Source of the DNA: Ovis canadensis
Lineage: Eukaryota > Chordata > Mammalia > Artiodactyla > Bovidae
NCBI RefSeq assembly: GCF_042477335.2
Contig: NC_091247.1
Location: 230,963,001 to 231,027,000, forward strand
Length of the DNA: 64,000 nucleotides
Reading direction: 5' to 3'
This document shows, piece by piece, positions 1-64,000 of this stretch. Made by a program: the position numbers and the translations under genes. Position 1 is the stretch's first letter, and the number at the start of each line of letters is the position of its first letter. The notes beneath the pieces are model-generated. The model did no database searches. It was not told the origin of the DNA and saw only the letters and a list, made by a program, of their open reading frames with translations.

Positions 1-3000
1 CCAAGGCCCGATGGACGGTGGGGAAAGGGGGGATGGGCCAGCCCCAGGACCCCGAGCGCATCCCGGGGAGACGGCGCCGACAGCCCTGCCCGTGCACACA
101 CTCGGTGACGAGCAACACCGGGGGGAGAGGACCCGGGGGGCAGCGGGGGAACACGAGGACACGCGTGCCTCCCCAGGACTCAGGGGACACCCCTACCCAG
201 GGTGACGAGTGAGTCAAGCAGAGTCTTCCACACGCTACCCGCTGAGTGGCAGACAAGCCCAAGGGCACGAGGCCCGTGGCTGGAGCACCTCACGGGGCCT
301 CAAGTGACACTGGGCAGGAGCTCGCACAGGGTCCCTTTGAAACACCAGGAGTCAGGTCAGGGCCCAGTCAAAAGTGGCTTTGGGGACAGGCCAAAGGCCC
401 CAGGGTCCCTGGGAATCAGAGCCAATGCCTCGGATGACAAGAGGCACCCAGGGTCTCAAACCCCCTTCTCCATCCCAGAGACTGACACGCCAAGTGGGGA
501 GCCCTGGCCCAACTCGAGATGCCGGTCGGCGGGGCCACAGTGAGCGTCCTGAACCCTCACGGCGCGGGGACAGGAGGCCCCCAGGGGCTCCTGCAGGCCA
601 CAGCCCGCCAGGCTCGCGCGGGGTGCCCCGGGCACTGGACCGCAGCCAGCCTCTCGGAGCAGCGGCGTCAAGTGCCGGCTGTCTTAGTTACAAGGTTTTA
701 TTTTCACTGTCGGCAATGGAACTGCATCTTGGGATGTCTCTCCACCTTTCCATGAAAGCATAGATGCACAGCAGGCAGGATCCCAACGCCCTGCTTGTGC
801 CCAGGGCGGCTCCAAGAAGACGCAGCAGCAGGAAGGCCGGCAGGTCCCCTGTCAGGGGAGGCCCACGCCCGGGACAGGACGTCCGCTCCCGGCAGCAGGC
901 ACTCGGCGTGGTGACAGTAACAGAGCTGTGCCCCCCGGAGACCCGGGGGCGACCGAGGCGCAGGAGGACAAGCAGGGGGCAGCAGGAGCCGGAAGGCCAG
1001 CGCCAACAGCGACAGCGAGGGTGGACAGCGCCGACGCCACGCGGGCCGGGCCGCGCGGTCCTTCCTGCACCGGCCCCAGCTCCACCCCGGGTCCTCTAGA
1101 GCCAGTCCAGTGCCGGCGAGGGCAGGCCAGGTCTGTCCACGTCAGTCGTCTGTGGAGGCAGCGGCTCCGCGGGGGCCTCAGCCCAAGGCATCCCTCTGCA
1201 CGGTCGCCCTGGGCGCAGGGAGGCCACGCGACGTCCCAGCCAGCTTGAGCACCTGCGGGCGGCCGGCCGCCAGACGGGGCGGGCAGGGTGAGGCGGCCTG
1301 GCTCCTCCAGGTGCTGTGTGTGTGTTTTGTGTGGCGCTTCCAATGCCATCCACAAGGACTGGGTGACACGCAAGGATGCGGGATCCTTCCACTTCTCCCG
1401 TCCAAGGTGAGAGAGAGAACAGTTAGGGTCCAAAGAGTGAGTTACCCCGCATGTTAGTAGCTAAAACGAGGACCTGGAAAACAGCGAAACAGCCGTTTAG
1501 TCTGAAAGCCTGCAGGCCAGACACTCCCTGAACAGCACGCATGCCAGGAGGAAGGAGCCACGCGGCAGGTGTCGCGACAGGAGGGCCCAGGCCAACAGTC
1601 GGTGGGCACGGAGGAGGCGGGCAGACAGTGCGGGCCCCAGAGACGCGGCTCCGGGAGCGACAGCCAGCGCGATGACCCCCAGTGGTGTCTGCAACGAGAG
1701 GCCCACATGCCCGGAAGAAGGGAGGCCTTGCCACACGCAGTGGACACCGAGGACTTCCTACGAGGCACAAAAACAGCTCTCTGCGAAAAGCGGAAGGCTG
1801 CAAATGCCCACATCCCGAGACCGCAAAGTCTGTGGCTTGGAGCCACGGAGCCCGTCAGACGCCCGGGTGAGGCCACCCCAGGAGCTGGGGCCAGCCCAGT
1901 CGGTGCCGAGCAGACCCCCAGGACGAACTGCGCATGGAAGACGGAAGACGCCGCCATCCAGAGAGGAAGAAAGGGCGCTGCCTGAGCCGGGCCGCAGGGC
2001 TGGCAACTCCAACGTGCCCAGCCCACTCGCAAGGCCTCCAGAACTGCCTTCCAGAGCAGCCACCATCCCTGAGAACCTGCAGCACCCTTGTCTCAGGGGT
2101 GGCGGCAAAGGAGGGATGTGGTTCCTACAGAGACATCTCAGGAGGGAGCCCAGAGGCCCCGAAAGCCCAGCAGCCGGAGACCCACGGGGCCAGAGGTCCG
2201 AAGCTCAGCCACTTAGAGAGGGCACTCAGGGCCTGGCAGTCCCGGCACACCGGCTTCGCCAGGGCCCTGACCACAGAGTGGCGTCTGCCTCGCCTCCCGG
2301 CATCGGGGACGCTGCTAGGAGAATCCTAGCAACAGAAAGCCAAGCCAAGCGTCTCCCACTAAGCCCGGCCGAGAAAGGGCCGCCACAAAGGGGCCCATGT
2401 GAACCTGGATCCCGGACACTCACACAGCCCAAAGAGCTCCGCGCTCTGAACGCACCAAAACGGCCAACTTGGCATCAGCTCATCAAAAGCACTCTACCTA
2501 CTGCAAAGTGTACTGTCTAATAAAGCTAGTTAACGGGCACACGTTTACTCTGGCAACAAGACCACCGGTCTGTCAGTCAAGGTGCGGGAGACACACCTCC
2601 GTGAAAGCTGGGACCTGCCCACCCCGCGGACCCGTGGCTCAAATCCAAGCAACAGAGGGGAGGACGCACTTCTCTGTGTGGCTGTGACCGACGCACCGAC
2701 AACTCACGCCATGGCTCCAGTCTGCGGCCAGCACGCCTCCAGAGACAACCACAGCACAGCCACCCCGGAGGGGACGTGAGGGTGACCCACCGCTAGTTCA
2801 CCAGCACGGAAACCCCGAGCATCCGCCAGAAGGGCTGGGGTTCAGTACAGGCTGAAAACAGGGGAGCAAAGACGCCCGGTGTGTAAACAACCCAGGGGAC
2901 TCCTGAGGAGCGCAGGCATGCGGACGTGAGCTCATCAGACAGACCTCAGCCATGAGCGCTCTGTGATAAACCAGAACCACATTCACACTGCCTTAGCAGC

Positions 3001-3369
3001 AGACAGCTCAGTGCACGTGAACCAACCAAGCCACACAGGACAGCAAGAGGGCAGGCGGACGGCATGCCGTGTCCACCGGGCCCGCAGGCTTCAGAAGAGG
3101 GGCCCGCCGCCCGGCACCCACGCACCCGCCACAGTCGGAGCCTCTGGGGCCAGACTCCCAGGAGGGGACCAGCAGGGCCCCCAGGCCAAGCGGACTCGGG
3201 CCCTCGGCCACCCTGAGGTGCTGCCACCTCAGGCCTGCGACGGGGCGCTTTTCAGAAAGAAACCATGTCTGTCTCCTCCCGTGGACAGCAAAGGGCAAAC
3301 ACCAGCCCTGGAGGCCCCACCCCCACCCCGACTGCCCGAGACTGGGAGCACACGGGGGGCGCTGTTTAC
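1..3369 (-). other. BRD1: BRD1 intron 8 (partial), no exon recognised
   Basis: I searched the minus strand for the next expected BRD1 segment (serine-rich stretch, then the PWWP region) and found nothing resembling it. The stretch is GC-rich intronic sequence with no transposon I can name. It is probably the 5' part of intron 8. Confidence 0.7.
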
Positions 3370-3849
3370 CTGTGTCCAGGCGCTTTCCCGGGGACCCCTC
3401 CTCCACCTCAGAGTCGCCGCAGGTGCTTCGCGACCTTTTTCTTGGCTGCAGAAGAGTCTCCAACCTCGGAAGGACTACAGACAAAAAGGTTTTGGTCCCT
3501 AGCTGAGGAGAAGTTGGCTGGGTTTCAGTGTTCTCGGCAGACTTTGGGGGGCTTACACTTTTCGGTTTGCAGAAGAGAACAGAGGTGCGTCTGTTCACAT
3601 CGCTCGATGGCTCCGCCCCCGGCGCAGCGCCACTACGGGCGAGGGTGGGCTCTGGAGAGTGTCCGCTTAGCAGCGCGCTCTGAGTGCAAGTGCTATGTGA
3701 CTCATTACCAAATGTGACTCTTTTGGGCAGTTTACTCTGCTCTGGGTGGAGTTCTACTGGGTTGAGGGTTGGTGGTTCTGAGTTAGGCTCCGAGTTTGAA
3801 GGAAGAGGTAATGCATCTGATGGTTCAAGTTTAGGGGGAGATTTATCTC
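3370..3849 (-). CDS. BRD1: BRD1 exon 8, with long and short forms from two acceptors
   Basis: The distal acceptor is TTTTTTCAG (AG at 3851-3850) and starts the long exon at 3849, giving [18 protein letters not shown] and so on. A proximal acceptor, GTCTGTAG (AG at 3476-3475), starts a short exon at 3474. Both enter in phase 1 and share the donor GACACAG|GTAAAC (GT at 3369-3368). The difference is 375 bp (125 codons), all open on my translation. The shared part encodes [20 protein letters not shown] and an acidic tail. Human BRD1 has the equivalent alternative insert of about 131 residues. Confidence 0.93.
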
Positions 3850-6800
3850 CTGAAAAAATTATAAATAAAGTGATTTTTGAAAGCTGATAATTATCAAAGC
3901 TATCATAAAACTTACTATAATTGTGAAGTCCACCAAAATACTAATTCAATCAAGGAAACACAGCATCACACATAACTGTCTGCAAGCAGCCGCGGTTACT
4001 GTGTGCGCGTCCCTGACGCCCGGCCGGCGCCTGCACCCAGGGTCCAGAGGCTCCCTGAGCCCACCGCACATGCGCCAGCCCAAGACATCATTCGAACTCA
4101 TGACAGTCGCTGCAATCGACAGCCACTTACCTTGAGGAAGAAAAATATGTCACGTAACTAAGGGGGTCTAAGCGGGCATTCCCACAGTCCTGACCTGGTC
4201 CACAAGGTTAGCAAACAGAAGGAAACAAGCATGTAAATCTGATTTCTGACCAGGGCATTCTAAGTCGATGGCAAAGAACAGGGAGCGGTGAGCGGCTGCA
4301 AACGCGCCAGGAACGCCCCCCATCGGCTCTCAGACCGTGCCGCCTTCAGAAACGTTACAATCCAAGCTCGTTATTTTAAATCTGACTTGAAAGATAAAAA
4401 CACAATCTTTGGACAAAGACTACCTTAATCTTAGCCTCTTTAGAAAAGCTTTTAGAAATTACAAAAAAAAACAAGATACTTGAGAACCAGTGCATTAGCC
4501 CCGGGCCCTGGGTAGCTGGAGAGACCTGTCCTTGGAGAACGGGGTGGGCATGTCCTCTGGGATGAGCCCCTGAGGTTTCCCTCCAATCAAGGTTGAGGCT
4601 GGCATCAAGACGTGCAACACAGAACAAGTGTAAGCAGCACGTACGATTACAAAGTCGTCTCTACTGGAGGAAACCTGCAAATCCCCCCAGGTCTATCGGA
4701 AATAACACAAGGTTACAGGTTTCAACTCAAAGTCATTTTGAAAGTGAAAAGCTACACAACTTCAAAGGTTCACTTAGGTCTCGGAGCACGTTTTGTGAAT
4801 TCTCCCCACTGACAGTGAGATGGGCCGGCCAGGCTTGGCACCTAGGAGGGCGGCCGCGGTCAGGCTCCGCCCAGAGCTTTCAGACGAGCCTCCGTGACAT
4901 GGCTTGGAAAACGAGAAGACAGCCTTTCCTTGACCAAAACTGTTAGAAACGTCAGTGCAAACACACGTGCAAACTGGAAACACGTGTGCAGCTGGCAAGG
5001 CTCGAATCCTGCTGACGAAGCTCCCACCCGCTGCCCGCGGCCGTGCAGGACACTGACCCGTGGGGGAGCTGCAGGCGGGCAGGGTGAGTGCTGGACCCTC
5101 CCTGGGAGCCGGCCCCTCCTCCTTCCCTGGAGAGGCCTCCTCTCCCCACAACCCGGGGCCCCACAGGGGCTCTCATGCTGACCTGATACCCAAGCTGCCG
5201 GCATCCGCCTCTGCCTCTGCCTCTGCCTCTGCCTCGGCAGGGGACCTGCACTGCCCCGGAGCTGCCCCGCCCTCCATGGAGGACGCCCCTCCCAGGGCCC
5301 CCACTCAGCAGCGGGCCAAGACAACGGCCGCCCCACCCCAGGCCTGGGCGTTCCTGCCAGGGCAGCTGCCCCCAGCACACAGGCCCTGAACCCCGCAGCC
5401 CGCGGCCCCCACTGTGCCCACACTCTGCCTACACCAGCCACGAGTGGGGCTCGTCAGAGGGGCGCCTCACTCCTCCCCTCGAAGACGACGCTATGGCTCA
5501 GGGCTCTGAGGCTGCCAGGGCGGCTCACAGATGTGTCCCGGACGTCCACAGCCTCATGGACGGCGGGGGTCACGGCAGAAGGTACTCAGGTGACCCAGTG
5601 CAAACCACCCCCCGACCAGCTGCAGGCCTCCCGTGGGCCGCGGACTCTAAGCCTCGGTGTTCTCATTCGTCAGACGGGAACAGACAGGGCGGTGCCCGCC
5701 ACCCGGCGGCCCGCAGAGCAGGTGCTGGCCAGGGCTGCTGGGGTCTGTCCTCGGGGACCACACGCTAGGCCCACATCCCCGCAGCCACTGGTTGCTAACA
5801 CACCACTCAGCTGCTCGGGAGAAACGTTCCGGGAACGTCTGGAATAAACGACGTGTTCGCCGCACCAACGAACGCAGAGCCTCAGGACGCATCGGCGTGA
5901 AACCTGGCATCTGGAGTCCCAGGCGAGGGAACTCACGACGCACAGATCAGCATGGGCCCCGCCCAGGGCACCCCACCCGACCATCCACACCCCGGGCACT
6001 GCCCGCCCATGAGGTGCTTCCGAACCAAAGCTACACGTGGACCAGGGACCCAGCCTGGGAGCTTCACTGGACACCGTGCCACCATCTCTCCCGAGTCGGG
6101 GCGGCCCCCCCGCCTGACTCGAGCGTGACCTCTTCATCCAGCCTCAGCTGCGCTGGTTCCCGCGGCCCCTACCCCTCTGGGGAAGGAGAGGACCCAGTCC
6201 TGAGTGGTGAAGACAGAGCCCCAACCTGAGACTAGCCCGAGAGGGCGGCAGCGGGCGGCAGACTCCCCTCCAAGGCCCACGGCCACGCCGTTCGGGCCCC
6301 CACTGCTCAAGGAAACCAACCTGGACACTGAAGACCTGCCCGCAAGGCTCCCCACTGACCATGGGAAGGTCATGCTGCCACCCCTCCGGCCTGCCCCGAG
6401 GCTCCTTGTCAGGGTTTCCAGCAGAGACCCCGCGAGCATCAAATCACAACTAAGTCGTCGAGAAGCCACTGCCCTCTCAGGTGTGGTGGGCGATGCTGAG
6501 TGACTTCTGCCCCAGGACCGTGTTCCCAAGCACACTCCTGCACTCCCTCACACGCGGCCGTCTCCACGGTCTGCACCAGCCACTGTTCACAGACACCCCC
6601 CCAACGCTGATGTCTGTCGCCTCACTGGGGGCACCCCCGCCCGTGCCGCTGGCCAGCCACCTCCACCACATCGCTCCTCCCACACGCCCCTTCCAGCTGG
6701 CCCCGCTCAGACCACTACGCTGGCTTCCTCTAACGTGCGCCCAACCCCAAAAGCAGCATGAGGGGCCCACGGGACACCCGCATAGCGGGAGAGCTCAGAG

Positions 6801-9800
6801 AAGCCGCCCCACTGCTGGGGCGATGGTAACACCAACCTGGTGGCCCGTTCTCCCCCAAGAAGGGACATGCACGCCCTCACCCCGAGGGGCAGTGGGGGCA
6901 GCAGGGGTGGCTGGCAGGAGGGGCCGTCCTATACCCTGAGAACCCCGAGGGCACAGGGGGGCACCGTCGGGGAGCCCAGCGAGACCTGGCTGCCGAAGGC
7001 CCCTGGGAGAAGGGCTGCTTGGAACCAAACCCACAGGCAGGGCCACTGCGCTGATGGCAGGGAGGCCCCGGACTCTACAGTCCAAGCGCGAGTCCCGCCC
7101 CCGAGCAGGGACGCTCCAGAGCCTGCAGCTGGCACACAGCCACCCAGGCAGAGGGCACCACGAGGGGCCCCGCCCCACCGCACGGCCACCCTCTCCGAGC
7201 AGAGAAAGCTTGGGGATCCAGGTCCTACCCGCTGCTCCTCAGGCAGCTGGACTGCAGGACACCACCGGACCAGAGCAGTCCACCCGCTCACGGGCACCAC
7301 AGAGAGAGACGTAGCATCACTGCCAGGACACGGCAGGGCCCCAAGGCCAGCACACACCTGCAGAGACCTCGGTCCTTTTCAAAGGGTGAGCAGTAGAGCA
7401 GCTTTCTATGTCCTTTCGTTAACCACTTTGTTGTTCTTATTTGGACAAAGTCGTAAAAATTCAGAAAGACCACACACAGCTGCTAAGAGCCGTGCAGGGA
7501 GGGAGCCTGACCCCACCGCCTGTGCTGCTGCCTGAAACGCCCAACTCTCAAGTGAGGAGAGGAGGGCAGGAGGGGGCAACGCTCCACCCGCCCAAAGGGC
7601 ACCTGAAGGGCACCTCCAGGAGCCCAGGCTGAGCCTGGGCTGTCCCCAGGAAGCGGCCCCCACGCGCGTCCCACCCACAGGGGCACGGGGCCACTGGAGG
7701 GCCCTGCTGCCCTGGGAGAGGAGCTGAGACGGTCCTCCCCACGCGCAGCCTCGCCGGGTTACTGGGCACCTGCTGGGAGACTGCTCCACGTTCCCGCCCC
7801 AGCACACGGCCACGCCTCCTGGCACACCAGCCCCTCACTCTCTGACCGCTCTGCAAGGCTGTGGACAACCTGAACCGTGCTCGAGAAACAAACCTCATTT
7901 CACCCCCAACGTTTTTAAGCGGCCAAATGCGGCGCAGACAGGACTACCCCAGCCTCAGCCCGGAGCGTCTCCGAGCGCTTACCTTCCTCCGCGGCCTCCT
8001 GCCCCCGCGGAGCACCGTCCTCTTCCGAGCCTGCAGTACCTGACTCCGCGGCCGGGGGCTGGCTGTGCTGCTGGCTCAGCTTGCTCCGCAGGATGGCAAT
8101 CTCCTTCTTCAGCAGCTTGGCCCGTTTGCTCCGTGACCCACTGGACTTCATGGCACACGTGAGGTCCAGCATGTCCAGTAGCTCCCTCAGCTGCTCCTCC
8201 AGGACCATGTGGGCCCTGTTGGCCGGGTTCAGCAACCTGTCCACTGGAGGCAGAGACACGGCCATCAGTCGCCACATGGGCGCCGCCAACCTGAGACCAC
8301 CTCCCCAGGGACCCCAGGGCCCTACCCTCTCATGGCGCCTACCGGCTGGGCACCACTGGCAGACACAGGGGCCGGGGCCGCGCCCAGGGCCGCTGAGCCC
8401 TCCCACCAAGACCAGGCGCCCAGGCGAAGAAAGGCCGGAAAGAGGTCCAGACTCGCCAGGGGCACCAGCTCGGGGCCACGTGCGTCTGAGCCTGAGTCTC
8501 AGTGCCAGGTTGTTATGTGGCTTTTTTTAAACTGGGCTGCAAAGTTCACAGGTAATTTGGAGTCTGGGATATATTTATAAGAAAAATCCTCAACAAAATA
8601 AATTTCAGCCAAACACCAACACGTATGAAGTAAACTACCGTGAATCAGTGAGAAGCGGCTAAGAGACTAAGCGAGTCTACAGTCTCCTGCAAACAGAACC
8701 GGGACAAAAGCCACGGCAGCGCGGCCATCAGACACGGAGAAGCCTCTGGCCCCACAGGCAAACCTCTCCCTAGAGCACCCGCCTCATCATGAGAAGAGCA
8801 AGACGCCAGTACAGGGAACCAAGTAAAAATGCGTCCTAACAGAATGCCACAGACAGGAGGGTCCACAGCAAGAAATCCCATCTCATCCGAAAGCCCCTCA
8901 GGCAGAAGACACTACAGGGAGGGGCCTGGGGCTGCCCAAGCACAGAGGGGACACAGAGGGGGCGTACTTCTCGCCCCAGTCCATCCTTCGTGAAAACCTG
9001 GGCGCAGAAATGGACTCACGGTGCCCCGCCTGGCCACTTCCCGCGAGGCTGGCACCCCTTCCCGACCCAGAGCGCTCGGGTGGGGAGGAGGCAGGCCTGC
9101 TTCCGGGGGCCTGGGAGAGCCAGCAGACACGGCGCCCCTCCCGAGGCCGCCTCGTGAGGTGGGGCGGGGGGACCAGCACGGAGGGCCTGCACCTGTTCCC
9201 TGATCCCTCGTGAGGGGCTTCCTCTGCCACAGGACGTCCTCACAGGCCCCCAGGCCCTCCTGCACACACAGCCCGAGTGACACTGCTCCCTGGTCTGTAT
9301 CAGGGCGGCCTGCTGTCCCACTCGGGCCCACGGCTCACGTGCCTCTCAAGTGGGCACCTGAAACGTGGATGCTCTCAGCAAAGATGCGCTGAGGGTAAGA
9401 TCCACGCTACATGGCACACAGAGGAGAAGCCATTGAGAGCAACCCTGCCGTTCCTGGGTCACTTTCACATTAAAACCACAATAATCAGGTGTACCAGGTT
9501 AAAGATAGGATGCGAACACAAGTCCTCACGGGGCTCCTAGGAAACCTCAAGCCAGCATGCAGCTCGCATCCCGCCTCCTGAGCCTGCACTTCAGCATCAG
9601 GGAAAGTGCCCCAGCACCTGCTCCTGGACGGCCGTGCTCACCCTCGTCCCAGGAGAAAGGCCGCCGAGGGGCCGGGGGCGGCCGCTCGGGCAGGTGCATC
9701 CCCGAGGCCTCGTCGAAGCCGACGCTGTCCGCCTGGCGCCGGGCCTGCCTGAGCACCACGCCGCCCTGGTCACGCAGCCGCACAGCGGCCCGGTAGAACA

Positions 9801-12800
9801 CTGTGTCCTTCGCGTTGTACTTCATGCAGTTGTCCACGATGAGGTCAAAGTCCTCTTCCAGCTCCCTGAGAGTCCGGTACCCCTGTGCTTCTAGCCGCTT
9901 CCGCATTGTGGCAAAGTCCATGGGGCGTTTGATGTGATCCAGATAATCCGGGACCTGGGTTCAGGGAACAAAGCAACCGTTTACAGACACAACCAGAGTC
10001 ACACACTCCACGCAACCAGGACACCTGTCGTGTACATACATACACACGCAGGCACACTCCATGCTCACGCAGTACCGCAGGGCAGCCCAGCTCCTCTGGC
10101 CGGACACGCACACACTGGGAGGGGTCCTCCACATCCCCTGGGCCACTGCAGACCCGAGGGAGGCCGGCACAGGAGGCGAGGACACCTACCTCCTTGAGGC
10201 TCACTGGCTGGGCAAATATGCGGGCCGGGTCCTTCTCCTGCAGCTGGTCCAGCACCGAGCGCAGCAGCACGGTGAGCGGGGTCAGGCGCAGCTCCAAGGC
10301 CATCTGCTCCACCTTCACCTGGGGGCCAGTGCACCAGGGCTCAGCGCCCGAGGGGATGCGCCCTCTGAGGAGCCACCTCCCACCTCGAGGGTGCGGCACC
10401 ATCCAGGGGCCCATGGAGGTCCACATTAAAGGCACAAGCATACAGTATCACCCTCCTGCTCACACCTCCTGGGACCCACTGAACACCACACCCCACCCCA
10501 GCCAGTCTACTTCACGGCAGAGATCGGTGTCAGCCCCTAAAGCCACCAGCACCCCTCACCAGAGAGGACCACTCAGAGGAAGCCAGGGCAAGGACTGTGG
10601 GCCTAGCACAAGCTGCCCCTTCCCCGGGACGCCCCGCCCCTTCCCCGGGACGCCCCGCCCCTTCCCCGGGACGCCCCGCCCCTTCCCCAGGACGCCCCGC
10701 CCCTTCCCCAGGACGCCCCGCCCCTTCCCCAGGACGCCCCGCCCCTTCCCCAGGACGCCCCGCCCCTTCCCCAGGACGCCCCGCCCCTTCCCCAGGACGC
10801 CCCGCCCCTTCCCCAGGACGCCCCGCCCCTTCCCCAGGACGCCCCGCCCCTTCCCCAGGACGCCCCGCCCCTTCCCCAGGACGCCCCGCCCCTTCCCCAG
10901 GACGCCCCGCCCCTTCCCCAGGACGCCCCGCCCCTTCCCCAGGACGCCCCGCCCCTTCCCCAGGACGCCCCGCCCCCGCAGCCTCACCTGCTCCCGCTTG
11001 AGCTTCTCGCGCTTGCGCAGAAGCTCGATGAGCAGGCGGGCGCGCTCCAAGTCGTGCCGAAGCCGCTGCCAGTACTTGAGCTTCTCTTTGGCAGCTTGAA
11101 TCTCCTCATCGTTCTCTCTCTGAGAAAAAGAATGGAGTCGGCCTTTTCCCCCACACAGACACACACGGGTAAGGCTCCGCGGCTCAGCCCCTCGCCTCCT
11201 CCCCGGGAAGCCTCCTCCCAGGACAAGCTCGCCCGTCGCTGGTTCATCTCCAGGCCAGCGCTGTGGCGGGGGTGGGGCCAGGGCGCAGAGCGCTTCCGCC
11301 GGCACCCCACCGCCAATGCCTGCACCCCCGGCCTCACTCCCGTCCCTCCCCGAGCTCTGCCCAGGACCTGGGGTCCTCAGAGCCTCCTGGAAGGGCTCAG
11401 GGCTGCCCGCCCCCAGCCCCAGGGGCCTACCCTCCCACCGCTGCACGTGCGGGCCTCTCAGTGCACCTGAAGGCTGTCCCACCACAGCTCCTCCCACACC
11501 CCCCACTACGGCTCCTGTCGGGAGTCTGGGGAGTCTGGGGCCCTCTCGGTCAAGGCCACTTGGAAGCCGAGTCCAACCTCACGCATGAGGCTCCCCTTCC
11601 CTGCCGCCCCGCCGCCGCGGCCGCCACCGCCATGGGCCTGCTCCGGCTGCGGCAGCGCAGGCACCGCTTTCCAGAACGCTCCGCACTCAGCCTCCTCTGC
11701 CCCTTGAGGCCCACCTCCATCCAGAGCGAGCTGTAACAGGGCAGCCATCTGGCTGCGTCCGCGGCCCCCAACCCCTATCCCAGTGCAAACCCCGAACCCT
11801 GGCAGCAAGGAGCACTCTGCTCTGAGAGGATCGACCCTGACTAAGGCTGGCGCTGCGTTCCAGGACCTCAGGGTCTGAAGGCAAAAATCCCGTGGCCAGA
11901 GTTGCAAGGCCCCTCTCGCTCTACTGGGGAAGGCAGCAGATGGGCCCACCCAGGAGGCTGGACGCAGGGAAGGAGCCAGGCCTGAGTCTCCCCTCCACCA
12001 GCATCCTCCAGCTCTACCGGATTCCAATCACCGGCTTGTTTTTACGTTATTTAAAATTCTCAGACATCAAACAGGAGTTAACAGTAACATCAGCTGTATA
12101 AACAAGGCCAGTAAATACATTAAACAGTGGGCTCAGAAAACCAAATTTCCCGAGAGCATCTGAAATCATCTCTTCCGTCAGTTTGAAACAGACACTGAAA
12201 ATACCAGCTCGAAGGACGTTCAGCTGGTGGCCCATGAGACACAGGAGAGCAGTTAAGCCCCAGAAACCGCTGGCGCCCTCCTGCTGTGCCTGCCGCTGGC
12301 TGCAGGAGCACAGGCCCTGCCTCCGACACAGTGCCCCCACCAAGCAGGAACCTGCGGGGAGGACCTGGCCAAGCCCCACACCTTTTGTGTACAGAAGGGC
12401 CTGCCTTTCTGACTCTACAAGAGCAGTCTAATTCCTACGTGAAACCAATCCGGGAAGGCTCCATACACTGGGGGAGTGCTGCAGTCATTTCCGGTTTCAG
12501 TCAGCTATCAAGAGAGCTCTGAGGACACTGTCTGCAACCCAGCCATCGTTCCCCCGTGGAAGGAGGGGAGCACACCCAGTGCCTAGAAGCGAGGCAGACA
12601 GAACCCCCCCACCCCACAAGGTCAACACCAACTGGGCCAGACCAGCACCCCAGCTGGGGACAGAGCAGGCCAGCTCTGCAGCGTGAGGACCCCACACACC
12701 AGGCCTACTCCCAGGGCACGAGCAAGGGTGGGAGACCCTGAGGAACAGCCATCTCACCCTGCCAAGCCGCCAGCAGCAGTGGTGTAGACAGCAAGAGGCC

Positions 12801-15800
12801 CTGCCCCAGCTCAGCAGGACAACCAGCTGTCCGAAAGCCCCTGGAAAGCGACAGGGGATGCCCTCCCACCACAGGGCGCGTCAAGGGGAGCTGGCGGACG
12901 TGAGCACTCAAGGGTGGGTGGGACAGAAGCCACAACCCCCCAGCCCAGCACATGCCCGCAGGCCCCCAGCCTGCTCTGCAGGATGGAACCACCATGGGCA
13001 CCAACAGAGGCCAGGGCTCCACGGGCCCAGCACAGACCACGGAGGGGCCAGACCACTGAGGAGGCAGGGGACAGGAGTACCCAGCAACCGAAGCGCCTCA
13101 TCCCATCCAGCCCAGCTCATCCCGTCTGTCTGTCCGTCCCTGACTGGAAGGTCTGCTGTGAGAGAAGGGCTGCACCTAGCCTCTCCCAGGGCCCAGCTCA
13201 GGGCAGACGCCCAGACACACAGACTAGTGCGTCAGGTTAAACACTAAAATCAAGCATTTTTAAAGTTTCAAAAATCATCAGAATCACACCAAGTCTTCAA
13301 CAGTCCATGTGGAACATGAACGGGTTGCCCCCAAAGCCAACCTCCGCTAGGACAGGGTGGGAAGCAAGAGGTAGTGCAGCCCTCCCACCTACCCTGCGAT
13401 GGGGCGCTCCCAGCCATTCCAGGCTGGCGGGGGCAGGCAGACCCCCACCCGTGGCCCTGCCCACACGGGCTGCACCGCTGAGCCCACTACCATCAAGTCA
13501 GGACTGGCCCCTGGTCAAGCCCAGCTGCACCTCAGTCTGAATCTCTGTGGTTCCTCCCAGTTCCTTCAGCCAAGAGAAAACTGACCCTTCTGTTTCCTGT
13601 GCGTGAATTCTCCTATCATTACAAATTTCCCTCATGTGTGGCAGGACGTGAGAACACGACTGCTCTCAAACCCACTGCTGGGAGCGTGTGCTCCCGAGGT
13701 GCGGGCAGGCCCCTCACGCACCCCAACCTCAGCCCAGGTCTTGCTCCCCACGCAACTCCCCCCGCCAGCCCAGCCCCAGAACACACTCCCAGCTCTGCAC
13801 TCTGCACCTCCCACTGCTCCGCCGTCACCAGGCTGAGGACAAAGGCCCCCAGCTGGCCTCCCTGCTCCCATCTCGAGATATCCTCTGCCTAACTCGCTAC
13901 CCCCAAGGCCCAACACCCTCTCCGAGCACCCAAAGGCCCTGCGGGCTCTGCCCTGCCCCCCTTCCTGGAGCTCCTGAGGCAGCACTAAGCCAGCCAGCCA
14001 GCCTCAGTTCCCACGGTTCCAACCCTGCAGCCCCGTGGACACTCCCCCAGCCCACAGCCAGCCCTGCAGCCCACAGGCCCAGGTCCTGACACAGCCCTGA
14101 CGGAGACAGAACCCCGTATCCAGCGGGGAGGAGAGGGAGTACAGGGCCTCCCCAAGAAAGGCCCAGGAGGGGCGGAAGGTTCAGGACGAGCATCCCCGCC
14201 CCAGGGTGGGCAGCAAGACTGGACTTGGCCGCCAGCAGCCCTGACGCTGCACGGAGCGGGCAGGAGGCAGGGAGCCAGGCACCCGGCCCCGTCAGCCCCT
14301 CTGTACATGCCCGAGGTGGCTCCGGCCTAGCGCGTGGGGCTCGGCCTCCCCAGCGGGGCGGGGTTGGTGAGCCTGCACAGCTGTGCCTGCAGGCACCAGG
14401 ACCGCCGGGCGGGGGACCTGACCCGCCCGGCATCCCAGGAGCGGCCCCACAGCCATGTGCTGCCTCCTTCCCTGGAGACAGAGGAGGGTCAGGGGCACGG
14501 CCCACCCCACAGTCACCCAGAAACGTCACACTCCTCTGGATTTCAAAAAGCATTAGAAAGATATCCAAGCTTCAGACATCTAAGCTTCTCTATTTAAACG
14601 CACATTCACGTGTGCGCGATGCTGAATGACCTGCCGTCAGCACCGCAAGCCTGAGGCGGCGAAGAGGCAGAGCTCCGTCCAGGCCGGGCAGCAGACAGCC
14701 CGGACTCGCACAGGAACCGCGGGAAGAAGGCGCAGAGCGGGGAAGCAGCGGCTCTCAGGACAACGCGATGGAACGGGCGGCCGCCATCGCCCGCCGTGGG
14801 ACCAGGGACCCGAGCCTCCAGCCAGGCAGGCCTGCCCCGACCAGAACGCAGCAGGGGGTTCCCCACGCCAGGGAAGCCCCTGCCAGCCCAGGGGCACCGC
14901 GTCCCCTGCACCCCTTGGGCATCATGGCTCATGGAGCCTTCCGGACAACGGGCTGGGCGGCCCACAAATGGCGACGGGAACCGGCAGAGGCAGCCCTGCT
15001 GCACGCGGGCGACGGGAAGAGCAGACTCCACTCAGCCCTGAAGCCCGCCCTCAGCTCCAGCAGTGGCCAAGCCCCGTTTGTCTGTGACAGCTCACAAAGA
15101 CGGCTTCTCCCTTCCTAAACCCACCTTTCAGAAAAGCACTCTGAACGTCAGCCAGCCTGTGAACCTGCATCAGCTACTGAGAGGAAGGCACGCGTCCCTC
15201 CCGGCCGCCCTTCCTGCGCACGGGTCCCTGACCTGAGGCCCCGGCACACCCACCCCCTGCTCAGCTGGCAGAGGCTCCCCCGTGCACCCCCCAGCGGGCA
15301 GGGCCAGCAAACGACAGCACACCACGGGGCCGAGGGGCACCTCAGACGGAGGCTCCGCCTGCCGCCCCGGCCAAACGCCGCCTGCCGCCCCGGCGGGCCA
15401 CGTACCTGCTGCGAGCTTCTGTGGGACTGCAGGCTGGACTGGAGTCTGCGCAGCAGCGGGGCTCCGTTCCTGGACAGCCTCTTGAGGAGCCAGTAGCTGT
15501 GGGCGCGCTCGACAAACTGCTTCTTCCGCTGAATGGCCACCTGATTCGCAATCCTATTTAATCTAGAACACGGAAAAGCTCAGGGTTTAGCTATGAAGCA
15601 GGACATAGACACTTTATCACGGAAACTAGAAATGAAGTCAACAGACCATATGCGTCCCCCTGGCTACACCCCGCCCCCTCACCACCACCACCTGCCTCCC
15701 GGCTCCGCCTGCCCGCGGGCCGCATTCCCGCCACCACCACTCAGGTCACGCGTCCAGGGACCCCAGATGTCACCTGCTCTGAGCCCTCAGCTCACGCATC

Positions 15801-17274
15801 CAGGGACCCTGGGTGTCCCCCGCTCCGAGCCCTCAGCTCACGCGTCCAGGGACCCTGGGTGTCCCCTGCTCCGAGCCCTCAGCTCACGCGTCCAGGGACC
15901 CTGGGTGTCCCCCGCTCCGAGCCCTCAGCTCACGCGTCCAGGGACCCTGGGTGTCCCCCGCTCCGAGCCCTCAGCTCACGCGTCCAAGGACTCCAGGTGT
16001 CCCCCCCCCCCGAGCCCTCAGGTCACGCGTCCAGGGACCCCGGGTGTCCCCCGCCCCGAGCTGCGCAGGCTCACACCAGCCTCCCCCAGGTGAGAGCAGG
16101 CCTGCAGGATGGCCCCTCTCAAGGGGCCCCAGAGCCCACAAGACAAAAAGCAATGGGACAACTGGAGGCAGAAGCTGCTGAGGGCGGGGTCAGCGCGCCA
16201 CAAAAGTGCGCACAAGCGCCCCCAGGCCTCGTGGCAAGGCCATCGTTTCAGAGACTGTAAAACTCGACAGATTCTAAGAACGCACAAGGGGACGCAAAGG
16301 GCTTCACACCCCCCAGGCCGGCCTCTGGCCCCTGCCTTCGCCCCTCCTGGGAACCACGCCTCCTGAAGACAACAAATGCAGGCTGCGGACCAAACCCCAA
16401 TGGAACAGGCGGCTTCCTTTCAGAACACCGGACATCAACATTTCAGGGCGGAAATTAAGGAATTTTAAAAGGACATCTTCCAAGGAGTGTGATTCCTAAA
16501 TCATACGTAACTGTACTGACATCCTCGGCTCCGCTGTGTCCAAACCCACAATGCTCCTTCTCATTAAGGCAGTTGCTACAGCTCGAGCCTCGGGGCCAAA
16601 GGCCACGTGCTGCTCAGGGTAGCCCTGCCCAGGGCCTCTTCTGGCGGCCGAGGAACCCAGCGAGGGGCAGCTCCACCCAGGCACGCAGCCCGGGCAGACA
16701 GCGAGCCCCACCCAGCGCGTCCACAGGCCCGCCCAGTCACACGGTGCTGGCTCCAGCGGAAGGCGCTGGGGACCCCAGACCCCCCTCTGCAGAGGGGCTG
16801 TGTCTGTCCTGGGCACCTAGCCGGCGCCCTTCTGCTGAGGTCTGCCCTCACCCCGCGACTGCCACCTGACTCAGGGCCAGCAAAGAGCAGGCAGCTTAAC
16901 ACACGGAGCGCACGCAGACATGCGCTCTCACACACGCGCAGTTCCGGCAACAGTGAAGGGCGGCACCGGTAGAAGGTGGACTCGGCGTGCGACACTGGCT
17001 GAGCCGCCAGGAAGGACACCAGGCAGCACACAAAAAGCTCAGCAAGCCCAGCGCCGTGCTCGCTGTGAAGAGCAGGGAAGAGACGAATGGGAGCAGGGAG
17101 CAACGGACAGTGAGCCTCGTGCCTTTAAAGCAGCACCATTCACAGCAGCCAAGACAGAGAGACAACCTAAACGCCCGCCGCCGGGAACGGCAGAGAGGAC
17201 GCGGGGTGTTGAGAGAGACAGCGCTGCTCAGCCACGAGAAAGGGAAGGATGGCGCAGTAGCAACAGCGATGGGC

Positions 17275-17305
<31 letters not shown>

Positions 17306-20300
17306 GGGAGAGGGGGAGGGAGGGAGGGAGGGAGGGAGGGAGAGGAGGGAGGGAGGGAGGGAGGGAGGGGGGAGGGAGGGAGGGAGGGAGGGGGGAGGGA
17401 GGGAGGGAGGGAGGGGGGAGGGAGAGGGGGGAGGGAGGGAGGGAGAGGGGGAGGGAGAGAGGGGGGAGGGAGGGGGGATGGGAGGGAGGGGGGAGGGAGG
17501 GGGGATGGGAGGGGGGGAGGGAGGGAGGGGGGAGGGGGGGAGGGAGGGAGGGGGGAGGGAGGGAGGGAATACTACGCAGCCATCAGCAGGAAATGGCGGC
17601 ACAGCAGCAGCACGGGGCCTGGAGGCTGCCGCGCTGAGCGAGCTGAATCAAAGATGAACACTGCGTCACTCGTGTGCAGTCTGAACGACACAGACCAACT
17701 CATCCACAAAACAGAGAGACTGGCAGGCTTGGCTCAGGGACCAGACTTAGAGTGACCAGAGGGGGCAGGGGTGGGGAGAGATGAGCTAGGAGTTTGGGGT
17801 TAACGTGTAGAGGACTGGACGTAAAGCAGATAAATAACGAGTGGCTGCTGTGCAGCACAGGGAATCGTACTCAGTGCCCCATAATAAACCATAACGGGAG
17901 AGAATGTGAAACCAGCGTAACTGTATGTCACTCACTCTGCAGCGCATCAGAAACTTGCCACTGTTCTGTTGCTAAGTCACGTCCAACTCTCTGCAACCCC
18001 ATGGACTGGCTGTAGCAAGCCAGGCTTCCCTGTCCTTCACTGTCTCCCGGCGTTTGCTCAAACTCACGTCCACTGAGTCGGTGATGCCATCCAACCATCT
18101 CGTCCTCTGTCGCCCCCTTCTCCTCCTGCCCCCAATCTTTCCCAGCATCAGGGTCTTTTCCAAGAGTCAGCTCTTCGCATCAGGCGGCCAAAGTACTGGA
18201 GTTTCAGCACGAGTCCTTCCAATGAAGCAGAAACTAACACTTTCTAAAGCAATCAACCAACTCTCAATTCAAAAAAAAGAAGAGTATCATGAAGACCGAG
18301 ATGCCCAACAAGCCTGTAGAAAAATGTACCTGGCCAAATCCGAATTACGAAAAGAAAGAAGCTGAAGTACATTCCTTTAACCATCACCCTAGAAACTGAA
18401 CGGGCCGTTTAAAAGTTTCCTTACCACCCCCAAAAGAAATAAAAGGAACCCATTTTTCAGAGGAGGTTCACTATCAGAAAAGGAAATCAAGCCAACCCAG
18501 CCCTGCGCTGACTATGGCGAGGCGAGGACACGCATCCAGCCCTCTGGGTGAGTCCCGACCAGGCGGGAGAGTGGGGCCAGGCCAGACGCCACGCGCACAG
18601 ACACACCCCAGGGCCCGGGGTCCATGGCCGAGCGCAGGAGGCCAGTGGTCTAGAGAGCGAAGTCCCAGAAGGAGCACTCACACCCGGAGACCAGACTGCG
18701 GCCCCCCCGACAAAAGACGAGAAACGGGGCCCTGGCGCCCTGGAACTCACTCCTGGCTCACTGGGAGGTGCCCCTCGCGAGCAGCCCCCCCAGGACCCCC
18801 GCCAGGCCTGCGCTCACCACACAGGTGGGTACACCAACCGCGAAGGGAGACGGCCACAAGACACGCTCGAGTGGCAGGAAGCGCCCCGTGACGATGCCAG
18901 TGAGGAGGGCAGAAAGGGGCACGCAGGCCACCTCCAAACCGACTCCAAAGTCCAAGAACCTGACGGACGACCGGGGGCGCATAGGAGGCAGGCAGGCACA
19001 GCGCGCAGGCTGGCCGCACAGACGCCCCCGGGGCTGGGTGGCTGTGGGTCTCTGGGGGAGGAGGTGCTCCGTGGACGAAGCGGGCAAATGGCTGCTCGGA
19101 CACCAGCACGTGAGGGACGGCATGGCTGCGAAGCCTCGCCTCGGGGCCATCCTGACCCGGGAGGCCAGCAGTCTGCGCCCCAGAGGTCCCGTCAGTGCCA
19201 AGGCCGCGGGGCCGGGGGCAGGGGTGGAGGGATAGCTGCAAAGCTTTCAGAAGAAAACCTCGAGGCCCTCAGGGAATGAACACTCAAGTGAGACGTGACA
19301 AACACAAGCCATGAAACAGAGCAAAAACGCGCCCTGGAAGCAGGAGGCGATCCCCGGGAAGGGGGCCGAGGCGGGGCTGCGCACTCCCGCCCGCCAAACC
19401 CACTCAGGCCGGCGGGAAAGCACAGGAAACCCACGGAGGGAACGTCCGCCCAAACCGTCACTGCACACGTGACGTCCACAGAGAACCTAAGGGAGCCTGC
19501 CACGCGCGGCACCAGCGTAGAGACCCTGCGTCCACACGGCGCCCAAACGCGCCCATTTGAGAGAACGCTATTTCTCATACTAAGTTTTCCATGGACATTT
19601 TTATGGAGAAAACCGTGCACTTTCAGCAAACACTGGAGAGGTGATAGTGAGCAAAAGGTGGGCCTTGCCCAGGCCAGGGTGAAGGCTGGCGTGGAGCCGG
19701 ACTTCCAGGAGGAGACGGACATCTCGGGGACGGGGGGGTCCACAGAGCGGTCTCCGGGTCAGGGGTGCAGGAACAGTCAGTGGCGGCCCTGCCCGCCAGC
19801 AGGAAAGACAGGTGTGTGGGCTGAGGACCACAGGGTCAGACGCCGCGTCTTCAGAGCAGACAGACACACGCCGTCCAGACACACCCACTCCAGGGCCGCA
19901 GGGCACGGCCGGGCTCTGAAGCGAGCTGTTAGCTGCGCTGCCAAGGCCCCGGGGGACGTCACGGGACTGGGGTGTGCTTCCGAGTGACCCAAAGGACGAG
20001 GCGGGTGAGGGGGCTGGCCCAGCGCTCCCGAAGCTGGGGTGCGGGGGTAGCGCTTCCGGCCTCACAAACGTCCAGCTTTGACAAGGGCTTCTAAAGACGT
20101 CAAGAGCAGGGACGCCGCGGGGAAGACGTGCAGTGAGCACAGCAAATGGCCAGCCTCCCACAGGCCAGACCAGGGCCCCAGGGAACCAGGGGGAGGCCCG
20201 GGGAACCAGGGCACGGAGACCGACCCTGCCGGCCAGGGCCTGCGGCCACAGGCTGCACTCAAGGCCTGCCCACGCCCACGGCAGGAGAGCAGCCACCCCG

Positions 20301-23300
20301 GCACGAAGGACGGGAAAGCAGGCCTGGGACGGACCCAGCCGCATGCGCGGCAAGCGGCCTGTGTCACCACGGCCGGGCTGACGGGCCTGAGGGCTCTCAG
20401 GAACGAGTGTCAGCCGACGTTTTTTGCTGCATTTGATAAATCCCTGTCAGTGTCTTTCTGTTAAACTTTCTATATTAAAGTCATGAAAAGCAGGGAGAAA
20501 ACAGCATTAAAAACCATCCCCTGGGACTTCCCGGCGGTCCTGTGGCTGAGACTCCACACGCAGAGGCCAAGGTCAGGGACCCCTCAGGCCACAGCCACGA
20601 GCCCAGATGCCACAACTGCAGAGCCCGCGCAGCCGGATTCGTTACTTGGTTTTTTAAAAACCCCATCCCTCCTCACACCCACAGACGGGGGAGCAGGGCC
20701 CGGGCCGCCCCACCGGCGTCTCAGGGAGCGGAGCCACCTTCCCTTCCCAGCTGGCTATAACTCCACGACAGTCCCTGCCCTTTCAGAACAGCTGATATGG
20801 AGGTCAGGGGACATGAGAGAAGCCCCCCTGCCAGCCCCCAAAAGCCCAGAGTCAGCCTCTGGAGGGGCGCAGTTCTGGGCCTTGCTGGTTCCTGGGGCGC
20901 CCCCTGCCCGACTGCACAGATCAGAGCCGGGAGCCCCGGGGGCCTGTGCGTGCCTCCCGGCGGGAAGCCCCCCACCCCCAGCCAGGCAGCTGCCTGCACC
21001 GGGCGCCGCCCCTCAGAGCCCGAGCAGGCGAGTGACAGCCAGCTGGTCAGAGACCCCTCTCCTGAGAAACCCCACCAACGCTGACGCCTGCAGATGCCCG
21101 CCTCAGCACCCAGGCCTGCTGGGCAGACCCTCTGAAAACTGCACCTCCCTCCACAGCGCTGAGAGGAGAACCCCACGGGGTGGGCACGCCCTTCAGTCCT
21201 CACAGGGAGGCACAGGCAGTCTAAGGGCGACCCTGATCCAAGGAGGCCAAGCAGGACTCCCAGCCGCAGGCAAGAAGGCGCCTGGGGAGGCTGGCCCCCG
21301 CCTGGGAGGTGCACAGGGGCACGTGGTCTGCCCTCAGGACAGCACACGGGTGAGCCATTAGCAAGAGGGGCCTCTGGCTAAGGGAGGTGACGGGGAGATT
21401 TCTCTCCCCCTACTTCTGCAACCTTTTATAAACCCGAAGTTATTTCAGAACAAACACTTGAAACTAATAAAAGAACAAGGCGGGACAGGATGCCGAGGCC
21501 AGTCCCCACGGGCATTGGGCCCGTCCCACGGCCCACTCCTGGCAGAGGCCCCAAGCGCAGGGCGAAGCAAAGCGTCCACGTGTGTCTGCCCCCCTCTGCA
21601 GAAGCAGACACGGGGACCGTGAGCAGGCACTGCCAGACCCCAGTCCTCAGCAGACACCCTAGGCGCCGGGCCCACTCTGCGCCCCCAGGATGCCTGGCCC
21701 GCCAGGGGTCCACACACCTGAGGGACACGGGACGCACCCCGCTCGGCGCTGGCTTCAGCCCCAGACACACGGGAGCCCGAGAGAGGCGCTCAGAAATGCC
21801 CAAGACGCGGCACAGCCACCATGAAGCGCCAGGCTCCCCACACTGGGCTTCACTGACTCTCAGTACCCATAGGCTGGCGTGTGCCCAGGCCCCACCCCAC
21901 CCCCAAAGGCCCTCAGGGGCAGAGCCTGGAGCTGGCCGCCAGCCCCCACACCCCCACCCCAAATTCAAGTACAGGGAAACCAGCGAAGTCACGGGAAGGT
22001 CAGCACAGACACGTGGCACCCACACGGCACGGTCCCCCAGCTGTGTGCTCGCCCAGTGGGGCAGGGGCAGACTCGCAGCTGGCTCCCCGCACCATGGCCA
22101 CGGTCCAGCCCGCACTCCCGACCTGGGCTCTGTCAACAGCCCCTCCCCAAGGACCCGGCTAGGGGCTGCCTGGCGGCACCCACACACACAGGGCACCCAG
22201 AGCAGTGCTCCCACCTGTGGGGCCACGAAGCTCCCCCGTCTCCCCAGGCCACAGCCCGTCAGAACTTTAGAGATCGTGACAGAACTAGCTGTCAGAAAAG
22301 AGGGCAAACAAGACTCAGGCCCAGACTCCTCGCTGCTACATTCAACAAGCATTAAGCACGTGAGCCCAGCAACCCCTGAGCCCCCGCCGTCCAGCCAGCC
22401 CCCCTGGGGTTTCAGTCGCGTCCTCTAGGGATGAGACGCCGAGCCCCCACCCTGGCGAGGGCCCCGTCTGGGCTCGTGAGGCAGCATCCACAGCGAGCAG
22501 CAGCGCGTGAACCTGCCGCGGCCCCTCCGCATGCCCAGAGCAGCACCCACAGCACCCAGAGTGCAGATGACCGGCAGCTCCGCAGGAGCTTTACTCACCC
22601 AATGGCCCCAGAGACCCAGAGGCTCCAACTCCACACGCCCCTTCTCCGGGCCTGTGACAGTCCTCCTGTGGCTGCCTCTCCCACCCTCTGCCCTCACGCA
22701 CAAGGCAGAGAAAGCGGGTGAGGAAGCAGAGGCTCCGAGGAGGACAGCACCACCCGATGACAAGGCCCCCTTCACCAGACGGCGGCCCCAGCTCAGGCAG
22801 CAGAGAGGGCGAGCGCCCGCGCGCTCTCCTTCTGATCTGACCTCTCGGGTCTTCCCCAACTTCAAACGTGCCGCTTCTACGTCGGGGAGAAAGTCCCTCT
22901 AGCTGAAGAACAGGAGAGAGGGGGCAGGCAGGCAGACGGGCACAGCTCCCGAGCTCGCTGCAGGCTGGGCCCTCACAGCAGCAGGCCCGGGAGGCCAGGA
23001 GGGCCCCAGCCAGGGCCGCGCTCGGCGCTCCCCAAAGAGCCAATGCCGCGCGGCCAGGCGCGCGGAGCAGCTGCAGGGCTGAGCCACACAGCCAGCCGGC
23101 CTACCCGCGGAGGGAGCGCTCGCTCAGGGCACCCACACCTCTGCCCTGGGGTCTGTTACTAGACACCAAGAAAGTGGCCTTTGTAGTGTGAACATGCTGC
23201 AAGATGAGAAAACTAAGCCGACTGCCTGCCTCTTGCTGAGAGCAGAGGACGGTCTCAGAATCAGTGTGTCTGAACTATCTTTTTCACTTGCAAACAACTT

Positions 23301-26300
23301 TTTAAACCACGCAAACTACGAAGCACTCACAGTCCCCGCCACCACCCCCAGCCTTCTCAGCCGACCCTCCCCTCAGCCGAGGGAGGGGCCTCCTCTTCTG
23401 AGACCTCCGCAGCTGGCCCCTGAGCCGTCCTGGCAGCAGCTCTGTCCTGTGGCTGTGGAGAGCGCAGGGTTTCGCCCCCAGTGACCCCCTCTGGGGCCAG
23501 AGCAGTGGTCGTGAGCTTGGGCCTCCCAGCCGCCCCAACACCCTACACGCTGGTCTGACGTCAGGGTCTCTGCAGACTCTGGGCGACAACTACGGCAAGG
23601 CCCACAGCCACGCACACTCACCCAGGTGCATCGCTAACCTCCGCTCTGAGCCAGGGAGGGCAGGGCAAGGGCCTGCCGCTCCTCCGCTTGGCCCCCATGA
23701 GGCAGCACCTCCGACCCCAGGAGCCCATGCTTCCCAGCCGTGCACCTGACCCTCTGGAGGACAGATGGGCAGTGGGCACCACATGGGACTGGACAGAGGG
23801 CAGCACCTTGGACTCTTGGCTTCTCGATTTATAAAGTCGAACTTTTTATTTACTTTGATTTTAGTAAACCTGAAAACTTTGGGGTCTTAAACAAAACCTC
23901 TTGATATAAATCCTATACTTTCCAACCCGCGCGTAGAAATGCAAGTGAAGTCAAAGTGAATTCGCTCAGTCGTGTCCGACTTTCTGCGACCCCGTGGACT
24001 CTTGCATACCAAGCTCCTCCATCCATGGGATTTTCCAGGTAAGGGTACTGGAGTGGGTTGCCATTTCCTTCTCCAAATGCAAGTGAAACTGTCTTAAAAA
24101 GTCAGACCGACTTATTTGCAAAGAAACACTTGGTTTTACCAGAAGTCTTCTCCAGATAAGAGGGATGGTAAGTGCTTTCTATTCACTGTCTGAATTTACT
24201 GACTCTGTTATCTACGTACTTCTCTCCCCTAGGACACTTCTAACTTGTAACAAACACCCAGGAAGTGCCTGCTCCTCTAGCACAAGCCAGGACGTCCCTG
24301 GCTGCGCCTACCGCATGGGCCGCCCTGCGCAGCCCCCTGAACCGCTCTCCCTGCCTCTGCCGCTGATGGGAGGTCCCAGGGCCCCGGGCCCTCAACACTG
24401 GAGCCTGTGTTTAAGGCTTTCCCAAACCACAGTGCTCACAGGTCTGCTGAGAAATTCCCCAAGCCACTTACCTGGTGTTCCCAACAAGAGCATTTTTAAA
24501 TCCAGTGAAATAAAAACAAGTCAGTAGCCAGAGAGACAAGCAGAAGGGGGCAAGTCTAGAGATGGGGGTGGCCGGCAGGATCCTGACCCACCACCAGGAC
24601 CACTCGAGAAAGAGAATCCCATGCTGACCAGGCGACGCTCATCTGAGAGAAACGGTTGGGAAACCAGACAGCCCGTGCCCCGACAGGAAGGCAGGCAGAG
24701 TCTCCCGCCAGGGTCCCCGTCAGCCCCACTCTCGTCTCCACCGTGTCTGCCCCACCCGGCCACACTGCCCAAGTTCAGCAAATCAAACATCCCACCAGGG
24801 GACTCCCTGGTGATCCAGCGGGCGAGAGTCCGCCTCCCCGTGCAAGGAACAGTCGCTGGCTGGGGACCTGGGCCCCCACATGCTGCAGGGCAACGGAGCC
24901 CGCGTGCTCGGGGCCACACAGCACAGAGGATCCTATGCACTGCGGTTAAGACCTGAGGCAGCCAGATAAATAAATGCGTGCGTTTTTTCAGTCCACACAA
25001 GATCCCCAAACGCTGCCGTGAGCACAGAGAGGAAGGCAGAGAGGGCAGTGACCCCTGGGCACCCGAGGCAGGGCTGCGGCCGAGCGAGCTCGGCCCCGGG
25101 CCTCGAGGAGACCAGACACACACACACGGCCCCGGTCCTCGAGGAGACCAGACACACACACACGGCCCCACCTCAGACCCGAGTCTCTGACAACAGCCAC
25201 GCTCCCGCCAAGGGCAGCGGGAACAAGGCCCCCCGTCAGAGGGGCCGTCAGGGCCGGGCAGACGGCACGTGGCGGGCCCGCACAGACCCTGCGCCCCCTT
25301 GCAGCGCTCACCTCTGCGGGGGGATGTAGGGCGCACACACGGGCGGCAGGGCCGTGCAGGGCTCCCGGGCCGTCTTCTTGGCCTTCTTGGCTTTCTTCCT
25401 GACCTTGGACGTGGACCTGACCGCTTTGACCGAGCTCTCCTTCCGACAGACACCGTTTTTCATCTCCACGTCCCCGTAAATGTTCAGAGGCCTGCGGGTG
25501 CAGCCGGGGGGCGTGTGGACGTCACAGTAAGCGGTCTTCCTGACGGAGAAGGTGGCGGCGCCGCCGGCCAGCTCCTTCACGGGCTCCATCTTCATGTAGA
25601 GGCCGGCCCGCTGGGCGCACGTCACGTGGAAGGCGGTGTAGCAGTTGGCTTTGTGGCACTGGATGCAGGCGCCCACGCCCTTCTGCTTGCAGAGGTAGCA
25701 GGTCAGCTTCCAGCGCGCGGGGGGGATGTTCCGCACGCCGTCGATGGGCTCGATGAAGACAGTGTTGGCGAAGCCCACCTCGGGGATCCACAGGGCGCAC
25801 ACCACGTGGCCCCAGCGGTCGTCGTCCGTCTTCTTGAAGGCGCCGCCCTTGTTGGGGCAGAGCACGCAGTCGGCCGGCCGGGCGCGGGACTGCAGGCAGT
25901 GGCGGCAGAGCCACTGGCCCTCGGGGATGTAGGGCACGCCGTAGCACTCCTGGTGCACCGCCAGGTTGCACATGTCGCAGAAGAGGATCGCGTTGCTGTT
26001 CTGACACTCGCCGTCCATGCAGACGCAGCACACCGCGTCCTCGTCGATCAGGCACTGCTGCTCCCCCTGCTTCTGCTTCTCGCAGTGCGAGGCCTTCTCG
26101 AAGCGGTCCATGAGGAACTCGAACACGCTCTGCGACACGGCCGACACGCAGTCGCCCCTGCGCTTCTCGTTGACGATCTCCAGCCAGGCGTAGTCCTCCT
26201 CGTCCATGTCGTACTCCACCTCGTTGTCCAGCTCCTCAGCTGACTTCTCCACGAACTTGTAGTACACGGGGGGCCGCCGCGGCGCCGACGGGGGGCTGTA

Positions 26301-26675
26301 CTCCACCACCCGCACCTTGGGCTCAGGGAGGGCGCTGGCGGAGGCGGGCGCGCCGTGGGCGCCAGGCGGGGCGTCGCCTTTCTTCTTGACCCGGTTGTTC
26401 TTGTGCCGCTTAGTTCTCAAGCACACGGGCGGCCGCTCGCTGTTCTCCTTGTTGCTGTTGCACTCGCTCATTTCCTGGGCGGTGAGGTCATCTTCCAGGA
26501 TGATCTCCAGGGGGTCGAAGATGCTGATCCTGTGCAGGCGCCCCTCGATCTCGATCTCCACCATCCTCTGGGCTTGAGCGTAGGTCAGGGTCTCTCGTGT
26601 GGGGGAGTGCTTGGTGCTGCCGGGGGAGGAAGGGTGCCTCGCTGCAGCGCGATGACCTCGGCCTTTCCTCCTCAT
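3370..26675 (-). CDS. BRD1: BRD1 (BRPF2), 5' two-thirds of the coding sequence, exons 2-8
   Basis: BRD1/BRPF2 is a nuclear scaffold that joins a MYST acetyltransferase (HBO1/KAT7, or KAT6A/B) to ING and MEAF6 subunits and directs H3 acetylation. Joined exons: 26675-25312, 15562-15406, 11119-10988, 10318-10190, 9954-9642, 8243-7983, 3849-3370, giving about 945 residues of the long form. Visible domains: EPC-like N-terminus (about 25-190), PHD1 (Cys/His set 217-260), zinc knuckle and extended PHD2 (about 267-385), basic stretches (87-99 and 424-434), bromodomain (about 555-670, acetyl-lysine-anchoring Asn641 in a KYN motif) and a leucine-rich segment in exon 7. The protein matches my recollection of human BRD1 nearly residue for residue in exons 2-6. 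The start is the conserved MRRKGR; its Kozak context is weak (C at -3, A at +4). All seven exons keep phase. The PWWP C-terminus (about 240 residues in human) lies beyond position 1. Confidence 0.97.
3850..7982 (-). other. BRD1: BRD1 intron 7, with a hexanucleotide repeat and a possible MIR
   Basis: This 4,133-bp intron is bounded by GT at 7982-7981 and AG at 3851-3850. It is mostly unique and GC-rich. It holds a short CCTCTG-type repeat at about 5205-5235. At 5645-5760 there is a MIR-like stretch in plus orientation (TCTCATTCGTCAGACGGG resembles the MIR core). The 3' end is AT-rich. Confidence 0.55.
5203..5237. repeat. CCTCTG hexanucleotide repeat
   Basis: About five copies of GCCTCT in tandem within BRD1 intron 7. 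Confidence 0.8.
7983..8243 (-). CDS. BRD1: BRD1 exon 7 (leucine-rich / coiled-coil segment)
   Basis: The acceptor is CTGCCTCCAG (AG at 8245-8244) and the donor is GAGGAAG|GTAAGC (GT at 7982-7981). It is 261 bp, phase 1 at both ends, residues 699-785. It encodes [12 protein letters not shown], a leucine-rich helix ([14 protein letters not shown]), a basic segment ([13 protein letters not shown]), then an acidic low-complexity tail that differs from human, as expected for a disordered linker. Confidence 0.96.
9642..9954 (-). CDS. BRD1: BRD1 exon 6 (rest of the bromodomain)
   Basis: The acceptor is CTGAACCCAG (AG at 9956-9955) and the donor is GACGAGG|GTGAGC (GT at 9641-9640). It is 313 bp, residues 595-698 plus one base of Val699. 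It holds [14 protein letters not shown], then the acetyl-lysine pocket with NCMKYN (Asn641) and the C-terminal helix ([19 protein letters not shown]). Where I recall His in the human protein (IKHPMDF), this one has Arg604, a conservative change in the family. Confidence 0.97.
10190..10318 (-). CDS. BRD1: BRD1 exon 5 (first part of the bromodomain)
   Basis: The acceptor is TGGCCCCCAG (AG at 10320-10319) and the donor is AAGGAG|GTAGGT (GT at 10189-10188). It is 129 bp, phase 0 at both ends, residues 552-594. It encodes the first helix and the ZA-loop start of the bromodomain, including [18 protein letters not shown] and [14 protein letters not shown]. Confidence 0.97.
10616..10976. repeat. 21-bp GC-box minisatellite, about 17 copies, in BRD1 intron 4
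   Basis: The unit CTTCCCCAGGACGCCCCGCC (plus one C) is repeated about 17 times in near-perfect tandem. The first three copies have CCGGGAC instead of CCAGGAC. On the BRD1 sense strand each unit contains GGGGCGGGGC, a consensus GC box. It fills over half of the 669-bp intron and ends 12 bp from the exon 4 donor. Homogeneity suggests recent expansion or ongoing conversion. Confidence 0.95.
10988..11119 (-). CDS. BRD1: BRD1 exon 4 (helical linker before the bromodomain)
   Basis: The acceptor is TTTTTCTCAG (AG at 11121-11120) and the donor is GAGCAG|GTGAGG (GT at 10987-10986). It is 132 bp, phase 0 at both ends, and encodes residues 508-551. The sequence is charged and leucine-rich ([20 protein letters not shown], then KREKLKREQ), consistent with an alpha-helical connector. 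A GC-box minisatellite starts 12 bp beyond the donor. Confidence 0.97.
15406..15562 (-). CDS. BRD1: BRD1 exon 3
   Basis: The acceptor is CCGTGTTCTAG (AG at 15564-15563) and the donor is CAGCAG|GTACGT (GT at 15405-15404). It is 157 bp long, enters in phase 2 and leaves in phase 0. It completes Arg455 and encodes residues to Gln507, a basic stretch (LNRIANQV..., LLKRLSRNG...) that links the ePHD to the helical segment before the bromodomain. Confidence 0.96.
15735..16065. repeat. 46-bp minisatellite, about 6-7 copies, just upstream of BRD1 exon 3
   Basis: The unit begins GCCCTCAGCTCACGCGTCCA and continues with a GGGACCCTGGGTGTCC-type half. Period is 46 bp (similar frames recur at 15813 and 15859). 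Most copies contain an MluI-type ACGCGT. It ends about 170 bp from the exon 3 acceptor on the sense strand. Confidence 0.9.
17277..17569. repeat. TG microsatellite followed by a GGGA/GGGGGGA purine tract
   Basis: About 13 TG units (17,277-17,302) run directly into about 265 bp of almost pure purine on the plus strand, built from GGGA and GGAGGGA units with occasional GAGA and GGGGGGA. It is a near-perfect homopurine-homopyrimidine stretch inside BRD1 intron 2. Confidence 0.95.
17956..18235 (-). mobile_element. 5'-truncated BovB 3' end inserted in the L1, with target-site duplication
   Basis: It matches the BovB 3' region on the minus strand (on plus: TTGCTAAGTCACGTCCAACT, then GTCGGTGATGCCATCCAACC, then GGCGGCCAAAGTACTGGAG). 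CAGAAACT flanks it at 17948-17955 and 18228-18235, so the piece from 17,956 to 18,227 inserted into the L1 tail. Confidence 0.85.
20519..20665 (+). mobile_element. CHR-type SINE (tRNA-Glu-derived)
   Basis: Starts GGGACTTCCCGGCGGTCCTG, the typical 'dropped CTGG' head of this family, followed by GTGGCTGAGACTCC. It ends in a short T/A-rich stretch. In BRD1 intron 2. Confidence 0.7.
23950..24087 (-). mobile_element. Bov-tA SINE with 13-bp target-site duplication
   Basis: Reverse orientation: CTCAGTCGTGTCCGACTTTC to GGGTTGCCATTTCCTTCTCC. AAATGCAAGTGAA flanks it at 23937-23949 and 24075-24087. The tRNA-like head is missing. In BRD1 intron 2. Confidence 0.88.
24797..24977 (+). mobile_element. CHR-type SINE
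   Basis: Head GGGGACTCCCTGGTGATCCA, middle CACATGCTGCAGGGCAACGG, tail GATAAATAAATG. In BRD1 intron 2, about 330 bp from the exon 2 donor. Confidence 0.75.
25104..25172. repeat. 36-bp tandem duplication with CA runs
   Basis: CTCGAGGAGACCAGACACAC followed by ACACACGGCCCC occurs twice in tandem, 36 bp apart, about 140 bp inside intron 2 from the exon 2 donor. Confidence 0.85.
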
Positions 26676-26689
26676 TTGGCACTGACTCC
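25312..26689 (-). CDS. BRD1: BRD1 exon 2 (first coding exon; EPC-like region, PHD1, zinc knuckle, ePHD)
   Basis: The acceptor is TGTCTGTTTCAG (AG at 26691-26690); the first exon base is 26689 and the ATG is at 26675-26673. The donor is GCAGAG|GTGAGC (GT at 25311-25310), phase 2, splitting Arg455. It encodes residues 1-455. The EPC-like segment about 25-60 (within [15 protein letters not shown]) and the acidic run 149-163 are intact. PHD1 uses Cys217, Cys219 and following Cys/His residues to Cys260. The extended PHD runs from Cys270 to about His387. No stop or frameshift. Confidence 0.97.
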
Positions 26690-28941
26690 CTGAAACAGAC
26701 AGACAACACGTGAGCGCCATGCAGAAGACAGGAGAGGTGAAAACCACCCAGCACATGTGCGCAGAGCGAACCAACTGGCACTAAATCCAAACACAACTCC
26801 CAGGTAACCTGCCCGAGGCTCCCAAAATCACTCATCCTGGACTCATGCAGGCACCTCAACAACCGCCACCAGCCACTGCCACCAGGCCACTGCCCCCCAA
26901 GGGCTCCCAGGACCAGAGCAGAAGGCAGGCAGTCAGGAGGGCCCCCAGAGGCACACACGGGGACAAGTCCCTCCAGAATGCCGACGCCCACAGCTCACTG
27001 GTCGTCTTGGATCCACACCCCTCGCGAGTTCGGGTCACAGTCCCGAGCCCAAGACAGTACATGCACAGAGCTGCACTCCTGCAGGCTCTGGCCACTGCCT
27101 GACCCCCGCTGCTGCTCAGGAGAGAGCCCTCAGCCCGCCACTGTCGCCACGAACGCACCCTGCACAGCCATGCTGAGGCACAGGCCACCGCCCGCGCCAG
27201 GACCCATGAGGGCAGCCCCATACTGGCCTGGGCAGGCTCCACCCCAGGAGACCCCACCCAGCCCCTGCAGGGCCTCGGAAGTGGCCACCGCATTCCAGCC
27301 ACCTGCCTGCCCCTCAGGGACCCTCTCGCTGCTGGCTTGACCACAGTGCTGGGCCATCATCCTGTCACAGTGAGGGCAACCCAGAGACCCCCTCGCCATC
27401 CACAGAGTGCTCCTCCTCTCTACCGGGTGCAGCACAGGCTCAAGCGCCTAAAGCCTTGGCCATGGAGACTTTCGAGCACTTGCTCTTGTCAGACATCCGC
27501 CATCAGCCACCAGCAAGTTCTACTTCCAGTCTCCCTCTCCTGACGATCCCGGACTCTGGTCCAGCACCCGCCAAGCAGGGTAACACCTTAGGAACTGATG
27601 ACAGTGCCCTCTCCCCACTCCAAACCACCACTCGCCACTGACAGGAAGCAGAGTGATGCTGACGAGACTGGCTGACACTCGTGCCCAGTGGAGCCCAAGG
27701 CCCCCCGCCGGACAAGGCCCTGGGGAGTCGGCCAGGAAAAGGTGCCACACAGCGGCCTGCGCTGTCACACCTGAAAGGAAATCGCAGCCGACCTGAGATG
27801 CATTCCTTGAGACAGAGCCTTCCGACTGTGGTTTTCCTTCTCTTTTGTGAAACAGAAATGTTTCTGTGAAATCTGACAAGAATGCCCTACAAAGGGAAGC
27901 CTGAGAGCCCGTGGGCAAACCAACCCTAACCCACCTGCATCTCCACATCCCAGGGGCCCACAGCCCTGCACTCCTGGGGTGCAGTCAGCCAAGCTGCCCC
28001 CCAACTGGCCCTGGCCCTGCCAGCCCTTCCGGGGGAGAGGAGCAAGTCCCCCTGCTGTCCACACCCCAGCCTGCAGGAGGGCCCCCCGTGCAGCCTCAGG
28101 GGTCCTTTGGGGTGGGGCAGAAGCCACAGCTGGTTACTCAGCAGAGGAAAGGCAAACGTGTAATTTTCTCCTCCAGAGCACAGTACCAACAGCACTAACC
28201 ATAACCGGCTCTTCAAAACCCACATGCTCCTGAAGTGACCGAGACTTTGTATCTGGCCACTTGCTACAAGAAGGACAGCACTTACTGGTGATTGCAGCTC
28301 TGCAATCTGAAAGCTCGATGGTGACAGGGACAAGAAGGCGCTGGTCACTCTGCAAACCACCTCACCAGGCCACCATTCCCCTACACCCCAGGCTCCAAAC
28401 CTCCAACCTCCGTCCAGCTGGAGCTTCCGTGCAGGACAAAGGTTCCCACGTGGACGCCATTCACAGACCCTCCAGACCCTTCTGATAAATGCCCCCTGAA
28501 AAGCCCTGTGGCCACAAGAGAGGAACGCGGCACCCAAGGCCGGTTCAGCTTCCAACACCGCCTTTCCCGCCTGGCCCTAGGAAAGCCACGAACACCCTCG
28601 CGCAGGGGCGGCATGCAGCGCCGCCCCCGCGACCCTTCTCGGGCGGTGGGCGGCTCCTCCAGCGGGGCCCGCCTGTAGCGCGTGCCCCGTAAATTACAAC
28701 CAGGTCACTTCTTCCTGGGGGCCCGGAGGCCGCCCGCCGCGGGCGCGGGAGGGGGCGGCCGCGCGGGTCCGCGCGGCCCGGGAACAGGAAGTTTGCCGTC
28801 CGGGCTCAACAAGCCCAGGGCGTCCGTTACATAACGCGACCCTCGGGCAAACGCTCGGCCGGGGAAGCCGAGACCCCGGGCCGCCCCCACCTCGCCGGGC
28901 GGGAGGCGCGGCGGGCAGGGCGGCCTCGGCACCTCCACAGC

Positions 28942-29345
28942 CCGGCCTCCCTCCCCGTCCAGCCTCCTGCCCGCCGGCCTCGCCTCCCTCCCTGTCGAGC
29001 TCCCAAGCCGCCCGGCCTCCCTCCCCGGCCCCCCGGCCTCCCGACCAGGCCTTGCAGCCTCCCGACCGGACCCCCGGGCCTCCCCGTCGGCCGGCCTCCC
29101 TCCCTGCCGGCCGCTCAGCCTCTCAACCCGGCCCGCCCTCCCTCCCTGGCCTTGCAGCCTCCAGACCGGCCCCCCAGGCCTCCCCGCCTCGCCAGGCCGA
29201 CCTCCCCGCCGGCCCCCCGGCCTCTCAACCCGGCCGGCCTCCCTCCCCGTCCAGCCTCCCGCCCGCCGGCCTCGCCTCCCTCCCTGTCGAGCTCCCAAGC
29301 CTCCCGGCCTCCCTCCCCGGCCCCCCGGCTTCCCGACCGGGCCTC
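28942..29345. repeat. Pyrimidine-rich duplicated block in BRD1 intron 1
   Basis: A block of roughly 105 bp beginning CCGGCCTCCCTCCCCGTCC at 28,942 recurs at 29,234 (292-bp offset) with few differences, including CCCTGTCGAGCTCCCAAGC in both. Shorter related units (GGCCCCCCGGCCTC, CTCTCAACCCGGCC) fill the space between. The sense (minus) strand is G-rich. Confidence 0.75.
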
Positions 29346-29483
29346 CGGGCCGCCCTCCCTCCCCGCCTCTCCAGGCCGGCCTCCCGCCCGCCGGCCCCGG
29401 CCGCCCCGCCGCCGCCGCCGCCCCCACACCGCGGCCTCCCCCGGCCCCGCCGCCCGCGGACAATGCGTCGCCGCGGCGGCCCC

Positions 29484-29495
29484 AAACATGGCGGC
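29484..29495 (+). promoter_or_regulatory. YY1-like motif in BRD1 intron 1
   Basis: AAACATGGCGGC fits the YY1 core (ATGGCGGC), which is common just downstream of CpG-island transcription starts. It lies about 80 bp inside intron 1. The motif is seen; function is inferred. Confidence 0.45.
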
Positions 29496-29572
29496 GGCCC
29501 CAGCACCGAGAGGCCGGCGGCGGCGGTGGCCCGCGGGCGAGGCGGCGGCCCCGGCCCGCCCGGCGCACTCAC

Positions 29573-29960
29573 CTTCGGGGCCGCGGCCGCGGGAGCCGGG
29601 CGGCGGGCGCGGGGGCCGGCGCGGCCGAGGCGGCGCTAATGGCGCCCGCGGCTCCTCCGCCAACGGCCGCGCAGGCCCGGCCCGCCGCCGCTCTGGGCGC
29701 GGGCTCCTGGCGGCGGCGGCCCGGCCCGGCTCGGCGCGGCGGCCGCGGGCTCGCGGGCGGCGGCTCGCGCGGGCGGCGGGGCCGAGCGGAGGCCCGGCGC
29801 GGGAGCCCGGCCGGCGGGCGGCGGGCGGCGGCGGCGGCGGCGGCGGGGCGGCGGGGCGCTGGCGCGGGGCTGCTCGGACGCCAGGGCCGGCTCGCTCGCC
29901 CGCTCGCTCCCCAGCGAAGCAAACAATGCGGCGAGCGCTCCGCCCGGCGCGCTGCGTGCG
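29573..29960 (-). other. BRD1: BRD1 non-coding exon 1 (5' end approximate)
   Basis: The minus strand shows CGAAG followed by GTGAGTG, a strong donor with GT at 29572-29571, inside the CpG island and 2.9 kb upstream of the first coding exon. Exon 2 starts with 14 bases of 5' UTR before the ATG, so an upstream non-coding exon is required. The donor is seen directly. The transcription start is inferred to lie somewhere around 29.7-30.0 kb and cannot be fixed from sequence. Confidence 0.7.
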
Positions 29961-30045
29961 AGACGCGCCCCGCCCGCCGCCGCCATGACGCGCGGCCGCC
30001 GCCGGGGGAGGGGACGGAGGGCAGGGCCGCGCGCCGGCGCTGGGG

Positions 30046-30425
30046 CCGGGGGCGCCCGAGGGGCGCGGGCTTCAGGAGAGGGGGCGCCGGGCGGGCGACG
30101 GGGCACCGCACACGGGCCGGGGGCATCTGAGGGGGCGCCGGGCGGGCGACGGGGGCCGCACACGGGCCGGGGGCATCTGAGGGGGCGCCGGGCGGGCGAC
30201 GGGGGCCGCACACGGGCCGGGGGCATCTGAGGGGGCGCCGGGCGGGCGACGGGGCACCGCACACGGGCCGGGGCCATCTGAGTGGCGCGGGCTTCAGGAG
30301 AGGGGGCGCCGGGCGGGCGACGGGGCACCGGACACCGGCCGGGGGCATCTAAGGGGCGCGGGCTTCAGGAGAGGGGGGCGCTGGGCGGGCGAGGGAGTCG
30401 CGGACACAGGACTGGGGGCATCTGA
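30046..30425. repeat. 50-72 bp GC-rich minisatellite upstream of BRD1 exon 1
   Basis: The core GGGGCGCCGGGCGGGCGACG starts at about 30081, 30132, 30182, 30232 and 30303, with a diverged sixth copy at 30375. Spacings are 51, 50, 50, 71 and 72 bp. The longer units carry an extra GCGCGGGCTTCAGGAGA segment. Each unit also contains CACACGGGCCGGGGGCATCT or a variant. It is polymorphic-looking DNA beside a promoter. Confidence 0.9.
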
Positions 30426-31372
30426 GAGGGTGCTGGAGGGGAGCCTGGGAGGGGAGTGGGAAGGGGATGAAGGGGGCCGGTCCAGGAGTCAGAAGCACTG
30501 GATGGAGCAGGCCCCGCTGAGTGTTGGGGGGAATCTAGAGGGGGGCCGCAGGACGGGGGGAGCCCAGAGTGAGCGCCAGATGGACACGGGCTGGGCCAGG
30601 CAGACAGCCGCCGGCAGCCTGGAGGGCCCTGCGCTGGCTGGCCAGGCCTCGCTGGAGACCAGGGCGTGCCAGTACTGACAGGGGCAAGCAGCCCGGGAGC
30701 CCTGAGGAACCGAGAGTGGGGGGCCTGCGGTGGGAACGGCCTCTGTAGGATCCAGGTAGAACACAAGGGGCCTGAGCAGCACTAGTTCAGAGGCCTGAGG
30801 GTTGTTAGCCGCAGTCTCCACTGGCAGCTTCCACTGTGGCCTTGGCTTGAACTCCAAAATTCAGTGGTTTCATGATAGTTTTCCTCTCGAGATTGAGTCC
30901 CCAAGTGTTTTGGGAGGAGGGAGAGGCTTGGCTGTTTCCCTGAGGATTTGGCCATGAGGGAGCCCAGCCCTGCCTGGGGACAAGCGGCAGATGGCCCCCA
31001 GTCTGTGGCAGCCAGGGAGGCCCCAGTGTAGGAGAAGAAACACGCTCCCAGGGCAGAGCCTGGGTTCTTCGGAGTCCCGGGAGACCTTCCTCCATGTGGG
31101 CAGGCAGGGCAGGGCCAACGCTTAGGCTCTTCAGGCAAACACCTTATTGGCAGCAGGCTGGCCCTGTCCACACAGGGGTGCTGGCCGGGCCTTTTGCTGA
31201 CCAGAATTTGTGCAGCCACTGCTCAGGTTGAAAAGCGAAGGCTTGGCGGGCGGTTAAGGGCTGCAGGCAAGGCCACCCAGAGATCGAGTTCCTGAGCAAA
31301 GTCCAACCTCCAGACTTATCCTTGGGCCGAGGTGAGGCAGACCCAGCAGTGGGCCCGACCACATTTGCACCA

Positions 31373-31537
31373 GATGCAGGAGCCGCACGCATGGCCCCTC
31401 TCTCGCAAATGTCGCTGCCTGGGTCCAGATGTGTGGGAGCAGCAGTGGACACCAGATGCAGGAGCCGCGCGCATGGCCCCTCTCTCGCAAATGTCACTGC
31501 CTGGGTCCAGATGTGTGGGGGCAGCAGTGGAGGATGA
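31373..31537. repeat. 82-bp tandem duplication
   Basis: GATGCAGGAGCCGCACGCAT at 31,373 recurs as GATGCAGGAGCCGCGCGCAT at 31,455. The whole 82-bp unit, including CTCTCTCGCAAATGTC and CTGGGTCCAGATGTGTGG, is nearly identical in the two copies. Confidence 0.93.
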
Positions 31538-31607
31538 GCACCCTTGTCCACCTCAGGCAAGCCGGGTACCAGCAGGAAGCTGGAGACAGCCTAGGAGGAT
31601 GGCTTCT

Positions 31608-31626
31608 CCACCACCAGGGGGATGCC
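31608..31626 (+). promoter_or_regulatory. Possible CTCF site
   Basis: CCACCACCAGGGGGATGCCA resembles the CTCF core (CCACCAGGGGGCGC), with AT in place of the GC. Single motif, no other support. Confidence 0.3.
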
Positions 31627-32049
31627 AGGAGGAGGGAAGGCGTGTCCTAGTGGCCTTCCGGAATTCCAGGGATGAAGAGAATAGCTCAGAGGCCTTCAGT
31701 CGGGAAGGGTTTTCTTTAATCAGATGGAACCTGATTGTCAGTTGGCAAAGGGGTGAACCTGTCAACATTCTCAGAGAACCGAACCTAAAATTCCGTGCAC
31801 AGTGGAACCAGCATTCAAGTGAAACGGCAAAACAAAGGTGTCTTCATCCGTACACCAAGTCTCTCAAAAAGGACTGAAAGACAGGCCCTAGAAAATGAAT
31901 CCAAGTATGAGACCTTGATGCCACAAAGAAACTAGCTTAGACTGTTCAGGGAGAATCCAACAACTTGAGAGAAAGTCCCACATTAGATGAACACGGCCTA
32001 TGGAAAGAGGAGGGAGGAGCAGGAAGGAGGAGCACCCAACAGCTCTTGT

Positions 32050-32350
32050 ATCACAAACGCTGAGTGCTCGCTGGAAGGACTGATGCTGATGCTGAAGCTG
32101 AAGCTCCAGTACTTCGGCCACCTGATTCAAAGAGGCAACTCATTGGAAAAGACCCTGATGCTGGGAAAGATTGAGGGCAGGAGGAGAAGGGGATGACAGA
32201 GGATGAGATGGTTGGATGGCATCACTGACTCCATGGACATGAGTTTAAGCAAACTCCAGGAGACAGTGAAGGACAGGGAAGCCTGGTGTGCTGCAGTCCA
32301 TGGGACCACAAAGAGTTGGACATGACTTAGCAACTGAGCAACAAGAAGAA
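32050..32350 (+). mobile_element. BovB LINE 3' fragment
   Basis: Plus-strand BovB end: GAAGCTCCAGTACTTCGGCC, AAGACCCTGATGCTGGGAAAG, GATGGTTGGATGGCATCACT and the CAACTGAGCAACAAGAAG tail. It is 5'-truncated. A stop-generating change (GGGATGACAG) breaks the reading frame. Confidence 0.9.
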
Positions 32351-33020
32351 AATTTTAGAATCAAAAGAAGAAAAGCCTAAAATTTCCAAAGTTTCCATGA
32401 GAAAAATGGAAATAGGACTTGTAGATTTCAAAACAGCCAGGAGAAAACTGAAGTGAAAAAAATTGTGCCAACAAAAAGCAGAAAAGAGAAAAAAGATAAA
32501 TACATGATAAATGAACACAAAATTGGACGACAGGAATGAATTCAAACACCTGAGTAATCAGAGACACGATGGAATTAAAATCATCTGTTAAAACACAGAG
32601 ACTCTCTAATTAGAATGTTGACACACTTAAATACTACTTATGGGAAACACACCCCAAAAACATCACCAAGATTGAAAATAAAAAGGTGGAAAGCATGTAT
32701 CATGCGACTTTTGTTCCTCAGAAGACCCATAAGGAGAATGAAGAACTGAAAACTAGAAGATATTTGCAACACAAACACCTTGCAACTGATTCGTATCCAC
32801 AACAAAGAGCTGTCCAAACCCATTAGAGAAAGACAAGCCGAAAGAATGATGGGCACGTCTGCCATCAGTCTTCTTTCAGAGAAGAACGTGGAAGAAGCCA
32901 GTAACCTCACTGGCGATTTTGGAAATACAAACTAGAACCACACCGAATGAGCACAAACCCTGCTGGCCAGAGCTCCAGGTGGTACAATTATCTTGTAAAC
33001 AATGTGGCATTCTTCAAAGA
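32350..33020 (+). mobile_element. Diverged A-rich L1-like fragment
   Basis: A-rich sequence with pieces recalling the 3' half of L1 ORF2: ATATTTGCAACACAAACACC, CGATTTTGGAAATACAAACT and TCTTGTAAACAATGTGGCA. Weak and old; the first 250 bp could be another element. Confidence 0.45.
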
Positions 33021-33592
33021 AACCGGGTGTGTGCAGCAGTTAGCCATTGCCACATAACAAACCACCCCCAAACTGGGCAGCTTCAAACCACAGCGATCAC
33101 TCCTTTCACTCAGGAATCTGCTACTTGGGAGAGATTCAGCGGCATGGCTGGTCTGCTCCTCACTGCACCCCAGGCGCCTCCTAGAACATCCAGCACCTGT
33201 GTGCCTGGCAAGCTGGTTCCTGCTGTGGACTGGCGGCCTGGTGGGGATGCCCTCAAGGGAGGGTGGCCAGGTTCCAAGAGAACCAGGTGGCCCCAGTATC
33301 ACTTTTCAGACATGTAGCATCACTTGTCCACAAAGTGGAGCCGATTCGGCAGATAGAGGAACAATGACCCCCACTTCCTGTGAAAATCAGTCTCAGAGTC
33401 ACATTTTAAGAGGAGCACGCGGCAGGGAGAAGTGACTGGCATTTGGGAAAATGCAAGCTGCCAGGGTTCAGTCAACAGATACTCCTGGGACGTCCCATGC
33501 CTGGCTGCATGCCAGAGAAAGCTGCACTAACCCATCAGGAGACCTGGCAACATTTTCAAAGCAGCACTACTTTTAAGAGCAAAAATACTGCA

Positions 33593-33806
33593 AAGTGAAA
33601 GCATTAGTCGCTCAGTCGTGTCTGACTCCTTGCGACTCCATGGACTATAGCCCATCAGGCTTCTCTGTCCATGAAATCCTCCAGGCAAGAGTACTGGAGC
33701 AGGTTGCCATTCCCTTCTCCAGGGGATCTTCCCAACCCAGGGATCAAACCCAGGTCTCCTGCACTGCAGGCAGATTCTTCACAGTCAGAGCCACCAGGGA
33801 AGCCCC
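33593..33806 (-). mobile_element. Bov-tA SINE
   Basis: Reverse orientation, near full length: TCGCTCAGTCGTGTCTGACT, then CCATTCCCTTCTCCAGGGGA, ending at the head AGAGCCACCAGGGAAGCCCC. Confidence 0.9.
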
Positions 33807-34130
33807 AAAAAATACCGGGGGGAGGAACGCGGACATGGACGTGTTCACGGACAGTAGGACGAATGGAGTGAGGTGTGCCCACACACGGACTGGCACACAG
33901 CGACTGGAAAGAAGGAGCTGCGCCACTCGGGTCCGCGCGGCTGGATCTCAATCGTGTGATGCTGAATGGGAGAAATAGAACACAATGTCATCGTGATGAT
34001 ACAAAGTGTGCTTCCATTTGCACTCAGCAGAGAGAGTCAGGAGGGTGTGCACGGGCGTGCACACATACGCACACACACACCTGTATCGTGTCTGATACCT
34101 ATGGACAAATCTTGAGCTCACAATGATCGC
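33807..34130 (+). mobile_element. L1 3' fragment
   Basis: TGATGCTGAATGGGAGAAAT and CAAAGTGTGCTTCCATTTGC resemble the L1 3' region just before its untranslated end; it closes in a CA-rich stretch. Diverged. Confidence 0.5.
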
Positions 34131-34299
34131 TTTAGTTGTAGCACAACAGATCTCGTCTGTCCTTCCCCGTTTCTAGGTTTGTAACCCTCTCAACAGTGAG
34201 AAGGCTCTGAGTGTTTACCCTGCCGCTCCGGCGCCATCATCTGTTGGCTATACCAGCCAGAAACTTGGCTCGAGAAGCGCAACTGCCTCCCCCCACGCC

Positions 34300-34522
34300 C
34301 CATTGCTTGCTTGCTTAGTAACTCAGTTGTCCGACTCTTGGCGACCCTTTGGACTGTAGCCCGCCAGGTCCCTCCGTCCATGTGATTTTCCTGGCAAGAA
34401 TATTGGAGTGGATTGCCATGCCCTCCTCCAGGGAATCTTCCTGACCGAGGGATCCAAACTGGGTCTCCTGTGTCTCCTGCACTGCAGGCGCAGTCTTTGC
34501 TGCTGAGCCACCGTGAAAGCCC
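34300..34522 (-). mobile_element. Bov-tA SINE
   Basis: Reverse orientation: AACTCAGTTGTCCGACTCTT, then GATTGCCATGCCCTCCTCCA, ending at the head TGAGCCACCGTGAAAGCCC. Confidence 0.88.
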
Positions 34523-34917
34523 AAGCCGTCAGGGAAGCTCCCCATTAGACACGTCAAACTCAGCCCAGCTCTGGGTACATCCCTGACCCTCCTGCTCCAT
34601 AGTCCTCCCTCCCCACCCCACCCCATTCCATCTTTGCTGAAAGCTTGGGCCTAACAAAGGCAAGGAGACAGTATCGGTATTTGTAATGTTCTATCGACAT
34701 TTTTTGGCAGAAGATTAAAATCCTTCTTGATCTGCCTCTAACCTTTCATTTAGTAGACTGTACTTTTGCAAACAAAACACTCTTTAAGTGATATTTTCTT
34801 ACTTTGGAATTGAGGGAAAATCATTTTTACCCACAATTAAATTCCAAGAGAAATCTAGTTATTCGCATAGGTTCAATAGAAATCAGCCCTCTTTTTTTTT
34901 ACCAGGATGTAATTAGA

Positions 34918-35048
34918 CGAATGGAGAAGGGAATGGCAACCTACTCCAGTGTTCTTGCCTGGAGAATCCCGTGGATGGAGGAGCCTGGCAGCCTGCAGTC
35001 CATGGGGTCGTGAAGAGCCAGACGTGACTAAGTGACCGACACTAACCA
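34918..35048 (+). mobile_element. Bov-tA SINE, 3' part
   Basis: Forward orientation: GGAGAAGGGAATGGCAACCT, CTTGCCTGGAGAATCCCGTG, then GTCGTGAAGAGCCAGACGTG. The tRNA-like head is missing. Confidence 0.85.
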
Positions 35049-36207
35049 GACAAAAGGACTGTGCCGCCCTGGCCTGAGACAGGTGTCACATTTGAGAACA
35101 CGTCTCCTGTGACTCAGGATGACCCGTCCACCTGTGGAACCAGGGTTGTAGCCTCAGCGATGAGCCAGGGCCCACAGGCCCACACCAGGGCCTGAACGAT
35201 GGTGGGCCCAGTTCAGCTTCGGATGCAGTCGGGCAGACGGGAACTATGCCCAACCCCTAGGTCCTTGTGAAAAGAGAAACTCACCCCCATGCACAGGTGT
35301 CACAGGCAAGAGAAACTGGAACCTCCAGCATGCTAGAGACGCAGCCCCACATTCCTGGTGAGGACATCTCCAGACAGAAGTGGATTTTCCGGCCGTGGTT
35401 GTTAGGTAACCCCGTGCAGCTTAGTTGTGCCAGCCCAGCGAGGAGGCGCAGATGTGTTAATTACTTCTTTCAGCACCTGTGTAGGTGAGTCAGGTCCAAA
35501 CACAAAAAGACTGGCTTTCTGTGAAGAACCACCTTTGGAGAACATGTATCCTCATAGCGGGAGACCACTTAAACATTTCCAAAACACGAATGCACTAGAG
35601 AATGGCGCTGGGTCCTTTCTGTGGGAGGCTGATCGTGTTCCAGCAGACCCACCAAGGTACTTTTTGATTCTCTAGGGCGTGTGTCTGTCTTACTTGCTGT
35701 TTACTACTGGTTATGATTTTTAATAACAGAAAAGGTAGATTGCAGAAAATGGATGGGTAGGTAATGAGATTCTTGTCTGATAGCATTGCAAATGAATTTT
35801 CCCAGCAGTGATAGAATTTATTTCCGCAGAAAATGTTAGTTGGAAGAGGTTGCAGTTTTACAGCCCTGTAGAACATTAGCCAGGCTTTAACCTAAATCAG
35901 CACGCTAGCTCAAGCCAGCATTTTTCCAGCCACTCTCTGCACATCCTTCTCTCCCCAGGGTTTTGAACCAGCCTCGCCATGACACTGGTTTCCTCGTTAT
36001 CGAGGAAACTAAATCTTGGACACATCCTCGCTTCAGAGCTGGGGAGTCGTATTCTCAACTTTTGAAAATCACGCTTGGGCAGCTCTGTATCTCTTTGCGT
36101 CCTCGGCGTCTCCTCTAAGAGACGTAATGGATTCCCCTAACCAAACACGCCTGACTCCCGGCTCCTGGCCTCCGTCCCCAAACTGCTCCACTGGTGTCTC
36201 CCCATCT

Positions 36208-36625
36208 GTTATGGGTTGAATTGTGTCCTCCCCACAGAGATAGGTTGGCACCTTCATGCTCAGTACCCGTGGACGTGACCTTGCTTGGAAATAGGGTCCC
36301 TGCCGGCGATCGAGGTCACTGGGGGCGGCCCTGAGCCCATGAGTGGTGTCCCCACAAGCAGAGGGAACCGTGGACGCAGACTCCCAGAAGAAGGCCACGA
36401 GATCACAGAGGCGGAGGCTGGAGGGAGGCGACTGCGCGCCCAGGAACGCCAGGAGTGACCCCCAGAGCCGGGAGAGGCGGGAAGCATGCTCCCGACGGGC
36501 TTCCGGTGGGGGGCGGCGCCCGACACCAGAGCTCAGACGCCCGGGCTGCAGGGCTCTGGGGTCGAAGCCTCACAGCCGCCGGGTCTGTAGCGCTTTGTCG
36601 GGGCGCGCAGCAGGCGAGTCCACCA
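36208..36625 (+). mobile_element. MLT1-type (MaLR) solitary LTR
   Basis: TGTTATGGGTTGAATTGTGT is the classic MLT1/MaLR 5' end, followed by GACCTTGCTTGGAAATAGGG and GTGGTGTCCCCACAAGCAGAG-like parts. An ancient mammalian LTR retrotransposon remnant, highly diverged, non-coding. Confidence 0.75.
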
Positions 36626-36631
36626 TCTCAG

Positions 36632-36762
36632 GTGGTGGTGACTCCACGCGTCCCGAGCAGCTCTCCTACTGCTCACGTCTGTTGCTGCCGTCTCGGATGG
36701 TGGTGACTCCATGCGTCCCGAGCGGCTCTCCTACTGCTCACGTCTGTTGCTGCTGTTCAGTT
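36632..36762. repeat. 65-bp tandem duplication
   Basis: GGTGGTGACTCCACGCGTCC at 36,634 recurs as GGTGGTGACTCCATGCGTCC at 36,699, each followed by GAGC(A/G)GCTCTCCTACTGCTC and ACGTCTGTTGCTGC. Confidence 0.9.
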
Positions 36763-36836
36763 GCCAAGTTGTATCTGACTCTTTGTGACCCCGTGGACTG
36801 CAGCACGCCAGGCTTCTCTGAGCCGTCAGCGAATCC
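36752..36836 (-). mobile_element. BovB/Bov-tA tail fragment
   Basis: TTCAGTTGCCAAGTTGTATC, CTTTGTGACCCCGTGGACTG and AGCACGCCAGGCTTCTCTGA are the shared BovB/Bov-tA 3' tail in reverse. Short. Confidence 0.75.
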
Positions 36837-36889
36837 TGTGAGCTCCCCTCGGAGGCATCTGGAACCAGCCCGGTGTCTCTGCCCCTGCT

Positions 36890-37080
36890 ACGACCCCGGT
36901 GCCAGGCTTTCGTCTCTCACCTGTGTCATCCAGGTGTCCTGACCAGTCTCTCCGCCACCCCTGGCATCGCTGTAGCTCTTCTCTGGACAGCAGCCCATGT
37001 GATACCATCACCCCTGTGCTCAGAACCTCCCGGTGGCTCCGCAGTCTCTCAGAATCAAAGCCAAAGTCCTCAACTCGACA
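36890..37080 (-). mobile_element. Possible L2 LINE fragment
   Basis: AACCTCCCGGTGGCTCCGCA followed by AATCAAAGCCAAAGTCCTCA recalls the L2 3' region in reverse. Diverged. Confidence 0.45.
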
Positions 37081-37181
37081 ACCAAAAAATAGCCAGATAA
37101 AAGAATCGACAAATGAACTGAATAAACACTTGCCCAGAGAAGGCCTGCAAATGGCCAACAAGCGCATGAGAAGATGCACAC

Positions 37182-37545
37182 ACCCCGGGCCGCCATGGAA
37201 GCGCAGCCCAGAGCCACGGGGAGGAGCGCAGCCCAGAGCCAAGGGGAGGAGCGCAGCCCAGAGCCACGGGGAGGAGCGCCTCTGGGCGTGCAGTGGATGG
37301 GAGCCCGCCCTACAGTGCAGGGGCCGCGGGCTCCCTCCCCAGTCCGGGAAGATTCCACATGCCGCGGCAACTAAGGCCCACACAGCTCCTGAGCCCACGT
37401 GCCTCGATCCTGCGCTCACAGGAGCAGCCACCGGAGTGAGAAGCCCGTGCCCCACAGTAAGCAGTAGCCCCAACTCGCTGCAACTAGAGAAAGCCCATGC
37501 ACAGCAACCAAGACCTAGCACAGCCAAAGCAAGAAATTCATTAAT
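37182..37545 (+). mobile_element. CHR-like SINE sequence containing a 25-bp tandem repeat
   Basis: Within the L1 gap. GCGCAGCCCAGAGCCACGGG (25-bp unit with GAGGA) is repeated about three times from 37,201. The downstream part (AAGATTCCACATGCCGCGGC, CTCCTGAGCCCACGTGCC, AAGCCCATGCACAGCAACC) is typical of the CHR SINE body. Confidence 0.65.
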
Positions 37546-37609
37546 TTGAAAAAAACACAGTGAGATACCACCTCACACCCTCTAGAGTGCCTAGAATCAA
37601 AAAACTAGG

Positions 37610-37732
37610 GGACTCCCCTCACAGCCCAGTGGTCAGGACTCCAACCTTCCTGGGCTGGGGCCGGGGTTCAATCCTGATTCGGGAACTAGGATCCTGCAAG
37701 CCGTGTGTCGCAAAAAAAAAAAAAAAAGATAA
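37610..37732 (+). mobile_element. CHR-type SINE with poly(A) tail
   Basis: GGGGACTCCCCTCACAGCCC, then GGGTTCAATCCTGATTCGGG, ending in GCAAAAAAAAAAAAAAAAG. Inserted in the L1. Confidence 0.8.
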
Positions 37733-37997
37733 TAACAAGTATTGGTGAGGATGTGGAGAAGTTGGAACCCTCTTGCATGGCTGGTGGGAATGGAAAATGG
37801 TACAGCTGTTTTGGAAAACAGCTGGGCAGTGCCTCAGCAATTCCACCCCTAGGTATGTGCCCAAGAGAAAGGAAGACCCAGGCACACACAGAACGTGTCC
37901 CTGAACATTCACAGCAGTGTCGTTTGCAATAGCCAAGAGGTGAAGCAAACCAGATGTCCATCAGCTGATCCACGTCTGAGTGTGGTCTCTCCATGCA

Positions 37998-38872
37998 TGC
38001 TGCTGCTGCTAGTCAGCCACTCAGTTGTGTCCGATGCTTCGTGACCCCACGGACGGCAGCACGCCAGGCCTCCCTGTCCTTCATCATCTCCTGGAGTTTG
38101 CTTAAACCCCACTGAGTCGGTGATGCCATCCAACCATCTCATCCTCTGTTGTCCCCTTCTCCCACCTTCAGTCTTTCCCAGCATCACGGTCTTTTCCATT
38201 GAGTCAGCTCTTCCCTTTAGGTGGCCAAAGTATTGGAGCTTCAGCTCCAGCATCAGTCCTTCCAATGAACATTCAGGACTGATCTCCTTTAGGATGCACT
38301 GGTTGGATCTCCTTGCAGTCCAAGGGACTCTCAAGAGTCTTCTCCAACACCACAGTTCAAAAGCATCAATTCTTTGGCACTCAGCCTTCTTTATGGTCCA
38401 ACTCACATCCATACATGACCACTGGAAAAACCATAGCCTTGACTAGATGGACCTTTGTTGGCAAAGTAATGTCTCTGCTTTTTAATATGCTGTCTAGGTT
38501 GGTCATAACTTTCCTTCCAAGGAGTAAGCATCTTTTCATTTCATGGCTGCAATCACCATCTGCAGTGATTTTGGAGCCCAAGAAAAAATAGTCTCTCACT
38601 GTTTCCATTATTTCCCCACCTATTTGCCATGAAATGATGGGACTGGATGCCATGATCTTAGTTTTTTGAATGCGGAGTTTTAAGTTTTAAGTCAGTTTAA
38701 TGACTCTCCTCTTTCACCTTCATCAAGAGGCTCTTTAGTTCTTCTTCGCTTTCTGCCATAAGGAAGGTGTCATCTGCATATCTGAGGTTATTGATATTTC
38801 TCCCGGCACCTTGATTCCAGCTTGTGCTTCCTCCAGCCTGGCGTACATGGAGTATTAGCTTATAGTGCTCAG
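37998..38872 (-). mobile_element. BovB LINE, 3' part with reverse-transcriptase remnant
   Basis: Long BovB piece on the minus strand. Translated fragments show the RT catalytic YADD box (in NNLRYADD, near 38,780), ITADGDCSHE, RDITLPTKV and AFELWCWRRLLRVPW-like stretches, in more than one frame, so the ORF is broken by frameshifts. On the plus strand it begins GTTGTGTCCGATGCTTCGTG. Confidence 0.93.
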
Positions 38873-39080
38873 TTACTGAGTTGTGTCCAAGTCTTTGCCA
38901 CCCCATGGACTGTACCATGCAAGGCTCCTCTGCTCATGGTAGTTTTTCAAGCAGGAAATACTTGAGTGGGTTGCCATTTCCTCCTCGAGGGGATCTTTCC
39001 AACCTGGGGATCAAACCCACATCTGCTGCACTGGCAGGCAGGCTCTGTACCACTGAGCTGACAGGGGAGCCCAGATGGGG
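38873..39080 (-). mobile_element. Bov-tA SINE
   Basis: Reverse orientation, directly abutting BovB: ACTGAGTTGTGTCCAAGTCT, GGGTTGCCATTTCCTCCTCG, ending CTGAGCTGACAGGGGAGCCC. Confidence 0.85.
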
Positions 39081-39372
39081 CCCTTTTCAGCAGTAAAAAG
39101 GGATGAAGTGCTGAAGTGGGCCCCAGCAGGGATGGATCTTGAGTCGTGTTCTGCAGAGTGAAAGGGACAGAGCGTCCCAGATCACATGACCCCATTCACA
39201 TGACATGTCCAGTACAGGGGAGCCCGTGGAGACAGAGCGGATTAGCTGTCGCCAGGGCCGTGGTCAGGCCGGTGGGTGTGGGGTTTCTTACGGGAAAGAA
39301 GTTTCTTCTAAAACTGCCTCTGGCAAGGGTTGCACAACCAGGTGCATAAACTGAAAACTATCGAGTTTTGCT

Positions 39373-39490
39373 TTTTTTGGCCACACCATGTGGCTTGCAG
39401 GACCTTACCTCCCCAGCCAGGGACGGAGCCCAGGCACAGCAGGGACGGCACCAAGTCCCAGGCGCTGGGCCGCCAGGGAACGCCCTCGAA
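39373..39490 (-). mobile_element. CHR-type SINE, reverse
   Basis: TTTTTTTGGCCACACCATGT, then CAGGGACGGAGCCCAGGC and CGCTGGGCCGCCAGGGAACG is the typical reverse form of this family. Inserted in the 3' part of the L1. Confidence 0.75.
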
Positions 39491-39546
39491 TTGCACATTT
39501 CAAAGGAGCAAAGTGTAGGGCATGTGAATTATATTCCAATAAAGCT

Positions 39547-39770
39547 GTCTTCCCTGATGGCTCAGATGGTTAAGCATCCACTTACAATACGGGAGACCCA
39601 GGTTCAATCCCTGGGTCGCGAAGATCCTCTGGAGAAGGCAATGGCACCCTCACGCCAGTACTCATGCCTGGAGAATCCCATGGATGGAGGAGCCTGGTAG
39701 GCTACAGTCCACGGGGTCCCAAATAGTCGGACACGACTGAGCGACTCCACTTTCACTTTTTTCGCTTTCT
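39547..39770 (+). mobile_element. Bov-tA SINE
   Basis: Forward, near full length: GTCTTCCCTGATGGCTCAGA, GGTTCAATCCCTGGGTCGCG, GGAGAATCCCATGGATGGAG, ending GACTGAGCGACTCCACTTTC. Confidence 0.92.
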
Positions 39771-39904
39771 TGCAAAGCCGTCTTAAAATACACTGAGTAA
39801 TCACATAAATTAAAAAATTAAACATCCTAACACCAGAGAGTAGATGATTTAGACTCACCTCTTCCCGCTCCCCCAACTAAATACAATTTTAAAAATTGGG
39901 AAAA

Positions 39905-40180
39905 GGGCTGCGCTGGTGATTCACTGGTAAAGAACCTGCCTGTCAGTGCAGCAAACAGGTTCAATCCCGGATTCGGGAAGATCCCACATGCCACTGAGCG
40001 GCTAAGTCCACGCGCCATGACTCCAGAGCCTGGGAACCAACACTACCGAAGCCCCCGCGCCCAAGCCTGCGCTCTGCAAGCGAAGCCGCCGCAATGAGAA
40101 GCGTGCACAGCACAGCGAGAGAGCGGCCCTGCTCGCCGCAACCAGAGAGAAGCCCAGCACAGCCAAAGTGAATAGACAGA
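39905..40180 (+). mobile_element. CHR-type SINE
   Basis: GGGCTGCGCTGGTGATTCAC, GGTTCAATCCCGGATTCGGG, AGATCCCACATGCCACTGAG, ending AACCAGAGAGAAGCCCAGCA and GCCAAAGTGAATAG. Confidence 0.82.
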
Positions 40181-40753
40181 AAGAGCACGTACTAAAAGAG
40201 AAAGAACCCACAGGAGAGGGAAACGATCAACAGATACCAATAGTGAAACGAATCAGGTGCTGAGAGAGACTGCAAAGCAGCTGCCGCAAAAATGCCTCTA
40301 TAACCAATTACACACTATCCTGAAACAAGTAGAAAAATAGAAAATCTTCTTTCATAGAAACAAACTATTAAAAAGTCAAATGGAATCACAGAACTGAAAA
40401 ATACACCAAACTTTAAAACTCACTGAATGGACTCAATAACACAATGAGTTGTGTCATGACAGAAAGTCTATGAACTAGAGAATAGAATAGGAGAAATTAC
40501 CCAGTCTCAGCAGCCAAAAGAAAACAGGCTGAAGGAAAACAAACAAAAAATACAAGTGAAAACACAACCGAAAACCTCCTGAAAGCAGACAGAACTAATA
40601 CACTGCCTATAAGGGAAGAGCAACCGGAATAACACTGGCTTTTATCAGAAACCACAGAGGCCAGAAGGAAGCGCCACATTTTTCAAATGCTGGAAGGAAA
40701 GGACTGTCAACCAGGAACTGCATATCTAGCGAAAAACGCTTCGGGATGAAGCG

Positions 40754-41040
40754 GGGCTTCCCTGGTGGCTCAGCGGTGAAGACTCTGCCTGCCAACGCTG
40801 GAGACGCTGGTTCAGTCTCCCCTGCCGGAGACCCCACTGGCCGAAGAGCAGCTAGGCCCGCGGGCCACAGTCCTTGAGCCTGTGCACTCGAGTCTCATCC
40901 ACAGCTGCTGAGTCGTGCGACAGCGAGAGCAGCCGCTGCAGTGAGAAGCCCGCACAGCGCGCTAGAGAGCAGCCCCTGCTCACAGCAACCAGAGCAAAGC
41001 CCACGGGCAACGGAGACCCAGAGGATAAACAACGTTAGCC
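40754..41040 (+). mobile_element. CHR-type SINE
   Basis: GGGGCTTCCCTGGTGGCTCA head, GGTTCAGTCTCCCCTGCCGG, GAGAAGCCCGCACAGCGCGC, then AGCAACCAGAGCAAAGCCCA. Inserted in the L1. Confidence 0.8.
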
Positions 41041-41104
41041 AGAGCCTCAGCTGGGGAAGAGGAAGAAAATTTAAACAAAACAAAAAAAAAAAGAATGAAG
41101 GAGG

Positions 41105-41225
41105 GGGCTTAGCTGGCTGTCCAGTGGTTAGGGCTTTGCACTTCACTGCCAAGGGCCTAGGTTTGATCCCTGGTCGGGGAGCTGGGACCCCCTCGCCACA
41201 CAGCACAGCCAAAAAGAGAAGGGAG
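41105..41225 (+). mobile_element. CHR-type SINE, short
   Basis: GGGGCTTAGCTGGCTGTCCA, GGTTTGATCCCTGGTCGGGG, CACAGCACAGCCAAAAAG. Inserted in the L1. Confidence 0.78.
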
Positions 41226-41524
41226 GGGAAACAGAGACACCCACAGACGAAGAAAACGGAAAGGACTTGTCACTAGCACAACTACCCCGAAAGAGTCGGT
41301 AAAGTTCTTCAAACAGAGATGATACCAGAAGGCTTAAACCCTCAGAAAGGTAAGAAAAATCACAGAATGGGAAAAACAGAGGGAAATGCAACATTCTCAT
41401 CATGACCCTCTTATGTCGCGCTGGGGGGCTGAAGCAGCACCTGTCACACTGTCCGATGTGGGGCTAAACACACGTCTAAGAAAGACCTGGGCACTTCCGG
41501 TTTTGAAATGGGGATAGTGAAGGG

Positions 41525-41798
41525 ACTGCAGACAGGCGATGGCCCCCCTCCAGGACTCTCGCCCAGAAGATCCCAGGGACAGAGGGGCCTGGGGGCTGCA
41601 GTCCATGGGGTCTCGAAGAGTCGGACACAGCTGAGCGACTTCACTTTCACTTTTCACTTTCCTGCACTGGAGAAGGAAATGGCAACCCACTCCAGGGTTC
41701 TTGCCTGGAGAATCCCAGGGACGGGGGAGCCTGGTGGGCTGCTGTCTATGGGGTCTCGAAGAGTCGGACACAACTGAGCGACTGAACTGAACTGAATG
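41525..41798 (+). mobile_element. Dimeric Bov-A2-type SINE
   Basis: Two head-to-tail monomers, each with CCTGGxGGGCTGCxGTC and GGGGTCTCGAAGAGTCGGAC (at about 41,608 and 41,751) and each ending CTGAGCGACT. The second starts GGAGAAGGAAATGGCAACCC. It ends ACTGAACTGAACTGAATG. Confidence 0.88.
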
Positions 41799-41974
41799 CA
41801 TTATCATGTTATCATTTATTATATATTAAAATCACATAAAATAGATTGCAGAGCAAAGAAAATGGCTAGAATCAAAGAGGACTGTCGCATAGTGCTAAAA
41901 GAATCAATGCAGTTGGAAGACATGATGACTGTAAGTATTTACACACCAAACAACAGAGTTAGAAACATGCAAAG

Positions 41975-42145
41975 TGGGGCTCCTCTGCTGGTCTGGTGGT
42001 TAAGACTTCACTTCTAACGCAGGGGGTGTCGGTTCAATCCCTGGATGGACAACTAAGATACCATTTGCCACATGGTGTGGCCAAAAAAAATACATATATA
42101 TATATGTGTGTGTGTGTATTTGTGTGTGTGTGTGTGTAGCAAAAT
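41975..42145 (+). mobile_element. CHR-type SINE with AT/TG microsatellite tail
   Basis: GGGGCTCCTCTGCTGGTCTG, GGTTCAATCCCTGGATGGAC, ATGGTGTGGCCAAAAAAAAT, followed by (TA)n and (TG)n at about 42,092-42,139. The microsatellite has grown from the SINE tail. Confidence 0.8.
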
Positions 42146-42461
42146 ATAATAGAGCTGAAAGAAGAAATAGACAAATCTAAAAGTATAGCTCTTACTTAGG
42201 GACTTCCATTGTCCCCCATTGACTCCACTGTCAGCAAATGATGGGATGTCTACACAGAGTCAAGCAAGATTTAGAAGAAGGCAAAACCATCACCAAGCAA
42301 CAGGACCTAAAGGGCATTTATAGAACTGCCCACCAAACAGCAGCAGAATAAACATCCTTTTCAAGCATCCATGGAACACTGACCAAGATAGACCACATCC
42401 TGGGTCATAGAACAAACGTCAAGAAATGTGAAAGGATTGAAATCCTATAGAATACGTTGTC

Positions 42462-42668
42462 CAGTCATTCGTGCGCTCAGTCACTCAGCCGAGTCTGACT
42501 CTGCAACCCCATGGACTGTAGCCCACAGGCTCTTCTGTCCGTGAGATTTCCCAGGCAAGAACACTGGAGTGGGTTGCCATTCCCTTCTCCAGGGGATCTT
42601 CCTGGCCCAAGGACTGAACCTTTTGCATTGGCAGGGGACTCGTTACCCCCGAGCAACCTGGAAAGCCC
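42462..42668 (-). mobile_element. Bov-tA SINE
   Basis: Reverse orientation: CTCAGTCACTCAGCCGAGTC, GGGTTGCCATTCCCTTCTCC, ending GAGCAACCTGGAAAGCCCC. Confidence 0.88.
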
Positions 42669-42669
42669 C

Positions 42670-42885
42670 TGTCCCGTCAGTAGAAGACCAAAGAGAACAA
42701 AGGCTAACCTCCTCCATGCACGAGTAAATTCTCCAGCGGACTGTCTTCTGATTTCATTGGTAGCATCAGCTCTTCCTGATTTCCATGGCAGACTCCCTTT
42801 GGACTTGAACTTTGACCCTCCAGCCTCTCTGATCAGATCTTGGACCCCCAAGCCTCTGCAATCTCATGAGCCAATTGCTTAAAAT

Positions 42886-42921
<36 letters not shown>

Positions 42922-42960
42922 TATTGGTTGTTTCTCTGGAGAACCCTCATACAAAGCAGA
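42670..42960 (+). repeat. Unclassified interspersed repeat with a CA microsatellite
   Basis: CTCATGAGCCAATTGCTTAA, then AATAAA and about 19 CA units (42,884-42,920), then TTATTGGTTGTTTCTCTGGA and GAACCCTCATAC is a common artiodactyl repeat end whose family name I cannot fix. Confidence 0.55.
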
Positions 42961-43051
42961 AGGCAGAAAAGAAAGCTAAGTTAATAATATTAGGGGGAAA
43001 ACAGGGGCCCCACTATGAGCCCCACACGCAGTAAAAGGATAATAAGCAAAT

Positions 43052-43287
43052 ATGAGCAACTCTGGACCTCCCCTGGTGGCTCAGTGCTGGAGAGTCCGCC
43101 TGCTATTGCAGCTGACCCGGGTTCAGCCCCCGGGTCGGGAAGGCCCCCCAGCGGAGGAGATGGCAGCCCGCTCCAGTATTCTTGCCTGGAGAATCCCGTG
43201 GACAGAGGAGCCTGGCGGGCTCCAGTCCGTAGCATCGCAAAGAGTCCAACGTGACTTAGAGGCTAAACAACAACATGAGCAACTCTG
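43052..43287 (+). mobile_element. Bov-tA SINE with 13-bp target-site duplication
   Basis: Forward, near full length (43,065-43,274): CCCTGGTGGCTCAGTGCTGG, GGAGAATCCCGTGGACAGAG, ending in the BovB-like tail GAGGCTAAACAACAAC. ATGAGCAACTCTG flanks it at 43,052-43,064 and 43,275-43,287. Confidence 0.92.
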
Positions 43288-43914
43288 CAGAGAAAATTTG
43301 ACAGTTGAGATGAAATGAACTAATCTCTTAAAAAACACCAACTGCCACTATTCACTCAAAACAAAACAGATGACTTAAAGAGTCGTGTAACTATTAGTGA
43401 AGTTGAATTCATAATTTAAAACTCAAACAACGAGGAAGCTAGAATTGTCTAATACCAAAACCAAAGACAGTATCAAAAAAGGGCACTACAGACCAAAGTC
43501 CTTCATGAATATAGACACAAAAACCCTCAACAAAGTATTAGTGAATAGAATTCAGCAATGTGTAAAAAAAAATTATACACCATGACCAAGTGGGATTTAT
43601 TCCAAGGCTGCAAGGATGGTTCAACATCCAAAAGTAATGCGGTCCAACGTATTAGCAAGCTAGAGTAGAAAAATTACATGATATCAATCAATTCAGAAAA
43701 GGCAGTTTGACAAAATTCAACATGCATTGCAACATGATAAAAACTCTCAGAAAAGCAGTGATAGAGGGGAGTGATCTCAACTATAACTAACATATTTCGT
43801 GGTGAGAGACTGGATGCCTTCTCCTAAGACTGGGAATAAGGGAAGCACGCTCCCCTCACCGCCTTAACTCAGTCCCAGGCAGGCTGGGAGCATCACGCGG
43901 GGCAGTAACCCGAG

Positions 43915-44040
43915 GAGGGGCGTCTCCGGTGCTGCCGGGGTTAGAGCCCGCTTGCCGATGCAGGGGACACGGGTCCAACCCCCGGTGCAAGAAGACCCCA
44001 CACGCCTGGGGGCAACCAATTCTTTAAAAATAAGATAAGA
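43915..44040 (+). mobile_element. CHR-type SINE, diverged
   Basis: AGGGGCGTCTCCGGTGCTGC, GGACACGGGTCCAACCCCCG, AGACCCCACACGCCTGGGGG. In the L1. Confidence 0.6.
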
Positions 44041-44564
44041 AAAGGGAAGAAATGCATTTAACTCCAAAATGAAGAAAGAAAACCACCTGCATTTTATTTG
44101 CAGATAACATGATTATCTACCAGAGTATCCCAAGGAATCTATCCATAAAATTCCTGGAAATAATGAGTTCAGGCAGGTCTCAGAATACAATATAAGCAAT
44201 TTTTTAAAAAATCAATTATATTTCTACATACTAACAATGAACACAAAGACACTGGAATTAAAAACATAGCACTACCTACAATGTTTCAGAATAAAGTCAA
44301 AATTCTGAAAATAACATAATGCTGATTTTAAAAATCACAGATCTAAATAAACAGAGAGCCATACCACTTTCATGCTTATAAGACTAAAAATAGTGAAAAT
44401 GCCAATTCTCTCCAAATGGATATACAAGATAACACAAATCCTATCAAAATTCCAGCAAGGTTTTTTGTAGATACAGACAAGATTATCCTCAGATGTGTAC
44501 AGAATGGCAAAGCACTATAATAGCCAAAACGATTTTGAAAAGCAGAATAAAGTGGAGGCACTCA

Positions 44565-44885
44565 TCAACGCAACTCTGACACTCGCACGTCCTGTGCCTG
44601 TGGACAGCAGCCCCCCGGCTCCTCTGTCCATGGGGATTCTCCAAGCAAGGATACTGGAGGGGGTCGTCAGGCACTCTTCTAAGGGATCTTCCCGACGCAG
44701 GGATCGAACAGAGGTCTCCCACACTGCAGGCGGATTCTTTACAGTCTGAGCCACCAGGGAAGCCAAGAATACTGGAGTGGGTAGCCTATCCCTTCTCCAG
44801 GGGATCTTCCCAACTCCGGAACCGAACCCAGGTCTCCTTCAATTGCACGCAGACTCTTTCCCAGCTGAGCTACCAGGGAAGCTAT
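44565..44885 (-). mobile_element. Two adjacent reverse Bov-tA SINE pieces
   Basis: First: CCCCGGCTCCTCTGTCCATG to GAGCCACCAGGGAAGCC (about 44,565-44,766). Second: GAATACTGGAGTGGGTAGCC to GAGCTACCAGGGAAGC (about 44,767-44,885), lacking the tail, so it may have inserted next to or within the first. Confidence 0.82.
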
Positions 44886-45064
44886 GGTAATCAAGACTGT
44901 GGTACTGGCGGAGGGACAGACACACAGATCAACAGAACAAAAACCCAGAAACAGAAAACCCAGAAACAGACCCACACAACTGTGTCCAAGTGATTTTTGA
45001 CGAACGTGTAAAAGCATTTTGATGAAGGAAAGACAGCCGGCGCTTTCAGCCAGTTGTGCTGGAG

Positions 45065-45292
45065 CGATTGGATGTGCATGGGTTTCCAGGCGAGGCAGTG
45101 GTAAAGAGTTCGCCTGGCAGAGCAGGAGCTGCAGGCTGTGGGTCCAGTCCCTGGGTTGGGACGATCCCCTGGAGGAGGCAGGGCAACCCACTCTAGTACT
45201 CTTGTGGGCAAATCCCATGGACAGAGGAGCCTGGCAGGCTACAGTCCATGGGGTTGCAAAAGAGGACATGACTGAAGGACTAAACAAAGACA
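45065..45292 (+). mobile_element. Bov-tA SINE
   Basis: Forward: CAGGCGAGGCAGTGGTAAAG, GGGTCCAGTCCCTGGGTTGG, GAGCCTGGCAGGCTACAGTC, ending GACTGAAGGACTAAACAAAG. Confidence 0.85.
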
Positions 45293-45715
45293 ATTAGACA
45301 CGCATGGGTCGGGGAGGGAAGTGGCGGGGAGGAAGAGGGGAAGGAAACCCAAGGATTTCACAATTTACACAAAACTCAAAATGGATCATGAGCTTTAACG
45401 TAAAGCTAGAAACCATTTCGGAAAAATGCAGTAGTAGATCTTTGGGATCTAGGGCCAGGACAAAACTCTTAACTCGACACCAAAGGCAAAAGACGTAAGA
45501 GAAAATACAGGTGAAGCAGATCCCATTGAAATTTACCACTTGCTCTGTAGGAGGAAAAGCAAGCCGTCTATCTGACAAAGGACTAGTGTACAGAATATAC
45601 AAAAACCCTAAAAACTCAGCAGTAAAAAAATAAGTCATCCAGCTTTAAAAATCAGCAAGAGATATGAAGAGACATTTTAAGGAAAACATACACAGATGTC
45701 AATTAAGTACCAGTA

Positions 45716-45828
45716 GGGGCTTCCCTGGTGGCCTCCCAGTGGTTAGGAGTCCGAGCGTTCGCTGCAGCGGGCAAGGGTTCGATCCCTGGTCTGGGGACTG
45801 AGACCTCGCATCAGCCTCTAAAGCACAG
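45716..45828 (+). mobile_element. CHR-type SINE, short
   Basis: GGGGCTTCCCTGGTGGCCTC, GGGTTCGATCCCTGGTCTGG. In the L1. Confidence 0.75.
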
Positions 45829-46279
45829 TGAGATATCACCCCATCACAGCGACAGAGTGGAAAGTCATGGCCACAACTGGCGCCGGCAAGGATGTAGAGA
45901 GACGAGATCACTGATGCCTGCCAGCGAGAACGTGAAGAGGCAGGACCTGGCAGCTTCCTCAGAATCCAAACATGCAGGCCCACGTGACCCGGAAGGCACC
46001 CTCTGGTTATTTACCCCGGAGAACTGAAGACTCCTCTTCACACCAAACACATACACACACAAACATCCCTAGGATCTTTATTTGGAATAGACCCAAACAG
46101 GAATCAACACAGATGTCCTTCAACTGGAGATGGCTGAGCCAACCGTGGTCCAGCCACACCACAGGCTGATGCTAGAACAAACAGTGGCCCATCCACACCA
46201 GGGAACACTCCCGAGCAGCATGAGGGATGGGCAGCAACACTCAGGCCAGGCGGATGAGTCTCCAGGGAAACAGCATGCC

Positions 46280-46496
46280 AACGCCATTTCAGTCCTGTCA
46301 GACTCTGCGACCCTATGGACTGTGTCCCACCAGGCTCCTCTGTCCGTGGAATTCCCCAGACAAGAATACAGGAGTGGGTTGCCATGCCCTCCTCCAGGGG
46401 ATCTTCCAGACCCGGGGACTGAACCTGTGTCTCAACATCTCCTGCCTTGGCAGAGGGGTTCTTTATCACTAGAACCACTTCGGAAACCCCTTGCTG
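46280..46496 (-). mobile_element. Bov-tA SINE
   Basis: Reverse: AGTCCTGTCAGACTCTGCGA, GGGTTGCCATGCCCTCCTCC, ending AACCACTTCGGAAACCCC. Confidence 0.85.
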
Positions 46497-46547
46497 AGCA
46501 GAATAGCCAGTCCCAAAAGGTTCCCAACCTCTTGATTTCATCTTTCT

Positions 46548-47970
46548 TGTTGTTCAGTCACTAAGTCATGTCCAGTTCTTTGCAACCCCATGGCCTGCAG
46601 CACGCCAGGCTTCCTTGTCCTTCACCATCTCCCGGCATTTGCTCAGACTCACGTCCATTGAGTCGGTGATGCCATCCAACCATCTCATCCTCTGTCATCC
46701 CCTTCTCCTCCCATTTTCAATCTTTCCCAGCTTCGGGGTCTTTTCCAATCAGTCAGCTCTTCGCATCAGGTGGCCAAAGTATTGGAGCTTCAGCCTCAGC
46801 ATTAGTCCTTCCAATGAATATTCAGGACTGATTTCCTTTAGGATGGACTGGTTGGAGCTCTTTACAGTCCAAAGGACTCTCAAGAGTCTTCAACACCACA
46901 GTTCAAAAGCATTAATTCTTTGGGGCTCAGCCTTCTTTTTGGTCCAACTCTCACATCCATACATGACTACTGGAAAAACCATGGCTTTGACTAGACGGAG
47001 CTTTGTTGGCAAAGTAATGTCTCTGTTTTTTAATATGCTGTCTAGTTTGGTCATAGCTTTCCTTCCAAGGAGCAAGCATCTTTTAATTTCATGGCTGCAG
47101 TCACCATCTGCAGTGATTTTGGAGCCCCCCAAAATAGAATGTTTCACTGTTTCCATTGTTTCTCCATCTATTTGCCATGAAGTGATGGGACCAGGTGCCA
47201 TGATCTTCGTTTTCTGAATGTTGAGTTTTAAGCCGCCTTTTTCACTCTCCTCTTTCACTTTGATCAAGAGGCTTTTTAGTTCCTCTTCACTTTCTTCCAT
47301 AACGGTGGTGTCATCTGCATATCTGAGGTTATTGATATTTCTCCCGGCAATCTTGATTCCAGCTTGTGTTTCTTCCAGCCCAGCGTTTCTCATGATGTAT
47401 GGCACCCCACTCCAGTACTCTCGCCTGGAAAATCCCATGGACGGAGGAGCCTGGTGGGCTGCAGTCCATGGGGTCGCTACGAGTCAGACACGACTGAGCG
47501 ACTTCACGTTCACTTTTCACTTTCACGCATTGGAGAAGGAAATGGCAACCCACTCCAGTGTTTGCCTGGAGAATCCCAGGGACAGGGGAGCCTGGTGGGC
47601 TGCCGTCTCTGGGGTCGCACAGAGTCGGACACAGCTGAAGCGACTTAGCAGCAGCAGCAGCAGCAGCAGCACTCTGCATAGAAGTTAAATAAGCAGGGTG
47701 ACAATATACAGCCTTGATGTACTCCTTTTCCAATTTGGAACCAGTCCATTGCTCCATATCTGGTTCTAACTCTTGCTTCTTGACCTGCATACAGGTTTCT
47801 CAGGAGGCAGGTGAGGTGGTCTGGTACTCCCATCTCTTGCAGAATTATCCACAGTTTGTGGTGATCCACACAGTGAAAGGCTTTAGTGTAGTCAATGAAG
47901 CAAAAGTAGATGTTCTGGAATTCTCTTGCTTTTTCGATGATCCAGCGGATGTTGGCACTTTGATCTAAGG
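46548..47970 (-). mobile_element. BovB LINE 3' half, split by a Bov-A2 SINE
   Basis: Minus-strand BovB. Translated pieces include GVHQGCILSPCLFNFYAE (about 47,670-47,730), NINNLRYADD (about 47,320), ITADGDCSHE and RDITLPTKL, with an open stretch of about 180 codons at 46,890-47,438. RT motif order matches BovB. A SINE at 47,400-47,670 splits the frame, and other breaks follow, so it is inactive. Confidence 0.95.
47400..47670 (+). mobile_element. Dimeric Bov-A2-type SINE inside BovB, with AGC tail
   Basis: CCCACTCCAGTACTCTCGCC, GGGGTCGCTACGAGTCAGAC, then a second monomer GGAGAAGGAAATGGCAACCC and GGTCGCACAGAGTCGGACAC, ending in an AGC repeat at about 47,647-47,670. The BovB sequence resumes with CTCTGCATAGAAGTTAAATA. 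Confidence 0.9.
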
Positions 47971-48151
47971 AACACTAAAATGACAAGCTTTTGGAAGGGA
48001 GGACAGATCAGCAGTTGCCTTTCCGGGGTTTGGGGACAAGGTGGGGCAGTGTGGTTATAAAAGGACAAAATAACAATCCTTATTGGGACTCTTCAGCATC
48101 TTGTTGGAGATTTCTCAAACCAACCTGGCTGATAACACTGTGCAGAATTTA

Positions 48152-48312
48152 CCACAGACACACACACACACAGACGCACACACACAGACGCACACACACA
48201 CACAGACACACACACACAGACACACACACACAGACACACACACACACAGACACACACACACACACAGACACACACACACACAGACACACACACACACACA
48301 GACGCACACGTG
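48152..48312. repeat. CA / CAGACA compound microsatellite
   Basis: About 160 bp of ACAC runs broken regularly by CAGACA and CAGACGCA units, at the end of the L1 tail. Confidence 0.95.
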
Positions 48313-51152
48313 CAAGTAAAGTAAAACTAGGGAAGCTGGAATGAGATCAGTGGCTGCACCAGCGCCGCTGTCCTGGTTGGGATCTTCTACTTTCTTTTCA
48401 GAAAATGTTGCTTACCACTGGGGGATCCTGGCTAAGGTGTCCAAGGGCGCCTCTGTATTATTTGTCAGAATTCCAGTGAACCTCTAGTTATCTCAGTAAC
48501 ATTTTCATTAAAAAAATTTTAAAAAAACCACCACTGCTAGGAATGTTTTCTGAAGAAGTGACCAAAAGGCAAACAGCACGAGAACCCCGTGCTCCTCAGG
48601 GAACTCTTGACGAGCGGGGTCAGGATGGCCGGCATCCGCCCACAAGGTGCTCCGCATTAACGTGACCCTGAGCAGCCATCATCCGCGTGGAAGAAGCTAT
48701 TCTGTTAAGTGAAAACAGTAGATTTGAGAAAAGTACATACAGTAAAAAAAATTTAATTAACAGCCTTGTATGTAACACCGGGCCAGATATATGTCTAATT
48801 GTTTTCAAAGTTCTCCTTTAGAGGGGGTGTGGTCATACATAGCTCTCCACTTTTCTTTCCGTGTTGGCTGGACTGTTAATCGGGACGGCCCTCCTGTTAA
48901 GATCAGGCTTCTAGATGAAACACAGTTCGCCCAGTTACATTTTAAATCAGGTAAACAACACTTTTTAGATCTGCTAAATCTAGAAATCCTAGTTACCCAC
49001 ATAAACCCTGAGTTACCTCTACCTTGGAAAATAAACAGAGCCAGTCATCAGGGACCGGTGCCTGACGTCTGGGGCCGGCAGCTGAGCCCACCTGAACCGT
49101 CCGCACAGTCAGGGCCTGCTCCCACCTGGGCATGCCCCCGGGCCCTCCGTCCCACACACTCCCACCAAGGACGCCTGCTGGGATCGCCGCAGCCTCTCCA
49201 CGGGCCGTTCTGTGTCTGTCTCCCTTCCTGGCCCGTGTCCGCAGCCCCAGGGCCTTTGCCCCTGAGCACTCCGCGTGCCCGCCCCAGCCTGCCGTTGCTT
49301 TCTCCTGACTGCGGCACTTACTGCTGCTGTTTCCCTGCCCTCTCTCCACAAAAATGGTGAGTCCAGTTCCGTTCCCCTGCACTCCAGTCTCACCGGGGTC
49401 ACCACCGCCTGCGAGGCACCCCACCTGCAGCTGCTCTCCAAGTGCTTCCTGAGTCCTGCCTCTCTCTCCCCTAAAGCCCTCGGGCGCCTCCTGTAGAGGC
49501 CAGGGTCCCCTCCCTGACTCGCCCGCACCCGAGTGGTCTTGCTAACACAGCCACCGCAGCCCTTCAAGCCCCCTCGTCTGCAGCCTAGGAAGCGGCCAAG
49601 CCCAGCAGCGAGCCCCAGGAGCCCCTGAGCCTCTGCGGCGCCCCCTCGCCCTCACCTTCTCAGGGGGCTGGGTGGTCCCACCCTTGGGTCCCCACCTGGG
49701 CAGGGCCCCACGGTCTTCTAAGCAGGAGCGCGGGGCTTGGGGGGCACCTGGCAGATGCAGCTCCCCAACCACCCCCAGCTCGCGGTCCCCCTCTGCCCCA
49801 TCCAGGGACGCTGGCACGCTGTCACTCCAGCCCCTCGCGATGCCGGCTCAGGGTGGGACGGGCCTCAGGGTCAGTGTTCCTGGCACAACCGCCCTGTGCT
49901 CGGGCCTCTGGACCGCTGGCTTCTGGCCGCCGCTTCCCAGGCTGGCGGCACCACGACAGCAGCATGGCCTCCTGCGCAGAGTCAAGGGCCACCCGCGGTC
50001 CCTGTGAGGTCCCGGGGGCTCAGCGCAGGCCCCGGAAGCTCCTCAGCCCCAAAGGAGGACGGCCTCGCCCGGCCCTGGGCCCCCTCCACCCAGAGGAAAA
50101 CCACGGGAAGCGGCCGACAGCAGGGCGCGAGTGACAATGAAAAACGCCAGGCGTGGAGAAGTGGAAGCCGCAGAGGCGCTTCCTTTGGGGCCCACTCCCG
50201 GCCTCACCCACCCCAGGAGGCCCGGGGGCCTGCGTCGGGGTGGCACCGGGACTTGCCCCCTCCCCCTGGCCTCCTGGGGCGTGGAGCCTAGAGGAGGGCA
50301 GCCGCGGGGCTGTGGGAAGGCGGGCAGGCAGGCTCCGGGCTGTGGGCAGCGGGCTCAGGTCTGCGGCCTTGACGGGCCTCCCTCCCGCCAGCAGCCCAGA
50401 CCCAAGGGGGTCTCACTCTACCCCCACCCCTCTGCCACGCCCCTTTTCGTCCCCCCAAAACCCTGGGGACATCACCCCCAGCGGAACCGGTGGCCGCAGC
50501 GCGCCGGGGAAACCCCCCACCCCAGGCTGCCCGTCGCCCCTTTGCCCTCCAGCGCCCCCACTCCTCCCACCCTGCAAGCGCGCCAGCTCCTGGGAGGCTG
50601 GGGCAGGCCCCCCAGGTGAGGAGCTGGGGTCAGCGTGCAGAGCAACTCCGGGGTCCAGTTCTGAAGAGCCATGTGGGGCCCCCAGGTGACCCGCTGATGC
50701 CTGCCGGGAGAGGGTGGTCCTCGGAGGGGTTCCCAAGCCCCTGCCCATCCGGGCCCAGAGCAAAACCTAAGACCTGGACAAACTCCCGAGCCCCTTCCTG
50801 TCCGGGCCGCTCTGTCCAGCAGCCCCGACCCACATCTAACATGGGGGGCCACCCAGAACTGCCTCCTGAGACCACCTCGAGGCTCCCAGACCTCGTGTGA
50901 CCCCGCTCCACCCTGCCGGCTCCGTCCCCTCGGGGACACCGCCTCCAGCTGCGGTCTTCCTCCCCAGAGGAGCAAGGATGCTACCATCTGCCTGGGGTGG
51001 GGGTGGCGCTTCCAGGACAACGGGGACAACACGGTGGAGGTCTGGCAGGTGCTTGGCACCCAAAGCTGCCTCCTGTAGCCGGACGGATGGCTGCCCTTCC
51101 CCCTGGGCCCACCTGGGGTCTTCTCACCTGAACTGCTGGCAGTTTTCCCCTC

Positions 51153-51154
<2 letters not shown>

Positions 51155-51190
<36 letters not shown>
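51155..51190. repeat. CA microsatellite
   Basis: About 17 uninterrupted CA units. Confidence 0.95.
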
Positions 51191-51192
<2 letters not shown>

Positions 51193-51957
51193 CATTCCTG
51201 CTGTCCCAAAGGGAAGGCAAGGACCTGTGCTGAGGACAATGGCGGGGGCCGTTCTCAAGGTCCCAGAGCCACAAAGACCCACACTTCAGCAAGGGGGAGC
51301 CGGGGACTCTAGGACTCAGCCGGAGACAGGCGGGTGTCTGCCCCAAACCCCTATGCAGACGGGGCTCCATGGCACAGCCACCCTGTCACTTCAGGCCTGG
51401 CCATCAGGACCCTTGATGTGGTCACCACGGCAGGGTGCCCAGCGGCTTCCACACGTGACACCATCAACCTCACGTCCTGAGCTGGGCTTAGAATCTGGCG
51501 TGCGGTGAACCCCTTCCAAGGGCCACAGTGCAGCCCGTGTGGACAGAGAGCCACGAGGGTGCTGCAGGTCAGTCAGTCCTCTGCCCTGGTGGCCTCAAAG
51601 CAGGTGGCTGGTCGCTCTTTACTCCATACATTGCCTAAACGTGGACTGCACACAGCACCCAGCATCGGGCAGGAGACAGAACCCTCCCTCTTTCCTGGGG
51701 CTTCAAGTCTATGCTCAGAACTCGGTTAAAACACAGGCGCTCGCGCTTCTGTTGCTTAAATTAAAACGAAAGTCCAGCATCTTGGGCTCACAGAAAGTGC
51801 TCATCCAGGGTTTGGTACTGCAGGAACATGAACGGCCTGCAGCTGCTGACAGGGTCACGAGGTGGCCCGACTCACTGAACGGTACGGTTTATGCCGGTGT
51901 GTCTCACGAGCGCGGTGCCCCATTTCAGGCCCGCGGTGCCCCGTTTGGGCATTTAAG

Positions 51958-52085
51958 TTATGTTATCAGTCCCTCAGTCGTGTCTCTCTGTGACCCCGTG
52001 GACTGTAGCACGGCAGGTTCTTCCGACCTCCGCTGTCTTGCAGAGTTTTCTCAGATTCATGTCCATGGGGTCAGTGAGATATGGA
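51958..52085 (-). mobile_element. Diverged BovB tail fragment
   Basis: CCTCAGTCGTGTCTCTCTGT, GACCCCGTGGACTGTAGCAC and TTCATGTCCATGGGGTCAGT match the BovB 3' region in reverse. Confidence 0.7.
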
Positions 52086-54113
52086 ACGAAAGCCGTTCAA
52101 ACCCTTCCTGGAAGAGGTCAGAGCAGGCACACCCAGCCAGTCTGCGGTGTGAGAAGTGCACGCGGACGAAGGAGGGAGGTGGAACTGGTGAGGCCCTTGG
52201 GGAAGGGTTGTCGCCACCTGCCAGGGGAAGCTTTTCTATCTGTTTCAGATCAGTGCCAGGCCGCAGTGGGGACGCAGTCAGCCCACCCACCAAGACGCAG
52301 GGAGCCAGTGCTCTTCTCAGCGCTGGGCACTGTCCATCACCACACAGGGAGAGGAGGCCCTGCTCCCCTGGAGCGCTCCTCCTGCCCCGAGAGGCTGACC
52401 ACAAACAGGTCAATGTCAGAGAAGACTGAGGCTGGGAGATGGGGCGGGGGGCTACTGCTCCGTAGGGAAAGGCCAGAAAGAGCCACGCCCCCTCTACAGA
52501 TGACATCTGGGCAAAGATCTGCAGAGGTAAAGGGTGAGACAGGCAGACCTGTCCGGAAGAGCATTCCAGTTCAGGAAGAGTCGGTGCTGAGGCCCTGAGG
52601 TGGGGCCCAGGAGGCCACTGTGTGGCTGGCGCGAAGTCAGCGAGCATGGACAGGGCAGGGCGGCAGGGGCTGGGCAGTGTGGGCACCACCACCAAGGTTT
52701 TAAGAACTCCAGCTTTGACCACGAGACAGGAACCCCTGTGAGACAGTCAGTGGAGGAATGACAACACGTGGGACCAGGTATGAGGCTGCCCGTTCATCCA
52801 GGGCACAACGCTGGCGACTTTTTCAGCAAAGGGCCAGAGAGCAAATACTCCTAGCCTTGCCTGTCACGGGGTCTGTGCCACAGCTCCTCAACATGGCCTG
52901 CGTGGTGAACACAGCTGTAGGTGGCCGGTGAAGCAGAGGGTTCCCCTCTGTTCCAGGAAAACTCCAGTCAGGGCACTGACATTTGAATTTCACAGAATTT
53001 TCATGTCATGAAAGATTCTTTTGATTTTTCTTCCCAGCCATTGAAAACTGAAAAAACATTCTTAGCTTGGGGTCAAATAAAAACCGCTGGCGGCAGGATT
53101 TAGACCGCAGCCGTCGTCCACCCGCCAGCCGCCAGCTCTCCACCACCATTCTGGGCCAGACAGAATCCAGCAGCCGCTGGGGTAGGAGAACAAAAGGAAC
53201 CCAATCTGCTGCCACGAACTTAAGATTTGGTGAGAAGCAAATTAAAAGAGATCGGGAGGCAGTCCTAAGTTCTCGCCCGCCTGTCTCCCTCCGTCGCAGA
53301 GGTCAGGCCCCTGGGGCTGGAGTGCGCTCAGAGGCCAGACCGGCAGGCAGAACTGGGGGCGGGGGTCACGGACATGCAGGCAGAGCTGGGGGCCGGGGTC
53401 GTGGAGGCCGTTGTAGGCAAAGACACGGAGGGCTCCGGGCAGGCGGAGACACGGCCGACTCACCCCACTGAAGCGGACCAGTCATTGGTGAACGGAAGAC
53501 ACCCTAACCGTCACAGTGAGACTTAGGGAATGAGCCCATGCCTCGTCCTCATACAAAGTGAGTTGTAGTCTAGAGCAAGGTGACAAAAGCAGTTTGAGAA
53601 TTCATTTGGTCAGTGAATTACTGTGAGTTAGGAAACTGAGTGTCCGAGACAGACACGGAGAGCGAGCTCGGCCCCGCGGCCCGCGGCCTCCCCGAGAGGA
53701 AGGGACCCCCGGCGCCCACACGTTAAGCTTCGATCCCGGCGCACCCGCGCACGGCTGCACCTTATCGCCCGAGACTCCAGGGCCTAAAAGCGCCCAGCGC
53801 GCACGCAGAGCCCCCCGGAGCCGCTCGGCGGGACGGACGCCGTCCGGGTAAGGCCCATGCGCCTCTTCAGGCTCCGCGGCCGAGAGGCGCCGAGCACCTG
53901 CGCGCACCTGCAGGCGGAACCGGGCGCCCGTCGAGCCGCAGCCCGCGATGACGCGGCCCGCGTGCGCCCGCCCCGCCGCCGAGTTACCAGGAAGGCCCTG
54001 GCGGCCCGCCCCGCCGGCGCCCCCCGCCTCGCCAGCGACCCCCGCCCCGCCAGCGCCGGGTACCTCGCGGCCGCCCCGCTGGCCGCCCGGGGCCGGGGCC
54101 GGCGCGCGGAGAC

Positions 54114-54338
54114 TGCGCCTGCGCCGCCGAAGCCCGGAGGTGGCTGCGCCTGCGCGGTCGGCCCGCGCAGGCCCGGGGGCGGGACTGCGCCTGCGCGGTC
54201 GGCCCACGCCGGCCCTGGGGGCGGGGCGACGCCTTGCAGTCGGCCCAGACCCGCCCCATCAGCGGCGCCTCGGCACCTAGAGCCGCCCGTCCGGCCGGGC
54301 CCCGGGGAGAGGCGGGCATGCGGGCACTGCGCCTGCGC
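54114..54338 (+). promoter_or_regulatory. Cluster of four NRF1-like motifs
   Basis: TGCGCCTGCGC occurs at 54,114-54,124, 54,145-54,155, 54,186-54,196 and 54,328-54,338. It is a one-base variant of the NRF1 core (TGCGCATGCGC) common in mammalian promoters. The second and third lie in a 41-bp tandem duplication. Confidence 0.7.
54143..54226. repeat. 41-bp tandem duplication in the promoter
   Basis: GCTGCGCCTGCGCGGTCGGC plus a GGGGGCGG end, repeated once with a few changes; each copy carries one NRF1-like motif and one GC box. Confidence 0.85.
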
Positions 54339-54496
54339 GCGCCGGCCCCGCCCCCGGCCCCACCCCAGCCGCGCGGGGCCCTGGGAGGGGTGCAGCGTCC
54401 GGCGGCTGCGGCGGCGGCGCGGGAGGGGCCGGGGGCGGACAAAGCCGAGGTCGATGAATGGGGCGCGTCCGCCTGCGCGGCCGTGGGGTCGCCGCG
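54250..54496 (+). other. ZBED4: Probable ZBED4 non-coding exon 1 (5' end approximate)
   Basis: The plus strand has GCCGCG|GTGAGTGCG, an ideal donor with GT at 54,497-54,498. An alternative donor, GCCCG|GTGAGTGT, has GT at 54,970-54,971. ZBED4 (a BED zinc-finger, hAT-transposase-derived protein) has its coding sequence in one large downstream exon, which is not in this window. The exon start is a guess from the NRF1 and GC-box cluster. Confidence 0.55.
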
Positions 54497-57400
54497 GTGA
54501 GTGCGCGGCTCGCGTTCGGGGCCGGCCGTCCAGGCGCGCCGTCGGGGCCGGGGCCGGAGCCGGGGCCGGGGGCCCGGGGCCGGGACCGGGAGTCGGGGGC
54601 TGGAGGGCGAGGCCGGGGTCGGGCCGGGCGGGCGCGGGGTCGCCTGCGCAGGGCGGGGCGGGGGCGGCCTGCCGTCGCGGGGACCCCGCCCGGGCGGCGG
54701 ACTCGGCCTCGGCGTCCGGACGCCGCTCCAGCTGCGCGCCCCGCGGCCGCCGGCCCGGCTGACAGCGGGGCACCCGGGGCGCCTCTTCCGGCCGCGCGGC
54801 CGGCGGAGTGAGCGCGAGGCGGTGGGAGCGGGCGCGGACGCCGGGCCGGCCGCGGGCGAGCACGGGGACAGGCGTGCCGGCCGGCGTGGGCTCTACGGCT
54901 GACCACGCGGCGAGCCCCGAGCCGCAGTCGCCCTGGGGCGGGGGTCACCTGCCAGCAGACAGGTGCCCGGTGAGTGTCCGTCCCGAGGGCCTCTGCCCTC
55001 CGCCACCGCCACGGATCGCCTTACATGCTGTGCCTTTCAGGTGTCCCGCAAGCCCGGTACAGTATTTCATTTTCTGTGCGCTTCCAGGAAGGGACAGCCG
55101 GGGCCTCGTTTACACGTCTCAGCACACGAGACGCTCTTCATCTCTGCACGCTTCTGATGCTTCTTGGTTACTATGCGTGTTTCTGGGTATGACATTCAAG
55201 TGTAAGTAGTGAAAGCCCGAATCAAGCTGCAGAGCAGAATTTCGATCGTTTTTCCAGTTGCGGTTTTGTTTTTTTTTTTTTGACCCAAGTAATGACGGAG
55301 TCATTTATCTTTTTTTCTGTGACCCACACCATCCTGCTTGCTTAAGAGAATTGCCAGCCCCCTAGACTCTCCTTGCATTTTGAGTGACTGTCCATAGACA
55401 CACATATATTCACCTCTCTGCAAGCAAACCCCTGCCCAGCTGGGCCATCAGGAGAAGCTTCTGTGGGCATTCTCAAGTTTGTGAAAAAGGGAAGTTATTT
55501 GTTTTGAAGTTAACTCTGATCAGATCAAGTCCATAATTTTGAAAAAACGCATCTCAGACTTGCATGAGACCGGTTTGCTAAGGCATTCTTGTGACTTTTT
55601 ATATTAACTTTTGATGTCTTCTCTACATCACGGTGTTAAAATTAGGAGAGGAGGAAGGATTTAGTTGGAGTTTTTCAAAAGCGCTCTGAACAAGCCAAAT
55701 TGCAATTATGACTTAATTTTCATGCAGAGTTATCTTGTGAGAGGAGACTCCTCTCACCAGCTCATACCCGGGGCCTGCCACGGGCTGTCTGTGCAGGGGT
55801 GCACGCTTCCTGTAATCCTTAAACAGATGGTATCTGCTTGTGGTGGTTTACATTTTCTCAGGAAAAGATGTGGCACAAGTTAAGAGATTCTGTGAGTCTT
55901 CAGGAAGTTAACCTCCTGTATTGGAAGAAAGCACAGACTCTGAGTCCACATCGCCACACACGTACTGTTAATTCCTGATGTTTTAGGGCATGAAAAGTCT
56001 GCCCTGCTTTTCCATGTCACCACACACAGAAGGAGGTTCGTGAATGGCTCATGCTGTGCCAGGAGTGCTCCTGAAGCGCTGGGAAGGGTTTGAAGGGAAC
56101 CGTCAGGGCCGTGGATTGAACCCTGCGTCTGTGCAGAGGAGCCGAGGCAGCTGTGCTCAGGACGTGGTAAAGGGCGTGTGTGTTGTCTTTCAGATCCCTG
56201 CCCGGTGTGGAAGCTGGAGAGAGAGCAGACCTGGGCAGCGGCGCTGTGGGAGCACGAGGCGCTGTGACCGCGGTCAGTCTGTCCTTCCCGCCACTCTCAT
56301 CTGCGTGTCTCTGCCCGGCCTCAGCTCCTTCCTCCCAGCTCTGCTCGGATTCCCTCCTTCACTATGAGGAGTGCCGGCGAGGGCAGGGGCAGGGGCCCGG
56401 GCGCAGGCACACCGGGGGCGCCTGCCAGGGTTGGCTGGGGCCCCTCCGACTGTCCCTCAGCAGCGCGGGTTCCTCCTAAGCTGCTCTGCGCAAAGCATGA
56501 GAGGTGACCGTCGTTCTCCGGGTTACGGCTTGATGTCTAATATAAGCTGTAGGAGGCATCATCTCTGTTTACCGTTGGTGTCTTACTGAATTCAGCTGCA
56601 CGGAGTCCCGCCCTGACCACCCCGCGGCCTCCCGTCAGTGTCCGGGTGGCAGCAGACTTCCTGTCGGGCAGCTTCCAGAGCCTCGGCCCCTTCCACTTCC
56701 CTGTCTTTCCCTCCCTTCTCCCTCAGGCTACGGCACTGCCTGATTTTAATCACTCCGGAGTATTTAGATCACTTCTAGCTGCCTGATGTGTGCTTTTGGC
56801 AGCTGGTATCCTGGAAGGCACCGTTAGGAGTGAAAGCAAGCCCCTTCTTCCCCTTCCTCCTGTTTCCGAGGTGGAGGGCCCCGGGGGGGCTGGAGGTGCC
56901 TGCCCCCGCGCGAGCGTTCTCGCCTCTCTCCTCTTGCCTGGCGCTGTCCTACCTGCTGGGGCAGCGGCGCACGGTTGTGGTGAGGATGGGCAGCGAAGGC
57001 GGAGTGAGCTCTCCAAGGAGGAGCACAAGCAGCCGTGGGCAAGGGTGATGGGCAGTGTGACAAGCGTTCTCTCGGAAGACCGCTTGGAGAGGAAAGGACC
57101 TTTGCGTCCCGCGCCGAGGGGCCTGGGGGAGGCGGAGCAGAGGCCCTGTGTGAGAAGCGGCAGTGAGCTGTGGAGCCTGGCCCCTGCTTTCGGGCCGTCT
57201 CCTGTCGTAAGGCCCGTCCCTGCCTTGCTCAGGTGTTCACCCTGCTTGGGTTCTGCTTTCCTTTGGGTGAAGGCCTTGCGGCAGCCGCCTGCCCCCACAG
57301 CGAGGTCTGCGCACCGCAGGAACCGGAGAGGCCGGGCCTGCGGCGGGGCGTCCCCTGCTGACCTGGCACTGCCCGCGGGGGTTCCTCAGTCTGTGTAGCC

Positions 57401-58242
57401 CTGCCCGACCCGCCCCAAGCCCGCAGGTCTAAACAGAGGGCCCGTCCTCACTCAGGGCCCGGTGACTGAGCCTGCCCCGCGGTTGGCCTGCTGGGAGGGA
57501 GCAGCCCAGGGCGCGTGCTGTTTGGAGCAGGAGCTTGGGTGCCACCCGGTCGCACGTGGACACTTGAACCACCTCCAGCGGCAGCTCGCCACGGCAGCCC
57601 GTCAGATCTGTGGCTGGTGGGACCGCCTGCTGCCCCAGAGAAGCCGCTGGCACTTGGTGGAGCACCCTCGAAGCCAGGGCAGAGCCAGTCCGGCAGCCCT
57701 GGTCCGAGACCCGGACGTCTCGGGGGGGACAGGGCCCACAGCCCTGCACGGAGCCGGGGTGCCCGCCGCGTCTCGAGGAGCTGGCCCCGGGCCTCTCAGT
57801 TCGGCCCCCGCAGGGCGCTCTGGCCTCCGTCCAGCTCTCGGGCCCTGTGCGGCCAGTCCTGGGTGGTGGCTCTGCACTGGAGGCGGCTGCTCCCCGGGAA
57901 GATGTTAGCCGTGGCTCTGCACGCTCAGCAGGTGCGGCTCACTCTCAGTGGGGACCAGATCTGCACTGGTAGCCTTGGTGGGAAGGCTGCCACATCCGAG
58001 GACGAGGCCGCCCGGCCACGGGGTGGCGCTGGTGCCCGAGCTGTGCCCGGGAGCCCGGGGCTCGGGCTGCAGGCCGGTGTGCGTGTCCTGGAGGCTGGGT
58101 GGTAGGTTGGGAGCACGTCCAGGTGCCGCTGCTCCAGCCCTGAGCTGGAGCGCTGGTGCACGCCCCTTGTCCGTGCTTTCAGGCTCTGAGGGGGCCGAAG
58201 GGGGCCGCAGCAGGTCGCCGCTGAGCATCCTCTTCTCAGAAA

Positions 58243-58348
58243 AGGCAGTCCAGCGATTCGCACTCGGCACGTCAACACGCTGCCTGCGAGGGCCCAGGTT
58301 CAGTCCCTGGTCAAGGACCCAAGGTCCTGCGAGCTGCATGCCGCCCCC
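58243..58348 (+). mobile_element. CHR-like SINE fragment
   Basis: CAGTCCAGCGATTCGCACTC, GGTTCAGTCCCTGGTCAAGG, AGGTCCTGCGAGCTGCATGC. Confidence 0.6.
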
Positions 58349-58562
58349 TCCCCCAGAGGGAGAAAGGAGAGGCAGAGGGCCGTGCTCGCCCCGGCAGCGT
58401 GGCCGCGGAGGGAGTGAATGGTAGTCCTCATGGCGTTCAGCGGCTGAGCCGCAGTCCGGTTTCCTCACTCGGGACGTTGAGTTTTTAAAGAAACAAGGCC
58501 GGTTGTCTTGCAGAAATGTCCCTGTGTTCTGGGTCTGTTTGCCATTTGCTGCTTTGCCATTG

Positions 58563-58690
58563 ACAGTTGACCCTCGAACAACACTGGGCAGTTGGGGGCT
58601 GCCCTCCGCGTGGTCGGCAGTCCGAAGACTGCCCGTGGGTGCCACCCGCCAGGGACCCGGCGTCTTCAGGTGGCGGTGCTGGGCCTCCTG
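58563..58690 (+). mobile_element. Possible Tigger2/MER28 DNA transposon end
   Basis: CAGTTGACCCTCGAACAACA is close to the Tigger2/MER28 terminal inverted repeat (CAGTTGACCCTTGAACAAC). The remainder is too diverged to follow. Confidence 0.4.
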
Positions 58691-59708
58691 TGCGCCGCCC
58701 TCAGACTGTCCTGTCGGGACGGGCCCCGCTCTGTCGGGCTGTGGCCCCTTCCCCTGCCTTTCACGTGTGTTTCCCTCACCCGTGACACTCGAGGAGGGCA
58801 GGACGCTGCGCCTTCTCCCCTCGTCACCCTTTTCCAAGGAGCAGTGGCTGCAGCATTCCCCCCCCGTGGCCGGTATTTTCATTTCTCCTCTCAATTCCTG
58901 AGCATCAGTGCAGACTGGCAGATTTATCCGTTACAGTATAGTCCACTGAAGTCTTCCGTCTCTGTTGTATGTTCAGACAGTCGTGACCGACCCGTGGGAG
59001 CCCCGCAGAGCCAACTCCTGGCGGCACATCCTTTCTGCAGCCTCTCTCGTTCCCAGAGCTGCAGTTGCTCTTTCTGCAGAGCGCCGTGGCCCCCGTTGGT
59101 GCAGGAGGGTGTTTAGAAACCAGAACCCAGGGGCCAGCTGTGTGCAGTGTGCTTGGTGTCACTGCCGCTTTAAGCGCTGGTCTAGTGCACAGAGCTAGGA
59201 GATAACTGTTTAAAACATCAAGAGTTCGTGCTGATGTTTTCAAGACAAATTTAAAATTATATAGTTTTACTTAATTTCTTTGCTTGTTTCTAATATCATT
59301 TTCGTATCCTGAAAATTTTGACTCTCAATGGCATTGCGCAGTCACATTGTTTTCTGTGTGCTAAAGTGCGCATGACCCAGGTGAAATGAGAATAGTGCGC
59401 TACTGCTGCTGCTAGAGGAATCACTCGACAGAATTCAGGGTGTTCTTTTGTTTTTAGTACGTATTCTGCTTCAGGCACATAAAATCCTGTGCGTTAAAGT
59501 CCCTTGCTGAACATTCTTTGTTTGCAGTATGGTCGCTTATCTGATAGGCCTTTAGATTTCACGCTTGAAATGTTCTGTGTTTTAATGTAGAGGTAATGAC
59601 ACCGCTCAGAAGTCAGCGTTATATAAAAGATGCAGTCAGCAAGCTCACTTGCATTCCTGTCTCCTCCACTCTTTACAGGCAACCATCTTTATTTCTGCTT
59701 TATCCTGC

Positions 59709-59949
59709 AAAATAAGCGTGCAAGTTGCTTCAGTCGTGTCCAACTCTCTGTGACCCCATGGACTGTAGCCCGCCAGGCTCCTCTGTCCATGGGATTTCCC
59801 AGTCAAGAATAGTGGAGTGGGTAGCCATACTGTCCTCCAGGGGATTTTCCCAATCCAGGGATCACACCTGCGTCTCTTACGTCTTATGTCTCCTGCGTTG
59901 GTTGGCAGGTTCTTTACACCAGTGCCACCTGAGAAGTGCCAAAATAAGC
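59709..59949 (-). mobile_element. Bov-tA SINE with target-site duplication
   Basis: Reverse orientation (59,718-59,940): GCTTCAGTCGTGTCCAACTC to CACCAGTGCCACCTGAGAAG. AAAATAAGC flanks it at 59,709-59,717 and 59,941-59,949. Confidence 0.92.
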
Positions 59950-60063
59950 TCTTCAGACAGACATTAATGTTTGCAACTCACCTTGTTTTCCCTCCTGTCT
60001 TTTATCATAAAACGTAACAAGCGCCATTTACCCCACGTGTCTTGCTTTTTTTCCGTTGTTTGT

Positions 60064-60289
60064 GTATGTATTGGGGTTCCCGGGTGGCTCAGCTGGTAAA
60101 GAATCCACCCGCAATGCAGGAGACCTGGGTTTGATCCCTGGTTTGGGAAGATCCCTTGGAGAAGGGCATGGCAACCCATTCCAGTATCCTTGGCTAGAGA
60201 ATCCCATGGACAGAGAAGCCCGGCTGGCTACAGTCCATAGGGTCGCAAGAGTTGGACGAGACTGAAGCGACTGGGATGCACGTATGTAT
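60064..60289 (+). mobile_element. Bov-tA SINE with 8-bp target-site duplication
   Basis: Forward, near full length (60,072-60,281): GGTGGCTCAGCTGGTAAAGA, GGGTTTGATCCCTGGTTTGG, GGAGAAGGGCATGGCAACCC. GTATGTAT flanks it at 60,064-60,071 and 60,282-60,289. The tRNA-like head is well preserved. Confidence 0.93.
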
Positions 60290-61489
60290 CAGGCCTTACT
60301 GGCGGTGTGTGAGTGGTTTTGCAGCCTGGCTGTGGAACTGCAGCGTCTGGCCTGGGACAAGTGTTGCTGTGTGTCTGATGAGGTAGTCTTCAGAGTCTGT
60401 CCCTGGACGTGGGGTTACTGGGTCCTTGGGTGAATGTGTCTTGGTAGGGGCTCCAGAGTCCTCACTGGGGTGCTGCCGAGCTTCGGGCCTTTCCTGCCCG
60501 GTTGGGTGAGATGGCCTGAAGTTTTTTCCTTTAATCTGCTGCGTCTGCAGCCTGAGGAATGGAGATGCTCGTCGTGTGTTTTTGGTGGTGTGGCGGGCGA
60601 GGGCCTGCCCGGAAGCTGGTCTCTGTGTTAGGGAGCCGCTGAGGCTGTGGCCACTGCAGGGGGGGGACTAGGGCGTGCACACATGGGACCCTGTCCGACA
60701 GGCACTCCTGCACCCCAGCAGCCTGGAAGGCGCTTTCTTTAGTTCTCAAAATGAAGGATGACTGTATGTTCCCCAAGTCAGAACACACGCCTGGAAGTGA
60801 GACTCTCCCATACACGGTATTTGTTCTAGCCCGCGGAAAGATCCTCTGGTCAGCTGCCTCTACCTTCAGGCGCTTTGCTCTTGGAGCTGAAATGCGTGCA
60901 GTTGGTCTCAGCAGGCCTGGGCGCTGGGTCCGTCCTCTGCGCTCCTCTCCTCCCCACTGTCTGTGCTCAGTTCAGGGGGCTGTGCGCCCTGCTGAGCAGA
61001 GCCCCACACTGCTCACCACCAGGTTCAGAGTGACCCTCTGGCTGTCGGGAGGCAGCTGCACGGCCCCACGCAGGGAGGCCTGCCGCGTCTGTCTAGGAGG
61101 AGGCTGTTCCACGCGCTGACCGTGATCACCCTGTTTGACCTCCGTGTTGATGATTTTCCTGTGGGCTAGTTCTTACTTGCTGGACATAGAGGCTGGACCG
61201 CGGGATAGCTGGTTCTGGATGCCACCCAGGCACCGTGACCAGGGGGCCCTCACCTTTCAAGCCAGAGGAGCATCTCCAGAGCTCTGGGACAGGTGACCAA
61301 ACCCAGGCTGCTCCTCACACCCGCGTAGAATTACCCCCTGTGCCTCAGGGAGATCGTCCTTCTGCAGTGTGAGAGCTAAACCCCGCGTCCTTTTTTGCCG
61401 TTCTGAATATTTGGTACGAAAATAGTAGGAAAAGTAGTAGGAAGCTGCTCGAGCCAAAGGCAGCATTTTCCCTGAAACAGAAACATCAG

Positions 61490-61592
61490 GGCTTCCCTGG
61501 CGGTCCAGTGGTCGGGCTTTGCTCCCACTGCAGGGCCGTGAGTCCAGTCCCTGGTCAGGGAACTGAGATCCCCATGCGGGCAAAAGGAAACA
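61490..61592 (+). mobile_element. CHR-type SINE
   Basis: GGGCTTCCCTGGCGGTCCAG, GTCCAGTCCCTGGTCAGGGA, ending GCAAAAGGAAACAAAG just before the 41-bp tandem repeat. Confidence 0.85.
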
Positions 61593-61594
61593 AA

Positions 61595-61757
61595 GCGGAG
61601 CCGTCCCACCTGCGACGTTGAGCTAGCGTGTAGAAGCGGAGCCGTCCCACCTGCGGCGTTGAGCTAGCGTGTAGAAGCGGAGCCGTCCCACCTGCGACGT
61701 TGAGCTAGCGTGTAGAAGCGGAGCCATCCCACCTGCGACGTTGAGCTAGCGTGTAGA
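61595..61757. repeat. 41-bp tandem repeat, four copies
   Basis: GCGGAGCCGTCCCACCTGCG followed by ACGTTGAGCTAGCGTGTAGA (plus A) occurs four times with single-base differences (GCGGCG in copy 2, CCATCC in copy 4). It begins directly at the SINE tail. Confidence 0.95.
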
Positions 61758-63261
61758 GAACTGGCCCAGTGGTAGAGGGAGATAAGCCGGAAGGCGGCGG
61801 GCTCCCCTGACAGCCCCATCCCGGGCGCGCGCTGGCGTGACCCCTGGCACAGGCCCTCGGGACTGGCCAGGGCAGTGGTGGCGGGCCCCCTCTGGCCAGG
61901 GCCGTGCCCGCTGGCGGCACTGCGGTCGCGTGAGTCTTCCCGGCTCTTGGTCTCCTTGGGGTGGGTGGTGGGATGGGGTTGTTCTCTGGGTAGACTGCTT
62001 CCGGCAGTTGTGTGGCCTCCTCGGGAGGCACCTCGTGTGTGGCCCCCCTCCTGGCGCATCCCCCAGGGGTGCACCCAGTCTGGGCGTTAATCAGCGCCCA
62101 AATGAGGTGGAGCCATTCGGCTGAGTCCCTGCGTCTCTGCTCGCGAGCTGGATGTGGAGTGGGAGCCTTGCCCTGGCCCTCTGGTGCTGTAGCAGATGTC
62201 AGGAGCTGAGGGTGAGCTTCCCTGTCCCTTCTCAAAGTAGCGAATCATTTGCTTTCCTATCATCCTCCAGAGGTGACCGATTGAGGATTTTGTTGGGGAT
62301 TATGCATTAATAGACTTAAACATTTGATGAGTTTTGATGTATAATGCTGACCCTTATTTATGTTCAGATCATCTCATTTTTGGACAGGGGGAGCCCTTGA
62401 GGTTGATGCCTGGATCCTTCCTGCACTGTCCTCGTCCGCTCGCAAAGGTCCTGGCTCCCTGGGTCCCCAGAGCGTCCTCGGCTCATTTTGTGGTCTTCCC
62501 GCCCCTGGACCTCGTGATCCTTGGGGACCTCGGCTCCTTTAGTGGGAGATGTGTTTGAGAGCTGTAGTCTGGAGGTCGCAGGGGTCGCTGCTCTCAGGAC
62601 TTTGCACCGAGCAGAGCTGGGTGGGTGGCACTCCCAGGACTTCGGGACGAGTGTCTGGCCTTCCTGGTCTGCCTCTGCGAGGACGAGGGGGACCGGAGCC
62701 CGCCTCCCCATCTCTGCACGTGGCCCTGTCCTTGCTGAAGGCAGCCCGGTGTCTGGCCCAGGGACCCACGTGTCGTCCAGCCCCCTCCCTCGGCTAACGG
62801 CGGACGCTACAGCTGCGCAGTGCCCACCTGCTCTCCCGGGACGCTCGCTCAGTGCGTCCTGCAGGGAGATGCGTGAGCACTCCCCTCTCCACTCGACTTC
62901 TCAGGAAGGCCTCAAGGAAAGATATCACCTGAATTCTGGCTTGTTGGTAACAGTTTCTCTGCGTCCTTGTACTTGAATGTCCGGTTGACTGGAGGTAAAA
63001 GGCTTGGCTCACGTGTTTGTTTCCTTGAATATGTTAAACATGTTAGTCTGTTGTCTTACAGCGTGAAACTTGCTGTCAGACTCGTGACAGGTCGCTTTCC
63101 CTTGCAGATGATGTGGTTCTTGCCTGTGGCCTTCTTACTCCGGTGGCTTTCCTGGGATATGCCTGTGTGCCCGCTGTGACGGGCGGACGGCCCCCGCCCT
63201 GCGGCTCGCTCCCCTGTCTCTGCAGTAGCTTCCCTTGTGTGCTGAGCTCCATGCCTGGCTG

Positions 63262-63540
63262 TGCCGGTCTCTGTTGCTGCGCAGGCCTTTCTCCTGTTGC
63301 TGTGAGCAGGCGCTGCTCTAGTGGCGTGCAGGCTTCTCGCCGCAGTGCCTTCTCTCGTCGCGGAGCACGTACTCTGGGGTTCGTGGACTCGGGAGTGGCA
63401 GTTCCCGGGCTCTAGACACCAGCTCCGGTGCACGGGCTTAGCTGCCCTGTGGCATGCGGAATCTTCCTGGATCGGGGATGAAGCCGGTGTCCCTGCAATG
63501 GCAGGAGAGTTCTTCACCACGTAGCCACCAGGGAAGCCCA
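63262..63540 (-). mobile_element. CHR-type SINE, reverse, near full length
   Basis: GTTGCTGTGAGCAGGCGCTG, CGGAGCACGTACTCTGGGGT, GCATGCGGAATCTTCCTGGA, ending GTAGCCACCAGGGAAGCCCA. Confidence 0.85.
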
Positions 63541-64000
63541 GGATGCTCTTTCAGTACACCTTTTTATTTCAGAGTGTTCAGTAATCTCTTCTCTTGCCCT
63601 GTCCCCCTTTTTTTGTGGAGAAACACCTTGGTTATACACACGTTGGATTTTCTTTACCTAAGTTTTAAATTGGTCAGCTTCTTCTGAGTCTTTTTTTAAT
63701 CCGTTTCTTTCTTTTTCATTAAAACTTTGTCTTTCCTAAATTCTTCTGTTGACCTTACGCAATCCTCTGTGGAGCTTATTTGTTCTTTTGTTGGTTGTAA
63801 CTTAGTCTTTATTCTAAAGTGACATTTTCTTTTCATCTATAGTAGTTTCTTAGGATCTGTGACCTCATCTCAGTGTTTTTCTGTCTTATTTTATTTCGTT
63901 CTTTTGTATTATTTTCTTAACTTTGTTAGCTTCTTTTGAAATAAGTTACTCAATCTCACTTAACCTGTGCTTATGTTTTTCTAGTGTGCTTTCATTATCT
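63541..64000. other. T-rich intronic or repeat DNA, unclassified
   Basis: Long T-rich stretch (TTTTTATTTC, TTTCTTTCTTTTTCATT). It could be the reverse strand of an L1; no motif is clear enough to name. Confidence 0.4.

Follow-up and report, generated by a model that had tools for sequence, protein, structure and literature searches.

Within the chromatin reader gene BRD1 of Ovis canadensis, a G-rich tandem repeat begins almost directly after the donor of exon 4, upstream of the exons that encode the bromodomain. The question raised by this locus is whether such an array alters the transcripts of the gene, by retention of the intron, by skipping of the following exon or by another route, or whether it is tolerated there. 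The window, by which we mean the whole 64,000-nt stretch of DNA analysed (NC_091247.1, positions 230,963,001 to 231,027,000), is close to one end of contig C3, which is 232.4 Mb long, and the array is 1.38 Mb from that end, which we take to be the telomere. A ruminant SINE motif was found ten times in the window at up to three mismatches and not once in 100 shuffles.

The assignment of the gene to BRD1, made in a first-pass annotation of the window, was borne out by protein comparisons. BRD1 is on the minus strand. Exon 2 matched the EPL1 and PHD families and exon 6 the bromodomain family of Pfam, while exons 5 and 6 matched consecutive residues of human BRD1 bromodomain chains in the PDB (2–42 and 43–134 of 3rcw), which fixes the exon 5-exon 6 junction. 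Exon 4 searched alone matched no PDB chain and no Pfam family; its number assumes that the 5′UTR exon is exon 1. Coordinates of the features are collected in the table.

Table. Features of the BRD1 exon 4–exon 6 region, in window coordinates
Feature	Position	Strand	Description
BRD1 exon 4	10988..11119	-	132 nt, phase 0 at both ends, ends CAG/GTGAGG
BRD1 intron 4	10319..10987	-	669 nt, GT...AG; exon 5 identified by PDB match
Minisatellite	10615..10976	-	period 21, 17.2 copies, 99% match (TRF)
Variant units (three, distal, T>C)	10620..10682	-	each T>C makes a match to a kappa-B-like consensus
Read-through frame from exon 4 donor	10556..10987	-	open for 143 codons, then TGA; not considered a gene
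BRD1 exon 5	10190..10318	-	129 nt, 43 codons; N-terminal part of bromodomain construct; 3rcw match
BRD1 exon 6	9642..9954	-	remainder of bromodomain; 9643-9954 searched

TRF and a unit-by-unit comparison confirmed the earlier description of about 17 units of 21 bp that fill some 360 of the 669 bp of intron 4 and lie 12 bp past the donor. The unit, GGGGCGGGGCGTCCTGGGGAA, is present in 17 full copies and one partial copy, together 362 nt. The first unit starts at 10976, which leaves 11 intron nucleotides between the donor boundary (10988/10987) and the array. With its head-to-tail units the array falls under the definition of a minisatellite (units of about 10–100 bp). It is far above chance expectation, since with up to three mismatches allowed the unit is present 17 times in the window and never in 100 shuffles. 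The GC content is 82%, with a GC skew of 0.52 on the BRD1 sense strand; the array contains 17 copies of the GC box GGGGCGGGGC, and its observed/expected CpG ratio is 0.83, compared to 0.24 in the part of intron 4 that follows the array on its 3′ side. The 14 full units nearer to the exon 4 donor are identical, whereas the three at the distal end share a single T>C substitution and are identical to each other, which suggests recent homogenisation. The array is probably a VNTR, as the near-identity of its units in the one assembly examined would suggest.

Reading through the exon 4 donor stays in frame for 143 codons, up to a TGA at 10558-10556, as the first-pass annotation had stated. The reason given there, that 21 is a multiple of 3, did not hold. 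TAA, TAG and TGA are absent from the unit in every sense frame; when the unit was shuffled 20,000 times, a given frame stayed free of stops in 91% of cases and all three frames did so in 73%, and composition-matched units with a period of 19, 20, 22 or 23 left a given frame open in 75–79% (5,000 trials each). Thus, the period is not why the frame is open. The frame is no more open than expected for such a repeat, and the in-frame read-through, true as it is, is uninformative and implies no coding role. A protein-coding extension was rejected, since openness follows from composition and the read-through frame matched no Pfam family. The annotation had also predicted a truncated protein with PHD fingers and no bromodomain. 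A product of the retained intron would indeed lack the bromodomain; however, exon 5 would end 366 nt downstream of its stop codon. By the usual rule a stop so far upstream of an exon junction triggers nonsense-mediated decay, so decay would be expected rather than a truncated protein.

The proposal that an array of G-runs with G-quadruplex (G4) potential sits just past the donor was, in turn, upheld by the motif count. The array contains 52 G-runs, each of at least GGGG, separated by gaps of 1, 2 or 6 only. Canonical G4 motifs (at least four runs of three or more G, loops of 1–7) occur in intron 4 as 13 non-overlapping copies, G-rich on the sense strand, that is, in the non-template orientation. 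ViennaRNA in G4 mode predicts a G4 in the array, the folding energies being unreliable for a G4 array of such length. The G4Hunter score of the array is about 2.0, a value reached by 0.14% of 350-bp windows. The best-scoring segment elsewhere, a GGGA-type array at 17306-17568 that is G-rich opposite to the BRD1 sense, is slightly higher at 2.09.

The splice sites around the array were scored with a donor position weight matrix. The exon 4 donor, with 7.31 of 8.63, ranked top of the seven BRD1 donors in the window (others 3.55 to 7.19); by plain consensus matches it has 7 of 9 positions and the exon 3 donor 8 of 9. The exon 5 donor was fifth of seven, at 5.03. Among six acceptors scored, that of exon 8 being placed two bases off, the exon 5 acceptor had the lowest pyrimidine fraction (0.65) and the fewest T (three). 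The repeat as a ladder of additional donors was rejected: the sole GT of the unit has a donor score of −11.7. Masking of the exon 4 donor by base pairing with the array was likewise unsupported, as predicted pairing barely shifts with unit number; the predicted unpaired probability of the donor was 0.11–0.12 without and 0.08–0.12 with G4 mode for 0, 1, 2, 4, 8 and 17 units.

When the seven genic arrays of the window were placed at random against the seven BRD1 donors, an array came within 12 nt of a donor without overlapping it in 4.8% of trials, and did so on the intron side in 2.5%. A donor was overlapped in 30% of trials, and such placements are the ones that selection would remove. Adjacency to the donor is mildly unusual, judged by one post hoc count in one window.

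The genome (2.97 Gb, 42 contigs) was searched with the array, which yielded at least 28 matches at no fewer than 27 separate loci. Apart from BRD1, the matches listed make up 26 loci, of which 20 are no more than 5 Mb from a contig end, where chance would place at most 14%; the 26 include a pair of copies of a single array, and the matches are not independent. GC-rich minisatellites of subtelomeric regions are a recognised class. The BRD1 array resembles them in its high GC content, strand skew, homogenised units, position near a contig end and the presence of similar arrays near other ends, and its distance from the C3 end is within the few megabases that the class implies. It differs in being directly against a coding exon.

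Tandem arrays were detected by TRF at 26 of the 27 loci, L028 having none. Locus L014, close to the beginning of a different contig, is a second copy of L013, and merging the two left 25 arrays, BRD1 and 24 others. Upstream sequence was read for each, and three of the 24 follow an apparent exon donor on the G-rich strand, at 2, 16 and 56 nt; the exon-like open frames were judged by eye and counted after the cases had been seen. At L005 (C9:24.9 Mb) a 362-nt intron (1443-1804) separates two TSP_1 exons, and the array (1507-1802, 296 nt) starts 2 nt after the donor. The gene is probably a member of the ADGRB family. L006 (C22:66.03 Mb; 1329-1839) has about 22 units of 21 bp, 16 nt after the apparent donor of a coiled-coil-like exon whose frame resembles JAKMIP. 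At L016 the array follows an apparent donor by 56 nt, with an upstream frame of 40 codons. Pfam supports L005 only, with TSP_1 both upstream and downstream; the apparent exons of L006 and L016 matched no Pfam family. A reverse layout was observed at L019 (C10:100.08 Mb), where the C-rich strand comes directly before what look like an acceptor and the last coding exon of a gene.

Three donors within 60 nt correspond to a Poisson probability of 8e-5 at the donor density of this window and 8e-3 if donors were five times denser, the count being post hoc. A donor-like site (score of at least 3) within 60 nt was found at 6 of 25 G-sense 5′ edges and at 6 of 25 G-sense 3′ edges, with no asymmetry, and at one 5′ and one 3′ edge in the C-sense of the 25 arrays. 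The recurrence of GC-box arrays beside donors is suggestive and should be taken as a lead, not as established. A broader proposal would be that the 5′ splice sites of short introns in subtelomeric genes of ruminants are places where G-rich GC-box minisatellites arise and expand again and again, directly downstream of the site and with the RNA carrying the G-rich strand. Short GC-rich introns would then generate splice-tuning VNTRs at their 5′ ends, and one trait under such tuning would be whether the BRD1 bromodomain is included. We put this forward tentatively and consider it doubtful at present. If donor arrays do recur, short-read livestock studies would miss a class of splice-affecting variants; the ABCA7 VNTR, at first poorly assessed by conventional sequencing, is a precedent.

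That VNTR, in ABCA7 intron 18, is the closest published analogue found. Its length raises skipping of exon 19, which removes 44 residues in frame (PMC5954066). In both genes a tandem array (of a 25-bp unit in ABCA7) adjoins an exon donor, and the next exon is in frame and encodes 44 residues in ABCA7 and 43 in BRD1. In contrast to ABCA7, where the unit holds the donor GT and a cryptic donor lies one unit downstream, the BRD1 array starts 11 nt from the donor and its unit is without a usable one. The ABCA7 region is described in that paper as C-rich, and the BRD1 array is G-rich in the sense strand; splicing effects were measured in ABCA7, while any in BRD1 would be a prediction from sequence.

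For G4s in general, PMC9065059 reports that those near splice sites promoted exon inclusion in a minigene, that non-template G4s are enriched just after donors, mostly at weak splice sites, and that the effect in short introns is lost or reversed against GC-matched long introns. The BRD1 motifs match that description in strand, in their place directly past a donor and in the short intron. They differ from it in being 13 consecutive motifs made by a minisatellite beside a high-scoring donor. The C9orf72 repeat, whose GGGGCC RNA was shown to form G-quadruplexes and to bind hnRNP H (PMC5050020), is likewise an intronic GC-rich repeat with GGGGC runs, but it is a disease expansion of a hexanucleotide, flanked by two first exons that are putatively non-coding, and not beside a coding donor. 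Isoforms that alter a bromodomain are known in the BRD1 paralogue BRPF1, where a and b differ inside the domain and the longer is said not to bind histone peptides (PMC7288741), with no array involved.

Intron retention, the consequence proposed in the first-pass annotation, would require the G4 array to slow splicing, so that the transcript with intron 4 is detained or decayed or encodes a PHD-only form of BRD1 that ends in a GRGVLGK tail. The 143-codon open frame and the pyrimidine-poor exon 5 acceptor are compatible with this, and C9orf72 GGGGCC RNA, whose main binding protein is hnRNP H, sequesters that factor (PMC5050020). Intron retention from microsatellite expansions is the subject of a reference title listed in PMC6651174, and intronic reads at mouse Brd1 in ES cells have been ascribed to antisense transcripts (PMC8499053). 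However, an open frame is expected for most such repeats, the exon 4 donor scores high and the stop lies 366 nt before the exon 5 end. G-runs and G4s at such sites are mostly reported as promoters of splicing and exon inclusion (PMC12062376, PMC9065059), and the retention event at ABCA7 intron 18 was independent of VNTR length (PMC5954066). In the light of these sources the proposed retention is unsupported, and we regard it as improbable.

A longer array might instead, as in ABCA7, increase skipping of exon 5. The loss would keep the frame and remove 43 residues at the start of the bromodomain, breaking it while the PHD fingers and the C-terminus are kept. The array is at a donor as in ABCA7, where exon 19 skipping grows with length; exon 5 itself, 129 nt long, has the fifth of seven donors and the poorest acceptor tract, and G4s are enriched at exons skipped after depolarisation (PMC9065059). 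Set against this, the ABCA7 authors invoke SRp30c, YB-1 and Nova-1 motifs in a C-rich region rather than G-runs, and the ABCA7 unit includes the donor and its alleles reach 10.7 kb, compared to 362 bp in BRD1 (PMC5954066). Skipping of this kind is unlikely, if a little less so than the other alternatives; should array length alter isoforms at all, the analogy would make in-frame loss of exon 5 somewhat likelier than retention. An effect at the DNA level could also be imagined, the 17 GC boxes and the CpGs forming an intragenic Sp1-type CpG island that serves as an enhancer or alternative promoter. The copies of GGGGCGGGGC and the raised CpG ratio are what such an element would display, but a recently homogenised array looks alike whether or not it is bound or unmethylated, and we consider this role improbable.

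We favour, with a probability of roughly 0.6, the reading that the array is a recently homogenised, GC-box, G4-forming subtelomeric minisatellite, probably a VNTR, that is tolerated or mildly promotes splicing. Its sequence, position and orientation, its G4 potential by motif and its subtelomeric company are established directly. The array may have expanded in the opening part of a short intron, BRD1 being a GC-rich gene that lies 1.4 Mb from the contig end, and it may persist there as sense G-runs after a donor would be harmless or perhaps helpful to U1 and to factors of the hnRNP F/H type. In TP53 intron 6 minigenes the donor was impaired once downstream intronic G-runs had been deleted, and G-runs in such a position are classed as enhancers; a G-run-free replacement of TP53 intron 3 gave only 1.3% exon skipping, so G-runs are not always needed (PMC12062376). 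The array probably changes splicing little, its copy number is probably polymorphic, and its effect on exon 4-exon 5 joining is likely to be benign or mildly enhancing. Against the favoured reading, 52 clustered G-runs are far beyond the numbers tested in minigenes, and G4 enrichment is strongest at weak sites, whereas the exon 4 donor scores strong.

Among the papers listed for BRD1 with minisatellite, VNTR or intron retention, no report of the intron 4 array was seen; two papers on cattle variants do not mention BRD1 in their main text, nor does a human minisatellite survey. In non-mammalian collections the repeat unit had no match in viral contigs, and the BRD1 exon 4 pattern had none in viral or in bacterial and archaeal genome contigs, with no phage match. 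Taken singly, the array is a subtelomeric minisatellite of the ordinary sort whose location is striking. The comparisons above suggest that it belongs to a known type, the G4-rich minisatellite next to a donor, and is possibly part of a wider pattern. If the array did tune exon 5, acetyl-lysine reading by BRD1 would be tuned with it.

Two minor observations concern BRD1 outside intron 4. Exon 8, at 3370-3849 of the window, carries an apparent extra segment of a long isoform. An internal TAG before VLPRLETLL could presumably be the short-isoform acceptor. Splice variants BRD1-S and BRD1-L are named in PMC4855718. Another tandem array in the gene, seven copies of a 46-bp unit at 15740-16061, belongs to intron 3 and is followed by the exon 3 acceptor after about 180 nt.
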